Assembly (NCBI RefSeq): GCF_002954265.1
Contig: NZ_PPSL01000004.1
Coordinates: forward strand, 186,001-250,000
Direction: 5' to 3'
DNA from: Flavipsychrobacter stenotrophus
GTDB lineage: Bacteria; Bacteroidota; Bacteroidia; Chitinophagales; Chitinophagaceae
Length of the DNA: 64,000 nucleotides
Each line of letters opens with the position of its first letter. The first letter of the stretch is position 1. A program made the translations under genes and the position numbers. Below are positions 1 to 64,000 of this stretch, one piece after another. Below the pieces are notes generated by a model. That model saw only the letters and a list, made by a program, of their open reading frames with translations. It did not search any database and was not told the DNA's origin.

Positions 1-1077
1 CCGGTGGCAGGTGTGGCCATCCATTTTCTGTATAAGGTTTTGGGCAAAGATGCTGAGCGGGGTAATAATCTGATCATTGACGAGATACACGAACCGGGTG
101 GGGGCGTGCCCCTGCGTATGGTGCCGCTGGTATTGCTCACTACGCTCATCACCCACCTTTTTGGAGGATCTGCAGGACGGGAGGGGACTGCAGTGCAGAT
201 AGGGGGGAGTATGGCAGGGGGCATAGGAAAGTTATTAAAGCTGTCTGCTGCTGATACCCACGTAGTGTTGATGATGGGTATAGCTGCGGGCTTTGGTGCT
301 GTGTTTGGTACGCCTGTTGCCGGTGCTGTATTTGCCATAGAAGTACTGGTATTTAGTAAGCTACAATTCGATGCGTTGGTGCCCTGCCTATTAGCCGGGT
401 TTATTGGGGATATTGTATGTACAGCATGGGGCATTCATCATACACATTATCTTGTTTCTTTTCATAGTGGATCGTCTGTTTTTCTTCATGTTAATACTTT
501 GTTGTTGGTAAAGGCAGCGATTGCCGGCGCGCTGTTTGGACTGTGTGCATGGTTGTTCATTTTTCTATCCAATAAGGTAAAATCGTTGTCGCTCAAGTAC
601 ATACCTGTGCAATGGCTTATTCCTGTGGTTGGTGGCTGCATCATTATCGGGCTTACGTGGTTGGTAGGTTCTACCGACTACCTGGGCCTGGGTGTGACAT
701 CTCAGGATCTGCACGGTATCTCTATAGTCAATGCATTTCATGGGCATGGTGTTACGTACTGGAGCTGGCTGTGGAAGCTGGTGTTTACGGTCATTACGCT
801 GAGTATGGGTTTTAAGGGTGGAGAGGTAACGCCGCTGTTCTTTATTGGTGCCGCACTGGGTAATACACTGGCAGTGGCTATGGGCGTGCCCGCAGATATG
901 TTTGCGGCACTTGGTTTTATAGCTGTATTTGCCGGGGCCACTAATACGCCTGTTGCCTGCACGCTCTTGGGCATCGAGTTGTTTGGCGGTGAGTATAGCT
1001 TGTATTATGCTGTAGCATGTTTTGCGGCTTTTTATTGCAGTGGTAAGGGTGGGATATATCATGCGCAAAGGAGGTAG
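1..1077 (+). CDS. ClC-family anion transporter, 5'-truncated; possibly the fluoride/proton type
   Basis: Polytopic ClC membrane protein whose N-terminus lies before the window; the frame is open from base 1, so the GTG at base 4 is not a real start. About 358 residues are visible. They contain the GREG gating-glutamate motif (written GSAGREGTAVQ, near visible residues 56-64), the helix F-like segment GAVFGTPVAGAVFAIE, and GGEVTPLFFIGA where classical members have the GIFAP region. Seen: Thr follows GREG, where Cl- transporters usually have Pro. Known: GREGT-type sequences occur in the CLC-F group that exports fluoride. Inferred: this may be a CLC-F protein, but the decisive N-terminal selectivity filter is outside the window. 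It is followed by serA after 96 bases, with no sign of a functional link. Confidence 0.9.
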   Translation, partial: PVAGVAIHFLYKVLGKDAERGNNLIIDEIHEPGGGVPLRMVPLVLLTTLITHLFGGSAGREGTAVQIGGSMAGGIGKLLKLSAADTHVVLMMGIAAGFGAVFGTPVAGAVFAIEVLVFSKLQFDALVPCLLAGFIGDIVCTAWGIHHTHYLVSFHSGSSVFLHVNTLLLVKAAIAGALFGLCAWLFIFLSNKVKSLSLKYIPVQWLIPVVGGCIIIGLTWLVGSTDYLGLGVTSQDLHGISIVNAFHGHGVTYWSWLWKLVFTVITLSMGFKGGEVTPLFFIGAALGNTLAVAMGVPADMFAALGFIAVFAGATNTPVACTLLGIELFGGEYSLYYAVACFAAFYCSGKGGIYHAQRR

Positions 1078-1173
1078 AGTTCTTCCATTTTAGGTATCGA
1101 TTGGGTGAATAAATAGTGTAATAACCTTGTAACTGTCATTTAGTGTTGGGGTTTGTCCTAAATTAGCGGCTAT

Positions 1174-2400
1174 ATGGTTACGAGCTATCCTAAAGAGAAA
1201 TTGAATATACTGCTGCTGGAAAATGTGAGCAATGAGGCGGTGAAGGAGTTGACGGCGGCGGGATACACTAATGTGGTCCATCTTACGGCTGCAATGGGAG
1301 AGGAAGAGCTGATCAAAAAGATAAAGAATGTGCATATTTTGGGCATCAGATCTAAAACGCAGGTGACTAAGAATGTACTCAATGCTGCTACCAAGTTGCT
1401 GGGAATTGGTTGCTTTTGTATTGGTACCAACCAGGTAGATATACCCCATGCTATGAGCCTGGGTATTGCGGTATTTAATGCACCATATTCCAACACTCGC
1501 TCTGTGGCTGAACTGGTGATAGGAGCATCGATAATGCTGATACGTGGAATACCTGATAAAAACAGGTTGATGCATGAGGGTGTGTGGATGAAAGATGCAA
1601 GCCATAGTCATGAGTTGCGTGGAAAGACGCTGGGGATAATAGGGTACGGTAATATAGGTAGCCAGGTAAGTGTGCTGGCCGAGGCAATAGGTATGAAGGT
1701 GGTGTTTTATGATACCCAGAAAAAACTGCCATTGGGGAATGCGGTGTCGGCAGATAGCCTTAAATGGCTGTTGCAGAATGCAGATATCATTACCCTTCAT
1801 ACTCCCGCAATGAGATCTACGCATAACCTTATCAATAAGGCTACGTTAGCGCAGTGTAAGGCCGGCGCTATTCTTATCAATTATGCGAGGGGTGAAGTGG
1901 TAGATATTGCCGCATTGAAAGATAGCCTGGTAAGTGGCAGGCTATCGGGTGCAGCAGTGGATGTGTTTGCGGAAGAACCATCGGGTAGCGGCGATCCGTT
2001 TGTCTCATTATTACAACAGATGCCCAATGTATTGCTGACCCCTCACATAGGTGGCAGTACTGAAGAGGCGCAGGTGAATATAGCGATGGATGTGAGTAGC
2101 AAGCTGATCAATTTTATAGAGACAGGAGTGACTGCAGGATCTCATACGATACCGGAGCTGAATCCAACTGTACAGGAGCATACGCACAGGATATTGCATA
2201 TTCACAAAAACGTGCCCGGTGTGCTTTCGGAGATCAATGCAGCGTTGTCTTCTAAGAATATCAACATACTAGGGCAGTATCTTAAAACCAACCAAGAGAT
2301 TGGGTATGCTATATTGGATATAAGCAGTGATAAGTCGAAGAATGCGGCGGCGTTGCTTAATGGGGTGAAGGAGACTATAAAGGTGAGATTGGTGTATTGA
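1174..2400 (+). CDS. serA: D-3-phosphoglycerate dehydrogenase with ACT domain
   Basis: Oxidises 3-phosphoglycerate to 3-phosphohydroxypyruvate, the first step of serine synthesis, in the cytoplasm. The 408 residues match the short E. coli type (about 410). The Rossmann motif GIIGYGNIG is at residues 154-162. The catalytic Arg is in YARG (239), the Glu in FAEEP (267/268) and the His in TPHIGGS (291), all at family positions. A C-terminal ACT domain (about 335-408, beginning near HKNVPGVLSEIN) suggests allosteric control by serine. The ATG start leaves no extra N-terminal residues relative to the family. Confidence 0.96.
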   Translation: MVTSYPKEKLNILLLENVSNEAVKELTAAGYTNVVHLTAAMGEEELIKKIKNVHILGIRSKTQVTKNVLNAATKLLGIGCFCIGTNQVDIPHAMSLGIAVFNAPYSNTRSVAELVIGASIMLIRGIPDKNRLMHEGVWMKDASHSHELRGKTLGIIGYGNIGSQVSVLAEAIGMKVVFYDTQKKLPLGNAVSADSLKWLLQNADIITLHTPAMRSTHNLINKATLAQCKAGAILINYARGEVVDIAALKDSLVSGRLSGAAVDVFAEEPSGSGDPFVSLLQQMPNVLLTPHIGGSTEEAQVNIAMDVSSKLINFIETGVTAGSHTIPELNPTVQEHTHRILHIHKNVPGVLSEINAALSSKNINILGQYLKTNQEIGYAILDISSDKSKNAAALLNGVKETIKVRLVY

Positions 2401-2410
2401 TAGCGGAGCG

Positions 2411-3118
2411 TTATTTACCTTTTTGGGATGGTTTGTCATTCAATTTTTGCCAGCCAATTATTTTATGGAGACCGAAGTGAAATTGGTGGCCGAGGGTTAG
2501 GCGTAAACGATTATAATCGCCATAGTTGTCGATCATGCTTGCCATAGTATACTGTATGCCGCCAATGTCCATGTGAACGCCAAATCCGTGGATGATATTC
2601 ATACCGATTGCGGGAAATGCGCTTAGCGAGAAACCAGTTAAAGGCATAGAGGGTGCAGGGTCTTGTATTGTAGCTGTGAGGGGAGTGTAATAAAAATATT
2701 TGCCGGCCAATTCGCGATCATCTGTGTATTCCAGTGATGTATTGACCTGTGTATAGATCTAAAAACGGTTGTTGAGTGAGTGAGTATATCTGAACCATAT
2801 CCCAAGGTCTATTGTGTTACGGCTGTGCTTTGCGTTCTCTAAAGTGTTGCCATAAGCGGGTGCGGGAGCGATAGGAACCGGTACAAAATACTGAGTGGAT
2901 GATCCGCCGATCATGAGGCCTACAGTAAAATGGTTTGTAATCTGATACCCACCGGCAGCACTTATCAGCCAGCTTTCAAGATATTGGGTTGGATCATAGG
3001 ATCCTTTGGTATAGGCTTGTCTGTCGTAATCGCCTTCAAGCTCTACTATCCAAGTGTGCTTTTGAGCAGTTGTTGCAGATAGACAGGCAACCAGTATAAG
3101 AGAACTGAGCTTTATCAT
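2411..3118 (-). pseudogene. Outer-membrane-barrel-like gene interrupted by an in-frame TAG
   Basis: Two open stretches (2759-3118 and 2411-2710) lie in the same frame and join through one amber codon at 2759-2761. The combined 235 codons align end to end with the 231-residue neighbour at 3328-4023. Both share a signal peptide ending in AQK, the TWIV start, repeated aromatic barrel-like strands, and the nearly identical C-terminal words FHFGLHKIIGW. At the amber codon the paralog has Tyr (KHLYLYSQ versus NRF-stop-IYTQ), so one base change from TAT or TAC would explain it. Everything after the stop still aligns, so the event is recent, a sequencing error, or tolerated by suppression. Function unknown; probably a small outer-membrane protein. 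Confidence 0.8.
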
Positions 3119-3143
3119 AGTTTCGACGAGTGTTGTGTAAACG

Positions 3144-3170
3144 CAAAAATGCCCCGAAGGGCGTTTTTAT
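3144..3170 (-). terminator. Intrinsic terminator-like hairpin
   Basis: The stem atgccc/gggcgt (one G-U pair) has a cgaa loop and is flanked by A5 and T5, so it could work on both strands. It lies downstream of the minus-strand gene ending at 3328 and just upstream of the interrupted paralog, which it would insulate. Confidence 0.6.
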
Positions 3171-3238
3171 TATATGTTTGTCAATAATTATTTATTTAAG
3201 CATTGCATTAGGATCGTTATGTCTGTGAGCCTCCCCAA

Positions 3239-3257
3239 CCCTCTCCGAGGGAGAGGG
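3239..3257. repeat. Short perfect hairpin in the gap between paralogs
   Basis: Inverted repeat CCCTCTCC-gag-GGAGAGGG within a G/C-rich patch unlike the surrounding A/T-rich gap. It resembles short dispersed palindromes common in Bacteroidota intergenic DNA. No coding function is seen. Confidence 0.5.
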
Positions 3258-3327
3258 AGATCTGATGTCCACGCTGTCGCGTGGGATGCTGGAATATTAT
3301 TTGCCTGCCGACTTATAAGCATTTATT

Positions 3328-4023
3328 TTATTTCAGCATTGCATTTGGGTCATTAGGGGTGCTGTTCATTTTCTTCCAGCCAATGATCTTATGCAGACCG
3401 AAATGGAATGACTGGCCTATATTGAGGTTGACACCATTTACTGCGTTGCCGCCGCCACCAGTCCTGGTGTAGCTAAGTCCGCCAACATCGGCATGAATAC
3501 CATAGCCTTTTATAAGGTTTACGCCTACTGCCGGCAGCAGGGTTACGTCTAAACCATCGGGCTGTGTGCCTGAGGTAAAATATGGTTGGTAAACAACGGG
3601 GTAGTTATACTGTAGTAGTTCTGACTTTACGCTATAGTCGTGGTGGGTAGCAGACAGTTGCGAGTAGAGATAGAGATGCTTGTTGAGCCAATAAGTATAG
3701 CGGCCATATACACCTATATTCCATGTATTGAATGTAGCTTTATAGACGTGGCTGGAAATGCCCGAATAATCGCCTATAAGTTGCTGCTGGCTTCCGTAGC
3801 CGCCAAGTATACCTACTGCAAAGTGATTGCTTAGCTGCCTGCCTATTGCAATATTGAGCCCTGCTCCACTTAACGACAGACTTGGGTAGCCACTTGAGTA
3901 GGATGGGATGGTTTGATGGTTGACGTTAGCACCGGCATCAACTATCCAGGTATTTTTTTGAGCGTATGAGGTAACTGTGGAAAGTAGCATAACGGATGAT
4001 GCCAGCAAAATGATTGGTTTCAT
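3328..4023 (-). CDS. Secreted outer-membrane beta-barrel-like protein
   Basis: 231 residues with a cleavable signal peptide (MKPIILLASSVMLLSTVTSYAQ) followed by alternating hydrophobic and aromatic strands, for example GVYGRYTYWL, LYLYSQLSA and SFHFGLHKIIGW. This is typical of small outer-membrane barrels of Bacteroidota. Intact tandem paralog of the amber-interrupted gene downstream on the same strand, about 210 bases away. A family-level function cannot be named. The 350-base gap upstream carries a GT microsatellite about 250 bases from the start codon. Confidence 0.75.
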   Translation of the reverse strand: MKPIILLASSVMLLSTVTSYAQKNTWIVDAGANVNHQTIPSYSSGYPSLSLSGAGLNIAIGRQLSNHFAVGILGGYGSQQQLIGDYSGISSHVYKATFNTWNIGVYGRYTYWLNKHLYLYSQLSATHHDYSVKSELLQYNYPVVYQPYFTSGTQPDGLDVTLLPAVGVNLIKGYGIHADVGGLSYTRTGGGGNAVNGVNLNIGQSFHFGLHKIIGWKKMNSTPNDPNAMLK

Positions 4024-4319
4024 AAATAAATGGTGTGAGTGTGAGGTGTAAATGTATAAGATGAATTCATTATGAATTGTTAAGGTGGGTGGAATGGTAA
4101 GGAAATATTAAAAGTGTTTTTTCGTTTTCCTGCCTGTGGTTGGGGTTGGTATGATGTATGAACCCGTTTCGCATCTTGGGGGTGTCTCAAAGAGAGTCGG
4201 TCCGGTGTTCGGGGCAGAGACCCGTTAAATCATGTCGTCAAGAGAGCGCTACGCTAACTCTCGCGACAGGTTGGAGTGTGTGTGTGTGTGTGTGTGTGGG
4301 TGTGGGTGTGCAAAAACAA
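4024..4319. other. Intergenic gap with a microsatellite and inverted repeat, no gene
   Basis: No credible gene on either strand. It holds an imperfect dyad near 4233-4266 (gtcgtcaagagag / ctctcgcgac), the GT tract at 4276-4298, and A/T-rich DNA close to 4023 that should contain the promoter of the minus-strand barrel gene. A 73-codon open stretch across the GT tract is low-complexity and was rejected. Confidence 0.6.
4276..4298. repeat. GT dinucleotide microsatellite (about 11.5 units)
   Basis: An uninterrupted alternating GT run of 23 bases, followed by degenerate TGGGTGTGGG. Tracts of this kind can slip during replication. Here it sits between the atpC terminator and the promoter region of the barrel gene ending at 3328. 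Confidence 0.9.
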
Positions 4320-4352
4320 ACAACCCGTTCCAACAGAGTTGAAACGGGTTGT
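4320..4352 (-). terminator. Terminator of atpD-atpC
   Basis: Hairpin acaacccgtt...aacgggttgt with a 14-15 bp stem, one mismatch and an aga loop, starting 24 bases after the atpC stop. On the minus strand it is followed by TTTGTTTTTG. A classic intrinsic terminator. Confidence 0.85.
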
Positions 4353-4375
4353 AGTAATTGGTGTGCAGGAAAATA

Positions 4376-4630
4376 CTAAGCTAAGGCAGTAGCATCTTCA
4401 ATGAGTACACTAGTTTTGTTATTGAGTACTTCAACAAAGCCAGCAGATATTTCGTAAACGTCTGTGTTGTGCTTGTCTACCAGTACTTTCATCTTGCCCT
4501 TGCCCAATGCAGCTATCATGGCTGCGTGGTTGTCGAGTACTTCAAAAGAACCGTTAGTGCCCGGTAACTGAATACCGTAAACGTTGCCGCTGAATACTTT
4601 ATGTTCGGGTGTTAATATTTCTAATTGCAT
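4376..4630 (-). CDS. atpC: F1Fo ATP synthase epsilon subunit (short form)
   Basis: Central-stalk subunit of the F1 motor. From the ATG at 4628-4630 it has 84 residues (MQLEILTPEHKVF...), matching the N-terminal beta-sandwich (LPGTNGSFEVLDNHAAMIAAL, GFVEVLNNKTSVL). An upstream in-frame ATG (4654) would add eight residues encoded by a dispersed AATTTGACAATT repeat, so I reject it. The C-terminal helical hairpin that inhibits ATP hydrolysis in E. coli epsilon (about 139 residues) is absent. Short epsilon is, to my knowledge, common in Bacteroidota. It follows atpD after a 136-base repeat-filled gap, with a terminator after it; the other ATP synthase genes are not in the window. Confidence 0.93.
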   Translation of the reverse strand: MQLEILTPEHKVFSGNVYGIQLPGTNGSFEVLDNHAAMIAALGKGKMKVLVDKHNTDVYEISAGFVEVLNNKTSVLIEDATALA

Positions 4631-4635
4631 GAGTT

Positions 4636-4766
4636 CAATTTGACAATTTGGCAATTTGACAATTCGACAATTGTTTATCGAAAATCAAGTTTCTTATTCA
4701 ATCAGGCAATTTTACAATCCGGGCAATATGAACATTGTTACATTGCCGGATCGTCGAATTGTCAAA

Positions 4767-4769
<3 letters not shown>
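4636..4769. repeat. AATTTGACAATT word cluster between atpD and atpC
   Basis: The atpD-atpC gap is built from variants of one word: caatttgacaatttggcaat, ttgacaattcgacaatt, and near 4752 cgtcgaattgtcaaatt in reverse. The same word follows the AlkB-like gene at 15654-15682. It overlaps the atpD stop codon at one edge and creates a false atpC start at the other. Confidence 0.75.
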
Positions 4770-6275
<1,506 letters not shown>

Positions 6276-6314
6276 TTAAAGTATAAAAAAAAGTTAAGTC
6301 TGCTAAATTTTGTG

Positions 6315-6345
6315 CAAAGGTAACGGGAACTCATGAAAAATCAAA
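6315..6345 (-). promoter_or_regulatory. Bacteroidota-type promoter of atpD-atpC
   Basis: On the minus strand TTTG (plus 6342-6345) is followed after exactly 19 bases by TACCTTTG (plus 6315-6322). This matches the primary sigma consensus of Bacteroidota, TTTG-N19-21-TAnnTTTG. It predicts a 5' leader of roughly 35-40 bases before the atpD ATG. Confidence 0.75.
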
Positions 6346-6521
6346 AGCGAAAATGCAAAAAGTTTCAATAATTGTCAACAGGATGTAAGGTTTTTTACTC
6401 CCCGGGGCGCAATATATCGGATAGATTCCTGCGGAATACTTAAATAAATTTATATTTAATTCGATAAAATCAGTTAACAATTAAGAAACATAGTTTATTA
6501 TTGTGAAATAATTGATTAATA

Positions 6522-8507
6522 ATGTGTTACAGAATATATATCCCACTATGTTTGTTTGCCTTGTTGCTGCTTTCTCCTCGCGCCGTTCTATCGCAGCAGA
6601 ACATAGCTTCGATCACTGCCAGAATAAGTATTGCCAAAGAAGATACCGTTAAGTTGCGGCTGTATAAGCAGGCGGTAGAGTACTATAAGAAAAGGGTTCC
6701 TGATACGGCATACAGGTATGCAGAAGAAGGGTTAAATCTGTCTGAAAAACTTGGTGTTACTACAGATGAGGCATATCTGTCCGGTCAGCTTGGGTCTCTG
6801 GATAGAACCGCGGGAAGGATGGGACTTGCAAAAGTGAGGCTTCAAAATGCACTGGAGCTGTATGAAAGGGGAATAAATGATAAGCGGGCGATTGGATTGC
6901 TGAAGAATGAATTAGGTGTGCTGGAGGGTTTGCAAGGCAACTTCAACGAGGCTACCCGTCAATTTATATCTGCACTAAAGATCTACGAAGGATTATCGGA
7001 TACGCTTGGTATAGTGCAGACCTACATAAAGCTAGGCACAGTAAATGACTACATGGAGAATCTTGATAAATCTCATCTCTATTGTACAAGTGCGTTAGCG
7101 CTTGCCCAGATCATTAAAGATACCATTGATATGGCCTACCTGTATAATAACATGGCTATAAACCAAGGTAAGCGAGGGAATTATGAGCAAGCGCTTAAAT
7201 ATTGTGAACTCGGGTTATCTTATTGTAACACACCGAGATTTGATGAGGTAAAGGTGCTCCTACTTTTGAATACAGGAATCATTTATAAGGAAAAAGGTGA
7301 AGAGGTGAGGGCTTTGGCTAATTTTAAACAAGCACTAACTATTGCCCGGGAGCACGATGTTCCTAACCTCCTGCTAAATATTGCCATGCTTGATAAAGCA
7401 ACACCTCATGATCAAAAGATACCGTTACTAAAACAAGCACTTGCGATAGCACTGAAAAAAGATCAAAAAAATATTGTAGCCAATATATACGAGGTGATCT
7501 CGGATGTGTATGTAGATGAGCATAACTATCAGGCAGCCTATACTTATAAAGACAGTGCAAATGAAATCAGGCAGCAGATATTCACAGTTCAGAAAAATGC
7601 GGAGGTTGCTAATCTGGAGGCATTATATGAACTGGATAAATCGAAGCACAAAGTATTACAGCTTGAAGAGCAGAACAAGAACAAAAATTTTCAACGGAAT
7701 GTAATGATAGCTATAGCCATAGTTATAGCTGTAGCCCTGCTGCTGTATAAGAGCTATAAAAAAACAATTGGCTTAAATAAAGAATTAAAAGCGGGCAAAG
7801 AGAAACTTGCTCTTGCAAACCAGGTGAAAGATAAGATATTTTCGATAATAGGACATGACCTGCGCACACCAACACATACCATCATTGGTATGCTCAAAGT
7901 GCTGGATTCTGAAGATCATGGTATGACACATGAAGAAGAGGCTAAGGTATTCAAGATGTTGAAGGAGCAGAGTGAAGCATCGCTGGAGACGCTCAATAAA
8001 CTATTGTTATGGGGAAGCAGGCAGATAAAAGGTATCAGCCTTGAAAGGGAATTGTTCAACGTTAATGAAACAATAGAAAGTAACCTGAAATTACACCATG
8101 AAAATGCTATTGAGAAACATATTGACATTGTGAACAAGGTGCCAGCGGAAACGACAGTATATGCCGACATTTCTCATTTTGATTTTGTGGTGAGAAACCT
8201 GTTATCAAATGGGTTGAAATTCTCTAAAAACAGCGGAGAAGTGGAGATAGGCCTTGCCCCCAACAGCAACAGTGAATATGTTTGTTTTTATGTGAAGGAT
8301 CATGGTGTAGGAATTAAGGCGGGGAATACCGCACATATATTTGGTTTGAATAGTACCAGCAGTCTTGGGACCAGCAATGAGAAGGGGACAGGGCTTGGAT
8401 TAGTGCTCTGCAGAGACTTTGTGGAACTGAATGGTGGTAAGATATGGGTGGAAAGTGAAGAGGGTAATGGTGCTACATTTTACTTTACTATGAGAAAAAG
8501 GAATTAA
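6522..8507 (+). CDS. TPR-repeat sensor histidine kinase
   Basis: 661 residues: a signal peptide (about 1-25, ending LSQQ), a periplasmic array of TPR-like helical repeats (about 30-380; for example YNNMAINQGKRGNYEQALKYCELGL), a coiled stretch, one membrane helix (VMIAIAIVIAVALLLYKSY, about 393-411), HisKA with His445 in IIGHDLRTP, and an HATPase domain with DHGVGI and GTGLGLVL. Its place in a two-component pathway is clear; the signal is unknown. Followed after about 80 bases by a giant PAS kinase and then a lone receiver protein, so the three may work together. It has the same layout as the kinase at 39246-41324. Confidence 0.93.
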   Translation: MCYRIYIPLCLFALLLLSPRAVLSQQNIASITARISIAKEDTVKLRLYKQAVEYYKKRVPDTAYRYAEEGLNLSEKLGVTTDEAYLSGQLGSLDRTAGRMGLAKVRLQNALELYERGINDKRAIGLLKNELGVLEGLQGNFNEATRQFISALKIYEGLSDTLGIVQTYIKLGTVNDYMENLDKSHLYCTSALALAQIIKDTIDMAYLYNNMAINQGKRGNYEQALKYCELGLSYCNTPRFDEVKVLLLLNTGIIYKEKGEEVRALANFKQALTIAREHDVPNLLLNIAMLDKATPHDQKIPLLKQALAIALKKDQKNIVANIYEVISDVYVDEHNYQAAYTYKDSANEIRQQIFTVQKNAEVANLEALYELDKSKHKVLQLEEQNKNKNFQRNVMIAIAIVIAVALLLYKSYKKTIGLNKELKAGKEKLALANQVKDKIFSIIGHDLRTPTHTIIGMLKVLDSEDHGMTHEEEAKVFKMLKEQSEASLETLNKLLLWGSRQIKGISLERELFNVNETIESNLKLHHENAIEKHIDIVNKVPAETTVYADISHFDFVVRNLLSNGLKFSKNSGEVEIGLAPNSNSEYVCFYVKDHGVGIKAGNTAHIFGLNSTSSLGTSNEKGTGLGLVLCRDFVELNGGKIWVESEEGNGATFYFTMRKRN

Positions 8508-8590
8508 ATATATAAAAATGTCATTTTTGTTGTATATTATTGCAATATTAGGAATATGAGGGCGAGAGAGGTATAACAAAAACTATCATC

Positions 8591-11500
8591 ATGAATGAAG
8601 ACATAGATATTTATAAACAAATGGTTGCCGAGATAGAGGATTATGCCATTTTGTTTTTAGATAAGAGAGGCAATATCAGGAACTGGAATAAGGGAGCACA
8701 AAAAATAAAAGGCTATAGCTCAGATGAAATAATCGGTGAGAATTTTCGTGTGTTTTATTCACCTGATGATCAGGCAAAGGGCGTACCTGAGCAGATGATA
8801 AAAGAAGCATCCCTGATGGGTAAAGCTTCGGCCGAGGGGTGGCGAATAAGAAAAGACGGAACTGCTTTTTGGGGTAGTGTATTGATCACTGCCCTATTTG
8901 GAGATAGCAATGTACTAAAAGGATTTACGAAAATTACACGCGACCTTACTGAAAAGAAACTGGCAGAAGAAAATCTGCAAAAAATCAATGCAGAACTTGA
9001 GGCCCAAATAGAAATAAGAACCCGCGAACTAAACCTTACGCAGAACAGCTACCGACACCTTTTTATTAATAACCCAATGCCGATGTGGGTTATTGATGTT
9101 ACCACCTTTCAATTTCTTGATGTCAATGATGTGGCAGTAGCCAGCTACGGATATAGCCGGGAAGAGTTTTTTGCTATGACGGCGGTAGAAATACGGCCTG
9201 ATGATGAGCAGCTTGCTTTTATTGAAACGTCACATTCTCCATTGATAAATGCGAGTGAATACAACAGGGGCGTATGGCGTCATAAAAAGAAAGACAGTAC
9301 AATTATTTACGTTGAGATATTTGCCTATAATGTTGTTTTTAATGACCGTATGGCTCGGCTTGTTATGTCTATAGACATAACTGCACGCCGTATGGCAGAA
9401 AAGAAGCTGGTAAGTAGTGTTAGGCATTTTCGCGCCCTGCTTGAAAATAGCTATGATTCTATTTCTTTGCTAGACAGTGAGGGTTGTATCAAATACCAGA
9501 CACCGTCTGTAGAGCGAATGCTGGGATATGGTATTGATGAGATAATTGATACCAGTGAGTTTGACCTATTTCATCCTGATGATGTGCAGGAGGGTAAGAA
9601 GCGTTTTGAGATGGCTATTAGTAGTCCCGGGCGGCCGATATGGGGCATTTACAGGATGCGCCATAAAAACGGGTACTACATATGGGTGGAGGGTACGACA
9701 ACTAATCTGCTTGACAATGAAAACGTAAATGCGATAGTCAATAACTTCAGGGATATTACTGAGCGCAAACTTGCCGGTGAATCGCTGAGCAAAAGTAAGA
9801 GAGAGGTAGAAAAAGTATACAGGGATCAGATACTGTTATCGGAGCGCTTATCTTCTATACTCAACGCGCTGCCTGCCAACATTGCCCTGTTAGATAATAC
9901 AGGCAAGATAATGGAGGTGAATGATGCCTGGAGGCGATTTGCAGATGAAAATGGATTTATAGGCAACAGCTATGGGATAGGAGATAACTATATAATAATT
10001 GCCGAGCAGGCCGATGGAGTGGAAAGTGAAGATGGTGCAAGAATAGCCAATGCAATAAAAGCTATTCTTGCAGGGCATATTCGCGACTTTAGCATGGAAT
10101 ATAGGTGTGATGCTCCAGGTAAGGATAGATGGTTGAAAGTGATTGTTACAAAGGAAAATAATAGCGCGGAAAGTGGGATAGTGTTGATGCACTTGGATAT
10201 ATCGGAGCGAAGGGAAGCTGAGGAAAAACTGAGAAGTAGTGAGCACAAGTTCAGGGCGCTGGTGGAAAATAGTATGGATGCCATTGCATTGCTTAATGAA
10301 GAAGGTAGGGTCATGTATCAATCTGCATCGTCGGAAAATGTAACGAGCTATTCTGTTAAGGAGTTATTGGAAAATGAGGTATCGATCGTGCATCCTGATG
10401 ATAGAGGGAAATTACATTCACTATTTGCGAGCACCATCCAGAACCCAGGTGTGCCGCAATTTAGCAGACACAGGATAGCGCACAAGGAAAAGGGCTGGAT
10501 AGATGTAGAAGGCACGTTAACCAACCTTTTGAATGATAAAGATGTGCAGGCCATAGTTACTAATTTCAGAGATGTTACGGAGCGAATTCAGGCTGAACAG
10601 AGAATTACAAATGTTAACCGGCTTTATTCTGTTATCAGCCAGATCAATCAAACCATCGTTCACTCCGGTAGCGAGAAGGAGGTGCTGAGGGAGGCATGTC
10701 GTATAGCGGTGGAGTTCGGACATTTCAAAATGGCGTGGATAGGTATGCTGGATATACAAAACCAAACGCTGAACCTGGTTGAAGCAGACGGAATGCACCC
10801 TGAGGATGCTAATCTATTCCGGGATGTACATTACAAAGAAGTCGGACCGACAGAGCAAGTGCTGCTAACAGGAAAGTACTACGTGTGCAATGATATAGCT
10901 AATGCCGCGGACCTGGATTACTGGAAACCGTATGCAGCAGCCAGGGGTATACTATCCACCATGATCTTGCCGATCAAAAAGACCGGCAAGATCATTGGAA
11001 TGTTTAATCTGTATGCGACAGAAACAAATCTTTTTAATGAAGATGAGATAAAGCTATTGCAAGAGGTTGCAGGTGATATTTCATTTGCCCTTGACGTATT
11101 TGAAACAGAAAAGCAAAGGAAAGAAGTAGAAGAAAGGCTTAAGCAAAATGAGTTCAGGCTGAATGAAGCACAGGAGATAGCGCACGTGGGGAACTGGGAA
11201 ATAGACCTTATTACCAATACTCATTCCTGGTCTCAGGAAGCACAAAGAATAATAGGGTTTGTATCTGAGTCCGAACAGCCTGTGTTTGATACCTACCTGG
11301 CCAGCATACACCCGGATGATAAGGTGTCGGTAATGAAGATGATGAATGAGTCCAGGGCAACTTACCAAAATGCCTATTTCTATCATCGTATAGTAAGACC
11401 GGGAGGAGAGATTAGATATGTGTATTCTGAGAGTAAGTTTGAATTCAATGAGTTTAATGAGCCGGTGCGGCTGCATGGTATCATTCATGATATAACTAAT

Positions 11501-12610
11501 GCCAAACATGCAGAAGATTCACTGGCACAGTCGGAAGAGAACTTGCGCCTTATAATGGATCTGATACCACAATGTATCTATGCCAAAAATGCAAATGGTA
11601 AATTTATATTTGTCAACAAGAGCTTTGCCAAATTGTATGGCTATTCACCAACTCAGCTCATCAGCAAGTCTATAACGGAATCGGAATCATTTAACAATGT
11701 AAATGACTTCATGCCGGAGCAGGATAGAGAAATCATATTTGGTGGAAACACTGCAGAGGTGCCCGAAGTACTCTTTACTGATCATGAGGGAAAGCAGCGT
11801 ATATTCTACATCATCAAAGTACCCTATACACTGCCAGCAACCAGTGAGCGCGCTGTGCTGGGCATAGCACTAGACATTACAGAACGAAAGCATGCCGAGA
11901 TGGAGCGCACGAAGATAATTGCCGATATTGTGCAGCGCAATAAGGATCTGGAGCAGTTTTCTTATATCATATCGCATAACCTGAGAGCACCCGTGGCCAA
12001 TATTATTGGCATATCTGAAATTTTGAAAATTGAAGATCTGCCACTATTGGAAAATAATGAATTAATGGCAGACCTGTCAACTTCTATACAGAAACTGGAT
12101 GCGGTAATAAAGGACCTGAACTATATCTTACAGGTGAAACAAGAGCATAATGAAAGCAGGGAATATGTTCTGTTCAACGATCTGCTGAGTGATATAAAAC
12201 ACAGCATCAGTCACATAATTGCCGGGGAACGCGTAAATATTAAAGGAAACTTTGAGGTGGTAGAAGGTATTACCACACTGAAGAGTTACCTATACAGTGT
12301 GTTCTATAATCTTATCTCCAATAGCATTAAATGCAGGCAACCAGGTGTTGCTCCGGTGATAGAGATTCGCAGCACGAAGAAGGATAAGAAGGTCGTTTTG
12401 ACATTTAAAGACAATGGCCTGGGCATAGATCTGGTAACAAAAGGTGAGCAGGTATTTGGACTATACAAAAGATTTCACTATCATACAGAGGGAAAAGGAA
12501 TTGGCCTGTATATGGTGAAGACACAGGTAGAAACACTGGGTGGCCGGATACGGGTAAATAGCGAGGTAAACAAGGGTACAGAATTTACAATTGAATTCGA
12601 GATCAATTAA
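8591..12610 (+). CDS. Cytoplasmic multi-PAS/GAF sensor histidine kinase
   Basis: 1339 residues without a signal peptide or membrane helix. Order: PAS (about 10-130), coiled linker, PAS (155-275), PAS (275-400), PAS (415-545), PAS (550-675), GAF (about 675-850), PAS (855-980), PAS (980-1105), HisKA with His1129 in IISHNLRAP, HATPase with NLISNSIK, DNGLGI and GKGIGLYM. That is seven PAS and one GAF. Many PAS units end in the DITERK-type motif. There is no receiver of its own; the receiver gene 27 bases downstream is the obvious partner. The last third is closely related to the kinase at 21085-25683, pointing to duplication. Ligands are unknown. Confidence 0.95.
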   Translation: MNEDIDIYKQMVAEIEDYAILFLDKRGNIRNWNKGAQKIKGYSSDEIIGENFRVFYSPDDQAKGVPEQMIKEASLMGKASAEGWRIRKDGTAFWGSVLITALFGDSNVLKGFTKITRDLTEKKLAEENLQKINAELEAQIEIRTRELNLTQNSYRHLFINNPMPMWVIDVTTFQFLDVNDVAVASYGYSREEFFAMTAVEIRPDDEQLAFIETSHSPLINASEYNRGVWRHKKKDSTIIYVEIFAYNVVFNDRMARLVMSIDITARRMAEKKLVSSVRHFRALLENSYDSISLLDSEGCIKYQTPSVERMLGYGIDEIIDTSEFDLFHPDDVQEGKKRFEMAISSPGRPIWGIYRMRHKNGYYIWVEGTTTNLLDNENVNAIVNNFRDITERKLAGESLSKSKREVEKVYRDQILLSERLSSILNALPANIALLDNTGKIMEVNDAWRRFADENGFIGNSYGIGDNYIIIAEQADGVESEDGARIANAIKAILAGHIRDFSMEYRCDAPGKDRWLKVIVTKENNSAESGIVLMHLDISERREAEEKLRSSEHKFRALVENSMDAIALLNEEGRVMYQSASSENVTSYSVKELLENEVSIVHPDDRGKLHSLFASTIQNPGVPQFSRHRIAHKEKGWIDVEGTLTNLLNDKDVQAIVTNFRDVTERIQAEQRITNVNRLYSVISQINQTIVHSGSEKEVLREACRIAVEFGHFKMAWIGMLDIQNQTLNLVEADGMHPEDANLFRDVHYKEVGPTEQVLLTGKYYVCNDIANAADLDYWKPYAAARGILSTMILPIKKTGKIIGMFNLYATETNLFNEDEIKLLQEVAGDISFALDVFETEKQRKEVEERLKQNEFRLNEAQEIAHVGNWEIDLITNTHSWSQEAQRIIGFVSESEQPVFDTYLASIHPDDKVSVMKMMNESRATYQNAYFYHRIVRPGGEIRYVYSESKFEFNEFNEPVRLHGIIHDITNAKHAEDSLAQSEENLRLIMDLIPQCIYAKNANGKFIFVNKSFAKLYGYSPTQLISKSITESESFNNVNDFMPEQDREIIFGGNTAEVPEVLFTDHEGKQRIFYIIKVPYTLPATSERAVLGIALDITERKHAEMERTKIIADIVQRNKDLEQFSYIISHNLRAPVANIIGISEILKIEDLPLLENNELMADLSTSIQKLDAVIKDLNYILQVKQEHNESREYVLFNDLLSDIKHSISHIIAGERVNIKGNFEVVEGITTLKSYLYSVFYNLISNSIKCRQPGVAPVIEIRSTKKDKKVVLTFKDNGLGIDLVTKGEQVFGLYKRFHYHTEGKGIGLYMVKTQVETLGGRIRVNSEVNKGTEFTIEFEIN

Positions 12611-12637
12611 ACAAATTAACAGCTAGTATTCAGAAAT

Positions 12638-13039
12638 ATGACACAAACAGCATTGCCGGACTTCATGGTAATAGATGACGATCCTGTAAATAATAAGATA
12701 TGCAGCATCATTATTAATAAACAATTTCCGGGCAAGCAAATAGATAGCTTTACCGACCCAGAAGCGGGGCTTGCATTTATAACAGCTAAATATGCCGTAG
12801 CGGATACGAATAAAGTAATACTGCTGTTGGATATAAATATGCCTGTATTAACAGGGTGGGATGTGCTGGACAGATTTGGTAAGATGGAGGATAGTATAAG
12901 AGACAGGTTTAAGATATTTATTCTCTCATCTTCAGTTGATCACTATGACAAGCAGAAAGCAAAGAATAATAAATTGGTATCGGGCTACATAGAGAAGCCA
13001 TTGACCATAGCGGCTATAAAGAGCTTTTTTGAAGAATAA
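12638..13039 (+). CDS. Single-domain response regulator (CheY/Rcp1-like receiver)
   Basis: 133 residues, a receiver domain only: acidic pocket DDD (13-15), phospho-acceptor Asp65 in LLLDINMP, conserved Ser/Thr in ILSSS, and Lys in GYIEKPLT. No output domain, so it must act through protein contact or phosphotransfer. It starts 27 bases after the PAS/GAF kinase on the same strand, so co-transcription is likely. Stand-alone receivers beside PAS-rich kinases are common in Chitinophagaceae. Confidence 0.93.
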   Translation: MTQTALPDFMVIDDDPVNNKICSIIINKQFPGKQIDSFTDPEAGLAFITAKYAVADTNKVILLLDINMPVLTGWDVLDRFGKMEDSIRDRFKIFILSSSVDHYDKQKAKNNKLVSGYIEKPLTIAAIKSFFEE

Positions 13040-13158
13040 TAATAAACTGAAGGCATACTTTAACTTTAATGATAGTACCGGCGGCATAACATTGATATAT
13101 GCATGATGAGAATAAGACCCGAAGGCTATATTGCTGAGGGAAATATCAAATTGCGCAT

Positions 13159-13440
13159 ATGAACCAGGTACAGTTTTTTTATGACGATGAGTTGATTACT
13201 CTGCAGGAGAAGATAAATATGTGGCTGCAGGAAAATAAGGATGTTACTATCATTCAAACAAATCTGTCTTCATTGGGTAAGCCTAGCCCCAGAGCGGGTA
13301 TAGTGAATACAGAAAAACATGTTTTTTATATATTGTACAGCGGGCGGAGTATGGTTGCAAAGCAAGAGTTGCAAGTTGCGGAGCAGGAGCTATCAACAAC
13401 GATAATAAAAGATACCGGAACGGTTAATTTAACCAATTAA
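13159..13440 (+). CDS. Small protein of unknown function
   Basis: 93 residues with an acidic, amphipathic start (LQEKINMWLQENKDVTIIQT) and a short beta-rich middle (HVFYILYSG). No membrane segment, signal peptide or known motif. It follows the receiver gene by 119 bases on the same strand and precedes a strong bidirectional terminator, so it is probably the last gene of the signalling unit. Its ATG overlaps the stop (ATGA) of a 19-codon open frame at 13103-13162, which could couple translation. I do not recognise the family. Confidence 0.65.
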   Translation: MNQVQFFYDDELITLQEKINMWLQENKDVTIIQTNLSSLGKPSPRAGIVNTEKHVFYILYSGRSMVAKQELQVAEQELSTTIIKDTGTVNLTN

Positions 13441-13457
13441 TAGGGCGCTAAATAAAG

Positions 13458-13487
13458 AAGGTGCGGGAGGATAGCCTTCCGCACCTT
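13458..13487. terminator. Bidirectional terminator between convergent genes
   Basis: 13-bp stem aaggtgcgggagg/ccttccgcacctt with one G-U pair and an atag loop. It lies between the convergent genes ending at 13440 and 13511. Confidence 0.85.
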
Positions 13488-13510
13488 TCCATTAAGATAT
13501 TATTTTGTAA

Positions 13511-14692
13511 TTATACCCGATCCTCAAACGCGGTTTTACGGGTGCCTTCGTACAGTTCATATTCCAGTAAGCGGCAGTCTATAGTACTGGTATAGAATTC
13601 TATTCGGCGCTTTGCTTTCAGTCCTATTTTCTTTGCAAGGTCAAGGTTGCCGGTAAAGACGTAACCAAAGTAACCACCACATTCCTTTTTCATATAGTCG
13701 CCTATGCGGGCGTATGTGGCTTCCAGTTCGGGTTCGTTACCCAGTCGTTCGCCATATTCCGGATTCATGAACATGACACCACCCTTACCTTTAGGGGTAG
13801 GGGTAGCTGCAAAATCGCAGATAGAAAATGTGATAAGATCGGCAACTCCCGCAGCTACTGCATTACGCTTTGCATTGGTGATAGCCATATCGCTGTAGTC
13901 GGTGGCAATGATCTTCAGATCGGGGACCTCTTTTATCTGGCGGTCCAATAGTTCCATTTCCTGCAGGTATATCTCCTTGTCATAGCCTTGCAGGTGCATG
14001 AATGCATAATAGAGCCTGAAAAGTCCCGGACGGGTGTTGGTAGCAATAAGTGCGGCTTCTATTGCTACTGTGCCTGACCCGCACATGGGGTTAACGAATG
14101 GTGATACCTTATCCCAGCGTGTTGCCATGATCGTAGCCGCGGCCAAAGCTTCCAGCATAGGAGCTCGCCCCGGTATCTTACGATAACCATGGCGTGCTAA
14201 TGAATCGCCCGAAGTATCAATAAATAGCTCGGCCTGTTCATTTTTCCAGAAAAGGTGAATAACTGTGCCTATAAGGTCGGCGCCGGTGTTGGGGCGGTTG
14301 CCGCGCTTTTCCCTCATCCTGTCCACAATGGCATCTTTTACCCTAAGATTGGCAAACATGCTGTTGTTGATAGTGTCGTTCATTACGTTACTGGTAATGG
14401 AGAAGTAGCCGGGATCGGGGATGATGTTCTCCCACGGTAATGCCAGTACATTTTTATACACATCATCGGCATTGTCGGCAAAAAACTGCTTCAGGCTGTA
14501 AAGCACCTGGCTGGCGCAGCGCAGGTTAAGGTTGAGCTTAATGCAATCATTGATGGTGCCGGTGAGCCTTACGCCGGTAATGAATGTTTCATCTATTGTA
14601 AAACCCAATTCTCTTACTTCCTGTTCCAGATAGGGCGCAATGCGCTTGTGGCAGGTAATGGTAATGGGTGCTTTTGTAGTATATAAAGACAT
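13511..14692 (-). CDS. THUMP-domain class I rRNA methyltransferase (RlmL/YcbY N-terminal type)
   Basis: 393 residues. The N-terminal THUMP region (about 50-165) binds RNA. It is followed by the linker motif DTSGDSLARHGYR and a Rossmann methyltransferase with NPMCGSGTVAIEAA (SAM site), ATDYSDMAI and the catalytic-site sequence MNPEYGERLG. E. coli RlmL makes m2G2445 in 23S rRNA, which is the likely activity here; the second E. coli domain (RlmK) is absent. The catalytic motif is NPEY instead of NPPY, a variant I believe is common in Bacteroidota. A TACCTTTA box 9 bases before the ATG suggests a very short leader. Confidence 0.88.
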   Translation of the reverse strand: MSLYTTKAPITITCHKRIAPYLEQEVRELGFTIDETFITGVRLTGTINDCIKLNLNLRCASQVLYSLKQFFADNADDVYKNVLALPWENIIPDPGYFSITSNVMNDTINNSMFANLRVKDAIVDRMREKRGNRPNTGADLIGTVIHLFWKNEQAELFIDTSGDSLARHGYRKIPGRAPMLEALAAATIMATRWDKVSPFVNPMCGSGTVAIEAALIATNTRPGLFRLYYAFMHLQGYDKEIYLQEMELLDRQIKEVPDLKIIATDYSDMAITNAKRNAVAAGVADLITFSICDFAATPTPKGKGGVMFMNPEYGERLGNEPELEATYARIGDYMKKECGGYFGYVFTGNLDLAKKIGLKAKRRIEFYTSTIDCRLLEYELYEGTRKTAFEDRV

Positions 14693-15059
14693 AATTGGCG
14701 GTAAAGGTAAAGTTTATAGTGGGATGCGTGAGGATAATAGGTAATTTAGTTGATAAAACTAATACTGATGAAGCGGGGTTGCGTGCCTGAGGCCCGCGTC
14801 AATTCGAGAGTATTTGTTGCTGGAACCCTTTTGCACCTAACGATACAAAGAAATAGATCTAAGTAAATTAAGTTGCTGAAAACGTGCGATACCTTCGGCA
14901 TCGTACCAAAACTACTCTAATATTACTATAGACATGTGATGCCTTCAGCATCAGTACATCAATAACAATATCCTTAGGTCATTTACATAACCTAACGGCA
15001 CAGTGCCATGGTTTTCTGGTTTTTAAATAACTTTATTGTCTATTAATTACAAGACCTCT
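14693..15059. other. Intergenic gap with imperfect palindromic repeats
   Basis: No gene seen. Two related small dyads occur, gtgcgataccttcggcatcg (14884-14903) and catgtgatgccttcagcatc (14934-14953), each centred on a ttc between GATRCC and RGCATC. These look like copies of a dispersed element. The divergent promoters of the methyltransferase and the AlkB-like gene should lie at the edges. Confidence 0.5.
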
Positions 15060-15656
15060 ATGCAGAGTCTCTTCTCGCCATTTCCACCCATGAACATTCT
15101 GCCCTTCGGTGGAGAGGCGATTTTATATGAAAACCTGTTTAGCAATGAGGAGAGTGACACTATTTATGAACACCTTGTTACAACAATACGGTGGAAGCAG
15201 GAACCAATAAAAATGTTTGGCAAGATGGTGATGCAGCCTCGGTTAACAGCATGTTACGGCGAGAGGAGCGTGGCATACTCGGGTATAACAATGGAGGTGC
15301 AACACTGGACAGAAGAGTTGCTGGCTATTAAGGGAAGGGTAGAAGAGAAAGCAAAAATGCTATTCAACAGTGTACTACTTAACTATTACCGCGATGGTAA
15401 TGATAGCATGGGGTGGCATAGGGATAATGAGCGGGAGCTGGGTGCGCAACCGGTCATAGCTTCGGTCAGTTTTGGTGCCACACGTAAATTTCAGTTGCGT
15501 ACCTATAAGGACAAGAGCGATCTTGTGTCGGTAGGATTAACGCCGGGTAGTTTGCTGTTGATGCAGGGAGAGAGTCAGCAGGTATGGGAGCATAGTTTGC
15601 CCAAGACCAAACATGCGGGTGGAAGGGTGAATCTGACTTTTAGGAGTATTGTTTAA
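15060..15656 (+). CDS. AlkB-like 2-oxoglutarate/Fe(II)-dependent dioxygenase (DNA alkylation repair)
   Basis: 198 residues from the ATG at 15060; an upstream TTG in frame is not needed. Family motif NYYRDGNDSMGWHRD supplies His120 and Asp122. The third iron ligand is His178 in WEHSLPK, and the 2-oxoglutarate ligands are in RVNLTFR (Arg189, Arg195). Length and motifs match the ALKBH2/3-like bacterial group, which oxidatively removes methyl groups from 1-methyladenine and 3-methylcytosine in DNA. It stands alone, with repeats on both sides. One of three alkylation-repair genes in this window, with 38185-39030 and 47587-48690. Confidence 0.92.
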   Translation: MQSLFSPFPPMNILPFGGEAILYENLFSNEESDTIYEHLVTTIRWKQEPIKMFGKMVMQPRLTACYGERSVAYSGITMEVQHWTEELLAIKGRVEEKAKMLFNSVLLNYYRDGNDSMGWHRDNERELGAQPVIASVSFGATRKFQLRTYKDKSDLVSVGLTPGSLLLMQGESQQVWEHSLPKTKHAGGRVNLTFRSIV

Positions 15657-15682
15657 TTTGACAATTCGGCAATTTGACAATT
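15654..15682. repeat. AATTTGACAATT repeat copy
   Basis: Starts inside the AlkB-like stop codon and reads taatttgacaattcggcaa followed by tttgacaatt. It is the same word family as in the atpD-atpC gap. Confidence 0.7.
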
Positions 15683-15741
15683 ATGAATAGATAAATTGAA
15701 TGTGCGAATATGGAAATTGTACAAAACGAATCCGTCCCGTG

Positions 15742-15784
15742 GCAGTAGTGTTGCCTTTCGGCAAGCTCAGGGTGACACTACTGC
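15742..15784. repeat. Hairpin carrying the GGCAAGCTCAGGGTGACA element
   Basis: Arms gcagtagtgt/acactactgc (10 bp) enclose tgcctttcggcaagctcagg. The inner element is a short dispersed intergenic repeat; a related reverse copy is at 58721-58755. It could also act as a transcript end between the convergent genes at 15656 and 15822. Confidence 0.6.
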
Positions 15785-15821
15785 GGACAACGTATAACTT
15801 CTTGCAGTGCCCAAATTTGGT

Positions 15822-17162
15822 CTATTTTTTGAAGCTATAAGAACCACCGCCTTGTTTTAGTGTCATTTCGTTTTTGGCGGCATCGAAGCTCATTTTTATG
15901 CCTGCTGCGGTGAATTGGAAATTTGTGTTGTCGATGGCTTCCAACGGAAATTCGCCCTGGCCGGTGGCCTGAGCATAGAGGGTGGTGCCTTTTACTGTTA
16001 CCGTTATCTTCAATGGCATTTGTGCTGATGAATAAACACCTGCATAGCTATTAAGATCGGCCAGGGGAACCGCAATCGTTTTAAAAGTGGGTATCTCGTA
16101 AGGTTTGTTGAAGTATATACTCAGGGCCGCTATCATAATGTCATTGGTGCTCATTACTGTGCCGTTATTGCAATAGGCAATAGCCAGGCTGTCATCGGGG
16201 AAGTATGCCAGGCTGGATGAAAAACCATCTATACCGCCGGTGTGTCCGTAACCCTTTTTGCTGCCGAACGGCACCTGAAACACGCCCATGCCATAATGGT
16301 CGATCTGGGTTTTCATTTGTTCGAGACTTTCCTTTTTTATCAGCTTGCCTGTAAACAGCGCATCGATAAACATGTTGAGTTCGGTAGGGGAAGATAAGAT
16401 AGCGCCTGCACCACCGGGAATGCTCATGTCGGTTTCCGATTCCTGCTCCCAACCTGTAGTAGATGTGTAAGAGTATGCTTCGTTTTTATCAGGATTTGTT
16501 TTACTGCCGTACACTGTGTTTGTCAAACCTATTTTAGCTGCAATACGTTTTTGCAATTCTTCTTTGTAAGTATGCCCTGTTACTTTTTCAATGATATAGC
16601 CAAGCAATACGAAGTTTGAATTGCTATAATCGGCCTTGCTGCCCGGTGTAAAATCTGAACCGCCCTTTATAATAATATTTACCATTTCGGCTTGGGTGTG
16701 TGGCCTTGTATGCCACAGCAGGTATTCACTATCGCTGGTGAAATTATGAATGCCACTATGGTGATTAAGCAAATTGCCGATCGTTATTTTCTTTGCATTT
16801 GGCACTTTAAGGAAGTACTTATCCAACGGTGTTTTAAGTGTTATTTTACCTTCTTCGATCAATTGGAAGATCATAACCGAGGTAAACATTTTACTTATAG
16901 ATCCTATGCGGTATTTGGTAGCATAGTCGGCATGTGTTTTCTTATCGCCATTGATATAGCTGTAACCTATAGATTTTGTGTAAACCAACCGACCTTTTTT
17001 TGATAGTGCTATACTACCCATTCCTTTATTATTGCTTTCAATGGCCATGAACAGACTGTCCATCTTTGCTTTATTGAACGATTGAGCTGAAGCAACTAAG
17101 CTGATGCCTGCTGATAAACAAAGTGCAAGAGATAAAGTGCGAATGGTAAGATTATGTTTCAT
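15822..17162 (-). CDS. Periplasmic serine hydrolase, class C beta-lactamase/DD-peptidase fold
   Basis: 446 residues with a signal peptide (about 1-26, ending VASAQS). Catalytic motifs of the serine beta-lactamase-like fold: SxxK as Ser88-Ile-Ser-Lys91 in GSISKMF, Tyr179-Ser-Asn181 in DYSNSN, and HTGG in place of KTG near residue 308. A C-terminal domain of about 100 residues (lipocalin-like strands, YAGVYSSAQMPLKITVTV) follows. Members act as peptidases or esterases, and few are true beta-lactamases, so antibiotic resistance should not be assumed. It is 30 kb from the BlaI gene and shows no operator like that gene's. Confidence 0.88.
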   Translation of the reverse strand: MKHNLTIRTLSLALCLSAGISLVASAQSFNKAKMDSLFMAIESNNKGMGSIALSKKGRLVYTKSIGYSYINGDKKTHADYATKYRIGSISKMFTSVMIFQLIEEGKITLKTPLDKYFLKVPNAKKITIGNLLNHHSGIHNFTSDSEYLLWHTRPHTQAEMVNIIIKGGSDFTPGSKADYSNSNFVLLGYIIEKVTGHTYKEELQKRIAAKIGLTNTVYGSKTNPDKNEAYSYTSTTGWEQESETDMSIPGGAGAILSSPTELNMFIDALFTGKLIKKESLEQMKTQIDHYGMGVFQVPFGSKKGYGHTGGIDGFSSSLAYFPDDSLAIAYCNNGTVMSTNDIMIAALSIYFNKPYEIPTFKTIAVPLADLNSYAGVYSSAQMPLKITVTVKGTTLYAQATGQGEFPLEAIDNTNFQFTAAGIKMSFDAAKNEMTLKQGGGSYSFKK

Positions 17163-17303
17163 AAAATCCGGTTGTGAATATTATTGTTATAAGACGTGAT
17201 GTGACCGTCACAAGTTACAAATTTGAGCAACTTATTGCGCCGATGTGTCCAGTTACCACACGACAATAATAATAGAAAAAATGATTTTTTTATAGCGTTA
17301 ATG

Positions 17304-17930
17304 CTAGCTATTGAGTTTAGGTAATTGCCAGTTATTGATCTGCAATAATTTAAAAAATTCTGTTTCTTCTATTTCCTTAACGCAGCCGGGTTGCAGATCG
17401 CCCAGCAAGAGGTCTTCAATGGATATTCTTATCAGCCGTATGCAGCGGTGACTAACAGCAAACACCATCTTGCGCACCTGGTGAAACTTGCCCTCGGTAA
17501 GTGTGATGGTAAGCCATGTATGCGGTATATCGGGCCGCATTTTAAAGTTGCCTTCAAACAGTCCTTCCGGCATATCTACTATCTGCACATCGCAGGGTGG
17601 AGTGGTATAATCTACTCCGCCTTTTACTATTATGGTTACGCCCGTTCTTAGCTTTTCAAGCGTTTCCTGTGTCATACGGTGGCGCACCATTACCAGGTAA
17701 GTGCGCTCATGTGGGGTTTTGCTTTCAAAAAGTAGTTTGGTTACCCGTTTATTGGTAGTAAGTATAAGTAAGCCTTCGGAATGATTGTCGAGCCGGCCAA
17801 TAGCGTGTATACCTTCGGGGAAATCAAAATCAAGATCGCCCAGTAAGCCTACATCATCGGGGCTAACGAATTGGGAGACCATGTTGAATGGCTTGTTGAT
17901 GATATAGTATTTGTAAGGAGAGGGCGACAT
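17304..17930 (-). CDS. RsuA/RluE-family pseudouridine synthase
   Basis: 208 residues. The core begins at YYIINKPFNMVSQ, with catalytic Asp48 in GRLDNHSEGLL and the C-terminal family motif EGKFHQVRKM. There is no N-terminal S4 domain, which together with the size fits the RluE type (E. coli RluE modifies U2457 of 23S rRNA). The exact target is inferred only. The 5' flank carries dispersed repeats. Confidence 0.9.
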   Translation of the reverse strand: MSPSPYKYYIINKPFNMVSQFVSPDDVGLLGDLDFDFPEGIHAIGRLDNHSEGLLILTTNKRVTKLLFESKTPHERTYLVMVRHRMTQETLEKLRTGVTIIVKGGVDYTTPPCDVQIVDMPEGLFEGNFKMRPDIPHTWLTITLTEGKFHQVRKMVFAVSHRCIRLIRISIEDLLLGDLQPGCVKEIEETEFFKLLQINNWQLPKLNS

Positions 17931-17948
17931 TGTTTATGAAATTTGTTA

Positions 17949-18030
17949 CGCCCCTTCAGGGCTTGGTATTATCCTGCTTTGATACCCGTGGATTCACCCC
18001 GGGCTAATGTGTTTCGCCCTTTCACGGCTT
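17949..18030. repeat. Dispersed GCCCTGAAAGGGCG-type repeat, minus orientation
   Basis: Two copies of cgccccttcagggctt / cgccctttcacggctt (17949-17964 and 18015-18030) flank gtggattcaccccgggct. On the minus strand this reads AGCCcTGAAaGGGCG, then a GGGTT-style hairpin word. The same family occurs at 54172-54279 in the opposite orientation. Confidence 0.7.
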
Positions 18031-18067
18031 GACTTCTGTAACCTAATTGTTCCAAAAGATATTAAAT

Positions 18068-18090
18068 ACGGAGGCCATTACGACCTCCGT
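18068..18090 (-). terminator. Terminator of aspA
   Basis: Stem acggagg/cctccgt with a nine-base loop, eight bases after the aspA stop codon. On the minus strand it is followed by A/T-rich atttaatatc. Confidence 0.65.
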
Positions 18091-18097
18091 TAGTCAT

Positions 18098-19507
18098 TTA
18101 TTGATTGATGAATTTGGGGTGAATGAGATTTTCTATGCAGTAGATCTCATCCCACTTTTCCTGTGTTATCAGTTGTCTTTCGGTGACAGCGATATCATGA
18201 ATTGACTTCCCTGTTGCCAATGCCTCTTTGGCAATGGCTGCGCATATTTCATAGCCGAGAATTGGGTTAAGCGCAGTAACGATACCAATGCTGTTGAGCA
18301 CCATGTTACGGCAAACTTCCACATTGGCCGTAATACCCTTTACGCACTTTTCTGTCAGCGTGTTTATGGCATTGCCCATGTACTTAAGAGAGGTGAATAG
18401 GCTAAAAGCTATGACAGGTTCCATTACATTCAGCTGCAGCTGGCCGGCTTCGGCAGCCAGAGTGATCGTAAGATCTGTACCTATTACGTAATACGCTGTC
18501 TGGTTAACGACTTCCGGTATAACAGGGTTTACCTTGCCAGGCATAATAGATGAGCCTGCCTGCATACGTGGCAGATTGATCTCGTTAAAGCCGGTACGTG
18601 GACCTGATGATAACAGGCGTAGGTCGTTACAGATCTTAGAGATCTTGATAACGCTGCGCTTTAATGTACCCGATATCTGTACATAGGCACCTGTATCGGA
18701 GGTTGCCTCTATAAGGTCTTCGGCCAATGTAATTGGGAGCCCTGATATTTCTGCGAGGTATTGAGTACATAGTTCAGGGTAACCTTCAGGGGCATTGATG
18801 CGCGTGCCGATAGCTGTTGCGCCCATGTTGCATTCCGTAATAAGGTTTCGGGCTTCCTGCAGGCGCCTTACATCTTCACCAATAGTTGTAGCGAAACCAT
18901 GAAACTCCTGGCCCAGCGTCATAGGGACTGCATCCTGTAGTTGGGTTCTGCCCATCTTCAAAACGTCGTCAAATTCTTCACCTTTAGCAGCAAAAGCAGC
19001 CTGTAGGGCTTCTATGTCTGCTATGTATTCGTCTATCTTACGATATAGAGCTATTCTGAAGGCGGTAGGGTAAGCATCGTTGGTAGACTGAGAACAGTTG
19101 ACATGATTGTTGGGATGCAGGTGATCATAGTCTCCCTTGTTGTAGCCCATATGCTCTAACCCAATGTTGGCTATAACCTCATTTACATTCATGTTGATAG
19201 ATGTGCCTGCTCCGCCCTGTATGAGGTCTGTAACAAACTGGTCCTGGTATTTTCCTGCTATTAGTTCATCGCAGGCGAATATTATGGCATCGGCAATTTT
19301 CGGGTCCAGCACACCGCAATCGCGGTTGGCCATGGCTGCTGCTTTCTTTACAAACCCGAAAGCCTGTATAAATAATGGTTCATTAGCATTAGTAATGCCC
19401 GTGATATTGAAGTTCTCTACTGCTCTTAAAGTTTGTACACCGTAGTATGCATTGTTGGGTATTTCCTTCTCTCCAAGAAAATCATGTTCTATCCTGTATT
19501 GACTCAT
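18098..19507 (-). CDS. aspA: Aspartate ammonia-lyase
   Basis: Reversibly deaminates L-aspartate to fumarate and ammonia. 469 residues from the ATG at 19505-19507 (MSQYRIEHDFLGEKEIP); a TTG five codons earlier is less likely. Fumarase/aspartase superfamily motifs: catalytic-loop signature GSSIMPGKVNPV, QGGAGTSINMNVNEV, SQSTNDAYPTA. The N-terminal EHDFLGEKEIP favours aspartase over fumarase. Single gene with its own terminator. Confidence 0.93.
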   Translation of the reverse strand: MSQYRIEHDFLGEKEIPNNAYYGVQTLRAVENFNITGITNANEPLFIQAFGFVKKAAAMANRDCGVLDPKIADAIIFACDELIAGKYQDQFVTDLIQGGAGTSINMNVNEVIANIGLEHMGYNKGDYDHLHPNNHVNCSQSTNDAYPTAFRIALYRKIDEYIADIEALQAAFAAKGEEFDDVLKMGRTQLQDAVPMTLGQEFHGFATTIGEDVRRLQEARNLITECNMGATAIGTRINAPEGYPELCTQYLAEISGLPITLAEDLIEATSDTGAYVQISGTLKRSVIKISKICNDLRLLSSGPRTGFNEINLPRMQAGSSIMPGKVNPVIPEVVNQTAYYVIGTDLTITLAAEAGQLQLNVMEPVIAFSLFTSLKYMGNAINTLTEKCVKGITANVEVCRNMVLNSIGIVTALNPILGYEICAAIAKEALATGKSIHDIAVTERQLITQEKWDEIYCIENLIHPKFINQ

Positions 19508-19654
19508 AACAGATCGCTGCAAATTTTAGTTTAGTTATTAAAGAGTATGAAACGGTGATGGAGGGCGGTAAAATTAGTTTTTTTAGGTAGCTTTCCGATA
19601 TGTTTCGTTGAAACATTATTAATACTTTATCGTATTGGTATAAAATGTAACGTC

Positions 19655-20032
19655 ATGAATCTTAACCAGGTAACCGTTCCATCAGTTAATATACCGGCGG
19701 CAATAGCATTTTATCAGCGTTTAGGATTAAAGCTGATAGTGGAGGCGCTGCCTCATTATGCACGTTTTGAGTGCCCTGACGGCACTTCCACATTTTCGGT
19801 GCACCTTACAGACCGGCTACCTGACGGAGAGGGGACCTATGTGTATTTTGAATGTGATGACCTGGACGGAACGGTAGCATCTCTAATTGCCAGTGGAACT
19901 CTATTTGAAGAATTGCCTAATGATAAGTCCTGGCTATGGCGGGAAGCACGGTTAAGAGACCAGGATAACAATATCATCATTCTCTACTATGCGGGCGATA
20001 ACAGGAAAAATCCGCCCTGGCGGGTCAATTAA
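19655..20032 (+). CDS. VOC-fold (glyoxalase/bleomycin-resistance-like) protein
   Basis: 125 residues with two beta-alpha-beta-beta-beta halves: LNQVTVPSVNIPAAIAFYQRLGLKLI, then TYVYFECDDLDGTVASL, then WLWREARLRDQDNNIIILY. The last segment is the common DPDGN-type end (DQDNN). Metal-binding residues cannot be assigned with certainty, so the substrate is unknown. The 3' end overlaps the convergent thioesterase gene by four bases. Confidence 0.85.
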   Translation: MNLNQVTVPSVNIPAAIAFYQRLGLKLIVEALPHYARFECPDGTSTFSVHLTDRLPDGEGTYVYFECDDLDGTVASLIASGTLFEELPNDKSWLWREARLRDQDNNIIILYYAGDNRKNPPWRVN

Positions 20033-20586
20033 TCGGTTTTTACCAGGCAGCGTTCATGAGTTAATAATTCATTGTAGCTCTCCAGCTTCATAGGCATTTT
20101 TATGCTGTTGAGTGTATTCCTGTTTTGTTTGGACAGCTCTTTGCGTTTCATTGTTTCTACAAATCGTCTTACTTCGTCCTTAGTTTCTAATATAAGGCCC
20201 GGCACTTGTACTGGTTTGTGGTCATCTCCCATTGCTACCATGGTGAAGTAGCTGGTGTTAGTATGCTTGATCACTTGCGTTTTTACATTTTCTGAGCTTA
20301 CCCTGATGCCTACTATTAGTGAGGCACTACCCACATAGTTAACCGATGCGTTCAGGGATACCAGCTCTCCCACCTCAACCGGGGCAAGGAAATCGACGCT
20401 ATCAATAGAGGCCGTAACACAGTAAGTGCCGGCATGTTTCGCTGCGCACACGTAAGCTACCTTATCCATAAGTGACAGGAGTATACCGCCATGTATCTTA
20501 CCTCCAAAGTTGGCGTAGGATGGTATCATTAATTCTGTTATGGTTGTCTTGGAGTAGCGTACTGTTTTGAATCCTGTAGTGTCCAT
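20029..20586 (-). CDS. Acyl-CoA thioesterase (hotdog fold)
   Basis: 185 residues from the ATG at 20584-20586 (MDTTGFKTVRYSKT); the longer frame adds an unconvincing leader. The hotdog core has YANFGGKIHGGILLSLMDKVAYVCAAKHAG, the YciA/Acot7-type active-site helix, followed by TASIDSVDFLAPVEVG. These enzymes hydrolyse acyl-CoA esters in the cytoplasm; chain-length preference cannot be read from sequence. An extra C-terminal tail of about 40 residues is basic and variable. Confidence 0.88.
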   Translation of the reverse strand: MDTTGFKTVRYSKTTITELMIPSYANFGGKIHGGILLSLMDKVAYVCAAKHAGTYCVTASIDSVDFLAPVEVGELVSLNASVNYVGSASLIVGIRVSSENVKTQVIKHTNTSYFTMVAMGDDHKPVQVPGLILETKDEVRRFVETMKRKELSKQNRNTLNSIKMPMKLESYNELLTHERCLVKTD

Positions 20587-20660
20587 TAGGGCGTTTATGA
20601 GCCTACAAATTAAACACAAATGGAGCAAATATTGCCAATCGCTGAGCCATTACCGCAAAA

Positions 20661-20692
20661 CAGTAAAGGAGCCAATATAGGCTCCCTTACTG
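20661..20692. terminator. Orphan terminator-like hairpin
   Basis: 13-bp stem cagtaaaggagcc/ggctcccttactg with one wobble and a six-base loop. On the minus strand it is followed by TTTTGCGG. No annotated minus-strand gene ends here, so it may end a small RNA or be a remnant. Confidence 0.5.
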
Positions 20693-20704
20693 CAAACACC
20701 GATT

Positions 20705-20770
20705 ATGAAAAAACAATTTTTCCAGATTACTTCCTGGATGTTGTGTTATTCAACTTTATTTACCCTATAA
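20705..20770 (+). CDS. Possible 21-residue hydrophobic peptide
   Basis: ATG to TAA frame encoding a peptide that begins MKKQFFQITSW and is otherwise hydrophobic, like a free-standing signal-peptide core. It follows the orphan hairpin by 12 bases. It could be a small membrane peptide, a leader, or a remnant of an exported protein. Weak evidence: no clear ribosome site and too short for codon statistics. Confidence 0.2.
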   Translation: MKKQFFQITSWMLCYSTLFTL

Positions 20771-21084
20771 CGGCATAGTGATTTATTTATTGCGAAAGCT
20801 GTCCTAAGGGCCACTGAATCTTGAATTCGTGGGTAATCACAGGAGCTTAGTCACCGCATTTTTTTATTCTTCAAAAGTAGTCTGTGTGTATATTTATTTT
20901 TGCATAAAATGTATATTGTTGGTTAATAATCATTTTAATTACTATTTTTACATATCTAAATGGGGCTTTAACAAAAAGGTGATAAGTTGTTTAATAAAGA
21001 CGGTGGGAATATTTAGTGAAAAGATGTTGATAACAGGCCATCTCGCCAAACAATAATTTGAAAGATCAATAAGATCCTGTGCAT

Positions 21085-24000
21085 ATGAAAAAGATACTCC
21101 TAGTAGATGATAAGCCAGAGCTACTACAATCGGGTAGAGCAACATTTGAAGCCGGTGGATATGAGGTAGAGACCGCAAGTAACGGTGCCGAAGCATTGAC
21201 GCTTATAATGCATCATCAAATCGACCTGGTGATCACAGATGTTGTTATGCCGGTAATGAATGGCTATTCATTATGTTATGCTATCAGAACGGGAGTTCAT
21301 CAAAATGATGTTCCGGTAGTCATCTACTCTGCATCTTTTATAAAGCCCCGTCACAGAGAGTTAGGGTTGGAAGTTGGTGCCAATATTTTCATTCCAAAAC
21401 AAAGTAATAGCGATTACCTTCTGCAGGCCGCAAGTAGAATATTTTCGACGGAGGGGACAGGTAAGTGGATAGTCAATGAGCGGCTTTCAGCAGCGGAGGT
21501 ACTGAAGAAGTATGAAACTTTGCTGATAATGAAAATGGAAAGCAAAAGCGAATTGTTTTCCTTGACAGAGGTGGAGTTGATGAAAAATGAAGAACGTTTC
21601 CGTGCACTGGTAGAGCACAGTAATGATCTGATATCGATGATCGATGAAAAGGGTACTGTAATATATCACTCGCCAGCCGCTCGTCGCTTGCTAGGGTACG
21701 AAGGCAATGAAGCTTTGGGTATGCAAGCGCTTGATTTTTTTCACCCCGATGATCAGGCAGAGGTTATTGCCCGATTGCAAGTGTCATTAGGAAGGCCGGG
21801 GGAGCCTATCTTCAGAAGTAACAGGATGCGGCATAAAGATGGCCATTATATATGGACCGAAGGCAGTACCACCAATTTGTTACATGACCCCAGTGTAAAA
21901 GCGTTTGTTGGTAATTTTCGCGAGATAACGGAACGCATGGTTGCCGCCAGCAAACTGGAACAAAATGAAAAGAGAATAGAAGCAGAGCGTAAAAAATTTG
22001 CTGATCTTTTTGAGCAGGCACCGTCTTATATCTGTACACTTTCCGGACCTGATCTTGTATATGAAATGGCCAACCCGCTTTATTTACAGATCACGGGTAA
22101 AAGGGACATAATAGGTAAGAAAGCTAAGGAAGTTTTTCCCGAACTTGAAGCCCAGGGTTTTGTGGATCTGATATTTAATGTATACCACACCGGGGTGCCA
22201 TTTGCAGCTAGTGAAGTGCCCATCACCATAAAAAATGATGAAACAGGGTTGATGACAGAGCACTATATGAACTTTGTTTATCAACCATACAAAGGAGATG
22301 ATGGTAATGTAGCCGGCGTTTTCTTTTTTGCCAATCTTGTAACAGATCTGGTAAAAGCCCGGGAAGAGATGTCGGTGAAGGAGCGGCGCTTCAGAGCACT
22401 GGTAGAAAATGGCAGTGATGCAGTAGTTATTCTTGACGGAAACGGTGCACCAATATACCTGTCACCTTCGGTGGAAAAGTTATTGGGTTATATAGAAGAA
22501 GAGGCAAAGACACTAGATCTTTTTGCAATAACCCATCCCGATGATATAGAGGAGGTGAGAAGCGGGATGTTGGAAGTATTTGCTAATCCCGGTGTTGTTT
22601 TTGACGGTAGGATCAGCAGACTGAAACATAAAAACGGAACCTGGAGATGGTATGAGGCAACGCTCACTAACATGCTTCATGACCCTTTGATAAACGGGAT
22701 CGTAGATAATTTCAGAGATATAACTGACCGGAAAATTGCGGAGGAGAAAATAGAACATGCAAACAGGTTGTATTCATTCCTCAGTCATATTAACCAGGCC
22801 ATTGTACATGTGGATAACCAGACCAGTCTGTTTAAAGAGGCCTGCCGTATAGCTCATACTATAGGGAAATTTAAGATGGCATGGGTGGGTCTTCTGGACA
22901 GTGAGAATAAAACTGTTGACATAACTGAAGGAATGGGTGTTCTTCCGGAAGATGTGCATTTGTTTACGAACATTAAATATAGACCAGAAGGCGGCATAGC
23001 CCAGGTAGTGAGGTCTAAAACAGCTTTCGTATGCAATCATATGGAGGAACATCCTACGATGAAGGTTTGGGCTTCATATGTAGCTAAACGGGAGATCAGG
23101 GCTTTGATGATATTGCCCTTGCGTAGGAATGGAGAAATAATTGCAGTATTTAATTTATATGCTAATGAAGCAGATTTTTTTGACGAACAAGAAATTGATC
23201 TGCTGGAAGAAGTAGCTAACGACATTTCTTTTGCGATTGATGTTTTTGAAAAAGAAAGACTAAGAAAACATATGGAATTGAGGGTGCTTCATAATGAGCT
23301 GAGACTGAAGCAGGCGCAGGCGATAGCACACATTGGCAGTTGGGATTATGATTTTTCGATAGGTAAAGTAATCTGGTCTGAAGAAGCTTGTAGAATATAT
23401 GGCATCGATCCGGGAAAAAATGAGCTGGATGAAGGTGACTGGCAGTTTTTTTGCCACCCGGATGACTTGCAGGATATGCGCAAAGTTATTGAAAAAGCAC
23501 AGCTGTCGCTAACGGATTTTGCGCATAGTCACCGTATTATATTGGCAGATGGTACGATCAAACATATATTTTCGGAAAGCCATTTTGAGTTCGATAACAC
23601 AGGAAATCTGACTGATATACACGGAATCATACATGATGTGACTGCTAAGAAAGAGGCTGAGGAAAAAATTCTAAATGCAAACAGGCTTTATGCTTTTATC
23701 AGCCAGGTGAATCAAACTATTGTTCAGGTAACTAATGAAGAAGTGCTGTTTAAAGCAGTATGCGATATCGCTATTGAGCAAGGTCAATTTGATCTTGCCT
23801 GGATAAGTATGCCGGACCAGGAAAAACGTACCTTGAATGTGGTCGCACATTGTAATGCGACTGCGTCTGATATCAGTTTATTGAACAGCATCAAGTTTTC
23901 CGATGATGGACCGATAGCTCAGGTTATGAATACCGGAAAGCTATTTGTGATCAACGATTTTATAACAGATGAGGTAGCGGCAGACTTTAGAGCATATGCT

Positions 24001-25683
24001 TCGTCGAGGGGATTCCGATCTTGCATAGTGTTGCCGATAAGAAAGGGTGGTAAAACCATTGGTGCATATAATCTTATCTCTGCCAAAGCTAATTTGTTTG
24101 ATGCAGAGGAAATAAGCCTGCTCACAGAAGCGACTAACGATGTGTCATTTGCGCTGGATATCTTTGAAAAAGAGAAACATCGCAGTGAAATGGCGGAAAT
24201 AATACTACAGAGCGAAGCCAGTTTGAAACATGCACAAGCAATGGCGCATTTTGGAAGCTGGGAACTCGATTTTGCGACCGGTAAGGCAATATGGTCGGAA
24301 GAGGCCTGCAGAATATATGGTATACCAGTTGAGGACAGGCACAATCAGAATTTTGAGTCGTGGAAGGCTCATCTTCACCCCGATGATATGGAGCAGGTAT
24401 TGGCAATGGTAAAGGAAAGTGAAATAAATTTATCACGTACTGCATTAAATCATAAGATCATCACAACTGATGGGGTGGTTCGTCACGTATTTTCGGAAGC
24501 GCACTATAATTTTGACAGGAATGGTTTACCTGTGGGTTTGAGAGGGGTTGTACACGATATTACTGAGGCAAGAGCTGCAGAAGAGTCTCTGGCAAGGTCG
24601 GAAGAGAATCTGCGTTTGATAATGGATATCATTCCTCAGTCGATATGTCTTAAAAACTATGGCGGTAAATACATATTTGTCAATAAAAGTTATGCTGAGC
24701 TTTACGATTCGATACCTGAAGATATTATCGGGAAGTACATGGCGGAGGTAATGTCTGCGGAAAATGATATTGAACGAATAACCAACGAAAATAAACAGAT
24801 CATATCTTCGGGAGAAATGTTAACGATTCCCGGGGAGGAGTTTTATGATGATAGTGGCAAACTGAAGTTGTTTCATACAATGAAGGTGCCATTTACAGTT
24901 GCCGGGACTAACGAAAAGGCACTATTAAGTGTGTCTCTAGATATCACTGAGCAAAAAGCTGAGGAAGCGGAAAAGGCAAAGATCATCAGTGACATAGTGC
25001 AGCGTAATAAGGATCTGGAACAATTCTCTTACATTGTGTCACACAACCTCAGGGCACCGGTAGCTAACATTATCGGTCTTGCCGATGTACTTGTAGATGA
25101 TTCGCTAGAAACGGATGTAAGGGACAGTCTTATGACAGATCTATCGGGTTCGGTAAAAAAACTGGATAGTGTGATAATGGATATTAATTACATTCTACAG
25201 GTAAAGCACACAGATAGTAACCAAAAGGAACACGTTAATCTGTCTGCTATACTTAGCGATATAAAACTAAGTGTAGATAACCTGATAAGGAGTAATGATG
25301 TGCAGATAATAACAGACTTTAGTGCTGTCGATGAATTATTTACTCTGAAAAGTTATCTGTACAGTATCATTTACAATCTTGTATCTAACAGTATTAAATA
25401 TCGACGTGTGAACGTTGCGCCTGTACTACACATTGCCAGTAAAATGCAGGGCAATAAGATTGCACTGATCTTTGAAGATAATGGATTGGGCATAGACCTT
25501 TTAAAAAGAAAGGATGAGATGTTTGGTCTGTACAAGCGCTTTCATACTCATGTGAATGGTAAGGGTATGGGATTGTTTATGGTAAAGACACAGGTAGAGT
25601 CTTTGGGTGGGACGATATCTGTAGTGAGTGAGGTAAACAAAGGAACTACGTTTACAATTGAGCTTGATGGCGGCGGAGCGTGA
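21085..25683 (+). CDS. Receiver-PAS-GAF hybrid histidine kinase with an internal GAF-PAS duplication
   Basis: 1532 residues from the ATG at 21085; the GTG six bases earlier is unnecessary. Order: N-terminal receiver (phospho-acceptor Asp52 in LVITDVVMP), PAS (about 175-300), PAS (310-430), PAS (440-560), GAF (about 560-735), PAS (740-865), GAF (865-1040), PAS (1045-1165), PAS (1165-1290), HisKA with His1320 in IVSHNLRAP, HATPase with NLVSNSIK, DNGLGI and GKGMGLFM. No membrane helix, so it senses cytoplasmic signals. The two GAF-PAS blocks resemble each other (ANRLY...SQ/SHINQ and HIGSW/HFGSW). The C-terminal third is close to the kinase at 8591-12610. The receiver at the N-terminus suggests input from another kinase. 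No receiver gene adjoins it. Confidence 0.95.
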   Translation: MKKILLVDDKPELLQSGRATFEAGGYEVETASNGAEALTLIMHHQIDLVITDVVMPVMNGYSLCYAIRTGVHQNDVPVVIYSASFIKPRHRELGLEVGANIFIPKQSNSDYLLQAASRIFSTEGTGKWIVNERLSAAEVLKKYETLLIMKMESKSELFSLTEVELMKNEERFRALVEHSNDLISMIDEKGTVIYHSPAARRLLGYEGNEALGMQALDFFHPDDQAEVIARLQVSLGRPGEPIFRSNRMRHKDGHYIWTEGSTTNLLHDPSVKAFVGNFREITERMVAASKLEQNEKRIEAERKKFADLFEQAPSYICTLSGPDLVYEMANPLYLQITGKRDIIGKKAKEVFPELEAQGFVDLIFNVYHTGVPFAASEVPITIKNDETGLMTEHYMNFVYQPYKGDDGNVAGVFFFANLVTDLVKAREEMSVKERRFRALVENGSDAVVILDGNGAPIYLSPSVEKLLGYIEEEAKTLDLFAITHPDDIEEVRSGMLEVFANPGVVFDGRISRLKHKNGTWRWYEATLTNMLHDPLINGIVDNFRDITDRKIAEEKIEHANRLYSFLSHINQAIVHVDNQTSLFKEACRIAHTIGKFKMAWVGLLDSENKTVDITEGMGVLPEDVHLFTNIKYRPEGGIAQVVRSKTAFVCNHMEEHPTMKVWASYVAKREIRALMILPLRRNGEIIAVFNLYANEADFFDEQEIDLLEEVANDISFAIDVFEKERLRKHMELRVLHNELRLKQAQAIAHIGSWDYDFSIGKVIWSEEACRIYGIDPGKNELDEGDWQFFCHPDDLQDMRKVIEKAQLSLTDFAHSHRIILADGTIKHIFSESHFEFDNTGNLTDIHGIIHDVTAKKEAEEKILNANRLYAFISQVNQTIVQVTNEEVLFKAVCDIAIEQGQFDLAWISMPDQEKRTLNVVAHCNATASDISLLNSIKFSDDGPIAQVMNTGKLFVINDFITDEVAADFRAYASSRGFRSCIVLPIRKGGKTIGAYNLISAKANLFDAEEISLLTEATNDVSFALDIFEKEKHRSEMAEIILQSEASLKHAQAMAHFGSWELDFATGKAIWSEEACRIYGIPVEDRHNQNFESWKAHLHPDDMEQVLAMVKESEINLSRTALNHKIITTDGVVRHVFSEAHYNFDRNGLPVGLRGVVHDITEARAAEESLARSEENLRLIMDIIPQSICLKNYGGKYIFVNKSYAELYDSIPEDIIGKYMAEVMSAENDIERITNENKQIISSGEMLTIPGEEFYDDSGKLKLFHTMKVPFTVAGTNEKALLSVSLDITEQKAEEAEKAKIISDIVQRNKDLEQFSYIVSHNLRAPVANIIGLADVLVDDSLETDVRDSLMTDLSGSVKKLDSVIMDINYILQVKHTDSNQKEHVNLSAILSDIKLSVDNLIRSNDVQIITDFSAVDELFTLKSYLYSIIYNLVSNSIKYRRVNVAPVLHIASKMQGNKIALIFEDNGLGIDLLKRKDEMFGLYKRFHTHVNGKGMGLFMVKTQVESLGGTISVVSEVNKGTTFTIELDGGGA

Positions 25684-25735
25684 TCGTCATACCAGGCTGT
25701 GGCAATGCGCGACCAAAGGTGTTTAACTAAGAGGT

Positions 25736-25743
25736 TATCTTTG
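25736..25743 (+). promoter_or_regulatory. -7 box TATCTTTG, nearly leaderless
   Basis: Exact match to TAnnTTTG, ending only four bases before the ATG at 25748. In Bacteroidota transcription starts a few bases after this box, so the transcript would have almost no 5' leader. No good TTTG partner is seen 19-21 bases upstream. Confidence 0.45.
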
Positions 25744-25747
25744 CTAC

Positions 25748-25999
25748 ATGGAAGATGGTTTTAGTATTGATATAGAGTATAATGGTGAGGTTCTGAGTTT
25801 TGATGTTCGATTGGCCACAACAGGTTATACACATAATTTTATGGTCATCATAAATAGCATAGAGGTGACCTATGAGCCTGATGAAGAACGAAACTATCGC
25901 GCCATAGTAAACGCTGAAACAGCTCATAGCCTTAAAGATAAAGACAAGATGCTCATAGGCCTGGTAGGCGCAAAGCTGGATGAACTTAAGTACTTATAA
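25748..25999 (+). CDS. Small conserved-type protein of unknown function
   Basis: 83 acidic residues with alternating beta strands (FSIDIEYNGEVLSFDVRL, HNFMVIINSIEVTYEPDEE) and a C-terminal helix (LIGLVGAKLDEL). Cytoplasmic. The shape suggests a small beta-sheet protein; no motif was recognised. It follows the giant kinase by 64 bases with what looks like its own promoter, and runs convergently toward pbpC with only 14 bases between stops. Confidence 0.65.
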   Translation: MEDGFSIDIEYNGEVLSFDVRLATTGYTHNFMVIINSIEVTYEPDEERNYRAIVNAETAHSLKDKDKMLIGLVGAKLDELKYL

Positions 26000-26013
26000 A
26001 CAAACCGCACAAC

Positions 26014-28356
26014 TCACATAAACTTCACTTTCACCTCTATATTAGTATTCCTTCCTTTGTCGTCTGAACATGATATTTTAAGTACTGCTGCATCGGCTGA
26101 GAAAAATAGTTTTTGATTTGCATCGGCTGTTGCGTAGAACCGGTCGTTGATATACCAGTATACTTTTTTTACATCATTGGCCACTGAACAGGAAAGCTGC
26201 AGTTTTTGCTCCGCCTTGTTTTCAATGATATAGGTCATGCCGTTGGTGAGCGATGTGATGATGGGCCCACGGCCTTGTAAGGTGTGCGTGCATGCAGGAT
26301 TATGTGGCGGTCGCTCCGTAAAACGGATGTTCATTGATTTGTAATAGGCCGCTAACTCGGGTGCTATATTGGGCAGTAACTTTGTTTTATATCCGTTGGG
26401 GGGTAGGCAGTAGGTGCAATAGCAATAGTGCTCATCGGCGGATATCCAGGTTTGCGTAAGATGGTCGCATTGCTGACATGAGCTTATGCCGGGGATGTAG
26501 TAATCCATTACCTGGTCTGTGCAATTGTCGTTGGGTATCCGCCCCGTTTCAGTGCACACTAACCTGAAGCCGATACTATTAGGCGGTTCTACCCATTCGT
26601 TGGCAGCCTTGTGGTCTATGGCGTTGAAGAGCTGAAACAATAAAGGGGTGGCGGTAGTTGCACCACTTAGCTCCTGTACTCCTGCTGCAGAAAAATTGCC
26701 CAGCCATACGCCAATTGTATATCGCTTATTATAGCCTATGCTCCACGCATCTTTACGGCCATATGATGTGCCTGTTTTCCACGCTATGCGGGGAATACCC
26801 TGTGCTTCATCGTAGGCATTGGGTAGGTCGGGTCGGTGCAGCTCGCTGAGTATATGCGTGAGCATGTAATTGGCCGGTTGGGATAGCAGTGTGATCCCCT
26901 TATTAGTTGTGTCTTTTTGTACCCGTTTCTGTTGACTATCTGCCAGTGTATATTGGAGTGGGAAATAAACACCATCATTAGCAAAGGCGGAATATAATGA
27001 CGTCATTTCATCGAGCCGTACACCGCAACCGCCAAGAATAAGTGATAGTCCGATTTTATTCTTGCTTTTTGCAATAGACGTAAATCCTGCCTTGCCCAGC
27101 ACATTGGCAAAAGTACTCACACCTTCGTCCTCCAATAGTTTTACTGCAGGTATGTTTAGCGAGTGGCTGAGTGCAAATTCGGCTGTAACATTACCATGAA
27201 AATTCTTGTCGTAATTCTCTGGTGAGTAGCCTTTGATGTTGATAGGTACATCGGCTATCATGGTCCTTGGGGTAATAATACCTTTGTCCATGCAAAGGCC
27301 ATACAGCAATGGCTTCAATGTGCTGCCGGGAGATCGTAGTGCTTTTACACCATCTACCTGTCCAAAATTGTTTTTGTCTCCGAAGTCTGATGAGCCAATA
27401 TACGCCAGTACTTCGTGCGTCTTGTTGTCGATGATCAATACCGAAGCATTATTGATGTTATGTAGCTTCAGCTGATTTACATAGTTGGTGACTATCCCTT
27501 CTGCTTTTAGTTGCAGCTTATTGTCCAGGGTGGTGCGTAATGCAAGGTTAGTAGGATACATGCCCTTTACCCTTATAGCAAACTGTGGCACGGCACATGG
27601 GGCGCTATGCCTGTAGGCATTGAGCGGTTCATGCAGCGCATCGTTTATTGTGCCATCGGGGAACAGGTCATCACCTTTAAATCTTAGCAGCCATTTATTC
27701 CGCTGTTGTATGATCTTGTCATTATCTTTACCGATTACAAGTGAATTGGGTCTGTTGGGGATAATGCTTAATGCTGTTATTTCAGCCAGTGAAAGGTGGT
27801 CTGGTGTTTTATTGAAGTAGAGTAGAGACGCAGCTTTCACCCCTGCAATGTTGGAGCCATAAGGCACAAGATTCAGGTACATCTGCAATATCTCTTCTTT
27901 GCTGTATTTTAATTCCAGCTGCAGCGCGCAGAACATCTCCAGGCATTTATTAAAGTAGCTGCGCTGTTTAGGGTCCAGCATTCTGGCTACCTGCATAGTA
28001 ATGGTCGAAGCGCCTGAGGTGCGTTTGAGGTGAAATACATTGTTGATAAATGCCCTGCCTACGGCCAATGGATTAACGCCCAGGTGATGGTAAAAGTGCC
28101 TGTCCTCTTTGTAAACAATAGCTTTTCTTAGTTCAGGTGTTATTTCATCGAGCCTGGTAAACATACGCCACTGCCTGTCTTTCGACAGATATGCATGCAG
28201 TACAGTACCATCTCTTGCTTCTACTACGTGAGCAAAGGCAATGTCGGTATTTACAGGTAACAGTCTTGCAAGCAGCAGTAATATACCGATGCCGGCAACC
28301 AGTCTAATTACAATCTTTTTTAGTCGCTTTTTTATTCGCGCACTATCCATATTCAC
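26014..28356 (-). CDS. pbpC: Penicillin-binding protein 1C (bifunctional glycosyltransferase/transpeptidase)
   Basis: 780 residues: a membrane anchor (about 14-32), a GT51 glycosyltransferase with catalytic Glu84 in EDRHFYHH and GASTITMQVAR, then a penicillin-binding transpeptidase with the nucleophile in SPGSTLKP (Ser345-x-x-Lys348), SLN, and KTGTSYG. The C-terminal BiPBP_C domain (IENKAEQKLQLSCSV...) marks PBP1C. An unusual Cys-rich segment (SSCQQCDHL...CYCTYC) lies between the transpeptidase and BiPBP_C and could bind metal or form disulfides. It lies downstream of the alpha-2-macroglobulin gene, the classic pairing, but a hairpin separates them. Confidence 0.95.
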   Translation of the reverse strand: MNMDSARIKKRLKKIVIRLVAGIGILLLLARLLPVNTDIAFAHVVEARDGTVLHAYLSKDRQWRMFTRLDEITPELRKAIVYKEDRHFYHHLGVNPLAVGRAFINNVFHLKRTSGASTITMQVARMLDPKQRSYFNKCLEMFCALQLELKYSKEEILQMYLNLVPYGSNIAGVKAASLLYFNKTPDHLSLAEITALSIIPNRPNSLVIGKDNDKIIQQRNKWLLRFKGDDLFPDGTINDALHEPLNAYRHSAPCAVPQFAIRVKGMYPTNLALRTTLDNKLQLKAEGIVTNYVNQLKLHNINNASVLIIDNKTHEVLAYIGSSDFGDKNNFGQVDGVKALRSPGSTLKPLLYGLCMDKGIITPRTMIADVPINIKGYSPENYDKNFHGNVTAEFALSHSLNIPAVKLLEDEGVSTFANVLGKAGFTSIAKSKNKIGLSLILGGCGVRLDEMTSLYSAFANDGVYFPLQYTLADSQQKRVQKDTTNKGITLLSQPANYMLTHILSELHRPDLPNAYDEAQGIPRIAWKTGTSYGRKDAWSIGYNKRYTIGVWLGNFSAAGVQELSGATTATPLLFQLFNAIDHKAANEWVEPPNSIGFRLVCTETGRIPNDNCTDQVMDYYIPGISSCQQCDHLTQTWISADEHYCYCTYCLPPNGYKTKLLPNIAPELAAYYKSMNIRFTERPPHNPACTHTLQGRGPIITSLTNGMTYIIENKAEQKLQLSCSVANDVKKVYWYINDRFYATADANQKLFFSADAAVLKISCSDDKGRNTNIEVKVKFM

Positions 28357-28415
28357 CTTTTCATCCGGTATTGCTCCGGCTTTATTTTACTTATAGTTGT
28401 TGGAGATAAAATAGA

Positions 28416-28450
28416 GGTTGCAGTTGATTCAATGATTGTCAACTGCAACC
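28416..28450 (-). terminator. Terminator between the alpha-2-macroglobulin gene and pbpC
   Basis: Perfect 12-bp stem ggttgcagttga/tcaactgcaacc starting eight bases after the macroglobulin stop. On the minus strand it is followed by tctattttatctcc. It should end or attenuate the upstream transcript before pbpC. Confidence 0.75.
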
Positions 28451-28458
28451 CATATCAT

Positions 28459-31400
28459 TTAATTGGTGACCTTTATTATGCCTGCGCCATTGTATGAATG
28501 GTAGTTGCCGTCATACATGGCATCTGCCTGCACAGGTCCTAGCTGGAATGTGCCGGGAGATACAGCACGAACCATATAATAGAAGTCTTTTCGTTTCCGC
28601 TCAACGGTGGTGAACATATTGATGCGATCATCACGAATATCCATATAATCGGCCTTGGCGGGCTCTTTGATCCATTCCATTTTAGGCATTTCGTTGAGCA
28701 GTGTGTTTTCAACTTCAAAGCCTGCCGGCAGCATGTCTGTAATAGCCACGTTCTCTACCTTAGTATCGTACTGCCCTTCGATGGAAATGCGTATCACTAT
28801 CAGGTCATTCTGCTTAAATGTTTTTGTTTCTCTTCCCTGTCTGTCGTAATAAGTGCGGCGTACCTTAATGAAGTTGTCTTCTTCTTTGTAGCTGCCATCG
28901 GCGGTTATACCATTAAGCTCCCAGAAGTAGTAATAGCCGCCATTTCCTTTCACCTGTACATTCATAGCCGCATTAGCAAATGCTTTCATGTTTACGTTCA
29001 AGGGTTGTCCTGTGGTGGTGCCTACGCTCTTGTTATTTGCCGTTACAGTTGCGGTTGCAGTGGTCTGGTTGGCTATTTTCATTATTTTACCTAGTGCCAG
29101 CATACTGAAGGAGTTTTCCTGGGTACTGAGGTAGCGTTCTTTTCTCAGTTGCTCTGATAGCTGTCTCGCCAATATGCCTACCTGCCTGTTGTTGGGGTCA
29201 ATATCCAGCATGACGAGCAGCGACAGTGCCTCATCGCGAATCTGGCTGTTAAAGCTGCCGCCAAAGGTATGGTTAGGGATCTCTCCTGTAAATGCCGGAG
29301 GCATTACACCCTTAGCCTGAGAAGGCTGCCCGGATAGTGCATAAGCAGCAGCCAGCATATACTTGCTGTCCAGTGTCAGCAATTCCTGATGAGCCTTATA
29401 GTAGTTCATATCCGACTGTTGTGATTGGCCTGCCATTGCTAATACATAAAGTGAATAGGCAATTTCTTCAGGTGCTACTTCTTTCTTTGCAGTTCCATTA
29501 TAATAGAATGTTACAGTTTCCTTTTTGTACATTCTGTATTTCATGTATTCCTGCAGGCGCTGTAAAGTGTGGGCATTCACATCAAACCCTGCTTTCTTTG
29601 CTTCCAGCATAAAGTGACATGCGTAGATACTTCCCCACCAGCTTTCGCCACCACCTTCAGGCCAGTAAGACATGCCGCCATCTCCCTGCTGCATAGACTG
29701 CAGTTTGATGATGGCTTGTTGCACATTGCTTGCCGGGTTAAGTTCGGTATTGGTGCCATTATTCATGCCCTTAACAAGGTCGGCGTAATACAATTGCGGG
29801 AACGCGGCAGACACCGTTTGTTCCACACAGCCGTATGGATAGCGCACAAGGTCTTCCAGATGTTTGCTGAACTGCGTGAGCGGAGACTTGCTTACGATGA
29901 GCTTGCCTGCTACAGAGGTTGGTATAAATTTGTTCGTGATGTCTATTGGGGTTGTTCTGTTCTCGCCAGCCACGCCATAGCCAGTCAACTTTTGTAGTGA
30001 TGCCGGTGGTCTTATACTGATGTCCGTTTCGTTAGTAAATGTCTCGTTAAATGCTTTTACAGTTACGGTTACTTTACCAACGCCAATAGAGGGCTGCGCA
30101 ACTATATTGTAGATAGCACGACCTTCCCTGTTGGCAGGTATTTGTACCGTCTGTGTTGCTGATCCTTGTACGCCAAGCGGACCTGATGTTTGCACGGTTA
30201 CATAAGCGGTAGCAGTATTGCCCGTAGTATTGCTCATAGATACGCTCATGGTTACATCGTCCTTTGGTGTAAGGAAGCGAGGTAGAGCTGTGCTGATGAC
30301 TATAGGGTCGGCCACCTTCATATGCTTATCCTGGCTGCCGAAACTCTTGTTTTTATAAGCAAGTGCCATTACCCTTATGTCGCCCGAGAACTGTGGAATA
30401 TCTATATCGTATTTTACATTGCCGCGGCTGTCTGCCTGCAATATGCCACTCCAGAATGATACATTCTTCACTCTGTTCACAAACATCGGGTTGACGCGCC
30501 CACTATTGCTTTCCGCGCCATCACCGCCGGTACTTGATTGTCTCGTTTTTATCTCCGGGAGCAGCCATGGATAGATATCATAGCTGTTTATTGATAGGGT
30601 TACTTTCTGGTAGAAATAATCGTAAGGATCTGGCGTAGCAAAGTTCTTCACCTGTAGTATTCCTTCATCTACAGCTGCAACGGTTACAAATGCACCGGGG
30701 GCAGTTTTTATATTTATTGTTTGCCTGGTTCTTGATCTTGATTTTTCGGCAATTGTAATGGTAACTGGTATATTATAGGTCTTATTAGTTACCCTTACGT
30801 TTTTAAAACCATGTCCTACAGTCAACGGCATATCACTGCCATCCATTGGCCTGAAGAGCGTTGCGGTAATATACACGTTTGGCAGGGATGCATCATCCAC
30901 CGGAAAGGATAGCGCAGCTGATTTATTCTTTGTATTCAGGTAGTAGTATTTGATGATGTGGTCACGCTCAATGGTGACCAGCATTTTTCCTTCAAATGGA
31001 GCGGTGAACAAGGCCTTGACTGTTTCGCCGGTATTGTACTCCTTCTTGTCGGTTTTTATTTCAACGTTGCCCTCGTTATTCACTTCGAATGATGAGTATT
31101 GGGCATCATTCCAACCGTATGCGTAAAGCGTCTTAGCTACATAGGTGTTCGATCCGTTTATCGCTACCCTAACTTCATATTCTCCGCTTTGCTGCGGTGT
31201 AAATGTATAAGCAGCATTAGTGCCACTGATCTGCACTACCTGGGTGGATATTTGTTTGTCTTCATTGGCCGACACATACCTGTAGCCATTACCATTTTGC
31301 TGTATTACGGTGTGCCATTCTTTTTTTATTACACTAACAACGGCAGTTGCATTTTGTGGCACTTCTCGTTTGTCTAGAGCTATCAGGCCCATTTTTACGG

Positions 31401-33849
31401 GCAGTCGGGTGGTTATATATTCCTGGTCACACTTTACACCTGCATATACCGATTGGGCATAGACAGTAAAATGTTCATAGCGGTGCACAGGCCTGCCTGT
31501 CTCATCAAATACGGTGGCCATTATATTCCCATTCAGTATTCCTGAGTTAGTCAGATTGGCATCGAGCTTAAATGTTTCAGTTGCACCGCCTCTGTCATCT
31601 GTCTTTCCCTGGCGTATGTCAGTATTGAAGTTGAAATCATTCCTTAATTCAAAATTGTAATCCGGATATTTTTCTGATGGGAACGTAGTTTTCGCAAGGT
31701 TCATCTCGCAGCTGTAGTTACGGCCTGCTGCCGGAGTGCCAAAAAGGTTGTCGGCTTGTATTTGCGCTACTACATTTTCACCGGGTGCATATTCTTTTTT
31801 GGGAGTGGTTACACCAACCTTCATGCGATCGGGCATAAATTCCTCCACACTAATGTTATATGAGTTAAGAAGTACGTTATTCCCGGTAAATACTTCCAGT
31901 AGATAATTGCCGGTTATAGCAGTGGGCGGGGTAGGGAACTGCGCCTCGCACGAGCCTTGCTCATTGAGTATCTTCTGCACAGTGGCAAACTCTTTGCCAT
32001 TAGGCATACTCAGCTTCAGTTTTACAGGCACCTCAGTTTGTTGTTGCCATTGTTCGCTACGCACAATAGTGCTTACGTGTATGGTTTCTCCCGGTCGATA
32101 AATGTTACGCTCTGGGTATATCATGGCAATTAAGCCGGTTTCGTTCGGGTTGCGGCCACCAACGTCAAATCTAGATGTGCCTATCTGCGTTTTACTAAAC
32201 CAGACAAAGCTGAATTCATCGCCCTTTCTAGCTGTTACCATGGCTACTTTAAAGCCTGGGGATGACTGGCTGATGTTCTTGAATATAGCTACACCGTCTG
32301 CGTCGGTTGTTACAGTCGCCAGTTTCTGGTTATTGCTGCTGATGAACGACACATTTACACCCGGCATTGCTGCTGCGGTGCGAATGCTGTTGGTAAATAC
32401 ATAGATATTGTCTTTCTCTTCTTTTACTATAATGCCAATATCTGATATAGCTATGATCTTTGATTCCTGTATCCAGTTCTGTTCCTTAGATCTTACCATC
32501 ACTACGTAGACACCATTATATCCTTTAACCCTGTCTTCAAAATCAAGGTGCAGTAAGCGAGCGGCATTCTGCGCAGGTAACTTTGCTGTTTCATATGTTT
32601 GGTGGAAGATAGTATCGCCCAGGTTCTCTGTCTGGTAAAATTGATAGGAAGTTCCTTCATCATCCTTTTCATCATAGTGATAGTTGTAGTCTTTATCGGT
32701 GCGCATAAATGCTTCGAGGTTATTCTCGTACACCTTTATTACGCATACCTCTACAGTAGGTACATTTACAATGTTCAGCAACAGGTTCTTATATCCGGCA
32801 GATGACAAGTACATGCCCTTTGTGTTGACAAAACTTATAGATGGGTGCAGTTTGCCAAAGGCAATTTGCTCAGTATGATCGCTCTTCATTTTCCCGCCAA
32901 AGCTGCCCTCAATCCCTGTCTTAATGGTCATAGTATATAGCTGAGAAGCTATAAGTTTTGCGCCTGAAACAATAAAGCCACCATCGCAGACGGTAACATC
33001 AAAGTCTACCGCCGGGCTCATGCTGATCATGTTCTTCAGGTTGGTTTCTACAACCGGTTGTGATGTACTTACAGTTATGATGCCTTCGGTGCCTGTATGC
33101 TGTGCTACAATACCTGTTACGGTAAGGTTGTAGCGCGATGGTATACCTACGGTAAAGGCAGTATCCTTAAGAGAGGTATATTTAGCGCCAACTATTGGTA
33201 TGCCTTTATCCAGCTGCACTTTCAATGGTGTTTCTTCATCTTTATCGTTTACCGGCATAAATTGCACCGATAGTGTTTTTCCATTTCCTGTATTGGCGGT
33301 ATTGATAGTTACATTATTTCCGCCGCTATTGAGCCGCAGGCGATTAACCACTTCGCCGAGATTTACTTCATAGTTGAAGCTCATATCCAGCTGCACCATT
33401 ATGTTGGCCACATTGGTGCCCCGCATCCATGACACGTGTGCTTCTGTTACCCTCAGCTCAGCTGTGTGAAAGTGGATTGGCGCGTCGTCGAAGCTAAGCT
33501 TGGTTTTGCTGTACCGTACAATTTCTTTGGTCAGCTTTGCAGTGTACTCTGTGCCGGGTGTAAAGCCCTCAGCAGGTGAGAACGACAGCATGTTGGAGCT
33601 GTTCCACTTAAACTTTCCTTTTACCTTCGGTGTGATCTCTACAAAGGCCGCAGTATCCCACCTGTTAAGCAGGCTGTCGGGATAAATGTCTTTGCTGAAT
33701 GTGAACTCGAGATTCTGTTGTTGCTCTATCTCGGTTTCGAAGTTTTTGGTTACTTGCAGATCAAATTTACTTGTCTTGCAGGCGTAGAGTAATACGCACA
33801 CGAAAAGGCAACTTATACCAGCTATAATTTGCCGTTGGCCAGGTTTCAT
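28459..33849 (-). CDS. Lipoprotein bacterial alpha-2-macroglobulin with thioester
   Basis: 1796 residues from the ATG at 33847-33849. A lipobox (LLYAC, Cys24) follows a 23-residue signal sequence, so it is a membrane-anchored lipoprotein. Repeated MG beta-sandwich domains fill the first two thirds. The A2M domain (FSGDIRVMALAYKN) and the thioester motif GCVEQ follow, with the thioester Cys at residue 1341 inside the alpha/alpha TED domain. Known role of the family: periplasmic protease trap that covalently captures attacking proteases, linked to PBP1C so that murein is repaired after damage. All expected parts are present. pbpC lies 100 bases downstream, beyond a terminator. Confidence 0.95.
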   Translation of the reverse strand: MKPGQRQIIAGISCLFVCVLLYACKTSKFDLQVTKNFETEIEQQQNLEFTFSKDIYPDSLLNRWDTAAFVEITPKVKGKFKWNSSNMLSFSPAEGFTPGTEYTAKLTKEIVRYSKTKLSFDDAPIHFHTAELRVTEAHVSWMRGTNVANIMVQLDMSFNYEVNLGEVVNRLRLNSGGNNVTINTANTGNGKTLSVQFMPVNDKDEETPLKVQLDKGIPIVGAKYTSLKDTAFTVGIPSRYNLTVTGIVAQHTGTEGIITVSTSQPVVETNLKNMISMSPAVDFDVTVCDGGFIVSGAKLIASQLYTMTIKTGIEGSFGGKMKSDHTEQIAFGKLHPSISFVNTKGMYLSSAGYKNLLLNIVNVPTVEVCVIKVYENNLEAFMRTDKDYNYHYDEKDDEGTSYQFYQTENLGDTIFHQTYETAKLPAQNAARLLHLDFEDRVKGYNGVYVVMVRSKEQNWIQESKIIAISDIGIIVKEEKDNIYVFTNSIRTAAAMPGVNVSFISSNNQKLATVTTDADGVAIFKNISQSSPGFKVAMVTARKGDEFSFVWFSKTQIGTSRFDVGGRNPNETGLIAMIYPERNIYRPGETIHVSTIVRSEQWQQQTEVPVKLKLSMPNGKEFATVQKILNEQGSCEAQFPTPPTAITGNYLLEVFTGNNVLLNSYNISVEEFMPDRMKVGVTTPKKEYAPGENVVAQIQADNLFGTPAAGRNYSCEMNLAKTTFPSEKYPDYNFELRNDFNFNTDIRQGKTDDRGGATETFKLDANLTNSGILNGNIMATVFDETGRPVHRYEHFTVYAQSVYAGVKCDQEYITTRLPVKMGLIALDKREVPQNATAVVSVIKKEWHTVIQQNGNGYRYVSANEDKQISTQVVQISGTNAAYTFTPQQSGEYEVRVAINGSNTYVAKTLYAYGWNDAQYSSFEVNNEGNVEIKTDKKEYNTGETVKALFTAPFEGKMLVTIERDHIIKYYYLNTKNKSAALSFPVDDASLPNVYITATLFRPMDGSDMPLTVGHGFKNVRVTNKTYNIPVTITIAEKSRSRTRQTINIKTAPGAFVTVAAVDEGILQVKNFATPDPYDYFYQKVTLSINSYDIYPWLLPEIKTRQSSTGGDGAESNSGRVNPMFVNRVKNVSFWSGILQADSRGNVKYDIDIPQFSGDIRVMALAYKNKSFGSQDKHMKVADPIVISTALPRFLTPKDDVTMSVSMSNTTGNTATAYVTVQTSGPLGVQGSATQTVQIPANREGRAIYNIVAQPSIGVGKVTVTVKAFNETFTNETDISIRPPASLQKLTGYGVAGENRTTPIDITNKFIPTSVAGKLIVSKSPLTQFSKHLEDLVRYPYGCVEQTVSAAFPQLYYADLVKGMNNGTNTELNPASNVQQAIIKLQSMQQGDGGMSYWPEGGGESWWGSIYACHFMLEAKKAGFDVNAHTLQRLQEYMKYRMYKKETVTFYYNGTAKKEVAPEEIAYSLYVLAMAGQSQQSDMNYYKAHQELLTLDSKYMLAAAYALSGQPSQAKGVMPPAFTGEIPNHTFGGSFNSQIRDEALSLLVMLDIDPNNRQVGILARQLSEQLRKERYLSTQENSFSMLALGKIMKIANQTTATATVTANNKSVGTTTGQPLNVNMKAFANAAMNVQVKGNGGYYYFWELNGITADGSYKEEDNFIKVRRTYYDRQGRETKTFKQNDLIVIRISIEGQYDTKVENVAITDMLPAGFEVENTLLNEMPKMEWIKEPAKADYMDIRDDRINMFTTVERKRKDFYYMVRAVSPGTFQLGPVQADAMYDGNYHSYNGAGIIKVTN

Positions 33850-33973
33850 AAAAGAGTGGAAATTTGTATTAAAAATAACGCACAACTATATTATTATTGT
33901 ATAAAATGAAATAAATATTTTTTATGCTTTGGCGATGCCAGGTTTTGGTTGGTAATGATTCTCTATAAAATAG

Positions 33974-34004
33974 AAAAGAACCACAATTTTTATGCGGTTC
34001 TTTT
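33974..34004 (-). terminator. Terminator of the small hydrophilic gene
   Basis: Stem aaaagaacc/ggttctttt, 30 bases after the stop of the gene ending at 34034. It is A/T-rich on both sides and so possibly bidirectional. Confidence 0.7.
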
Positions 34005-34033
34005 CAGTAATTCATGCTTTGTTTCTTACTATA

Positions 34034-34240
34034 CTAGTGTTTCTTCTTGTGTTCTGATTTTACATCTTTCTCATTGTGGGTAATATCATTTCCCTTATCG
34101 TCCTGTTCTTCGTTTTTACGGCTATCCAGGTCATCCTTATTTTCAGGTTTGTGGCCACCGCTCTGTGAGGCATGAGCATTGGTTCGAACATTATTCGCGT
34201 TCTCGTTCTGATTGTGCGTTTTCATATTTTCCGTTTTCAC
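34034..34240 (-). CDS. Small, highly hydrophilic, probably disordered protein
   Basis: 68 residues (63 if the second ATG is used), almost entirely Asn, Lys, Asp, Glu, His and Gln with no hydrophobic core, ending SEHKKKH. Such composition is typical of intrinsically disordered stress proteins, but no family is recognised. Support for its reality is a following terminator and the lack of any competing frame. Located between the macroglobulin gene and pth. Confidence 0.5.
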   Translation of the reverse strand: MKTENMKTHNQNENANNVRTNAHASQSGGHKPENKDDLDSRKNEEQDDKGNDITHNEKDVKSEHKKKH

Positions 34241-34340
34241 TAATGAGTACTAATACCATACCACGGGCTTTACTTAAGGAGTGTAGTTACAAATACTTAT
34301 GGCACTATCATCTTATTCGCTTTTCACTTATTTTCGCATC

Positions 34341-34901
34341 ATGAAATTTTTACTCGCCGGGTTAGGTAATATCGGTAATGAATATGATGCTACCCGCCAC
34401 AATATTGGGTTCGATGTTGTTGATACTTTCGTGCTGAGGCATGGTGGTACTTTCACGCTGGATCGTCATGCGCAGGTGGCAGAGATAAGGTGGAAGGGCA
34501 AAGTATTTGTGGTGATAAAGCCTACTACTTATATGAACCTGAGCGGAAAGGCAGTTAAATATTGGTTGGACAAAGAGAAGATACCCATGGAAAATCTACT
34601 GGTGATAGCTGATGATCTCGCATTGCCATTGGGTACCATCCGCATGCGGGCTAGTGGTAGTGCCGGCGGGCAGAACGGCTTGAAGAATATAGAACTATTG
34701 CTTACCAGCAATGGGTACCCCAGGTTACGATTTGGAATAGGTAGCGATTTCCCCAAAGGCCGGCAGGTAGATTACGTTCTGGGTAAGTGGACACCATCTG
34801 AAATGCCTGCCCTGAAAGACACTGTAATGAAAAGCGTAGATGCCATAGAATGCTGGGCTACACAGGGTATTGGTAAGGCTATGACCGAGTTTAATAAGTA
34901 A
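34341..34901 (+). CDS. pth: Peptidyl-tRNA hydrolase
   Basis: Releases tRNA from peptidyl-tRNA that drops off ribosomes. 186 residues from the ATG at 34341 (MKFLLAGLGNIG); the longer frame adds an unrelated leader. Catalytic His20 in TRHNIGF, substrate motifs TYMNLSGKAV, VIADDLALPLG and GSAGGQNGLKNI. In the last motif Gln replaces the His common in GGHNGL. TATTTTCG ends four bases before the ATG, again suggesting a very short leader. Confidence 0.95.
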   Translation: MKFLLAGLGNIGNEYDATRHNIGFDVVDTFVLRHGGTFTLDRHAQVAEIRWKGKVFVVIKPTTYMNLSGKAVKYWLDKEKIPMENLLVIADDLALPLGTIRMRASGSAGGQNGLKNIELLLTSNGYPRLRFGIGSDFPKGRQVDYVLGKWTPSEMPALKDTVMKSVDAIECWATQGIGKAMTEFNK

Positions 34902-34907
34902 GCCGAG

Positions 34908-35375
34908 CTACACCAGGTTCTTCTTTAGTTGATTCATGTACTTTTTCATCGTTTGTTTGGTATAATAGCTAACAAAAAATTTTGGTAGTGCCATACCCAA
35001 TCCATGTTTTACAATGTCGATATCAAACTGTATCCGGTAGCTGATCCTGCATTTGCTTTCACTGATCGGCTCTACAAGCCTTGTGCTTTTCGCCCAGAAC
35101 ATGTTTTCCGGTACTGATTCACTAATGATGAGTTTACCCGGTTGCAGATCGGTGCAGGTAAGTGTTGATACGTAGTCGGGTACTTTTCCTGACAGGTAAG
35201 AGTGCTCTACTATTTTCGTGTTGACCTGAATAATTGAAGTGTCAATTTCTGTTACGTTTATTTCCTTGCGCCACAATTTATCGTTTCTGAAGTCAGAGAA
35301 ATAATCGAACACTATTCTACTTTCTTTGTTGATCATCAGTTGGTGACTTACATCTATTAGTTTTTGTGCATCCAT
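34908..35375 (-). CDS. SRPBCC (START-like) superfamily protein
   Basis: 155 residues. Helix-grip fold: N-terminal strand VSHQLMINKESRIVFDYFSDFRNDKLW, middle strands ending CRISYRIQFDIDI, and a long C-terminal helix. The family binds hydrophobic ligands or lipids; the ligand is unknown. It converges on pth with a six-base gap. Its start is fixed by a TACCTTTG box seven bases upstream. Confidence 0.8.
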   Translation of the reverse strand: MDAQKLIDVSHQLMINKESRIVFDYFSDFRNDKLWRKEINVTEIDTSIIQVNTKIVEHSYLSGKVPDYVSTLTCTDLQPGKLIISESVPENMFWAKSTRLVEPISESKCRISYRIQFDIDIVKHGLGMALPKFFVSYYTKQTMKKYMNQLKKNLV

Positions 35376-35382
35376 GGTGGCG

Positions 35383-35390
35383 CAAAGGTA
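35383..35390 (-). promoter_or_regulatory. -7 box TACCTTTG, nearly leaderless
   Basis: On the minus strand TACCTTTG ends seven bases before the ATG at 35373-35375. Same arrangement as at 25736 and 47575. Confidence 0.45.
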
Positions 35391-35421
35391 AGTCCATCAT
35401 ATAAATGATGAAAATAACGGG

Positions 35422-36543
35422 TTATTTTTCTTTTTCTGTTATTTCCTCGTCGCGCTTTTTCTGAAGTCGTTGCACCAGTTTTGAAATGTTTGGGTTGTCT
35501 GGAGTGTCATCGCCAAGCAACAGTCCCCATTGGCGCAGGTGTGTAGATTTATCAAAGATGATCTTTAGCACGGCCATTACCGGTATGGACAGGAACATAC
35601 CCGCTACGCCCGCCAATTGTCCACCTATAACTATACTCACTATACTGGCCAGTGCATTTATTTTCACCTTAGAGCCAACTATACGTGGCATAAGTATATT
35701 GTTGTCCAGAAACTGCACTACTGCTATGCTGCCAAGTACGGCCCATATCTGCCACATCTCCTGCGACGATGTTAGTGTAAGTATAACGCCAATAAGATTA
35801 CCTATTAATGCACCGATATAGGGGATGAGATTAAGTATAGCGAATATTACACCGATTAATATGGCGTGTTTTATACCAAACAGCAAGAGAATACCGCCAA
35901 GTAATACAGTAAGGTAGCTGATCTGTATGAGCAACCCGCCAAGGTAATACTTGATGATCACCTCGGTTTCTTTTACCGCTTCTGTTACCTTAGGGTGATT
36001 GGTTTTGTCGAACCACATGTAGGTAAACTGCAATAGGGATTTTCGGTAAAAGAGAATAAGGAAAATGTAGATAGGCAGCAACCCTACAAATATGAGAATG
36101 TTACTCAGCGATGAAAATACACCTTGCACATATCCGGTTGCATTGTTCCCTGCCTTAGTTGCCTGTTTATGTATCATGGTCATTTGCTGATCCACAGACA
36201 GGTGGGTTTTGGTACTGATCCATTTACTGATGTTGTTCCAGTGGATGAGCAGATTCTCTTTAATTTTGTCAATATCACTCACCAGCCCTCCTACCTGGTA
36301 AGAAAGGAAAGTAGCTATCCCTGCTACAACAATAAATACAGCTACTATGCATAAAACGATAGACAACGCCTCGGGTATCTTGTGTTTTATGAGCCGGCGC
36401 AGCATGGGTAGCATGAGCAGCGCAAAGAAGAAGGCCGTTATCAAAGGCATGATAACATCTTTACCCGAAACAAGCAGACCACCAACGGCGCAAAGCCCCA
36501 GTAGTTCAATTGATCTTCGTACCGTAAGTGGCATGTCTTTCAT
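35422..36543 (-). CDS. AI-2E-family transporter (PerM/YdiK-like)
   Basis: 373 residues with about eight membrane helices in the family's arrangement: paired helices at the N-terminus (LLGLCAVGGLLVSG, ALSIVLCIVAVFIVVAGIATFLS), a soluble stretch (about 80-135), then five helices including LNLIPYIGALIGNLIGVILTL and the signature QFLDNNILMPRIVGSKVKINAL. The basic/acidic C-terminal tail is cytoplasmic. Known members export small molecules or act as Na+/H+ antiporters; the substrate here is unknown. A TAAATTTA box lies four bases before the ATG. Confidence 0.9.
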   Translation of the reverse strand: MKDMPLTVRRSIELLGLCAVGGLLVSGKDVIMPLITAFFFALLMLPMLRRLIKHKIPEALSIVLCIVAVFIVVAGIATFLSYQVGGLVSDIDKIKENLLIHWNNISKWISTKTHLSVDQQMTMIHKQATKAGNNATGYVQGVFSSLSNILIFVGLLPIYIFLILFYRKSLLQFTYMWFDKTNHPKVTEAVKETEVIIKYYLGGLLIQISYLTVLLGGILLLFGIKHAILIGVIFAILNLIPYIGALIGNLIGVILTLTSSQEMWQIWAVLGSIAVVQFLDNNILMPRIVGSKVKINALASIVSIVIGGQLAGVAGMFLSIPVMAVLKIIFDKSTHLRQWGLLLGDDTPDNPNISKLVQRLQKKRDEEITEKEK

Positions 36544-36623
36544 GCAGTAAATTTAGTTAATTAATAGGTTGTTGTGAACGATAACCTACTTATAAAAATT
36601 ATGCCACAGCCGATATAAATCAA

Positions 36624-36651
36624 AAACGACCCGCGAAAAGGCGGGTCGTTT
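36624..36651 (-). terminator. Terminator of the T9SS YHYH gene
   Basis: Perfect stem aacgacccgc/gcgggtcgtt with a gaaaag loop, 23 bases after the stop at 36674. On the minus strand it is followed by TTTTTG. Confidence 0.85.
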
Positions 36652-36673
36652 CAATTGATTATTTCAAAGTGTT

Positions 36674-38032
36674 TTATTTTATTACACTTACTCTTTTGCT
36701 AATTACTCCACTGTTAGTGATCACCTTTACAATGTACTCGCCATCGTATATGGTCCTTGTGTCAAAATAAGCCATAGTACTGCCAGGGTACACCATGGTT
36801 TTCTGAACCATTCTGCCGTTTATGTCATAGAGTTCTACTACTATTGTTTCGGTATTGAAGTTCTTCAACTGTACTGCTATCAGATCGCTGGCAGGGTTAG
36901 GGAATACGCTTACAACCTGCGCATCTTCCTTAATATTGTTGATGCCGACCGTTCCTGTAAAAATGGTAACCGGCTCTGTAATAGATGTTACTTTCCCGCC
37001 CGATTTTACACCATAATAAGTAGGTCCTACCATATAAGGGTATGCCGAATTCCAGTTAGAGCCTACTGTGCAGAAGTAAGCATAAGTGCCTGCAGGGTAT
37101 TCAGGTGTTACACAAAATCTACCATTGTGCTCATCCAGGTAATCAGGAGTAGCAGCTGAAGTAGTGTTATATTGATAATCTTCGCGGAAATAGCCGAGCG
37201 GGTAGGTAGCATTCACTGCGGGACCTGCTGTTACGGTAGAACCATCGGCATAAGTAGTTCTGGTAGTGATACTCCTTAGTGTATAGCTTGATTTTATTCT
37301 AGTGATGCCGCCTGTGCCATCCGCATTCTTGTAGCCAAATGCGCCATATACAGGGTAGCCATCAAATGCAAAGCCCAGAAGAGGGGAGTGGTGGGTGCTA
37401 TCCATTACGTAGAGTGCATCAGAGGTATATAGATTACATACTGTCGACAACACATTAAGATCAAGGCCAAATGCGCTCGGATTCTGGTGGTGGTGATAAT
37501 TGCCCATAGCCGGGTGGCCCTTTGAGCAGTCAAAACCTGTCACTTCTCCTACTATCGCATCGCGGTTCCAAACACCGTCACCCATTCCTCCAAGTGGACC
37601 ACCTGCGAGCGCACTTGTCGAGTTCTTCCACGATACGCCATCCCTATAGTCAAACATGGCTACACCATTAATAAAGATGCCGATGTCTCCACCCGTTGTT
37701 GCAGTAGGTGTGCCGGTATTAACCGCTGGTGTTAGTGGTAGCTTGAAGATCGCATTCTGAGATGTGGTAAGGGATGGATTGCCATCAAGGAAAGGTCCTG
37801 TTACATAGGTAGGTACACCTTTTGTTCTTGTATAAGACCATGTAGCGGAATAGAGAACAGTTTGTACATTAGCCGAGTCGGCGTCTACAATTGGTGTAGA
37901 ACTTCCCGAAACATAATGACGGCCGGTTACACCGGTGGTGTTCCTCAACCAGGCTGTAATAACCGGGTTGGTTTGGGCCATAAGTATCGTGCCGTTTACA
38001 AGTAAGGCGGCGAGCAGAGATATCTTTTTCAT
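36674..38032 (-). CDS. Secreted YHYH-domain protein with T9SS sorting domain
   Basis: 452 residues: a signal peptide (about 1-19, ILMAQ), a YHYH-type domain (about 60-330) with GNYHHHQNP and GFAFDGYPVYGAFGY, and a C-terminal T9SS sorting domain (about 375-452: VSVFPNPASD, VELYDINGRMV, GEYIVKVITNSG). It should be exported and attached to the cell surface or released by the type IX system. YHYH proteins are of unknown function; the His-rich motif suggests metal binding. It reads YHHH here rather than YHYH. Monocistronic, with a strong terminator. Confidence 0.9.
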   Translation of the reverse strand: MKKISLLAALLVNGTILMAQTNPVITAWLRNTTGVTGRHYVSGSSTPIVDADSANVQTVLYSATWSYTRTKGVPTYVTGPFLDGNPSLTTSQNAIFKLPLTPAVNTGTPTATTGGDIGIFINGVAMFDYRDGVSWKNSTSALAGGPLGGMGDGVWNRDAIVGEVTGFDCSKGHPAMGNYHHHQNPSAFGLDLNVLSTVCNLYTSDALYVMDSTHHSPLLGFAFDGYPVYGAFGYKNADGTGGITRIKSSYTLRSITTRTTYADGSTVTAGPAVNATYPLGYFREDYQYNTTSAATPDYLDEHNGRFCVTPEYPAGTYAYFCTVGSNWNSAYPYMVGPTYYGVKSGGKVTSITEPVTIFTGTVGINNIKEDAQVVSVFPNPASDLIAVQLKNFNTETIVVELYDINGRMVQKTMVYPGSTMAYFDTRTIYDGEYIVKVITNSGVISKRVSVIK

Positions 38033-38184
38033 ACTTAAAATTTAGGTATTAAGACAATTAGACGTTGACATCGGGCATTTCCTTCGGTCATTACAAAGAA
38101 AAGTTCAATGGTAAACTCCGCAAGTTTCGGGTATACAATTTGCGGACAGCACAATAATTTTGCAATACAACTCAATACTGAAAT

Positions 38185-39030
38185 ATGAAATATGGCGATA
38201 ACACCAATTACGGGCGGATAGAGGCGGCGATTGGTTATATAAAGGAAAATTTCAGGGAGCAGCCCGATCTGGATGCGATCGCAGAGAAAGTACACCTGAG
38301 TCCTTTCCACTTTCAGCGCATCTTTACTGAGTGGGCGGGAGTGAGTCCCAAAAAATTCTTACAGTTTATTAGCCTGAATTACGCAAAGAAGTTACTGGAG
38401 GGTCAAGCCAGCCTGTTTGACGCTACTTATGAATCAGGCCTCTCAGGCACCGGCAGGCTGCATGATCTTTTCATTAAGATAGAAGGAATGACACCGGGCG
38501 AGTATAAAAATGGTGGTGCCGGATTAACTATTAACCACAGCTTCGCCGATAGTCCTTTTGGTAGTATAATTGTAGGCTCTACGGCAAAGGGTATTTGTCA
38601 TCTTGCATTTGCAGACGATGAAAGCACGGGTATCGAAGTATTAAAGAACGCGTTCCCCAACGCCACTTTCAGGCAAGTGGCAGATATGCTACAGCAAAAT
38701 GCATTACATATTTTTAAGCATGATTGGCGTAAAATTGAAGAAGTAAAACTGAATCTTAAAGGCACAGAATTTCAGCTGAAGGTATGGGAGGCACTTCTTA
38801 AAATACCTGTCGGGAAATTATCAACCTACGGGAACCTTGCGAAACTACTACAGCGGCCCAATGCTTCAAGGGCGGTTGGTACTGCTATTGGAGATAATCC
38901 GGTGGCTTTTCTTATACCTTGCCATAGGGTTATTCAATCTACCGGTCAATTCGGGCAATATCACTGGGGTAGTAATCGCAAGACGGCCATAATAGGGTGG
39001 GAGGCGGCGTTCACCGAAACAAATCAATAG
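38185..39030 (+). CDS. AraC-type HTH fused to O6-methylguanine-DNA methyltransferase
   Basis: 281 residues. The N-terminal AraC HTH (about 10-105; VHLSPFHFQRIFTEWAGVSPKKF) is followed by a methyltransferase (about 115-275) with the acceptor Cys246 in IPCHRV and FQLKVWEALLKIPVGKLSTYG. It transfers methyl groups from O6-methylguanine to itself. Relative to E. coli Ada it lacks the N-terminal zinc/Cys domain that senses methylphosphotriesters, so regulation by that route is unlikely. A TAATTTTG box at about 38152-38159 lies 25 bases before the ATG. It stands alone. Confidence 0.93.
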   Translation: MKYGDNTNYGRIEAAIGYIKENFREQPDLDAIAEKVHLSPFHFQRIFTEWAGVSPKKFLQFISLNYAKKLLEGQASLFDATYESGLSGTGRLHDLFIKIEGMTPGEYKNGGAGLTINHSFADSPFGSIIVGSTAKGICHLAFADDESTGIEVLKNAFPNATFRQVADMLQQNALHIFKHDWRKIEEVKLNLKGTEFQLKVWEALLKIPVGKLSTYGNLAKLLQRPNASRAVGTAIGDNPVAFLIPCHRVIQSTGQFGQYHWGSNRKTAIIGWEAAFTETNQ

Positions 39031-39245
39031 ATCATATTTTGTTGTACATCGTTTTCCCTCTAATAATGTAGTAGTTTTTATATGTTAATGTATGCCGAAA
39101 AATACAATACATATAATTTAGTTATTTTTTTGTTACGGAAACTCTTATATTTAATGTTTTATTCTCTCTGTTGATTGTTAACTATTTTATGGAGTATTCA
39201 ACGTCCGGTAAATAAAACAGGGGTAGCTAATATTTACTATAATAT

Positions 39246-41324
39246 ATGTGGGGGCGATTGGCTGTATTTTTTCTATTCATGGGTTTACTTTTTTCTTCCT
39301 GCCATAAGGATAAAAAAAGTGAATACAGCCATCCCGATTATTTCGACAATATTTTCGCAAAAGCCGAGCTAATGAGCGATGCAGCACCTGCACAGGCTTT
39401 GTTGTTCGTAGACTCCGCTTTTAGACGGTTTGATGAAACTGGTGTTAAAGATCTTTACAGGAAATATTTATTTAAGGCAACCTGCAACATTGAAGCCCTC
39501 GGAAAAAGAGAGCTGGGGCTGCTTTATGTAGATAGTATGCTGTATGCAATAAGGGAAAAAGAGGGCGATCCCGAATTTGCAGAAGACAGGGCACGAGCAC
39601 TGTTTAAGCGGGCCGAGATACTTGAAGTACAAAAAAATTATAAGGAGGCTTTTGCCAATAGCAGTAAAGGGTTGGAAATTCTGGAGGGTATTCGGTCGTT
39701 AAAAGATTCGAGCCTGCTAAGTACCTATAACTGCATGTTGTTCACTATCAGCTATAAGCAGGGCAACTATCTCGACGCTGCAAGGTTTGGTGCCCTGGCC
39801 TTAAAGGAGTTACTTAGTTCCGGTAACAGCTATAGGAATTTTAAGAAAATACAGGCAAAGTATAATGATATTGGTTGTTCCTACAGCAGATGCGGTAAAC
39901 AAGATAGTGCCTTGTTCTATTTTAACCATGGACTCCAATACCTTGATGAAAATAAGGTTAGGTATGCCGATGTAAAATTTGCCCCGATCTTTGTAGAAGT
40001 GGCCAAGGGTGTTATGTATGGCAATATTGGTGACGTTTACTTAAAGCTCGGAGACACTGGTAAAGGAGAGGAATTTTATAAGAGGGATGTGCGGATCAAT
40101 TCTCAACGAAAGTTTGATCACGGAGATGCTCAGTGTACTCAATTAAAGATAGCCGCACTCTACTTTGCTCAGAAAAAGTTACCAGAGGCAATTGCCGAAA
40201 TGAGGAGCATAAGAACATCGCTAGATTCATTTCATAACATAGAAAATGAATTGAAATGGCATAAGCTACATCTTGATTATCTTGAAAATTCGGGTAAATA
40301 TGATGAGTATGCCAGGTATGTAAGACCATATTGTAAATTAAAAGACTCCCTTGCAAAAGCCAATCCTGTACCTCGTGTAGACATTAAGGACGAATATGAG
40401 AACATAAAGAGCCATTACAATATGGCATTGATACAGAAGAAGGACACGCAAAAAACATACTTTCTTCTCATCGTAGTTATATGCTCGGTGGTTGCTTTAG
40501 GCATAGCGGTAATGTTATGGCTCAACTGGAAAAAATCTAAAAGGCTGAATGAACAAATTCTCAAGCAGAATGATGAGATGCAGTTAACGCTCACTTCATT
40601 AACTGAAAGCCATAAGCAGAATTCTACTCTCATGCAAGTGGTAGCACATGATCTCAGAAGCCCGATATCTTCTATGATCGCCATCACAGAGCACTTGATG
40701 AGTTATGGCGAATTGCCCGATGATGACAAAGAATTACTTCAGCTCATGCACACGTCCGGCAGTCACTCATTAGAGATGATCACCGACTTGCTGAATATGA
40801 ATACCGTTGCTGAGGGCATGGAGAAGCAACCGGTAGATATGCATACCTTGCTTAGTTATTGCGTAGACCTGCTTCAGTTTAAGGCGAATGAAAAGGAACA
40901 AAAGATAGCATTGCAGGTAGAGGAAATAACAATGATGGTCAATAGGGAAAAGATCTGGCGTGTTATCAGTAATCTTATAGTCAATGCAATAAAATTCAGT
41001 CCGACAGGTGCAGCTATTAATGTCATCGGAAAGAAGGAAGCCGAAAGTTATATCATAGAAGTACAAGATAACGGTATAGGTATTCCTCAAGACTTGCAAG
41101 GCAAGATATTCGACATGTTTACAGAAGCCAAACGGCCGGGTACTTCCGGCGAAAAGCCTTTCGGGTTGGGGTTGGCCATCTCAAGGCAGATAGTGGAGGC
41201 CCACAACGGCAAGATATGGGTGCGCAGTCAGCCGGGCGAAGGCACCACCTTCTTCGTATCTATTCCTATTACTTATAAAAAGAGGAATGATACTATTGGT
41301 GAACCTTTCTGGAGGAAAGGGTAA
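39246..41324 (+). CDS. Lipoprotein-like TPR sensor histidine kinase
   Basis: 692 residues. The N-terminus LLFSSCHK has a lipobox-like Cys20, unusual for a kinase that also has a membrane helix. TPR-like helical repeats fill about 45-380. The membrane helix is at about 400-420 (FLLIVVICSVVALGIAVMLW), then HisKA with His468 in VVAHDLRSP and HATPase with DNGIGIP and FGLGLAIS. Same design as 6522-8507. It faces the convergent CheB-CheR kinase with an 11-base gap. Signal and partner regulator are unknown. Confidence 0.92.
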   Translation: MWGRLAVFFLFMGLLFSSCHKDKKSEYSHPDYFDNIFAKAELMSDAAPAQALLFVDSAFRRFDETGVKDLYRKYLFKATCNIEALGKRELGLLYVDSMLYAIREKEGDPEFAEDRARALFKRAEILEVQKNYKEAFANSSKGLEILEGIRSLKDSSLLSTYNCMLFTISYKQGNYLDAARFGALALKELLSSGNSYRNFKKIQAKYNDIGCSYSRCGKQDSALFYFNHGLQYLDENKVRYADVKFAPIFVEVAKGVMYGNIGDVYLKLGDTGKGEEFYKRDVRINSQRKFDHGDAQCTQLKIAALYFAQKKLPEAIAEMRSIRTSLDSFHNIENELKWHKLHLDYLENSGKYDEYARYVRPYCKLKDSLAKANPVPRVDIKDEYENIKSHYNMALIQKKDTQKTYFLLIVVICSVVALGIAVMLWLNWKKSKRLNEQILKQNDEMQLTLTSLTESHKQNSTLMQVVAHDLRSPISSMIAITEHLMSYGELPDDDKELLQLMHTSGSHSLEMITDLLNMNTVAEGMEKQPVDMHTLLSYCVDLLQFKANEKEQKIALQVEEITMMVNREKIWRVISNLIVNAIKFSPTGAAINVIGKKEAESYIIEVQDNGIGIPQDLQGKIFDMFTEAKRPGTSGEKPFGLGLAISRQIVEAHNGKIWVRSQPGEGTTFFVSIPITYKKRNDTIGEPFWRKG

Positions 41325-41335
41325 TAACGTCGCGA

Positions 41336-44300
41336 TTACTTTGGAAGAATAATCCTGAAGGTTGACCCCTCTCCTTCTTTACTGGTTGCCTTTACAAATC
41401 CTTTATGGTTGTCTATGATCTTCTTTACTATAGCCAGGCCAATACCGGTTCCCTGATAATTGGTTTTTTCCAATCTTTGAAAAATACCAAAGATTTTTTC
41501 ACTGAATTTCTCATCGAACCCAATACCATTATCTTCAATGCAGATACAATAGTATTCGCTTACTTTTATCTTATATTCCTCTGCTAATTTTTTCGTTATC
41601 TTCTCTTCTTTTATGGATATTACAGGCTCTGCCTGGTTAAATTTAATAGCATTGCTGATAATATTCTGAAACAGCTGGTGCATCTGGCCGGGTACGCCTG
41701 ATACTGTTGGTAACTTAGTTAATTTGATTTTTGCCTTTTTATCTCTGATGCTTATTTCCAGGTCTTCAAGTATCTGTTCTACAGTTTTGTTCAGGTCTAC
41801 TTTATCATGGCGTGTGTCGGTTTTTGACAAACGGGATAGGGTTAATATGTCGTCTATCAATACTTGCATACGATTAGATGAATTAGTGATCTTTTCCAGA
41901 TAGTTGCTGTCCCCGCCGTCAATTTTATTTTCAATGCGTTCTTTAAGCAGGTTGCCGAAAACCTGTATCTTTCTTAGTGGTTCTTTTAGGTCGTGTGATG
42001 CTACTGAGGCGAACTGCAGGAGGTCCATATTAGACTGTTCCAGTTTTACATTGGTGTCCTGCAACTCATCAGATGTTTGCTTGAGGTCCTGATATCCCTT
42101 TTCAATAAGTTCACTTGCCGACTTCTTTTCAGTAACATCATTAAATGTAACTACAAGTCCGTCCATCATTTTAGCCGCTACGGTTTCATACCACAGGCCG
42201 GTTCTCTCATCATAAAATTCAAATTTCGAAGTATTGCCGGTTTCGGTCACCTCTTTGTAGCGGTCAAATATTTCAGGGTCTACATGACCGTATACATCCT
42301 TAAATGTTAGCGTTGTAATATCGTCATCTAGTCCAAGAAGTAATTGCGACGCCTTATTAGCCGAGATAAATGAGAAGTCAATGATTCTGTGTTTTTCATT
42401 TCTCAATGCCTTTAAGGCCATAATTCCACTTGTTGAACTATTGAGTACTGCTTCCAATATGTTGTTCAGTTTCTTTACTTCCGACACATCTATAAAATTG
42501 ATGACCACTCCGTCTACACTTTTATTTTGTTTCATGTAGGGAACGATCCTCATCAGGTATACACTTTCATCTTCTGTCGATATCTCCTTCTCCAGTGTCC
42601 TAGAGGTTTGTATTACAGTCTTAATATCATTGATGAAATTCTGATTTTTAATGTTTGTTGATATATCAACTATTGAACGGCCAATATCCGTAGCTATCAG
42701 ATTTACCTGCCGTGTAGCGCCTGGCGAGAACTTACGGATGATCATCTTTTTATCAATCAATACCTGCCCGATATCCGTATTCCTGAAGTAGTTATTCAGG
42801 TCGTCATTAAGTTCTATCAACTCTTTTATCTTCAGCTGATGTTCCGCGTTTACAGTGTGAAGCTCTTCATTCAGCGATTGTAGTTCTTCATTGGTACTTT
42901 GCAGTTCCTCGTTCGATGATATGATCTCTTCATTGCTCGATTGCAGCTCCTCATTGGCAGATTCTACTTCTTCAATAAGTGCCTGCAGGTTCTCTTTTGT
43001 GTCCCGCAGTTCTATTTCTAGTTCACTTATACGTTCGGTTGTAAACTCCTGCGGCGTAACAGCTGTTGAACCATGACGTTTCTTGATAAGATCTTCCTCT
43101 TTCAGCACAATAAACAGAAACGGCTGCAAATAGGCTTTTTGTACCAGAAAAGGTTTTATGATCGCCGTCACTCTTCGTTCTTCCTTCCCTGTCTGAATGA
43201 GTATGTTTTTCTGCACTACACGTTCATTATCGTTTACAGCTCTCCGTATGCCGCTGCTCAGCGCTATAGACAAGTCTGTAGGTACCAGTTTCAGCAAATT
43301 AAAGTTGAAGGTTCCTTCAGGGAAGTCGAGAAATTTTTTGAAATTGCCGATGGCCTGTTTCACTTCAAAATCACGGTCTATAAATATACCTGCATAGTCA
43401 TATTCCTCAAGGAGGGTTTCTTTAAATATTTCCGCAAGGTTATTAAGTGCATTTTTTGATTTTGCCGCAACTATCAGGTTGTGATGTGCATTTTTATCAG
43501 CTGGATTACTAAATGCCTCCAGGTCTGCTACTCTTATTTTGCTGCTACATTTATAGATCTTCCATTTCTTATCTACTTCCTGCATTACGTCTTTAAGTAC
43601 GCCTATATTTTCACTCGCTCCCATAAACAGGTAGCCATTATCATTAATAGCAAAATGAAATTTCTGCAGAATACTCTTCTGTAATATCGGCGTCATATAA
43701 ATAAGCATATTCCTGCACGATAGCAGATCTATCTTACTAAACGGCGGATCTTTTGAAATGTCATGACGCGCAAAAACGATCATCTTCCTGATGGTGGGAA
43801 TAACGCGGTATCCATTTGATTCCTTTATAAAATATTTCTTAAGTCTTTCGGGCGAAATGTTTTTTACATTGTCTTCGCTGTATATGCCTCGTGAGGCTAT
43901 TTCAATCACGTCCTGGCTAATGTCGGACGCAAATATTTTAACGTCAATATCATGTTCTTTTAATGCTTCTATGCATTCATCAAATAACATAGCTATAGAG
44001 TAGGCTTCCTCTCTTGTACTACAAGCTACTGTCCATGCTTTGATCACCTCTCCCTTCACTCTCTTCTTAAGTATGTCTGGAATAACTACTGTCCGAAGTG
44101 TGTTAAAAGCTTCTTCGTCCCTGAAAAAACGGGTTACATGAAGCAGGAATTCTTTGCATAGTTTTTTTACCTCTTCCGGATTTCCTACGAGGTAATTATA
44201 GTAGTCGACAAGAGACCGGATGTTCTTTTCGGCCATTCTTTTCCCCAAACGCCGATTTATCGTTGGGCGTTTGTAATTAGAGAAATCATGGCTTGTGGTC

Positions 44301-44995
44301 TTATACACCAGTTCAAGAATATCCATTCTAGTGGCCTCCTCCTGGTTGGTGAGTGTATTGAATGAGCGTAGGAGCGGTGCTTCTTCAATAAATTCCAGTA
44401 GCTCTTCCGGCATCATTTCAGGTGCCAGTATCAGATCTACATATCCGGTTGATACAGCACTGTTAGGCATGCCGTCAAATTGTGCCGTAGTAGGGTCTTG
44501 CACTATTACAGTTCCGCCACTGTTTTTTATGGCTTGTATACCCTTTGTTCCGTCAGTTCCGGTTCCCGAGAGTATGATAGCAATTGCTTTTTCGGCTTTT
44601 TCTTTGGCCAGTGAATCAAAAAACAGGTCTATTGCATTATTGGGCTGGTGGTCTCTTATTTTTTCCACCAGTTTCAGCATCCCGTTTTTCAGCGTAATTA
44701 TTTTGCCCGGGGGAATTAGGTAGATACAGTTGGGCCTGATAGCCATTCGCTCTTGCGCCTCGTAAACCTGCATCTCGGTATGTTTAGCCAGCAATTCGTT
44801 CATCAGGCTCTTGTGCTCGGGAGACAGGTGCTGGATAATGACAAATGAAAATCCGGTACTTACCGGCATGTTATCAAATAATTCATTGATAGCTTCCAGT
44901 CCACCTGCCGAGGCGCCTATACCTACTACATAATTGTTTTGGGGTGTATGGTCGGGGTTATTTATTATGGATTTATTCTTCATCCGGGTATTCAT
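41336..44995 (-). CDS. CheB-CheR-PAS-histidine kinase fusion
   Basis: 1219 residues from the ATG at 44993-44995 (MNTRMKNKS). Order: CheB-like methylesterase (about 20-200) with [14 protein letters not shown] and LSGTGTDGT; CheR-like methyltransferase (about 215-490); a linker and a heptad coiled coil ([19 protein letters not shown], about 680-720); two PAS-like regions; HisKA with His1001 in VASHDLKEP; HATPase with DNGIGFD and GTGIGLAI. Known: such fusions occur in many Bacteroidota without chemotaxis receptors. Odd: the CheR SAM motif reads [10 protein letters not shown], with Arg328 where the family has Gly (GEE). The receiver gene 50 bases away is divergent and is the likely partner. Confidence 0.94.
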
Positions 44996-45031
44996 TTTAA
45001 AATTTGCCGCAAAAATTCTTTCTTTACTTCT

Positions 45032-45039
45032 TAATTTTG
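45032..45039 (+). promoter_or_regulatory. -7 box TAATTTTG of the receiver gene
   Basis: Matches TAnnTTTG and ends six bases before the ATG at 45046, in the 50-base gap shared with the divergent kinase gene. The two promoters must overlap, so co-regulation is likely. Confidence 0.45.
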
Positions 45040-45045
45040 GCAATA

Positions 45046-45432
45046 ATGATCAAAATACTACTGATTGAGGACGATCTTGACGACGTCGAATTGCTGGAGG
45101 ATACATTGCAAAGCAACAATGTAGCTTACATAGTTAATGTGAAGAACGATGGCAATGCCGCCATTGAATACATTAAAACGTGCGTCGACTGTCCTGATAT
45201 CATCATTCTCGATTTTAATTTGCCCAAAGTACACGGAAGAGAAGTGATCAAAGAAATAAAATCATTGCCTTCATTCAGAGATATACCCCTCCTCATACTC
45301 ACTACTTCTTCTGCTAAAGAAGATATGGATTATGCCTATAAACACGGGGCTGATAAATACCTGATAAAGCCAACCAGCCTGCAGCAGATAAAGGAAATGT
45401 GTGGTGTAATTGTAGATCTGGCTAAAAAATAA
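45046..45432 (+). CDS. Single-domain response regulator (Rcp1-like)
   Basis: 128 residues from the ATG at 45046 (MIKILLIEDDLDDVELL); the longer frame adds a leader that would overlap the promoter. Acidic pocket EDD (8-10), phospho-acceptor Asp56 in IIILDFNLP, LTTSS, and Lys in YLIKPTS. No output domain. Divergent from the CheB-CheR kinase with a 50-base gap, and ends before a bidirectional terminator. Confidence 0.93.
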   Translation: MIKILLIEDDLDDVELLEDTLQSNNVAYIVNVKNDGNAAIEYIKTCVDCPDIIILDFNLPKVHGREVIKEIKSLPSFRDIPLLILTTSSAKEDMDYAYKHGADKYLIKPTSLQQIKEMCGVIVDLAKK

Positions 45433-45573
45433 GATCGATCTGCAGCCGCCTAAACATGCGATTATTGCTATCCGTTTTTTGTTCAAAAAAATACCGATAA
45501 AAAACTGTGCCAACTTAAATCCATCTGAAATGCAGAGCTTTTGGATGTTTTAGGTACTTTTTTAATAAATAAC

Positions 45574-45606
45574 AAAAGGGTGCATTCTCAACGAATGCAC
45601 CCTTTT
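45574..45606. terminator. Bidirectional terminator
   Basis: Perfect 13-bp stem aaaagggtgcatt/aatgcaccctttt with a seven-base loop, between convergent genes ending at 45432 and 45627. Confidence 0.9.
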
Positions 45607-45626
45607 AAATTAATTGACAAATCGAA

Positions 45627-47075
45627 TTATTTAACTGCCGAGTTTTTATATAGCACAACTCCCGCTAGTATCTTTCTGCACATTTGTTCTAGCTGTTGGT
45701 CATTTTGCAAGACAGCAAGATTTTTTGCATCTTCTATATTCCCACATTCTATGAGCACTGCTGGTACGGTGTTGTCCTTAAGTACCACCAGGTTCTTTTC
45801 TTTCAGAGATGGATTTTCGGTTGTAAATTTCCCCATAATAGCAGATGCCAATAGTCTGCTATTGTTATACCTTGGGTTGTTTTTACATACGGTTAGTTCA
45901 TAGCCATTATGTGTGGGATCGTTAGAGATATATTTATTGACGTGTACGGATATAAACATGCTCGCAGTAGTGCCCACAGCAGCTTTGGCTCTGGTAGCTA
46001 AAGTCGGGTAGTTTTCCTCACGCGTTTGTATCACCTCTATGTTGTACTCCGGCGCTATGCGGGCTATAACCTTGCTTATTCGTAGGGTAAGGTCTTTCTC
46101 TTTAATACCAGCGGCATTGCTTCCACCGGCATCAGGACCACCATGCCCCGCATCTACGATGATGACTGTTTTTTCTGTTGCTTTCTGCATCGTTTTTTCC
46201 TTTACAGAAAAAGAAAGCAGGAATACTGTTGCCGCTAATACCGGCACTACTAATAGCCTGCGCATGGCGGCATATCTTGTTGGCGTTGTTTTGTGTAACA
46301 TGGCTAATCTTCGTTTTATGGGTGAATGAAAAAATGGTTGAATAATTCCCGGGAACTTATTGCCAAAGTGCGATCGCAGTAACATCTCTGCAAATGCCGA
46401 AGTGTTGTTACCATCTATGCAATCCTCATCTGCCAGAAATTCATGCACCATTGACAGCTCTTTGTTGAATAGCCAATAGAATGGATTCATCCAAAAGAAT
46501 GCGAGCAGAATTTGAATACATAACTTATCTACGGTGTGGTATTGTCTGATGTGAGCCAATTCATGCCGCAGAATGCTTTTGCCTGCTTCACTATTAATGT
46601 CTATTCCGTTTTTCCAGAAGATCGTATTAAGAAAGGAGAACGGTGCTGCTTGTTCTTCTGTCTCTATTATGCAAATGCCGTCTCCCCTCATCAGGACAGA
46701 GTTTCTCCTCAGCCTTTTTAAATACACAATTTTGGTTATCATCAGGTAGACCATTACTAATGCAGTTGCAAAGTATGCAGCCCATAATACGTCGCTCAAG
46801 GCAAAATGATAAGTTGTGGCTATTATCGGCTCACGCTCAGCACCAGTAGCCGAAACCACATTAAGTAGTTGAATAACGGCAGGTGTAGTTACAGCAACGT
46901 TTGTTGTCCATTCTAAATGGATGAATGGGACAATCAGGCTCACCATCATCGATGCCAGGATGTAGAATCGATTGAAAGAGTGCATCTTCTTATTGCGCAG
47001 CATTAGCTGGTAATAGCCATAGCATATACCTGCTACAACGATCGACTTGATGATGTATATAATGAATGGGTACAT
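45627..47075 (-). CDS. BlaR1-like M56 metalloprotease fused to N-acetylmuramoyl-L-alanine amidase
   Basis: 482 residues. Membrane helices at about 5-25, 37-53 and 93-115 precede an M56 peptidase with zinc motif HELAH (171-175) and the later Glu in HEFLADED. A fourth helix (about 274-291) leads to a complete Amidase_3 domain (303-480) with zinc ligands in DAGHGG, IKEKD and ISVHVN, and the catalytic Glu in LIECGN. In BlaR1/MecR1 the part after the last helix is the extracytoplasmic antibiotic sensor; here a murein-cleaving enzyme holds that place. Inferred: murein fragments or wall damage are sensed, the M56 domain is activated, and BlaI is removed. It starts five bases after the blaI-like gene. 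Confidence 0.92.
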   Translation of the reverse strand: MYPFIIYIIKSIVVAGICYGYYQLMLRNKKMHSFNRFYILASMMVSLIVPFIHLEWTTNVAVTTPAVIQLLNVVSATGAEREPIIATTYHFALSDVLWAAYFATALVMVYLMITKIVYLKRLRRNSVLMRGDGICIIETEEQAAPFSFLNTIFWKNGIDINSEAGKSILRHELAHIRQYHTVDKLCIQILLAFFWMNPFYWLFNKELSMVHEFLADEDCIDGNNTSAFAEMLLRSHFGNKFPGIIQPFFHSPIKRRLAMLHKTTPTRYAAMRRLLVVPVLAATVFLLSFSVKEKTMQKATEKTVIIVDAGHGGPDAGGSNAAGIKEKDLTLRISKVIARIAPEYNIEVIQTREENYPTLATRAKAAVGTTASMFISVHVNKYISNDPTHNGYELTVCKNNPRYNNSRLLASAIMGKFTTENPSLKEKNLVVLKDNTVPAVLIECGNIEDAKNLAVLQNDQQLEQMCRKILAGVVLYKNSAVK

Positions 47076-47080
47076 GCTGT

Positions 47081-47437
47081 TTATTTTTTCTTCATTTCAT
47101 TGAGCAGTAGCTCTACGTCAGCTATCGACAACTTCTTTTCATCTACCAGGAACGACACAATGTTGCTGTACGACCCCTGAAAATATCCCCTTGCTATTTC
47201 TGACAGGGTAGAAGTGGAATAAGCATCTTTAGATACCAACGGGTGATACCTATGTATGCGCCCCAGATTCTCTATCGATACAAACTGTTTATCCACCAGT
47301 ATCTTCAGCATTGTAGCTACTGTGTTTTTATGAGGCTTAGGTTCCGGCATCTTTTCCACTATCTCCATCAGTAATCCTTTGCCCAGTTGCCACAGTGTCA
47401 TCATTACCTGTTCTTCTGCTTTTGTCAGCGTTTTCAT
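47081..47437 (-). CDS. BlaI/MecI/CopY-family transcriptional repressor
   Basis: 118 residues. Winged helix (about 1-75: LTKAEEQVMMTLWQLGKG, NTVATMLKILVDKQFVS), then a dimerisation helix with the likely cleavage region (STLSEIARGYFQGSYSNIVSFL). Members bind palindromic operators as dimers and are inactivated by the cognate M56 protease, encoded next in the same operon. Two matching palindromes lie directly upstream, so self-repression is strongly suggested. Confidence 0.94.
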   Translation of the reverse strand: MKTLTKAEEQVMMTLWQLGKGLLMEIVEKMPEPKPHKNTVATMLKILVDKQFVSIENLGRIHRYHPLVSKDAYSTSTLSEIARGYFQGSYSNIVSFLVDEKKLSIADVELLLNEMKKK

Positions 47438-47441
47438 CTAA

Positions 47442-47457
47442 AACTAATTCTTTAGTT
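47442..47457. promoter_or_regulatory. Operator 1 for the BlaI-type repressor
   Basis: Imperfect palindrome AACTAATTCTTTAGTT with half-sites AACTAA/TTAGTT, ending four bases before the repressor ATG. Confidence 0.65.
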
Positions 47458-47466
47458 CAAAACTAA

Positions 47467-47482
47467 AACTAAATATTTAGTT
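47467..47482. promoter_or_regulatory. Operator 2 for the BlaI-type repressor
   Basis: Perfect 16-bp palindrome AACTAAATATTTAGTT, same half-sites as operator 1, with a 25-base centre-to-centre distance. An extra AACTAAA half-site lies between the two (47461-47467). Confidence 0.7.
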
Positions 47483-47574
47483 CAGCAAATTTTTGTTGAA
47501 TATTTTTTCTGAATCAAGATAGATATCGATGCTTTTGGGTTTTCACTTTTGACTTTTAACTTCTTGTCCAGGCT

Positions 47575-47582
47575 TATCTTTG
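47575..47582 (+). promoter_or_regulatory. -7 box TATCTTTG, nearly leaderless
   Basis: Matches TAnnTTTG and ends four bases before the ATG at 47587. A TTTTGAC word occurs about 23-24 bases upstream, slightly longer than usual spacing. Confidence 0.45.
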
Positions 47583-47586
47583 CGCT

Positions 47587-48690
47587 ATGGCCGAACCACT
47601 AAAATACATGTACAATGACCGCTTTTTCAAGCAGTTGACGCGTCATTGTACAGACATGATACCGGGCTTTAATGCAGCGAAGTTCAATGCTAACTTTTCT
47701 ACACCCGAGTGGGATGCCCTTGAATTGAAACAAAGGGTAAGGCACGTTGCCAATGCAATGGCTGCACAACTCACAGGCAAGTATAAGCAAGACATTAAAG
47801 CAGTTACTTTCCTCATTAAACACATACAAAAAGAGCTGGGCGATGTCAGCACTTTTCAGCACATTTTCCTGGCTGATTACATTGAGCAATATGGTATAGA
47901 CCAACCTGTGGAATCACTGAAGGCAATGGAATACGCCACCATACTCAGTAGTTGCGAATTTGCTATTCGTCCGTTTATAGTTAAGTACCCCGAACAAGTA
48001 ATGGCGCAGATGCTGGAATGGACCAGACATAAGCACGCATCTATTCGGCGCCTTGCCAGCGAGGGTTGTAGGCCACGGTTGCCTTGGGGTATGGCACTGG
48101 TTGCCTTTAAGAAAGATCCTACACCAATTCTACCCATACTGGAAGCGCTGAAAGCCGATCCATCAGAATACGTGCGCAAAAGCGTAGCCAACAACCTTAA
48201 CGATATTGCCAAAGACAACCCCGATGTAGTTAAAGATATCATCAGGAGATGGCAGGGTAGTAGTAAAGAAACAGACTGGATACTAAAACACGGCAGTCGC
48301 ACCATGTTGAAGAAAGCTGATGAACACACCCTGTCACTCTTCGGTGTAAGCGCAGTAAAGAGCGTGCAGGTAAAAGATCTTGCTGTTAAGAATGTCTCTA
48401 TCGATATCGGAGGAGAGCTCAATTTTTCATTCACGCTTGCACATAAAGAACCCACGCCAACACTACTAAGAGTAGAGTATATGATCTATTACATGAAGGC
48501 CAGCGGTACACCTACAAAAAAGATCTTCAAGGTAACGGAAAATACCTTTGAGCTCAACCGCTCATACGCCATCACCCGCAAGCAATCATTCAAAGACATG
48601 ACCACCCGCAAGCACTATCCCGGCATCCATCACATAGCTATTGTCGTTAATGGGGTAGAGTATGAGAAAATAGATTTTGCGGTAAAATAA
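47587..48690 (+). CDS. AlkC/AlkD-like DNA alkylation repair glycosylase
   Basis: 367 residues. An alpha-helical HEAT-like array (about 30-245) includes VKYPEQVMAQMLEWTRHKHASIRRLASEGCRPRLPW and SEYVRKSVANNLNDIAKDNPD, the family's repeat region. A C-terminal beta-sandwich (about 265-367) ends RKHYPGIHHIAIVVNG, resembling the Ig-like domain of AlkC. Known: AlkC and AlkD excise 3-methyladenine and 7-methylguanine-type bases. The Ig-like end makes AlkC the better match. It is divergent from the blaI operon; its transcript is probably leaderless. Confidence 0.9.
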   Translation: MAEPLKYMYNDRFFKQLTRHCTDMIPGFNAAKFNANFSTPEWDALELKQRVRHVANAMAAQLTGKYKQDIKAVTFLIKHIQKELGDVSTFQHIFLADYIEQYGIDQPVESLKAMEYATILSSCEFAIRPFIVKYPEQVMAQMLEWTRHKHASIRRLASEGCRPRLPWGMALVAFKKDPTPILPILEALKADPSEYVRKSVANNLNDIAKDNPDVVKDIIRRWQGSSKETDWILKHGSRTMLKKADEHTLSLFGVSAVKSVQVKDLAVKNVSIDIGGELNFSFTLAHKEPTPTLLRVEYMIYYMKASGTPTKKIFKVTENTFELNRSYAITRKQSFKDMTTRKHYPGIHHIAIVVNGVEYEKIDFAVK

Positions 48691-48830
48691 GGACAACGCA
48701 CTGGTCGAAGCGTCTCGCTTCGTCCTTCTTGTTGTATGCGTCTCGCTTGCGTTGTAGATTTTCTAGAATAAAATAGAATATTACGACGGATGGATATTGA
48801 GCTATTGAGCAATTAAGCCATTGAGCCATT
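48691..48830. repeat. Hairpins and short tandem words after the AlkC-like gene
   Basis: Two copies of gcgtctcgctt (about 48703 and 48740) form small hairpins such as gaagcg-tct-cgcttc within aaggac...gtcctt, a plausible transcript end for the AlkC-like gene. From 48799 the words gagctattgagcaatta and agccattgagccatt run into the 3' end of the minus-strand membrane protein gene. Confidence 0.5.
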
Positions 48831-49328
48831 CATTCGCTCCAGCTTCTTTATCCAACCTCTCACAACTATCAACGGAATGATCCCTATCATACCAAACATA
48901 CAATCAATAACAATGTGGAACCAAGGTATGTGCCTTATCGGGCCTGCTATAAAAGCTAATGGTAGTACCGCAACACAAGCCAGCATAGCCCATTCCACTA
49001 TCCAAATATTTCGCACCGGGTCGCGAAATGGCCCTATAAATGCCATGCCTATAACTATGTGCGCAAACGCCATCCAGTCATAACCATAAAACATAAAATC
49101 GTATTGTGCATTGGTAGCCTCAACACCTATCCATACCTTATAAAGCCATGCACCAAGCGCAGTGTTAGTACTGAAAAGATGCATATCCATCATCCATTTC
49201 ATTTCAGTGTATACAGGGAATGCTGTAATGCCGCTCAGCATCAGCAGTACCACAAAAATCATCATCAATACCCGAATGCGGAGTAACAAACTTTTGGCTG
49301 TCATAGTGGTGGTTCTATTTTCTTGCAT
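48813..49328 (-). CDS. Four-helix integral membrane protein of unknown function
   Basis: 171 residues with helices at about 18-37 (VLMMIFVVLLMLSGITAFPVY), 84-100, 112-131 and 138-158. The central WMMDMHLFS and DPVRNIWIVEWAML are not motifs I can assign. The start at 49328 overlaps the upstream gene by 14 bases, suggesting coupled translation; a second ATG eight codons in is possible. The last residues (MNGSMA) are encoded by the AGCCATTGAGCCATT repeat, so the native C-terminus may have been replaced. Last gene of a three-gene unit with an L,D-transpeptidase. Confidence 0.75.
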   Translation of the reverse strand: MQENRTTTMTAKSLLLRIRVLMMIFVVLLMLSGITAFPVYTEMKWMMDMHLFSTNTALGAWLYKVWIGVEATNAQYDFMFYGYDWMAFAHIVIGMAFIGPFRDPVRNIWIVEWAMLACVAVLPLAFIAGPIRHIPWFHIVIDCMFGMIGIIPLIVVRGWIKKLERMNGSMA

Positions 49329-49530
49329 CGTATCCTTTGTTGATATTGATTACTGATTTATGAATGATTTGATAGGATGTGATCCCACCGCAAACCATGA
49401 ACAAAATGAAAACTGCAACCGCTGTTATGAACAGATTCAGTTTCTTTTTGGAGATGCCAACCCCAGCCAGTGCTAAAGATGCAACCAGTAATATAGCAGA
49501 GAGTATGATCCAGTTTATTAACTCATTCAC
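49315..49530 (-). CDS. Small two-helix membrane protein
   Basis: 71 residues with two hydrophobic helices (about 5-26 and 33-54) and a basic C-terminus. No family recognised. It starts 10 bases after the L,D-transpeptidase stop and overlaps the next gene by 14 bases, so the three are almost certainly co-transcribed. Confidence 0.7.
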   Translation of the reverse strand: MNELINWIILSAILLVASLALAGVGISKKKLNLFITAVAVFILFMVCGGITSYQIIHKSVININKGYDARK

Positions 49531-49540
49531 GATTTCAATT

Positions 49541-50122
49541 TTAGGGCAATATAGTAATAGGTGTTCTCATTTTCACATGTGCAAACAGTTCGTCTATCTG
49601 GCTATCCGTTACAGAGATACATCCTGCCGTCCAGTCGATTCCCACATAATCCGGTACTTTACCTTTATAACCATTAGGTATGCCATGTATCATTACATCG
49701 CCACCTGTTAGCCTATTATTCTTTTTGGCAAGCCTGCGGTCGCTTTCATTAGGGTAAGATATGCCTAGCGATTTATGGTATTTGCTGCCGGCATTTTTTA
49801 CACTTATATAATAGTTCCCTTCGGGTGTTTTATTATCCCCCTCAAAATGCTTGGCACCCACCGGCTGCGCACCCAGCGATATTTTATATTTTTTCAGGAG
49901 TTTTCCTTTGTTATACACCATCATGTCTCTTGCCTTTTTGTTGACAGCAAGGCTGTCTACATCGGCAGTAAGCGCAACATTATATAGCGGATCGGAAGTG
50001 ATTTTATTGTGTTGGTGTGTGTTAATATACTTGTAAACAAATACTGCGCCTGTGGTTATGCATATGCAGAAAGCAATAAGAACAAGCATGGGGAGATATC
50101 TTTTTTTGCCTTTTGCCGTCAT
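49541..50122 (-). CDS. L,D-transpeptidase (YkuD) with membrane anchor
   Basis: 193 residues. An N-terminal signal anchor (about 10-31) puts the catalytic domain in the periplasm. The YkuD motif includes His146 in MIHGIPNG and the nucleophile Cys168 in DWTAGCISV. Members make 3-3 peptidoglycan cross-links, attach proteins to murein, or process lipids. The compact form and the KTPEGNYYI strand fit the ErfK/YafK type. First gene of an operon with two membrane proteins. Confidence 0.92.
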   Translation of the reverse strand: MTAKGKKRYLPMLVLIAFCICITTGAVFVYKYINTHQHNKITSDPLYNVALTADVDSLAVNKKARDMMVYNKGKLLKKYKISLGAQPVGAKHFEGDNKTPEGNYYISVKNAGSKYHKSLGISYPNESDRRLAKKNNRLTGGDVMIHGIPNGYKGKVPDYVGIDWTAGCISVTDSQIDELFAHVKMRTPITILP

Positions 50123-50207
50123 ATAGTAATGGTTATCTAAATGTACTGATGAAAAGTGTGAAATTGGTTTTACAGAAATGATAAAAAGCGTTTAATTTTA
50201 TAGACCA

Positions 50208-50378
50208 ATGTCAACTAATAAAGAACATAAGCCTGACGTTTCTCCTGTGGTAGTAGAAACAGATCTCGATCGTCTCCGTAGAGACGTCTACCGATCCGAT
50301 ATGGAGAAATTTAAGTTGCTAATGGATATGTTCAGGAAAAATGCATTGTTAAAGAAGGCTAAAATCACACACAAGTAA
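50208..50378 (+). CDS. 56-residue basic protein, possible partner of the nucleotidyltransferase
   Basis: ATG to TAA, 56 residues, too short for usual gene-finding cut-offs. The N-terminal half is flexible (KPDVSPVVVETDLDRLRRDV) and the C-terminal half is an amphipathic basic helix (SDMEKFKLLMDMFRKNALLKKA). Only two bases separate its stop from the next ATG, so the pair is one transcript. A small charged protein directly before a nucleotidyltransferase is the layout of MNT/HEPN- or AbiE-like toxin-antitoxin pairs, but the size and sequence match none I know. Confidence 0.65.
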   Translation: MSTNKEHKPDVSPVVVETDLDRLRRDVYRSDMEKFKLLMDMFRKNALLKKAKITHK

Positions 50379-50380
50379 CC

Positions 50381-50860
50381 ATGGATGTACAGGATGAAGA
50401 ATTGCTGCATTTCTGGAAGTGCCTTGCCCGGCATAGTGTAAGGTACATTATGATCGGCGGCTTTGCCACCCGTTTCCATGGGTTCAACAGAAGCACAGAA
50501 GATTTAGACATTTGGTTGGAAGATACAATAGTAAACAGACAACAGCTCAGAACAGCATTTATTGAAATCGGTTATGGTGATGTTCCGCAGCTGGAGACTA
50601 TGGAATTTATTCCCGGTTGGACAAATTTTTACATAGCCGGGGTAGAATTGGATATCATGACCAGTATGAAAGGCTTGGAGAATATGACATTCGACGAATG
50701 TTTGCAGCAAGCCTCCATTGCAGAATTAGACGAGGTCAAAATCCCCTTTCTACACATCAACCAGCTTATCCAAAATAAAAGGACAATTAATCGTCCCAAA
50801 GACCAGATCGATGTTATAGAATTGGAACGAATAAGAGACATACGAGAGCAAAAACAATAG
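50381..50860 (+). CDS. Nucleotidyltransferase of the AbiEii/DUF6036-like group
   Basis: 159 residues with the minimal nucleotidyltransferase core: GGFATRFHGFNRSTEDLDIWLE gives the GG and DxD motifs (EDLDI), and AGVELDIM gives the third acidic residue. All catalytic positions are present, so it should be active. Members transfer nucleotides to tRNA or proteins; several are toxins and others are antitoxins. The target is unknown. Translated right after the 56-residue gene and ended by a terminator. Confidence 0.85.
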   Translation: MDVQDEELLHFWKCLARHSVRYIMIGGFATRFHGFNRSTEDLDIWLEDTIVNRQQLRTAFIEIGYGDVPQLETMEFIPGWTNFYIAGVELDIMTSMKGLENMTFDECLQQASIAELDEVKIPFLHINQLIQNKRTINRPKDQIDVIELERIRDIREQKQ

Positions 50861-50880
50861 GAGCCGCTTTTGCGGCTCTT
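50861..50880 (+). terminator. Terminator of the nucleotidyltransferase pair
   Basis: Stem gagccgc/gcggctc with a tttt loop, starting at the stop codon and followed by TTAAAATGCGTTTTTT. Confidence 0.8.
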
Positions 50881-50900
50881 AAAATGCGTTTTTTCAATAA

Positions 50901-51446
50901 TTAATCTTTCGTACTCACACCCTTAAACTGGTGTATCGTCTCCTTAAACAGTACATTAAATGTTGTCAGCGATCCATACACAGCGGTAATATATTGTTGC
51001 AACTCCACCTTATCTGCATCATCGAGTCCCTTATGGGCGTTTATCTTTTGCTCCATTACGCGTAGCTTGTCACGCACCATTACTATTTTGTGGAAAAACG
51101 TTTCGATAGGTATTTCTTTCGCCTGCATGGTAGGGTCATTAGGCTTCAATATCATATTGCCACGTTTCCATTTTAGTGCTATGGGCACCACCTGCGTATC
51201 GTGCAGGCGCTGGTCCAGTATGTTGTGCAGTGCCTGTTCTATGTCGGCAATTGTTATCGGGCCATCTGTAGGTGCACCATCTACGCCATCTACAACCTTC
51301 AGTCCTTCATAATCTTTGCTGATGCTCTTGGTGTCTTGCTGCGATTTGAACCAGATAATGTAAAACTCAGAAGCCGTATCTACTATTACGCCTTTGCCAA
51401 AGTGCATGTGGTCTACTCTCGATCCTATTCCTAGTGGTGTGCTCAT
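50901..51446 (-). CDS. Conserved-type protein with a Tudor-like N-terminus
   Basis: 181 residues. The start, GIGSRVDHMHFGKGVIV, resembles the short beta-barrel found at the C-terminus of UvrD/PcrA helicases and related proteins (VxHxxFGxG). The rest is helical (FHKIVMVRDKLRVMEQKINAHKGL) with basic stretches. A nucleic-acid or protein-binding role is only inferred. Single gene, divergent from no close neighbour. Confidence 0.7.
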   Translation of the reverse strand: MSTPLGIGSRVDHMHFGKGVIVDTASEFYIIWFKSQQDTKSISKDYEGLKVVDGVDGAPTDGPITIADIEQALHNILDQRLHDTQVVPIALKWKRGNMILKPNDPTMQAKEIPIETFFHKIVMVRDKLRVMEQKINAHKGLDDADKVELQQYITAVYGSLTTFNVLFKETIHQFKGVSTKD

Positions 51447-51540
51447 GTGTATTTATTGTGGCTCCTAAAATAGCCAACTATTGGTAAAGAGCAAAATCAA
51501 CAAAACGAGGCACCGAACGATAAAATTTATTGGGAGGATC

Positions 51541-51575
51541 ATTGAGCCATTAAGCCATTACGCAACTGAGCCATT
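51541..51575. repeat. GAGCCATT word repeat after tsaC
   Basis: Reads attgagccattaagccatta then cgcaactgagccatt. Same words as at 48799-48830, again at the 3' end of a minus-strand gene. Confidence 0.65.
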
Positions 51576-51577
51576 TT

Positions 51578-52195
51578 TTACTCATTTCCTGTCCATGGTC
51601 CTGCGCCTGCTCTCACTAACTCAGGTTGTCCACTGGTACAATCTATGACGGTTGAAGAAAGTATCTCGCCCGGTCCGCCATCGATCACAATATCTACCAG
51701 GTTCTCAAAAATATCATGCATTGTTTCCGGGTCGGTGTAATATTCCACCTCAGCATCCATAGGTAGCGATGCGCTCATCAGCGGGTTGCCCAATGCTTTT
51801 ACTATCTCGTGGCATATTTTATTGTCGGGTATGCGTATGCCCACCGTATCCTTCTTTGTCTTCAGCATTTTGGGCACTTGTTTGCTTGCCTGCAGTATGA
51901 ATGTATAAGGGCCGGGCAGCAGTTGCTTCAATATTCTGAATACAGGTGTGTCTACGCTTTTGGCATAATCACTCAGGTGGCTCAGATCGCAGCAGATAAA
52001 CGAAAACTGCGCTTTCTTTAGTTCTATTCCCTTTATGCGGGCAATCTTGGCTATGGCCTCGGGATGAGTAATATCACAACCCAGTCCATAAATAGTGTCA
52101 GTAGGGTATATGATCACGCCACCCCGTTTCAGGCACTCTACTACCGTCTTAATATTTCTTTCCTGTGGATTGTCGGGATGTATATGTAGCAGCAT
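51578..52195 (-). CDS. tsaC: L-threonylcarbamoyladenylate synthase (YrdC/Sua5 family)
   Basis: 205 residues. Makes threonylcarbamoyl-AMP for the t6A37 modification of ANN-decoding tRNAs. YrdC motifs: GGVIIYPTDTIYGLGCD, then KKAQFSFICCDLSHL (family KRxxxxP region), LLPGPYTFIL, TVGIRIPDN and SSTVIDC. No Sua5 C-terminal domain. The downstream flank is a repeat. Confidence 0.93.
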   Translation of the reverse strand: MLLHIHPDNPQERNIKTVVECLKRGGVIIYPTDTIYGLGCDITHPEAIAKIARIKGIELKKAQFSFICCDLSHLSDYAKSVDTPVFRILKQLLPGPYTFILQASKQVPKMLKTKKDTVGIRIPDNKICHEIVKALGNPLMSASLPMDAEVEYYTDPETMHDIFENLVDIVIDGGPGEILSSTVIDCTSGQPELVRAGAGPWTGNE

Positions 52196-52562
52196 GGTTG
52201 CAATATTGGTGAGGGTACATGCAATTTACGAAAAATTTATGCCAATGAATCTTTCGGCTATAATCAGCAAGTACACGCCCCTTGTCGTTCAGAGGCCTAT
52301 GCCAACTACATGTCTGAAGGTGGGGGAAATGCGCTAATATCACACTCACCTCCTTTTGAAGGACGAGTACCCGCCTTTTCGGCGGGGGAGGTGGTTGCTC
52401 TACACCTGGACGTATTCGCCTTGTACTGTTAGATGCATCAAAAGCATTGCGACTTCTTGCTTTTCACCTCCCCCTCTTTTTACATATATATTAATATAGC
52501 CTCACTCTATATAATACATCCCATAAAAATGCATAATTTTGCACCACAAAAATAAAACAGGT
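52196..52562. other. Divergent intergenic region with nested dyads
   Basis: 367 bases, no gene. A nested palindrome runs about 52348-52394 (cacctcc...ggaggtg enclosing cccgcc-tttt-cggcggg). A third cacctcccc word occurs near 52466. TAATTTTG at 52535-52542 is a good -7 box for the aldehyde dehydrogenase gene, 20 bases before its ATG. Confidence 0.5.
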
Positions 52563-54095
52563 ATGAAAATAGATAAAATGCTCAGCAAACTGGGTATTGA
52601 AAAAATAAACGAAGGCGCTTCAACAGGTACAAAATGGCTTAAAGCAGGTGGCGAGATCATTGAGTCTCATTCTCCGGTAGATGGCAAAAAGATAGCATCG
52701 GTAACTACGGTTACCCGCAAAACATACGACGATGTAGTGGCTAAGTCTCACGCGGCATTTGCTGAGTGGCGCACATGGCCGGCGCCAAAGCGTGGCGAAG
52801 TAGTTCGCCAGGTAGGTGAGGCTTTAAGGAAAAATAAAGAAGCTCTGGGTACACTCGTTTCTTACGAGATGGGTAAGAGCTTGCAGGAAGGCCTGGGAGA
52901 AGTACAGGAAATGATCGATATCTGTGATTTCGCTGTAGGTATGAGCCGTCAGTTATATGGTCTTACTATGCACAGCGAAAGGCCTCGTCACCGTATCTAC
53001 GAGCAGTACCATCCATATGGTGTTGTTGGTATCATCAGCGCATTCAACTTCCCTGTTGCAGTATGGGCATGGAACAGTGCTTTGGCATGGATCTGTGGCG
53101 ATACCTGCGTTTGGAAGCCATCTGAAAAAACACCTTTGACAGCTATTGCTTGTCAGAATATCATATCTGAAGTATTTAAGGAAAACAACGTACCTGAGGG
53201 TGTGTGCAGCATAGTGGTGGGCAATCGCGACTGTGGTGAGTGGATGAGCCACGATACACGCATACCATTGGTATCTGCTACCGGTTCTACACGCATGGGT
53301 AAGGCTGTAGGTATTGCAGTTGCAGAGCGTCTGGGTCGTTCTTTGCTGGAATTGGGCGGTAACAATGCCATCATCGTTACAGAAAATGCTGATCTGCATA
53401 TTGCTATGACAGCGGCCATCTTCGGTGCCGTTGGTACGGCCGGTCAGCGTTGTACAACTACACGTCGTCTTATCATTCACGAAAGCATCTACGATGCATT
53501 CAAGAAGAAGATAGTAAATGCTTACAAGCAATTGTCTATCGGCGACCCATTAGATCAGACCAACCACGTTGGTCCATTGATCGATCAGGATGCCGTTACA
53601 GCTTATACTAATGCGATAGTAGAAGTAAAGAAAGCAGGTGGTAAGGAAGTTGTAAAGGGTGGCATACTGACAGGTAAAGGCTACGAAAGCGGTTGCTACG
53701 TTAAGCCATGTGTGTTTGAGGCAGACAACAGCTGGCCAATTGTACAGCATGAAACCTTTGCGCCTATCTTGTACATCATGAAGTACAGCACGCTCGATGA
53801 GGCAATTGCTATGCAGAACGGTGTTCCTCAGGGCTTGTCTTCATCTATAATGACGCTCAACATGCGCGAAGCTGAAGCATTCTTGTCAGCCGCGGGTAGC
53901 GATTGTGGTATTGCTAATGTAAACATTGGTACCAGCGGTGCTGAGATCGGTGGTGCATTTGGTGGTGAAAAAGAAACAGGTGGTGGCCGCGAAAGTGGTA
54001 GCGATGCATGGAAAGCATACATGCGCCGTCAGACAAATACCATCAACTATAGCGATCAGTTACCACTGGCGCAGGGTATCAAGTTCAATATCTAA
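52563..54095 (+). CDS. Aldehyde dehydrogenase, ALDH7-like
   Basis: 510 residues from the ATG at 52563. NAD(P)-dependent aldehyde dehydrogenase with AFNFP (Asn163), general base Glu263 in LELGGNNA, and nucleophile Cys297 in GQRCTTTRR. The GGNNA and RCTTTRR wording matches ALDH7 (alpha-aminoadipic semialdehyde dehydrogenase) better than other classes. A role in lysine breakdown to 2-aminoadipate is the likely job but is not proven by context: no lysine-catabolic genes are nearby. Confidence 0.9.
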
Positions 54096-54171
54096 TTATA
54101 ATGCAATAATTTTGGTGCAGGAGAGTTTATACTTTCCTGCACTTTTTTGTTATTGCAAGCAAACATAGCAC

Positions 54172-54279
54172 AAGCCCTGAAAAGCCTGCCTGCCGGTAGG
54201 CAGGGGCGGCATAAATAGCAAGGGGTTTCAACCCCTCGAATTAAAATGCCCCAAGTCACTAGCCCTGTAAGGGCGACAT
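54172..54279. repeat. Dispersed GCCCTGAAAGGGCG-type repeat with a nested palindrome
   Basis: Reads aagccctgaaaa, then the palindrome gcctgcctgccggtaggcag, then gggcggcataaat, then the hairpin aggggtttcaacccct (54221-54236), then agccctgtaagggcgacat. The palindrome appears inserted into the first motif. Same family as 17949-18030, opposite orientation. Confidence 0.75.
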
Positions 54280-54310
54280 AATTTATAGTACATACTCTAT
54301 TTGTCATTTT

Positions 54311-55528
54311 ATGAATAATACACGAAAAATATTCTTGTTGCTCGCCTTCATTACTTTGTTTAATGACAGCTCCTCCGCCCAGATCAAAGATCCGCAGGTA
54401 GAGGCCATGATGACCCACCGGGTCCTTACCTGCGATGACATCTACTACAACTCCATCACACTTATTCCCCAGCTGTACCGCGCTAAAAAAGCCGATACGG
54501 CCGATGCCGTAAACGAATACTGGCAGAAAAACTGCGGCATGACCGAGGCGTCCGTAGCATTTGCAATTTTACATGCTATAGAAAAGCGAACATTCTGGGA
54601 AGGCTTGAACAATGTATACAAAAGTCCGGGTAGAGGTAGCAAGCCGGTACAGGAGGAATACTATAAGAGCAATATAATTAGCTACCTCAATTCCAACTAC
54701 GATTTCTTCAATATCCAATACGAACCGTGGCAATACAAGACTTTCTATTACAGTGCTTACGTTGAATACAGCAACTTTATTCGGTCTATGGCAGGCAGCC
54801 TGCTCGATATGAAAGGTCTTTCCCCTGTAGAGCGTTTCCTGGTAGATTATTATGCCGACCCATCTCCGTTCAAACTTACTCGTCTGACAGATTCGGTTTA
54901 CAATGGTACATTGATACAACACGCCTATAAAAAGGGTAGGGAATTCGGTGGCTTTAGTTATGGTATGAGTGTAGGTCAATGGCATCCATTGGGCAATCTG
55001 AGTATTCTGGGCGATCATGTTACAACCGGTTGTTTTATTGGTGGCAGAAGTAAAGGGTTTTGGTTCAATATCCCGGTCGGCCTCAGTTTTGGCAACGCTC
55101 CCAACTACTATTACACTAAAAACGGAGATTCGGTCTACAATACAAATCACTTCTTCGGTTACCTCATAGGACTAGACTTTGGTCAGGCTCTTTATAGAAC
55201 CAGGCGCACAGAACTGGCGGTGATAGCAGGTATGGCATATGAAGGTGCAGAAGTGCTGTATATACAAGATGAAACAGGAGATAAAAAAGATATACTCAAA
55301 AATATAAATACACTAAACCTGAACGGTGGGTTGGAGTATAAGCTTTACCTGCGCCACGTAAGGAAAACAGATAAGTACCTCGATTCTTACCTCGCCCTGC
55401 AGGCAAGATATAATCTGGTAAATTATAAGAACACCGGCGGCACCGACCTTTCAGGCAACACACTGACGTTTTCGTTGATATGGGGTGGTTATTCCCGTAG
55501 CTATCAGAAAAAGAAGTTTGGGCAATAA
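54311..55528 (+). CDS. Secreted protein with predicted C-terminal outer-membrane strands
   Basis: 405 residues with a signal peptide (about 1-23, SSSAQ). The N-terminal half (about 25-200) is helical and contains three Cys; the C-terminal half has alternating amphipathic strands (WFNIPVGLSFGN, GYLIGLDFGQALYRT, TLTFSLIWGGYSRSY), typical of an outer-membrane barrel. No family recognised. It lies between dehydrogenase and OmpH-like genes on the same strand, after a dispersed repeat. Confidence 0.7.
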   Translation: MNNTRKIFLLLAFITLFNDSSSAQIKDPQVEAMMTHRVLTCDDIYYNSITLIPQLYRAKKADTADAVNEYWQKNCGMTEASVAFAILHAIEKRTFWEGLNNVYKSPGRGSKPVQEEYYKSNIISYLNSNYDFFNIQYEPWQYKTFYYSAYVEYSNFIRSMAGSLLDMKGLSPVERFLVDYYADPSPFKLTRLTDSVYNGTLIQHAYKKGREFGGFSYGMSVGQWHPLGNLSILGDHVTTGCFIGGRSKGFWFNIPVGLSFGNAPNYYYTKNGDSVYNTNHFFGYLIGLDFGQALYRTRRTELAVIAGMAYEGAEVLYIQDETGDKKDILKNINTLNLNGGLEYKLYLRHVRKTDKYLDSYLALQARYNLVNYKNTGGTDLSGNTLTFSLIWGGYSRSYQKKKFGQ

Positions 55529-55619
55529 TGTATTCACCGATATTATTAACGTTTTAACCTTTACAGCTTCTTATCTTAATTGTAATCTATTACTTTTGAC
55601 CAATCTTAATATCATACAC

Positions 55620-56228
55620 ATGAATAATAGAAAATCTATATTTGGTGCACTGGCACTTGCCGGCGTAATATTGTTTGCTACAAGTTGTAATAACCCGGGT
55701 AATTCTGCGTCCTCAGCGGTGCCTGCTGCTGTTGGTGGTGCCAAGATCGCATATGTCAATATCGATACTTTAGAAGAGCATTACGAATTACTGAAGCAGC
55801 ATCGCGACGAGTTCAAGAAACGTAAGGACCAGATGGAAGGTGAACTGCAACAGAGCGCACAGCAGATGCAGGCCAAAGCTCAGGACATTCAGAAAAAGGC
55901 ACAGGCACAAACACTTTCTCAGAGCGAATACGAAGCTGCTCAGAAGCAGTATATGAATATGCAGCAGAGCCTCGAAAGCCGCAACCAGGCGCTTACAGAG
56001 CAGCTGATGAAAGAGCAGGAAGAAATGAACAAAGATCTCAAGAAGAAGTTAGATGCCTATTTGGAGACGTACAATAAAGACAAACATTACGATTTCATTC
56101 TGTCTTATTCAGCTGGTGGTGGCTCTCCTATAATGTACGCCAACAAAGCGTTTGAGATCACTAAAGATGTTATTGCAGGCATGAACGCAACATCAAAAGA
56201 TGAAGTGAGCAAGGGTACAAAGAAGTAA
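55620..56228 (+). CDS. OmpH/Skp-family lipoprotein chaperone
   Basis: 202 residues from the ATG at 55620; the longer frame adds an unrelated leader. Lipobox-like Cys near residue 23 in LFATSCNN. AKIAYVNIDTLEEHYELLKQH opens the Skp fold, followed by long charged coiled-coil arms (KRKDQMEGELQQSAQQMQAK) and a C-terminal strand YDFILSYS. Skp homologs hold unfolded outer-membrane proteins in the periplasm. A lipid anchor would be unlike free E. coli Skp. TACTTTTG at 55591-55598 is a good -7 box. Confidence 0.85.
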   Translation: MNNRKSIFGALALAGVILFATSCNNPGNSASSAVPAAVGGAKIAYVNIDTLEEHYELLKQHRDEFKKRKDQMEGELQQSAQQMQAKAQDIQKKAQAQTLSQSEYEAAQKQYMNMQQSLESRNQALTEQLMKEQEEMNKDLKKKLDAYLETYNKDKHYDFILSYSAGGGSPIMYANKAFEITKDVIAGMNATSKDEVSKGTKK

Positions 56229-56279
56229 TTGCCATCTTTTCTGTAAATTACCGGAGCTTACTTAATCAACTTCATACAT

Positions 56280-57713
56280 TTGGAAAACAGCTCATCTTTT
56301 CGCCGTTCGCTTACCTTGCTCGACGGGGCACTTCTTGTTATCGGCTCCATGATCGGATCCGGCATATTTATAGTAAGTGCCGACATAGCGCGCTCGGTAG
56401 GTAGTGCCGGTTGGCTCATAGTTGTTTGGCTTATTTCCGGATTTATAACCCTGACTGCGGCATTGAGCTATGGTGAGTTAAGTGGGATGTATCCGCATGC
56501 CGGTGGCCAATATGTCTATCTCAAGGAGGCGTATGGCAAGCTTTATGGTTTCCTATATGGCTGGTCATTTTTTGCAGTTATACAAACCGGAACAATCGCG
56601 GCTGTTGGCGTAGCCTTCGGCAAGTTCGCCGGTTATCTCAACCCTGCTTTGGGCGATGAGAATATCTTAATAGGAACGGCCGCAGGTTATCACGTCAGTG
56701 CTGCTCAGCTCATAGGCATAGGCACAATTGTATTTCTAACCTTCATCAACACAGGTGGCGTTAAGAGTGGTAAGTGGATACAATTTGTTTTCACATTTGC
56801 CAAGATAGCTGCTATGGCAGGCCTTATAGTATTTGGTTTCTTCTTCTTCAAAGACCATGCTATCTGGAACATGAATTGGAGCGAAGCCTGGAACGCTAAG
56901 GTTATTGGTGGTAGTGCTACAGTAATTACCCATCAAAGCCTGGCAAACGGTGCATTGATCGTTGCTATTTGTACGGCCATGGTCGGAGCCATATTCTCCA
57001 GCGATGCATGGAATAGCGTAACCTTCATTGCCGGTGAGATCAAGCGCCCGGAACGCAATATCGGCCTTAGCCTGTTTATAGGTACACTGGTTGTTACTGT
57101 TCTTTATGTAAGTATGAATCTCATGTACCTCAATGTGATGAGTGTGTCTGAGATCGCCGGTGCTCCATCCGATAGGGTGGCCACTGCCGCAGCATTAAAG
57201 ATATGGGGTGCCGATGGTGCTAAGATAATTGCTTTACTCATTATGGTTTCTACATTTGGGTGTAACAATGGTTTGATATTGTCGGGTGCACGTGTATACT
57301 TCACCATGGCAAAAGACGGCTTGTTTCTACCTGCCGCTAAGAAGCTCAACAATAAAGGTGTTCCTTCCATTGCATTATGGATGCAGTGCATCTGGGCATC
57401 TGCGCTCTGCCTCAGTGGCAAGTATGGTGCGCTGCTCGATTTCATTGTATTTACAGTATTAGTGTTTTACATACTTACTATAGGTGGCATCTTTAAGTTG
57501 CGTATGACCAAGCCCGATCATCCAAGGCCCTATAAAGCATTCGGTTATCCGTTTATACCTGCTTTGTACATTGCCATGGCAGCATTCATATGCATAGTAT
57601 TACTGAAAGAAAAGCCTGAAACTACATGGCCGGGACTTATCATTACATTGATAGGCTTGCCTATATATTATTTTTTACAAAAGAGTGGTGTTAAAGGAGA
57701 TGAACAAAGCTGA
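56280..57713 (+). CDS. APC-superfamily amino acid permease
   Basis: 477 residues with twelve predicted helices. The first contains the family motif GSMIGSGIFI, the substrate-site glycine run. Further marks: GGQYVYLKEAYG and the SGARVYFTMAKDGLF loop. Related proteins exchange or import amino acids (LAT/serine-threonine exchanger type); substrate unknown. A TTG start is used, as no ATG precedes the first helix. The 3' end overlaps the heptose kinase gene by 14 bases. Confidence 0.87.
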   Translation: MENSSSFRRSLTLLDGALLVIGSMIGSGIFIVSADIARSVGSAGWLIVVWLISGFITLTAALSYGELSGMYPHAGGQYVYLKEAYGKLYGFLYGWSFFAVIQTGTIAAVGVAFGKFAGYLNPALGDENILIGTAAGYHVSAAQLIGIGTIVFLTFINTGGVKSGKWIQFVFTFAKIAAMAGLIVFGFFFFKDHAIWNMNWSEAWNAKVIGGSATVITHQSLANGALIVAICTAMVGAIFSSDAWNSVTFIAGEIKRPERNIGLSLFIGTLVVTVLYVSMNLMYLNVMSVSEIAGAPSDRVATAAALKIWGADGAKIIALLIMVSTFGCNNGLILSGARVYFTMAKDGLFLPAAKKLNNKGVPSIALWMQCIWASALCLSGKYGALLDFIVFTVLVFYILTIGGIFKLRMTKPDHPRPYKAFGYPFIPALYIAMAAFICIVLLKEKPETTWPGLIITLIGLPIYYFLQKSGVKGDEQS

Positions 57714-58698
57714 CCTCAACAAGATTTTCAATGATATGAGTAACCTCCACGTAATGGTGGTAGGAGATGTGATGCTCGATAACTACTGGTGGGGAAATGT
57801 AGACAGGATCTCCCCCGAAGCACCGGTGCCTATAGTGTCGCTCGATAGGCGTGAGAGTCGCTTGGGTGGCGCTGCTAATGTGGCGATCAACTGCCGCGCA
57901 TTAGGAGCTACTGTTACCCTTGCGAGCGTAGTGGGCGACGATGCCGAAGGAGACTCCTTGATCCGAATGGCAGAAGATGCCGGCATCGAGACCGATCTCA
58001 TTATGAAGAGTTTCAGAAGGCCAACTACCACCAAGGTAAGGATACTCAGTCGCAACCAGCAAATGATGCGCCTGGATGATGAAACTACCGATGATCTTTA
58101 TACTGAAGAAGAGCATCCGTTCATAGATATGGTACTGCGCTACCTGCAGAGGGTAAAACCACAGGTCCTCATTTTTGAAGACTACAATAAGGGTGTGCTT
58201 AAGGAGAATGTCATCAAGCGTATCACCGATCATTGTAACGAGATCGGCATCATCACAGCCGTAGACCCTAAGAAGAAGAACTTCCTGTCTTATAAGAATG
58301 TTACCCTATTTAAGCCCAATCTGAAAGAAGTGCGGGAGGGGTTAAATATGCCATTAGAAAATACCGGTCTCAATGAACTGAATGCGGTGCATAATAAACT
58401 CAACGAAGTGCTGGATCATAAGATCACCTTTATCACCTTATCTGAAAAAGGGGTATTCTACAACGACGGCCACACCTCGGGTATTATCCCATCTCATATC
58501 CGCGATATAGCCGATGTTTCCGGGGCAGGTGACACAGTAATCGCCACAGCCGCAATGGTCTACGCCCTTACAAAGAATGTCCACCTTATGGCCGAAGTTT
58601 CCAACCTTGCCGGTGGCTTGGTATGTGAAGATGTAGGTGTAGTATCCATTAAAAAAGATAAGTTGCTTAAGGAAAGTGAGTTGGTGTTGTGTAAGTAA
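57700..58698 (+). CDS. D-glycero-beta-D-manno-heptose-7-phosphate kinase (RfaE1/HldA)
   Basis: 332 residues from the ATG at 57700, preceded by aaaggag, a good ribosome site inside the permease end. PfkB family: GDVMLDNYWWGNVDRISPEAPVPIV, RLGGAANVA and the signature DVSGAGDTV with the catalytic Asp. Phosphorylates heptose-7-phosphate at C1 for LPS core or glycan precursors. There is no cytidylyltransferase half (HldE type), so a separate gene is needed. Overlap with the permease implies a shared transcript. Confidence 0.92.
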   Translation: MNKADLNKIFNDMSNLHVMVVGDVMLDNYWWGNVDRISPEAPVPIVSLDRRESRLGGAANVAINCRALGATVTLASVVGDDAEGDSLIRMAEDAGIETDLIMKSFRRPTTTKVRILSRNQQMMRLDDETTDDLYTEEEHPFIDMVLRYLQRVKPQVLIFEDYNKGVLKENVIKRITDHCNEIGIITAVDPKKKNFLSYKNVTLFKPNLKEVREGLNMPLENTGLNELNAVHNKLNEVLDHKITFITLSEKGVFYNDGHTSGIIPSHIRDIADVSGAGDTVIATAAMVYALTKNVHLMAEVSNLAGGLVCEDVGVVSIKKDKLLKESELVLCK

Positions 58699-58720
58699 TT
58701 TGAACACAACAATACTCCGA

Positions 58721-58755
58721 ATGTCACCCTGAGGCCCTCGAAGGGCTTCGCACGT
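58721..58755. repeat. TGTCACCCTGAG-type dispersed element
   Basis: Reads atgtcaccctgaggccctcg then aagggcttcgcacgt. It is a diverged reverse copy of the element at 15742-15784. Confidence 0.55.
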
Positions 58756-58863
58756 GACGTACTTCTTTGAGACTCACTAAGCCAGTCATCATTGCAAGCA
58801 ATGATGCAATTGACGTATCAGGACTCATTCGTTTATATCTCCATCTCTTTCCAAACACATAAC

Positions 58864-58895
58864 AAAAAAGGATGTTCACCCGGACATCCTTTTTT
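58864..58895. terminator. Bidirectional terminator
   Basis: 12-bp stem aaaaaaggatgt/acatcctttttt with an eight-base loop, between the convergent heptose kinase and anti-sigma/barrel genes. Confidence 0.88.
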
Positions 58896-58912
58896 ATATA
58901 ACAGATCATTGT

Positions 58913-61747
58913 TTATTTCGATAGTCTGTATCCGAGCGTCAGTCTGAAATAGCTTGTTGATAATCCCTTATTCACGTCATAGCCACCCTGTACATTCGTC
59001 TTGGTTGGGGCTTTGGTCCAGAGGGCATCTACCAGCCACCTCTTCCTTATCTCATAGCTTACGCCCAGCATACAGCCTAGTCTGAACAAACCTCCGCTCT
59101 GTACAGGGTACAACGGACCGGAATAGCTGTTGATGTTATTGCCCGCATATTGCAATACAGAACTAATTGGCGCAGGTGCTGTAGGGTATATGGTAAATGA
59201 CGTGTCATTTCTTACTATAGGCCTGCTGGTGTAGGTATGTTCCTGTACTTGAATATACTTGCTGTAGTTAAGGCTTAAACCACCGTAAACAGAAAGCTTA
59301 TTATTGATAGCATATTTCAGCATTATCGGTAATTCAAATTCCATATAATTGCCGCCGGTGGCATAAGACTTTACAATAGAATCGTGCGTCTCGTGATACG
59401 CAACATTTATCCTCAGCAGGTATCCTGTTGTCTGGTTATTCTGTATCACCGGTATCAGGAAGCTGTCTACATTGGTTACAGTGCCATTAGGATCTGTTCT
59501 GTAAAATGTTTGCGTTCCGCTTAGACCATTAGTTCTTGCTGCAGACGACTTGATAGAAGGCTGTGCCATTAAAGAGAACTTAGATGAGATCTGGCGTTCA
59601 ATGAACGGCGAGATCACAAACTTTCTCGAAGCATCACTAGTTACACCACCTTCATAACCCACCTTTACACCATAGGTGAATCCACCAAACTTATGCTTTT
59701 GGGTGGGCGAATCTACACCCGCTGTAGCAGCGGCAGGTACCGGTAATGCCACTGTTTCTGCTGGCTTTATAGATGGGGTCTGCGCATCTTTAAATGTACT
59801 CATTACCTTTTGTGTTTCCGGTGTTACCAGCGGTTTTGTTTGTGCCACGGTAGTTGGTTCCGGCAGTTTGTTAGCCGTAGAAGTTGCGCTCAGTACATTT
59901 GGTGGTTCAGGCTTGTTATTGTTTTTGTGTTTTTTATTGTTCTGCGCGAGTGCTTTATTTGTAGCAGTCTGGGCTGTTTTAGGGGCCTGCTTTTTATTCT
60001 TGGCAACCCTGCCTACTGTTAGCTCCCCATTATCTGCCACATCATCTTTTGTATTCTTGGCTACCGCAGTCTTTACATTCTTTTTTACAACTGTGCTTGT
60101 AGTCGCCGATGCATCTTTAGAAGCAATAGTTGTTGCTCCAGATTGCGTGCCGATTACTGGAGTAGTTGCAGCTATGTACTTACCACCATGTTTCTTTTTA
60201 TTGTTAACCGATGGGGTAGGTGTTACTGCAGCTATTTCATTATTGTTTACAGCTTTCTTGCCCGATGCAAGTTGTGCAACGGTAGCGGCAGTAGTAGCTT
60301 TATGTTGAGTTGTTTTGTACTCCTGCTTAGTTACTACGTCGGTAGGCTTCGTTGCTACTTGGCTCTGCTTAACAGATGCGGTGGTTGAAGTTTTGGCTAC
60401 CGTCTTAACGGCAGGCACTGTTGCAGCAACTACTGGTTTTGTTTCAGTGGTTGTAGTAACTTTCTTCTTAGCTGTTTTCTTTACAGGCACATTGACTGCC
60501 ACAACAGCTGTAGACTTCGTGGCAGTTGTTTTTACGACTGCTTTTTTCAGGTGGGTAGTAGTCACAGTGCTTGCAGTAGTTTGCTCAGTTTTGGTAGCTA
60601 CTGGATTTGTGTTTTGTACTGGCTTGGCCGACGCAGTCTCTACATCAGTTGTTCTTGTTGCAGGTTCTGCTTTTACCGTTTTTTGCTCAGTCTTTATCGG
60701 TTTGTTAACTGTTACAGTTTTTGCTGTCGTAGCAGCCGTATTAATCCCTGCAGCTGGTTTCGTTGCAGCAGGTGTATGCGCAATTGCACTCATTGTGCCG
60801 GTGTTATTAGTAATGGAGTAGGGGTTGCTGTTCGATCCGCCATTACTTCTGCGACTGTTTCTTTTACGCGGGTTAGTGGTAACAACTTGGTTCGATGTTG
60901 AGCTTGGAGCTGGCAAAACTGATCGTCTGTTCGCGGTATGTTTTGTTGGTATACTGGTTATGCTGGTTCTGTTGCCATAATGATTACCGGCAACAACCGG
61001 GCGGCCCTCATAGCTTGCAGATGCAGCATACGTATTACGCGGTGCAGGTTCATTGTTCTCTACTCTTGGTTTTCTGCCAAAGGTTACGTTATCTTCTTCG
61101 CCATCCTCGGCGGTGTTATAAGTAGTGTTGTTGTATGCAGGTTCTGTTTCAGTTGCAACTATATTGTTACGGCTCTTGTTGTTGGTAACGTACCTTATGG
61201 GTGCATGTTCTGTGCCGGGTGTTGGTTCTACATTAACCATGGCAACTGTGGTATTGTCCAGTAGATCGGTCTTTGTAGTTCTGTTGGCCGATCCCGTTAT
61301 ATTACTGTTGCTGTTGTTGACGGCTACATTAGTACTTTGAGATTGCTCATTGCCAGAATTATTTTTGGTACTGTTTATATCATTGGTGCGCTTTACGTGT
61401 TTTTTGTGCGTAATTGATGTTGTTGAAGCGTTGCTCCCGGCAGATGTGTTACCCGGAGTTGTTGCCTGCTTTTCCACAGGCGGCTGCTGAATTGATGCGA
61501 TGCCGGAAGCCTCCGCAACACCAGGTGTTGTACCCGAATGTCCGTTCATCTTCCAGGCGAAGAGAGAACCAAAAAGGCCTACCCCGCACAACATCACAAA
61601 AAACCATCTCCACGCGAAGGGCCGTTTTTTCTTATCATTGTCTAACCTCCGTTCCAGAGCATCCCACACATCGGGAGGCGGTACCTCGGTGTACCCACCA
61701 AGGCCTTCTCTGAAGAGGTTATCAATATTGTTTACATCTTGTTTCAT
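58913..61747 (-). CDS. Predicted dual-membrane anti-sigma factor with outer-membrane barrel
   Basis: 944 residues. 1-42: soluble, acidic start (DNLFREGLGGYTEVPPPDVWDALERRL), the type of anti-sigma segment seen after ECF sigma genes in Bacteroidota. About 46-65: one membrane helix (WRWFFVMLCGVGLFGSLFAW). About 70-687: low-complexity linker rich in Thr, Lys, Ala, Val and Asn, without domains. 688-944: barrel strands from GGFTYGVKVGYEG to SYFRLTLGYRLSK. This predicts one chain reaching from cytoplasm through inner membrane and periplasm to the outer membrane. It starts eight bases after the sigma gene. I recall similar proteins in Bacteroides described as dual membrane-spanning anti-sigma factors. 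Long reverse-strand frames here come from composition alone. Confidence 0.85.
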   Translation of the reverse strand: MKQDVNNIDNLFREGLGGYTEVPPPDVWDALERRLDNDKKKRPFAWRWFFVMLCGVGLFGSLFAWKMNGHSGTTPGVAEASGIASIQQPPVEKQATTPGNTSAGSNASTTSITHKKHVKRTNDINSTKNNSGNEQSQSTNVAVNNSNSNITGSANRTTKTDLLDNTTVAMVNVEPTPGTEHAPIRYVTNNKSRNNIVATETEPAYNNTTYNTAEDGEEDNVTFGRKPRVENNEPAPRNTYAASASYEGRPVVAGNHYGNRTSITSIPTKHTANRRSVLPAPSSTSNQVVTTNPRKRNSRRSNGGSNSNPYSITNNTGTMSAIAHTPAATKPAAGINTAATTAKTVTVNKPIKTEQKTVKAEPATRTTDVETASAKPVQNTNPVATKTEQTTASTVTTTHLKKAVVKTTATKSTAVVAVNVPVKKTAKKKVTTTTETKPVVAATVPAVKTVAKTSTTASVKQSQVATKPTDVVTKQEYKTTQHKATTAATVAQLASGKKAVNNNEIAAVTPTPSVNNKKKHGGKYIAATTPVIGTQSGATTIASKDASATTSTVVKKNVKTAVAKNTKDDVADNGELTVGRVAKNKKQAPKTAQTATNKALAQNNKKHKNNNKPEPPNVLSATSTANKLPEPTTVAQTKPLVTPETQKVMSTFKDAQTPSIKPAETVALPVPAAATAGVDSPTQKHKFGGFTYGVKVGYEGGVTSDASRKFVISPFIERQISSKFSLMAQPSIKSSAARTNGLSGTQTFYRTDPNGTVTNVDSFLIPVIQNNQTTGYLLRINVAYHETHDSIVKSYATGGNYMEFELPIMLKYAINNKLSVYGGLSLNYSKYIQVQEHTYTSRPIVRNDTSFTIYPTAPAPISSVLQYAGNNINSYSGPLYPVQSGGLFRLGCMLGVSYEIRKRWLVDALWTKAPTKTNVQGGYDVNKGLSTSYFRLTLGYRLSK

Positions 61748-61755
61748 CGCTATTC

Positions 61756-62352
61756 CTATTGCTGCATTAATAAATTTATCTTGTCTTTCAATCTTCGCCG
61801 GGCATCATTCAAATACCATCGGCTGTTATTTTCTGTTATGTCTAGTAGTCCTGCTATTTCTTTGTGCGGGTAGTTTTCAAATACAAATAAGTTGAAAACC
61901 GCCAGCTGTGCTTCCGGCAGCGTCTGTACTACCTGCATCAATTCTTTAAACGAAAGATTGCCTAGTGAGCCGCTATCTGTAAAGCCATCTTCCGGTTGCA
62001 CTTCCTTGGTTACCTGGTCATTTTTCAGGTTCTTTCTTAAGTAGTCGGTGACGGTATTCACCACTATTCGCCTTATCCACCCTTCAAACGCACCCTGGAA
62101 GGAGTACTGGTCAAGCTTGGTGAAAATTTTATAGAACGAATCGTTGAGTATTTCTTTGGCCGCATCTTCATTGCCAAACATGTACCTTTTTATTATCCCA
62201 TATGCTGCCGGAGAGTATAGGTCATATAGTTTTTTCTGCGCACTTCTCGACTGGGCAATACACTCTTTCACAAGTACATAAAGGTCGTGCTGATCTGCAG
62301 CCACCTTTTCTGTTGCCTGTAAAGGAATGTTTATATTTAATTGTCCGGTCAA
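61756..62352 (-). CDS. ECF-type RNA polymerase sigma factor
   Basis: 198 residues. Region 2 (about 40-105): LYDLYSPAAYGIIKRYMFGNEDAAKEILNDSF, then FEGWIRRIVVNTVTDYLRK, the -10-binding helix. Region 4 (about 140-198): TLPEAQLAVFNLFVFENYPHKEIAGLLDITENNSRWYLNDARRRLK. No extra C-terminal domain. First gene of a two-gene unit with the anti-sigma/barrel protein; the first 20 residues are poorly conserved, so the start may be a little later. Confidence 0.95.
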   Translation of the reverse strand: MTGQLNINIPLQATEKVAADQHDLYVLVKECIAQSRSAQKKLYDLYSPAAYGIIKRYMFGNEDAAKEILNDSFYKIFTKLDQYSFQGAFEGWIRRIVVNTVTDYLRKNLKNDQVTKEVQPEDGFTDSGSLGNLSFKELMQVVQTLPEAQLAVFNLFVFENYPHKEIAGLLDITENNSRWYLNDARRRLKDKINLLMQQ

Positions 62353-62660
62353 CGACTGATGTTTATTTTCTATGTTTTATTGCTAATCTATTGTACACCT
62401 ACCCACTATGACGAGTGGCAGAAAGAAAATGTTAGGAAAAAGCACAAATATTATTAGCACGTGCCAGTTTTGTAAATTTTCACCTAATTATTTTTCTAAG
62501 TTACTAACAATTGCGCTTATATGAACGTCATTTATACCGGAGAAAGTGTATCTGGTAATTACGGAAAAAAAGCAGGATTTTGATTTAATACTACAATACC
62601 TGTTCTTTCTGCTTGCGCTAAACACCTATTTAAATACATTTGCCAATCAAATATTCACCT
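62353..62660. other. Divergent intergenic region, sigma operon and T9SS gene
   Basis: 308 bases, A/T-rich, no supported gene. It must hold the promoter of the ECF operon (minus) and of the secreted protein (plus). ECF units are often self-activated, so a sigma-specific promoter is expected here, but I could not identify one with confidence. Confidence 0.5.
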
Positions 62661-63539
62661 ATGAAGAAACTTTGCCTGCTCATCATTTCGGCTTTTTCCT
62701 TGCTCTCCGCTGAGGCTCAAACAGTTACGTCGCTGGGACAAGATTTTAATGTTACCTGTGCTTCAGGTGGTACGCTTTACCCGCTCTACTGGTCTGAGTG
62801 GAATGTAATTGCACCTACCGCCGCCCTCGCATGGCAGTGTACCCAATTGGGCGGACGAGCCGGCACCCCCGGTATGCAGTGTAATAGTTTTTTTAGTGGC
62901 ATACATTACCTGGATACAGCATGGTTGTTTACGCCTCGTCTTGATCTTACCGGTTTTACAGATAGCGTTTACCTCCGTTTCGATTCTCGTTACAACATTA
63001 GCGGCGCCCGCATGCAGGTGCTCATCAATCACATGTACAACACGGGCAATCCTCCCGATACTACCACCTGGACGGACATGGATAGTGCAAGCCGGCTTAG
63101 CCCTGTTATTGGCCCCGATGATTCTGCAGGTTGGGTTACCCATTATGTAAATCTTACTTCCTACAAGAATATTCCTTTGTATGTTGCCTTTAGGTACGCC
63201 TCTACGGCCACTACCGGCGGTTCATGGACTATCGACAACGTTTTCCTTACGCCATGGGGCTTAAGTGTAGGTGATGAAGTCAAGAAGAACATTGCCCTTA
63301 CAATTCTGGGTAATAGCACTGCCGACAAAATCACCTTCTCAGGCACCTTTACTACCCCCGGCGACTATGATGTAGAGATCTATGACAACATGGGGAGAGT
63401 AGTGCACAAACAAACGATCTATGCCGCTACCGGTACTCAATCTCAAACCATTCGCAGTCTCAATCTTCATAGTGGTATGTACTTCATAAAAGTTGGCAAC
63501 AGCATCAGCTACCAGGTAGCAAAGACTGTAGTAGAATAA
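62661..63539 (+). CDS. Secreted protein with T9SS C-terminal sorting domain
   Basis: 292 residues from the ATG at 62661 (MKKLCLLIISAFSLLSAEAQ, signal peptide). The middle (about 25-190) is a beta-sandwich of the carbohydrate-binding or MAM-like type (FDSRYNISGARMQVLINH, YVAFRYASTATTGGSWTIDNVFL). The C-terminal T9SS type A sorting domain (about 215-292) includes DYDVEIYDNMGRVVHKQTI and SGMYFIKVGNS. Surface-exposed or released; ligand unknown. Adjacent to the ECF operon and transcribed away from it, so it may be a target of that sigma factor. Confidence 0.88.
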   Translation: MKKLCLLIISAFSLLSAEAQTVTSLGQDFNVTCASGGTLYPLYWSEWNVIAPTAALAWQCTQLGGRAGTPGMQCNSFFSGIHYLDTAWLFTPRLDLTGFTDSVYLRFDSRYNISGARMQVLINHMYNTGNPPDTTTWTDMDSASRLSPVIGPDDSAGWVTHYVNLTSYKNIPLYVAFRYASTATTGGSWTIDNVFLTPWGLSVGDEVKKNIALTILGNSTADKITFSGTFTTPGDYDVEIYDNMGRVVHKQTIYAATGTQSQTIRSLNLHSGMYFIKVGNSISYQVAKTVVE

Positions 63540-63608
63540 TCAAGCTTATACAATCAATTTCCAATGCTCAATGGCCCAACGGTTGTTGCGCATTGTTATT
63601 TGACTATG

Positions 63609-64000
63609 TCACCTCAATACCCCTGGCAACACACTTAAATACTGCCCATTATCTGTTATCCCGTTATGGCCTTGCCCGTTAAGTGTTATAAGGGTGTCTC
63701 CAGGCTTCAGCTTTTCCCTAAGCTTCACCGATGAATTATAATAGATCACTTCATCCCTATTACCATGAAAAAGAACCACCGGCATTTTGCATTGCGCCAC
63801 ATATTGGCACGTTGAGAATTTGTATTCTAACAGGAAGGTTGGTACGATGGGGTAGGTGTGCTGCATCATGTCGGTAAGGCTGTAATAAGGTCCCTGCAGT
63901 ATCAGTTTTCTCGGATGATTTATAGAAGCCACCCATGCCGCAGGGCCGGTGCCAATAGAGTAGCCGAGTACTACTATTTTATCCTCCCTGTATCTTTTCT
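63609..64000 (-). CDS. Alpha/beta hydrolase, 5'-truncated by the window end
   Basis: About 130 C-terminal residues visible; the frame is open to base 64000, so the start is outside. The nucleophile elbow is GYSIGTG (Ser), the acidic residue is in FHGNRDEVI, and the His in GQGHNGI. These give a complete Ser-Asp-His triad. The wording resembles the ABHD17/BEM46-like group, serine hydrolases on lipids or acyl groups; the substrate is unknown. A single gene here, facing the T9SS protein. Confidence 0.88.
   Translation of the reverse strand, partial: KRYREDKIVVLGYSIGTGPAAWVASINHPRKLILQGPYYSLTDMMQHTYPIVPTFLLEYKFSTCQYVAQCKMPVVLFHGNRDEVIYYNSSVKLREKLKPGDTLITLNGQGHNGITDNGQYLSVLPGVLR

Follow-up and report, generated by a model that had tools for sequence, protein, structure and literature searches.

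A predicted envelope-spanning anti-sigma factor beside an ECF sigma factor in Flavipsychrobacter stenotrophus, with a promoter motif that points to type IX-sorted proteins

How could a signal cross two membranes and reach a cytoplasmic sigma factor without an energized receptor? The question is raised by a gene pair within the 64,000-nucleotide stretch of Flavipsychrobacter stenotrophus DNA analyzed here (the window; all coordinates are positions in it). The first gene (61756..62352, minus strand, TTG start as listed) encodes an ECF sigma factor of 198 amino acids with matches to Sigma70_r2 (E 2.1e-9) and Sigma70_r4_2 (E 1.2e-10), both over the Pfam cut-off. Starting 8 nt downstream on the same strand is a 944-amino-acid partner, a predicted Dma-like anti-sigma factor (58913..61747), and a terminator-like hairpin stands directly past its stop codon (58862..58897, minus strand; one found against a shuffle mean of 0.2). 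Both open reading frames are present where an earlier note on this DNA had placed them, and its description of a sigma/anti-sigma-like pair holds.

The explanation we favor, to which we give a probability of roughly 0.7, is a Dma-type sigma/anti-sigma switch with a slack tether, proteolytic release and a regulon of proteins with type IX secretion system (T9SS) tails plus a second ECF sigma factor. The N terminus of the partner would keep the ECF sigma factor at the inner membrane, and its C-terminal barrel would lie in the outer membrane, with a disordered, slack tether between the two. A disturbance at the outer-membrane end, a failure of that end to assemble, or its binding of a ligand would inactivate the anti-sigma factor; the likeliest route is cleavage in the periplasm and then intramembrane proteolysis of the RseP-like kind, in preference to release by mechanical force. 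The released sigma factor would then read CTAAC-N17-CGTC promoters, boosting its own operon and inducing the second ECF sigma factor, a divergently encoded protein with a T9SS tail and several more proteins with such tails.

The envelope-spanning architecture is already known, since a Bacteroidota family that has it, including Dma and EcfO-Reo, has been described. As excerpts of the Dma report present them, Dma proteins share with the predicted layout of the partner an N-terminal anti-sigma domain, one helix, a long disordered tether, a C-terminal barrel and an adjoining ECF sigma factor (PMC13088901). The earlier note was thus right to compare it with dual membrane-spanning anti-sigma factors, but an occurrence outside Bacteroides is not in itself an extension of the family, which the Dma report describes as confined to Bacteroidota as a phylum (PMC13088901). 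Sigma-adjacent single-helix partners of 400-724 amino acids are also present in records titled Flavobacterium, Saprospira, Chitinophaga and Bacteroidales. What is new here is the range of linker lengths, the promoter motif with its mirror copy, and the distribution of that motif among genomes together with the T9SS regulon that it predicts. The earlier note mentions neither the promoters nor the divergent gene with its T9SS tail, nor a regulon.

At the cytoplasmic end, residues 1-48 (61604..61747, minus strand) form a putative sigma-binding domain of two short helices. A structure model (mean pLDDT 76.6) places N-terminal helices at 5-16, 25-40 and 43-68; Trp28 is invariant in A3 and present in at least 90% of A4. 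The single membrane helix that had been proposed is recovered at residues 49-67 by hydropathy (61547..61603, minus strand), within the modeled helix 43-68. Run against the 689 ORFs of the named loci, an HMM of residues 1-48 built on nine members of the window's group gave 62 matches at E<=1, of which 57 lie directly downstream of a sigma ORF. The other five (L107, L125, L140, L148 and L162) begin at or near the end of a sigma match, the sigma ORF having been overlooked by the ORF picker; at E<=10, 20 matched ORFs, these five included, do not adjoin a sigma ORF. The common N-terminal HMM marks sigma-adjacent partners, and we infer that the domain binds sigma. Cell-surface signaling of the TonB-linked FecI/FecR type was considered and rejected: a Pfam profile search found no FecR match in the 944-residue partner at E<=1, and the window sigma factor scored 77.7 bits, short of the 126.4-bit cut-off of TIGR02985, which we take to be the marker of the Bacteroides FecI-like sigma group.

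For the other end of the protein, residues 690-944 (58916..59680, minus strand), an outer-membrane beta-barrel is predicted from Pfam, AlphaFold2 and Foldseek. OMP_b-brl_2 matches residues 706-907 (E 4.9e-5) at 23.9 bits, under the 27-bit cut-off, and AlphaFold2, run on residues 690-944 with seven sequences, returned 13 strand segments at a mean pLDDT of 66.6 and a pTM of 0.55, with pLDDT at least 90 in 78 of the 255 residues and below 50 in 98. All 50 PDB matches listed by Foldseek are outer-membrane proteins, judged by their titles. The best E-value among the matches listed belongs to FapF (target TM 0.28), and the small barrels OmpA (1bxw, 1qjp), OmpX, Ail and OmpW give target TM values of 0.53-0.62, on a loose superposition (rmsd 7.6-16.5 Å). 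The barrel fold is thus supported, although closure of the barrel is not proven; to that extent the barrel proposed in the earlier note stands. It could instead be supposed that the C terminus folds into a beta-sheet domain within the periplasm and that the protein spans the inner membrane only, as the Pfam score below cut-off and the model's moderate confidence and loose fit would allow. We consider this very unlikely, given that the Foldseek matches listed are outer-membrane proteins and that, among 51 partners, OMP_b-brl_2 is matched in 33 and OMP_b-brl in 17 at E<=0.01 (the two counts may overlap). The layout is more than a chance arrangement: of 13 ortholog loci, 10 have the whole partner gene within the DNA retrieved, and all 10 encode a helix followed by a linker and by a final 255 residues that can be aligned, at 27-96% identity, with those of the window's partner. 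In one genus-mate, G001 (82% complete), the search found no ortholog.

Between helix and barrel, residues 68-689 (59681..61546, minus strand) form a Thr/Ala/Lys-rich, fast-evolving linker. Its 622 residues have no Pfam match in a profile search of the partner and contain 18% Thr, 13% Ala and 10% Lys, 1.9% aromatic and 17% hydrophobic residues and a net charge of +42, so that the Lys/Thr-rich, domain-free stretch of about 620 residues noticed earlier is indeed there; disorder and low complexity were judged from this composition. An array of tandem repeats was also considered and rejected, as no tandem repeat was found in residues 68-689. Homologs of the same order with other linker lengths, which the earlier note had proposed to seek, exist: members of the genus have linkers of 572-735 residues, whereas those of three other genera have 236-274, and identity to the window's linker is 23-39% apart from the nearest strain. 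The long linker that the earlier note stressed is at the top of the range, the partner being the longest protein among the 51 in our set, but such a length is usual within the genus.

Could such a linker transmit force? The periplasm is about 20-30 nm wide. The window linker has a contour length of about 224 nm and, by our own polymer formula, an expected span of about 24 nm; it would thus be a slack tether, and the earlier idea that an outer-membrane event pulls on the sigma factor directly becomes unlikely. That barrel and tether carry force, so that an event at the outer membrane pulls the anti-sigma factor off sigma, is suggested by the prediction that one polypeptide joins both membranes. 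However, the lengths of 572-735 and 236-274 residues and the variable sequence argue for slack, and even the short linkers of the three other genera have contours of 85-99 nm, so we regard this mechanism as highly improbable. Because a single orthologous switch occurs with tethers that range from about 240 to 735 residues, force and proteolysis can be directly tested against each other. For the proteolytic release that we favor, a profile search found one RseP-like Peptidase_M50 match over cut-off, which lends the step little weight since Peptidase_M50 matches occur in 14 of 14 control genomes.

If sigma is released, which genes would it read? A predicted ECF promoter, CTAAC-N17-CGTC, precedes the sigma/anti-sigma operon (62409..62435, minus strand), and its mirror image (62504..62530, plus strand) faces a divergent gene (62640..63539, plus strand; 299 amino acids as listed, with an alternative in-frame ATG 7 codons after the listed start). 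The product of this predicted target has a choice-of-anchor J domain and a T9SS type A sorting domain. In the promoter analysis of loci, which left out L098, 12 of 13 orthologs carry TAAC-17-CGTC ahead of the sigma gene, and the exception (L048) has AAAC at the same spacing. The mirror copy is present at 11 of 11 loci with a homologous divergent gene and at 0 of 2 without one; the forward motif is found at 0 of 11 paralogous pairs.

Genomes were searched with a strict motif, CTAACRNTTN13CGTCW, whose definition came from the promoters of the sigma and divergent genes (the TT and the final W were settled once those sites had been inspected), with the reversed pattern as control. Five genomes of the genus contain 30 sites versus 5 for the control and the ortholog-bearing G015 contains 5 versus 1, whereas 13 genomes of the same family judged to be without an ortholog (best sigma match at most 43% identical) contain 1 versus 9. 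G030 has no strict site in its genome (control 1) and in G021 the only one is its own sigma promoter (control 1), so the regulon is not seen in every ortholog-bearing genus. In the window's own genome, G000, a relaxed pattern gives 28 sites versus 28 for its reversed control. By position, 19 of the 28 relaxed sites are upstream of an ORF, 5 inside ORFs and 4 neither, versus 3, 24 and 1 for the reversed pattern. As the relaxed count is no higher than the control, what supports the regulon is the strict form together with the position of the sites.

Besides the sigma and divergent promoters, there are 26 strict sites (G000, G004, G006, G007, G009 and G015). Fifteen precede genes with a T9SS type A domain over cut-off, four precede a second ECF sigma gene (G000, G004, G006 and G009) and two precede products without a T9SS type A match; four are followed by no ORF within 350 nt, although one of the four falls inside a 77-residue ORF, and the last is inside a gene. 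These target counts are not independent, since two target pairs in G000 are paralogous to each other. At the divergent gene itself, the T9SS tail is over cut-off in three of the four loci tested (of 11), with G007 at 20.9 bits against 23. The best NCBIfam match of the second sigma factor is PRK12513, at 147.5 bits, under the model cut-off of 206.

The second sigma factor raises another possibility: that the anti-sigma factor is real, but a different ECF sigma factor, such as this one, reads CTAAC-N17-CGTC, and the regulon of the Dma-type sigma factor differs. The motif ahead of the second sigma gene in four genomes would fit this, as would overlap among ECF regulons, which selected text on Flavobacterium psychrophilum allows for (PMC9723704). 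We think it unlikely, because the motif precedes the window-type sigma gene in 12 of 13 orthologs, is not enriched in the 13 family genomes judged to lack that sigma factor, and at none of its strict sites in G007 or G015 lies ahead of a second sigma gene. We infer instead that the window sigma factor reads the motif, with a regulon of T9SS surface proteins as its predicted output. The motif supplies a concrete list of candidate targets.

This output would tie envelope-spanning anti-sigma factors to T9SS cargo, which is not named as an output of Dma or EcfO in the portions consulted of PMC13088901, PMC9308784 and PMC13114119. For Dma1/Das1 and Dma2/Das2 of Bacteroides thetaiotaomicron, the outputs given in the Dma excerpts are vesiculation, NigD1 and PULs (PMC13088901); unlike these, the predicted targets here are T9SS-tailed proteins, and a NigD regulon as in Bacteroides was rejected, since a profile search of the window genome found no NigD_N match (the Bacteroides ihuae control was positive). 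EcfO-Reo of Phocaeicola vulgatus and Bacteroides fragilis resembles the window pair in its anti-sigma factor, which by prediction crosses the periplasm and has an outer-membrane barrel at its end. The system is proposed to sense outer-membrane stress, the sigma gene being induced with its own regulon. Antibacterial toxins induce it, as does prolonged oxygen in B. fragilis, and its regulon includes three nigD genes; in contrast to the window pair, no T9SS-tailed regulon is named in the extracts of either paper (PMC9308784; PMC13114119). PorXY-SigP of Porphyromonas gingivalis likewise ties an ECF sigma factor to type IX secretion, but there a two-component system activates SigP, whose targets are genes for T9SS components, and the text excerpted from that study names no anti-sigma factor (PMC7712824). 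Selected targets of SM6 promoters in F. psychrophilum include T9SS machinery (GldN, PorU and a PG0189 homolog) as well as non-T9SS genes, rather than sorted cargo as predicted here, in the part of the report that covers them, which does not say what type of anti-sigma factor is involved (PMC9723704).

What might the switch be for? A tentative idea, which we hold to be possible rather than probable, is that it serves as a surveillance circuit for the export of surface proteins: the outer-membrane-anchored anti-sigma factor would report the state of the outer membrane or of the T9SS, renew the T9SS-sorted coat and raise the second sigma factor, and the wider family would swap the far end. Seven sigma-adjacent partners in which a helix is predicted end in CHU_C, a type IX secretion domain, with scores over cut-off; on this idea, such an end could make the anti-sigma factor itself a T9SS substrate and thereby a direct gauge of secretion.

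The ECF sigma factor gene (61756–62352, minus strand) and the 944-codon gene for its partner, a Dma-like predicted anti-sigma factor (58913–61747, minus strand), lie on contig C12 of the 5.43 Mb, 21-contig genome. Since the partner gene begins 8 nt after the sigma gene on the same strand and is followed by a terminator-like hairpin (58862–58897), the two probably form one operon. The single helix and long linker that an earlier note ascribed to the partner were confirmed: 48 N-terminal residues precede a helix (residues 49–67) and a 622-residue linker, and the C-terminal barrel of that description stands as a predicted domain. A PfkB-family kinase gene (57685–58698, plus strand), presumably of the heptose-7-phosphate kinase type, is convergent with the anti-sigma gene.

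Sigma matches at E ≤ 1e-20 occur in 56 of 59 related genomes (own genome included), and a clear ortholog group, 45–98% identical to the window's sigma factor in our alignment, could be traced in 13 loci, one of them the window's own. At the 10 of these with a whole partner gene, partners are 944 (window), 942, 923, 893, 953, 1021 and 1050 residues long within the genus and 602, 563 and 553 residues in three other genera. The earlier note had proposed to seek homologs with the same order but a different linker length; linkers span 572–735 residues within the genus versus 236–274 in the three other genera. With the nearest strain excluded, identity to the window's protein is 23–39% in the linker, 28–100% at the N terminus and 27–86% in the barrel.

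If the partner restrains the sigma factor, how might release occur? The layout of this pair fits the models published for Dma and EcfO-Reo, which propose that stress at the outer membrane releases the sigma factor (PMC13088901, PMC9308784, PMC13114119). It had been suggested that an outer-membrane event could pull the sigma factor free; however, the tether has a contour of ~224 nm, which argues against force transmission. Most likely, the partner would be cleaved and then undergo RseP-type proteolysis; an RseP-like gene is present in the genome, as it is in all 14 control genomes. The output would be proteins with type IX secretion (T9SS) tails and a second sigma factor.

The predicted promoter form, CTAAC-N17-CGTC, was drawn from aligned upstream regions of the ortholog loci. 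TAAC-17-CGTC lies 5′ of sigma in 12 of 13 orthologs (L048 has AAAC), and a mirror copy is present in 11 of 11 loci with the homologous divergent gene and in neither of the two without it. The forward form is found in none of 11 paralogous pairs, among which two reverse-type matches were taken as chance. Homologs of the divergent gene (62640–63539) are 41–95% identical across loci. In the four of 11 loci whose product was scanned for a T9SS tail, the type A domain passed the 23-bit cut-off in three, namely the window (33.9 bits), G015 (another genus; 32.7) and G009 (same genus; 27.8), and fell short of it in G007 (same genus; 20.9).

The strict pattern CTAACRNTTN13CGTCW, with its reverse as control, gave 9 sites versus 2 in the own genome and 6 versus 0 (G004), 5 versus 0 (G006), 4 versus 2 (G007) and 6 versus 1 (G009) in genus genomes. 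The search also covered 16 genomes from other genera of the family: the three with an ortholog gave 5 versus 1 (G015), 1 versus 1 (G021) and 0 versus 1 (G030), and the 13 with a best sigma match of at most 43% identity gave 1 versus 9. A relaxed pattern was as frequent as its reverse in the own genome (28 sites each); an ORF lies downstream of 19 of 28 sites versus 3 of 28 reversed. Nine of the 19 non-strict relaxed sites precede ORF starts judged signal-peptide-like by a simple hydrophobicity rule, versus 2 of 28 reversed (Fisher p 0.0034).

Eight of the nine own-genome strict sites lie 5′ of an ORF: sigma, a second ECF sigma factor adjoining rsmE, and six T9SS-tailed proteins (the divergent gene, two in L209, two in L210 and one in L211). 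T9SS tails are common in this genome (150 matches scored of 291 candidates), an estimated 3–6% of genes assuming ~5000 genes; with the sigma and divergent promoters excluded, the T9SS-tailed share after strict sites, 5 of 6, is far above this estimate, although two pairs are paralogs. Across six genomes, the same exclusions leave 26 strict sites, of which 15 precede T9SS-tailed genes and 4 the second sigma. Four others are more than 350 nt from any ORF downstream, and one falls inside a gene; the last two precede genes whose products lack a T9SS match (L214, scanned with both libraries, and L216, scanned with Pfam only). The second sigma gene (192–209 aa; G000:C11:385216 region; L089, L183) is followed by rsmE rather than an anti-sigma-like gene, and its ortholog is preceded by the strict motif in 4 of 5 genus genomes searched. 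Two large Big_2/T9SS-tailed genes (L209:5787–14065) each follow a strict motif; between them, a relaxed-pattern site (L251) precedes a gene similar by eye.

This predicted output differs from the NigD/vesicle output described for Bacteroides, and NigD_N had zero matches in the own genome. ECF control of T9SS machinery has precedents in SigP of P. gingivalis (PMC7712824) and the SM6 promoters of F. psychrophilum (PMC9723704). The proposal that the locus extends a known anti-sigma layout holds in part: the architecture is ordinary, and what is new is the variant, with its long slack tether, putative T9SS surface-protein regulon and defined promoter. A Dma-type pair controlling T9SS-sorted proteins was not found in the titles, abstract openings and selected passages of the largely open-access literature searched.

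In the wider family, the partner was set beside 50 complete partners of at least 371 aa from the best 80 loci, among the matches listed, of a named-genome scan. In this set, OMP_b-brl_2 matches 33 of 51 and OMP_b-brl 17 of 51 (the two may overlap); lengths have a median of 465 and quartiles of 409–563 aa, and the window's partner is the longest. Three listed loci bear titles outside Bacteroidota (Treponema, Azovibrio and Sphingomonadales MAGs), for which mis-binning is the likely cause. An HMM of residues 1–48, built on nine sequences in the window's group and run on 689 ORFs of named loci, gave 62 matches at E ≤ 1. Since 57 lie directly 3′ of a sigma ORF and the other five adjoin the 3′ end of a sigma match that ORF picking had overlooked, these adjacencies support residues 1–48 as a conserved sigma-linked domain.

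This domain occurs with different far ends, since it is matched by short partners of 196–255 aa (L121, L136, L155 and L158), which apparently lack the length to hold both a linker and a barrel. Seven sigma-adjacent partners with a predicted helix, all on the plus strand, end in an above-cut-off CHU_C type IX secretion domain in place of a barrel. The N-terminal HMM is clear in L172:4007–5584, L123:5513–6556 and L133:5514–6554 and weak in L129:2358–3608, L134:5538–6764 and L118:5525–6448; L151:2349–4037 is not among the 60 matches listed. CHU_C falls just below cut-off in the L169 partner. In the sigma tree, sigma factors with CHU_C partners are scattered in several places between those of presumed barrel type, with 4 changes, of which 2 are forced. 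Full-text literature searches did not find "anti-sigma" and "gliding motility-associated C-terminal domain" together.

Helix-plus-linker partners also lie behind two more own-genome sigma genes; one has 734 aa (L052; N-terminal HMM 1.4e-8) and the other 410 aa (L053; only 0.025). Pfam assigns neither a barrel family, and the L053 partner has a weak DUF2490 match below cut-off. The organism probably belongs to Chitinophagaceae: in a tree of 58 sigma factors, two of its other sigmas have as neighbours those of Chitinophagaceae bacterium Jr-11may16-151 and Taibaiella sp. LF-bin-309, respectively.
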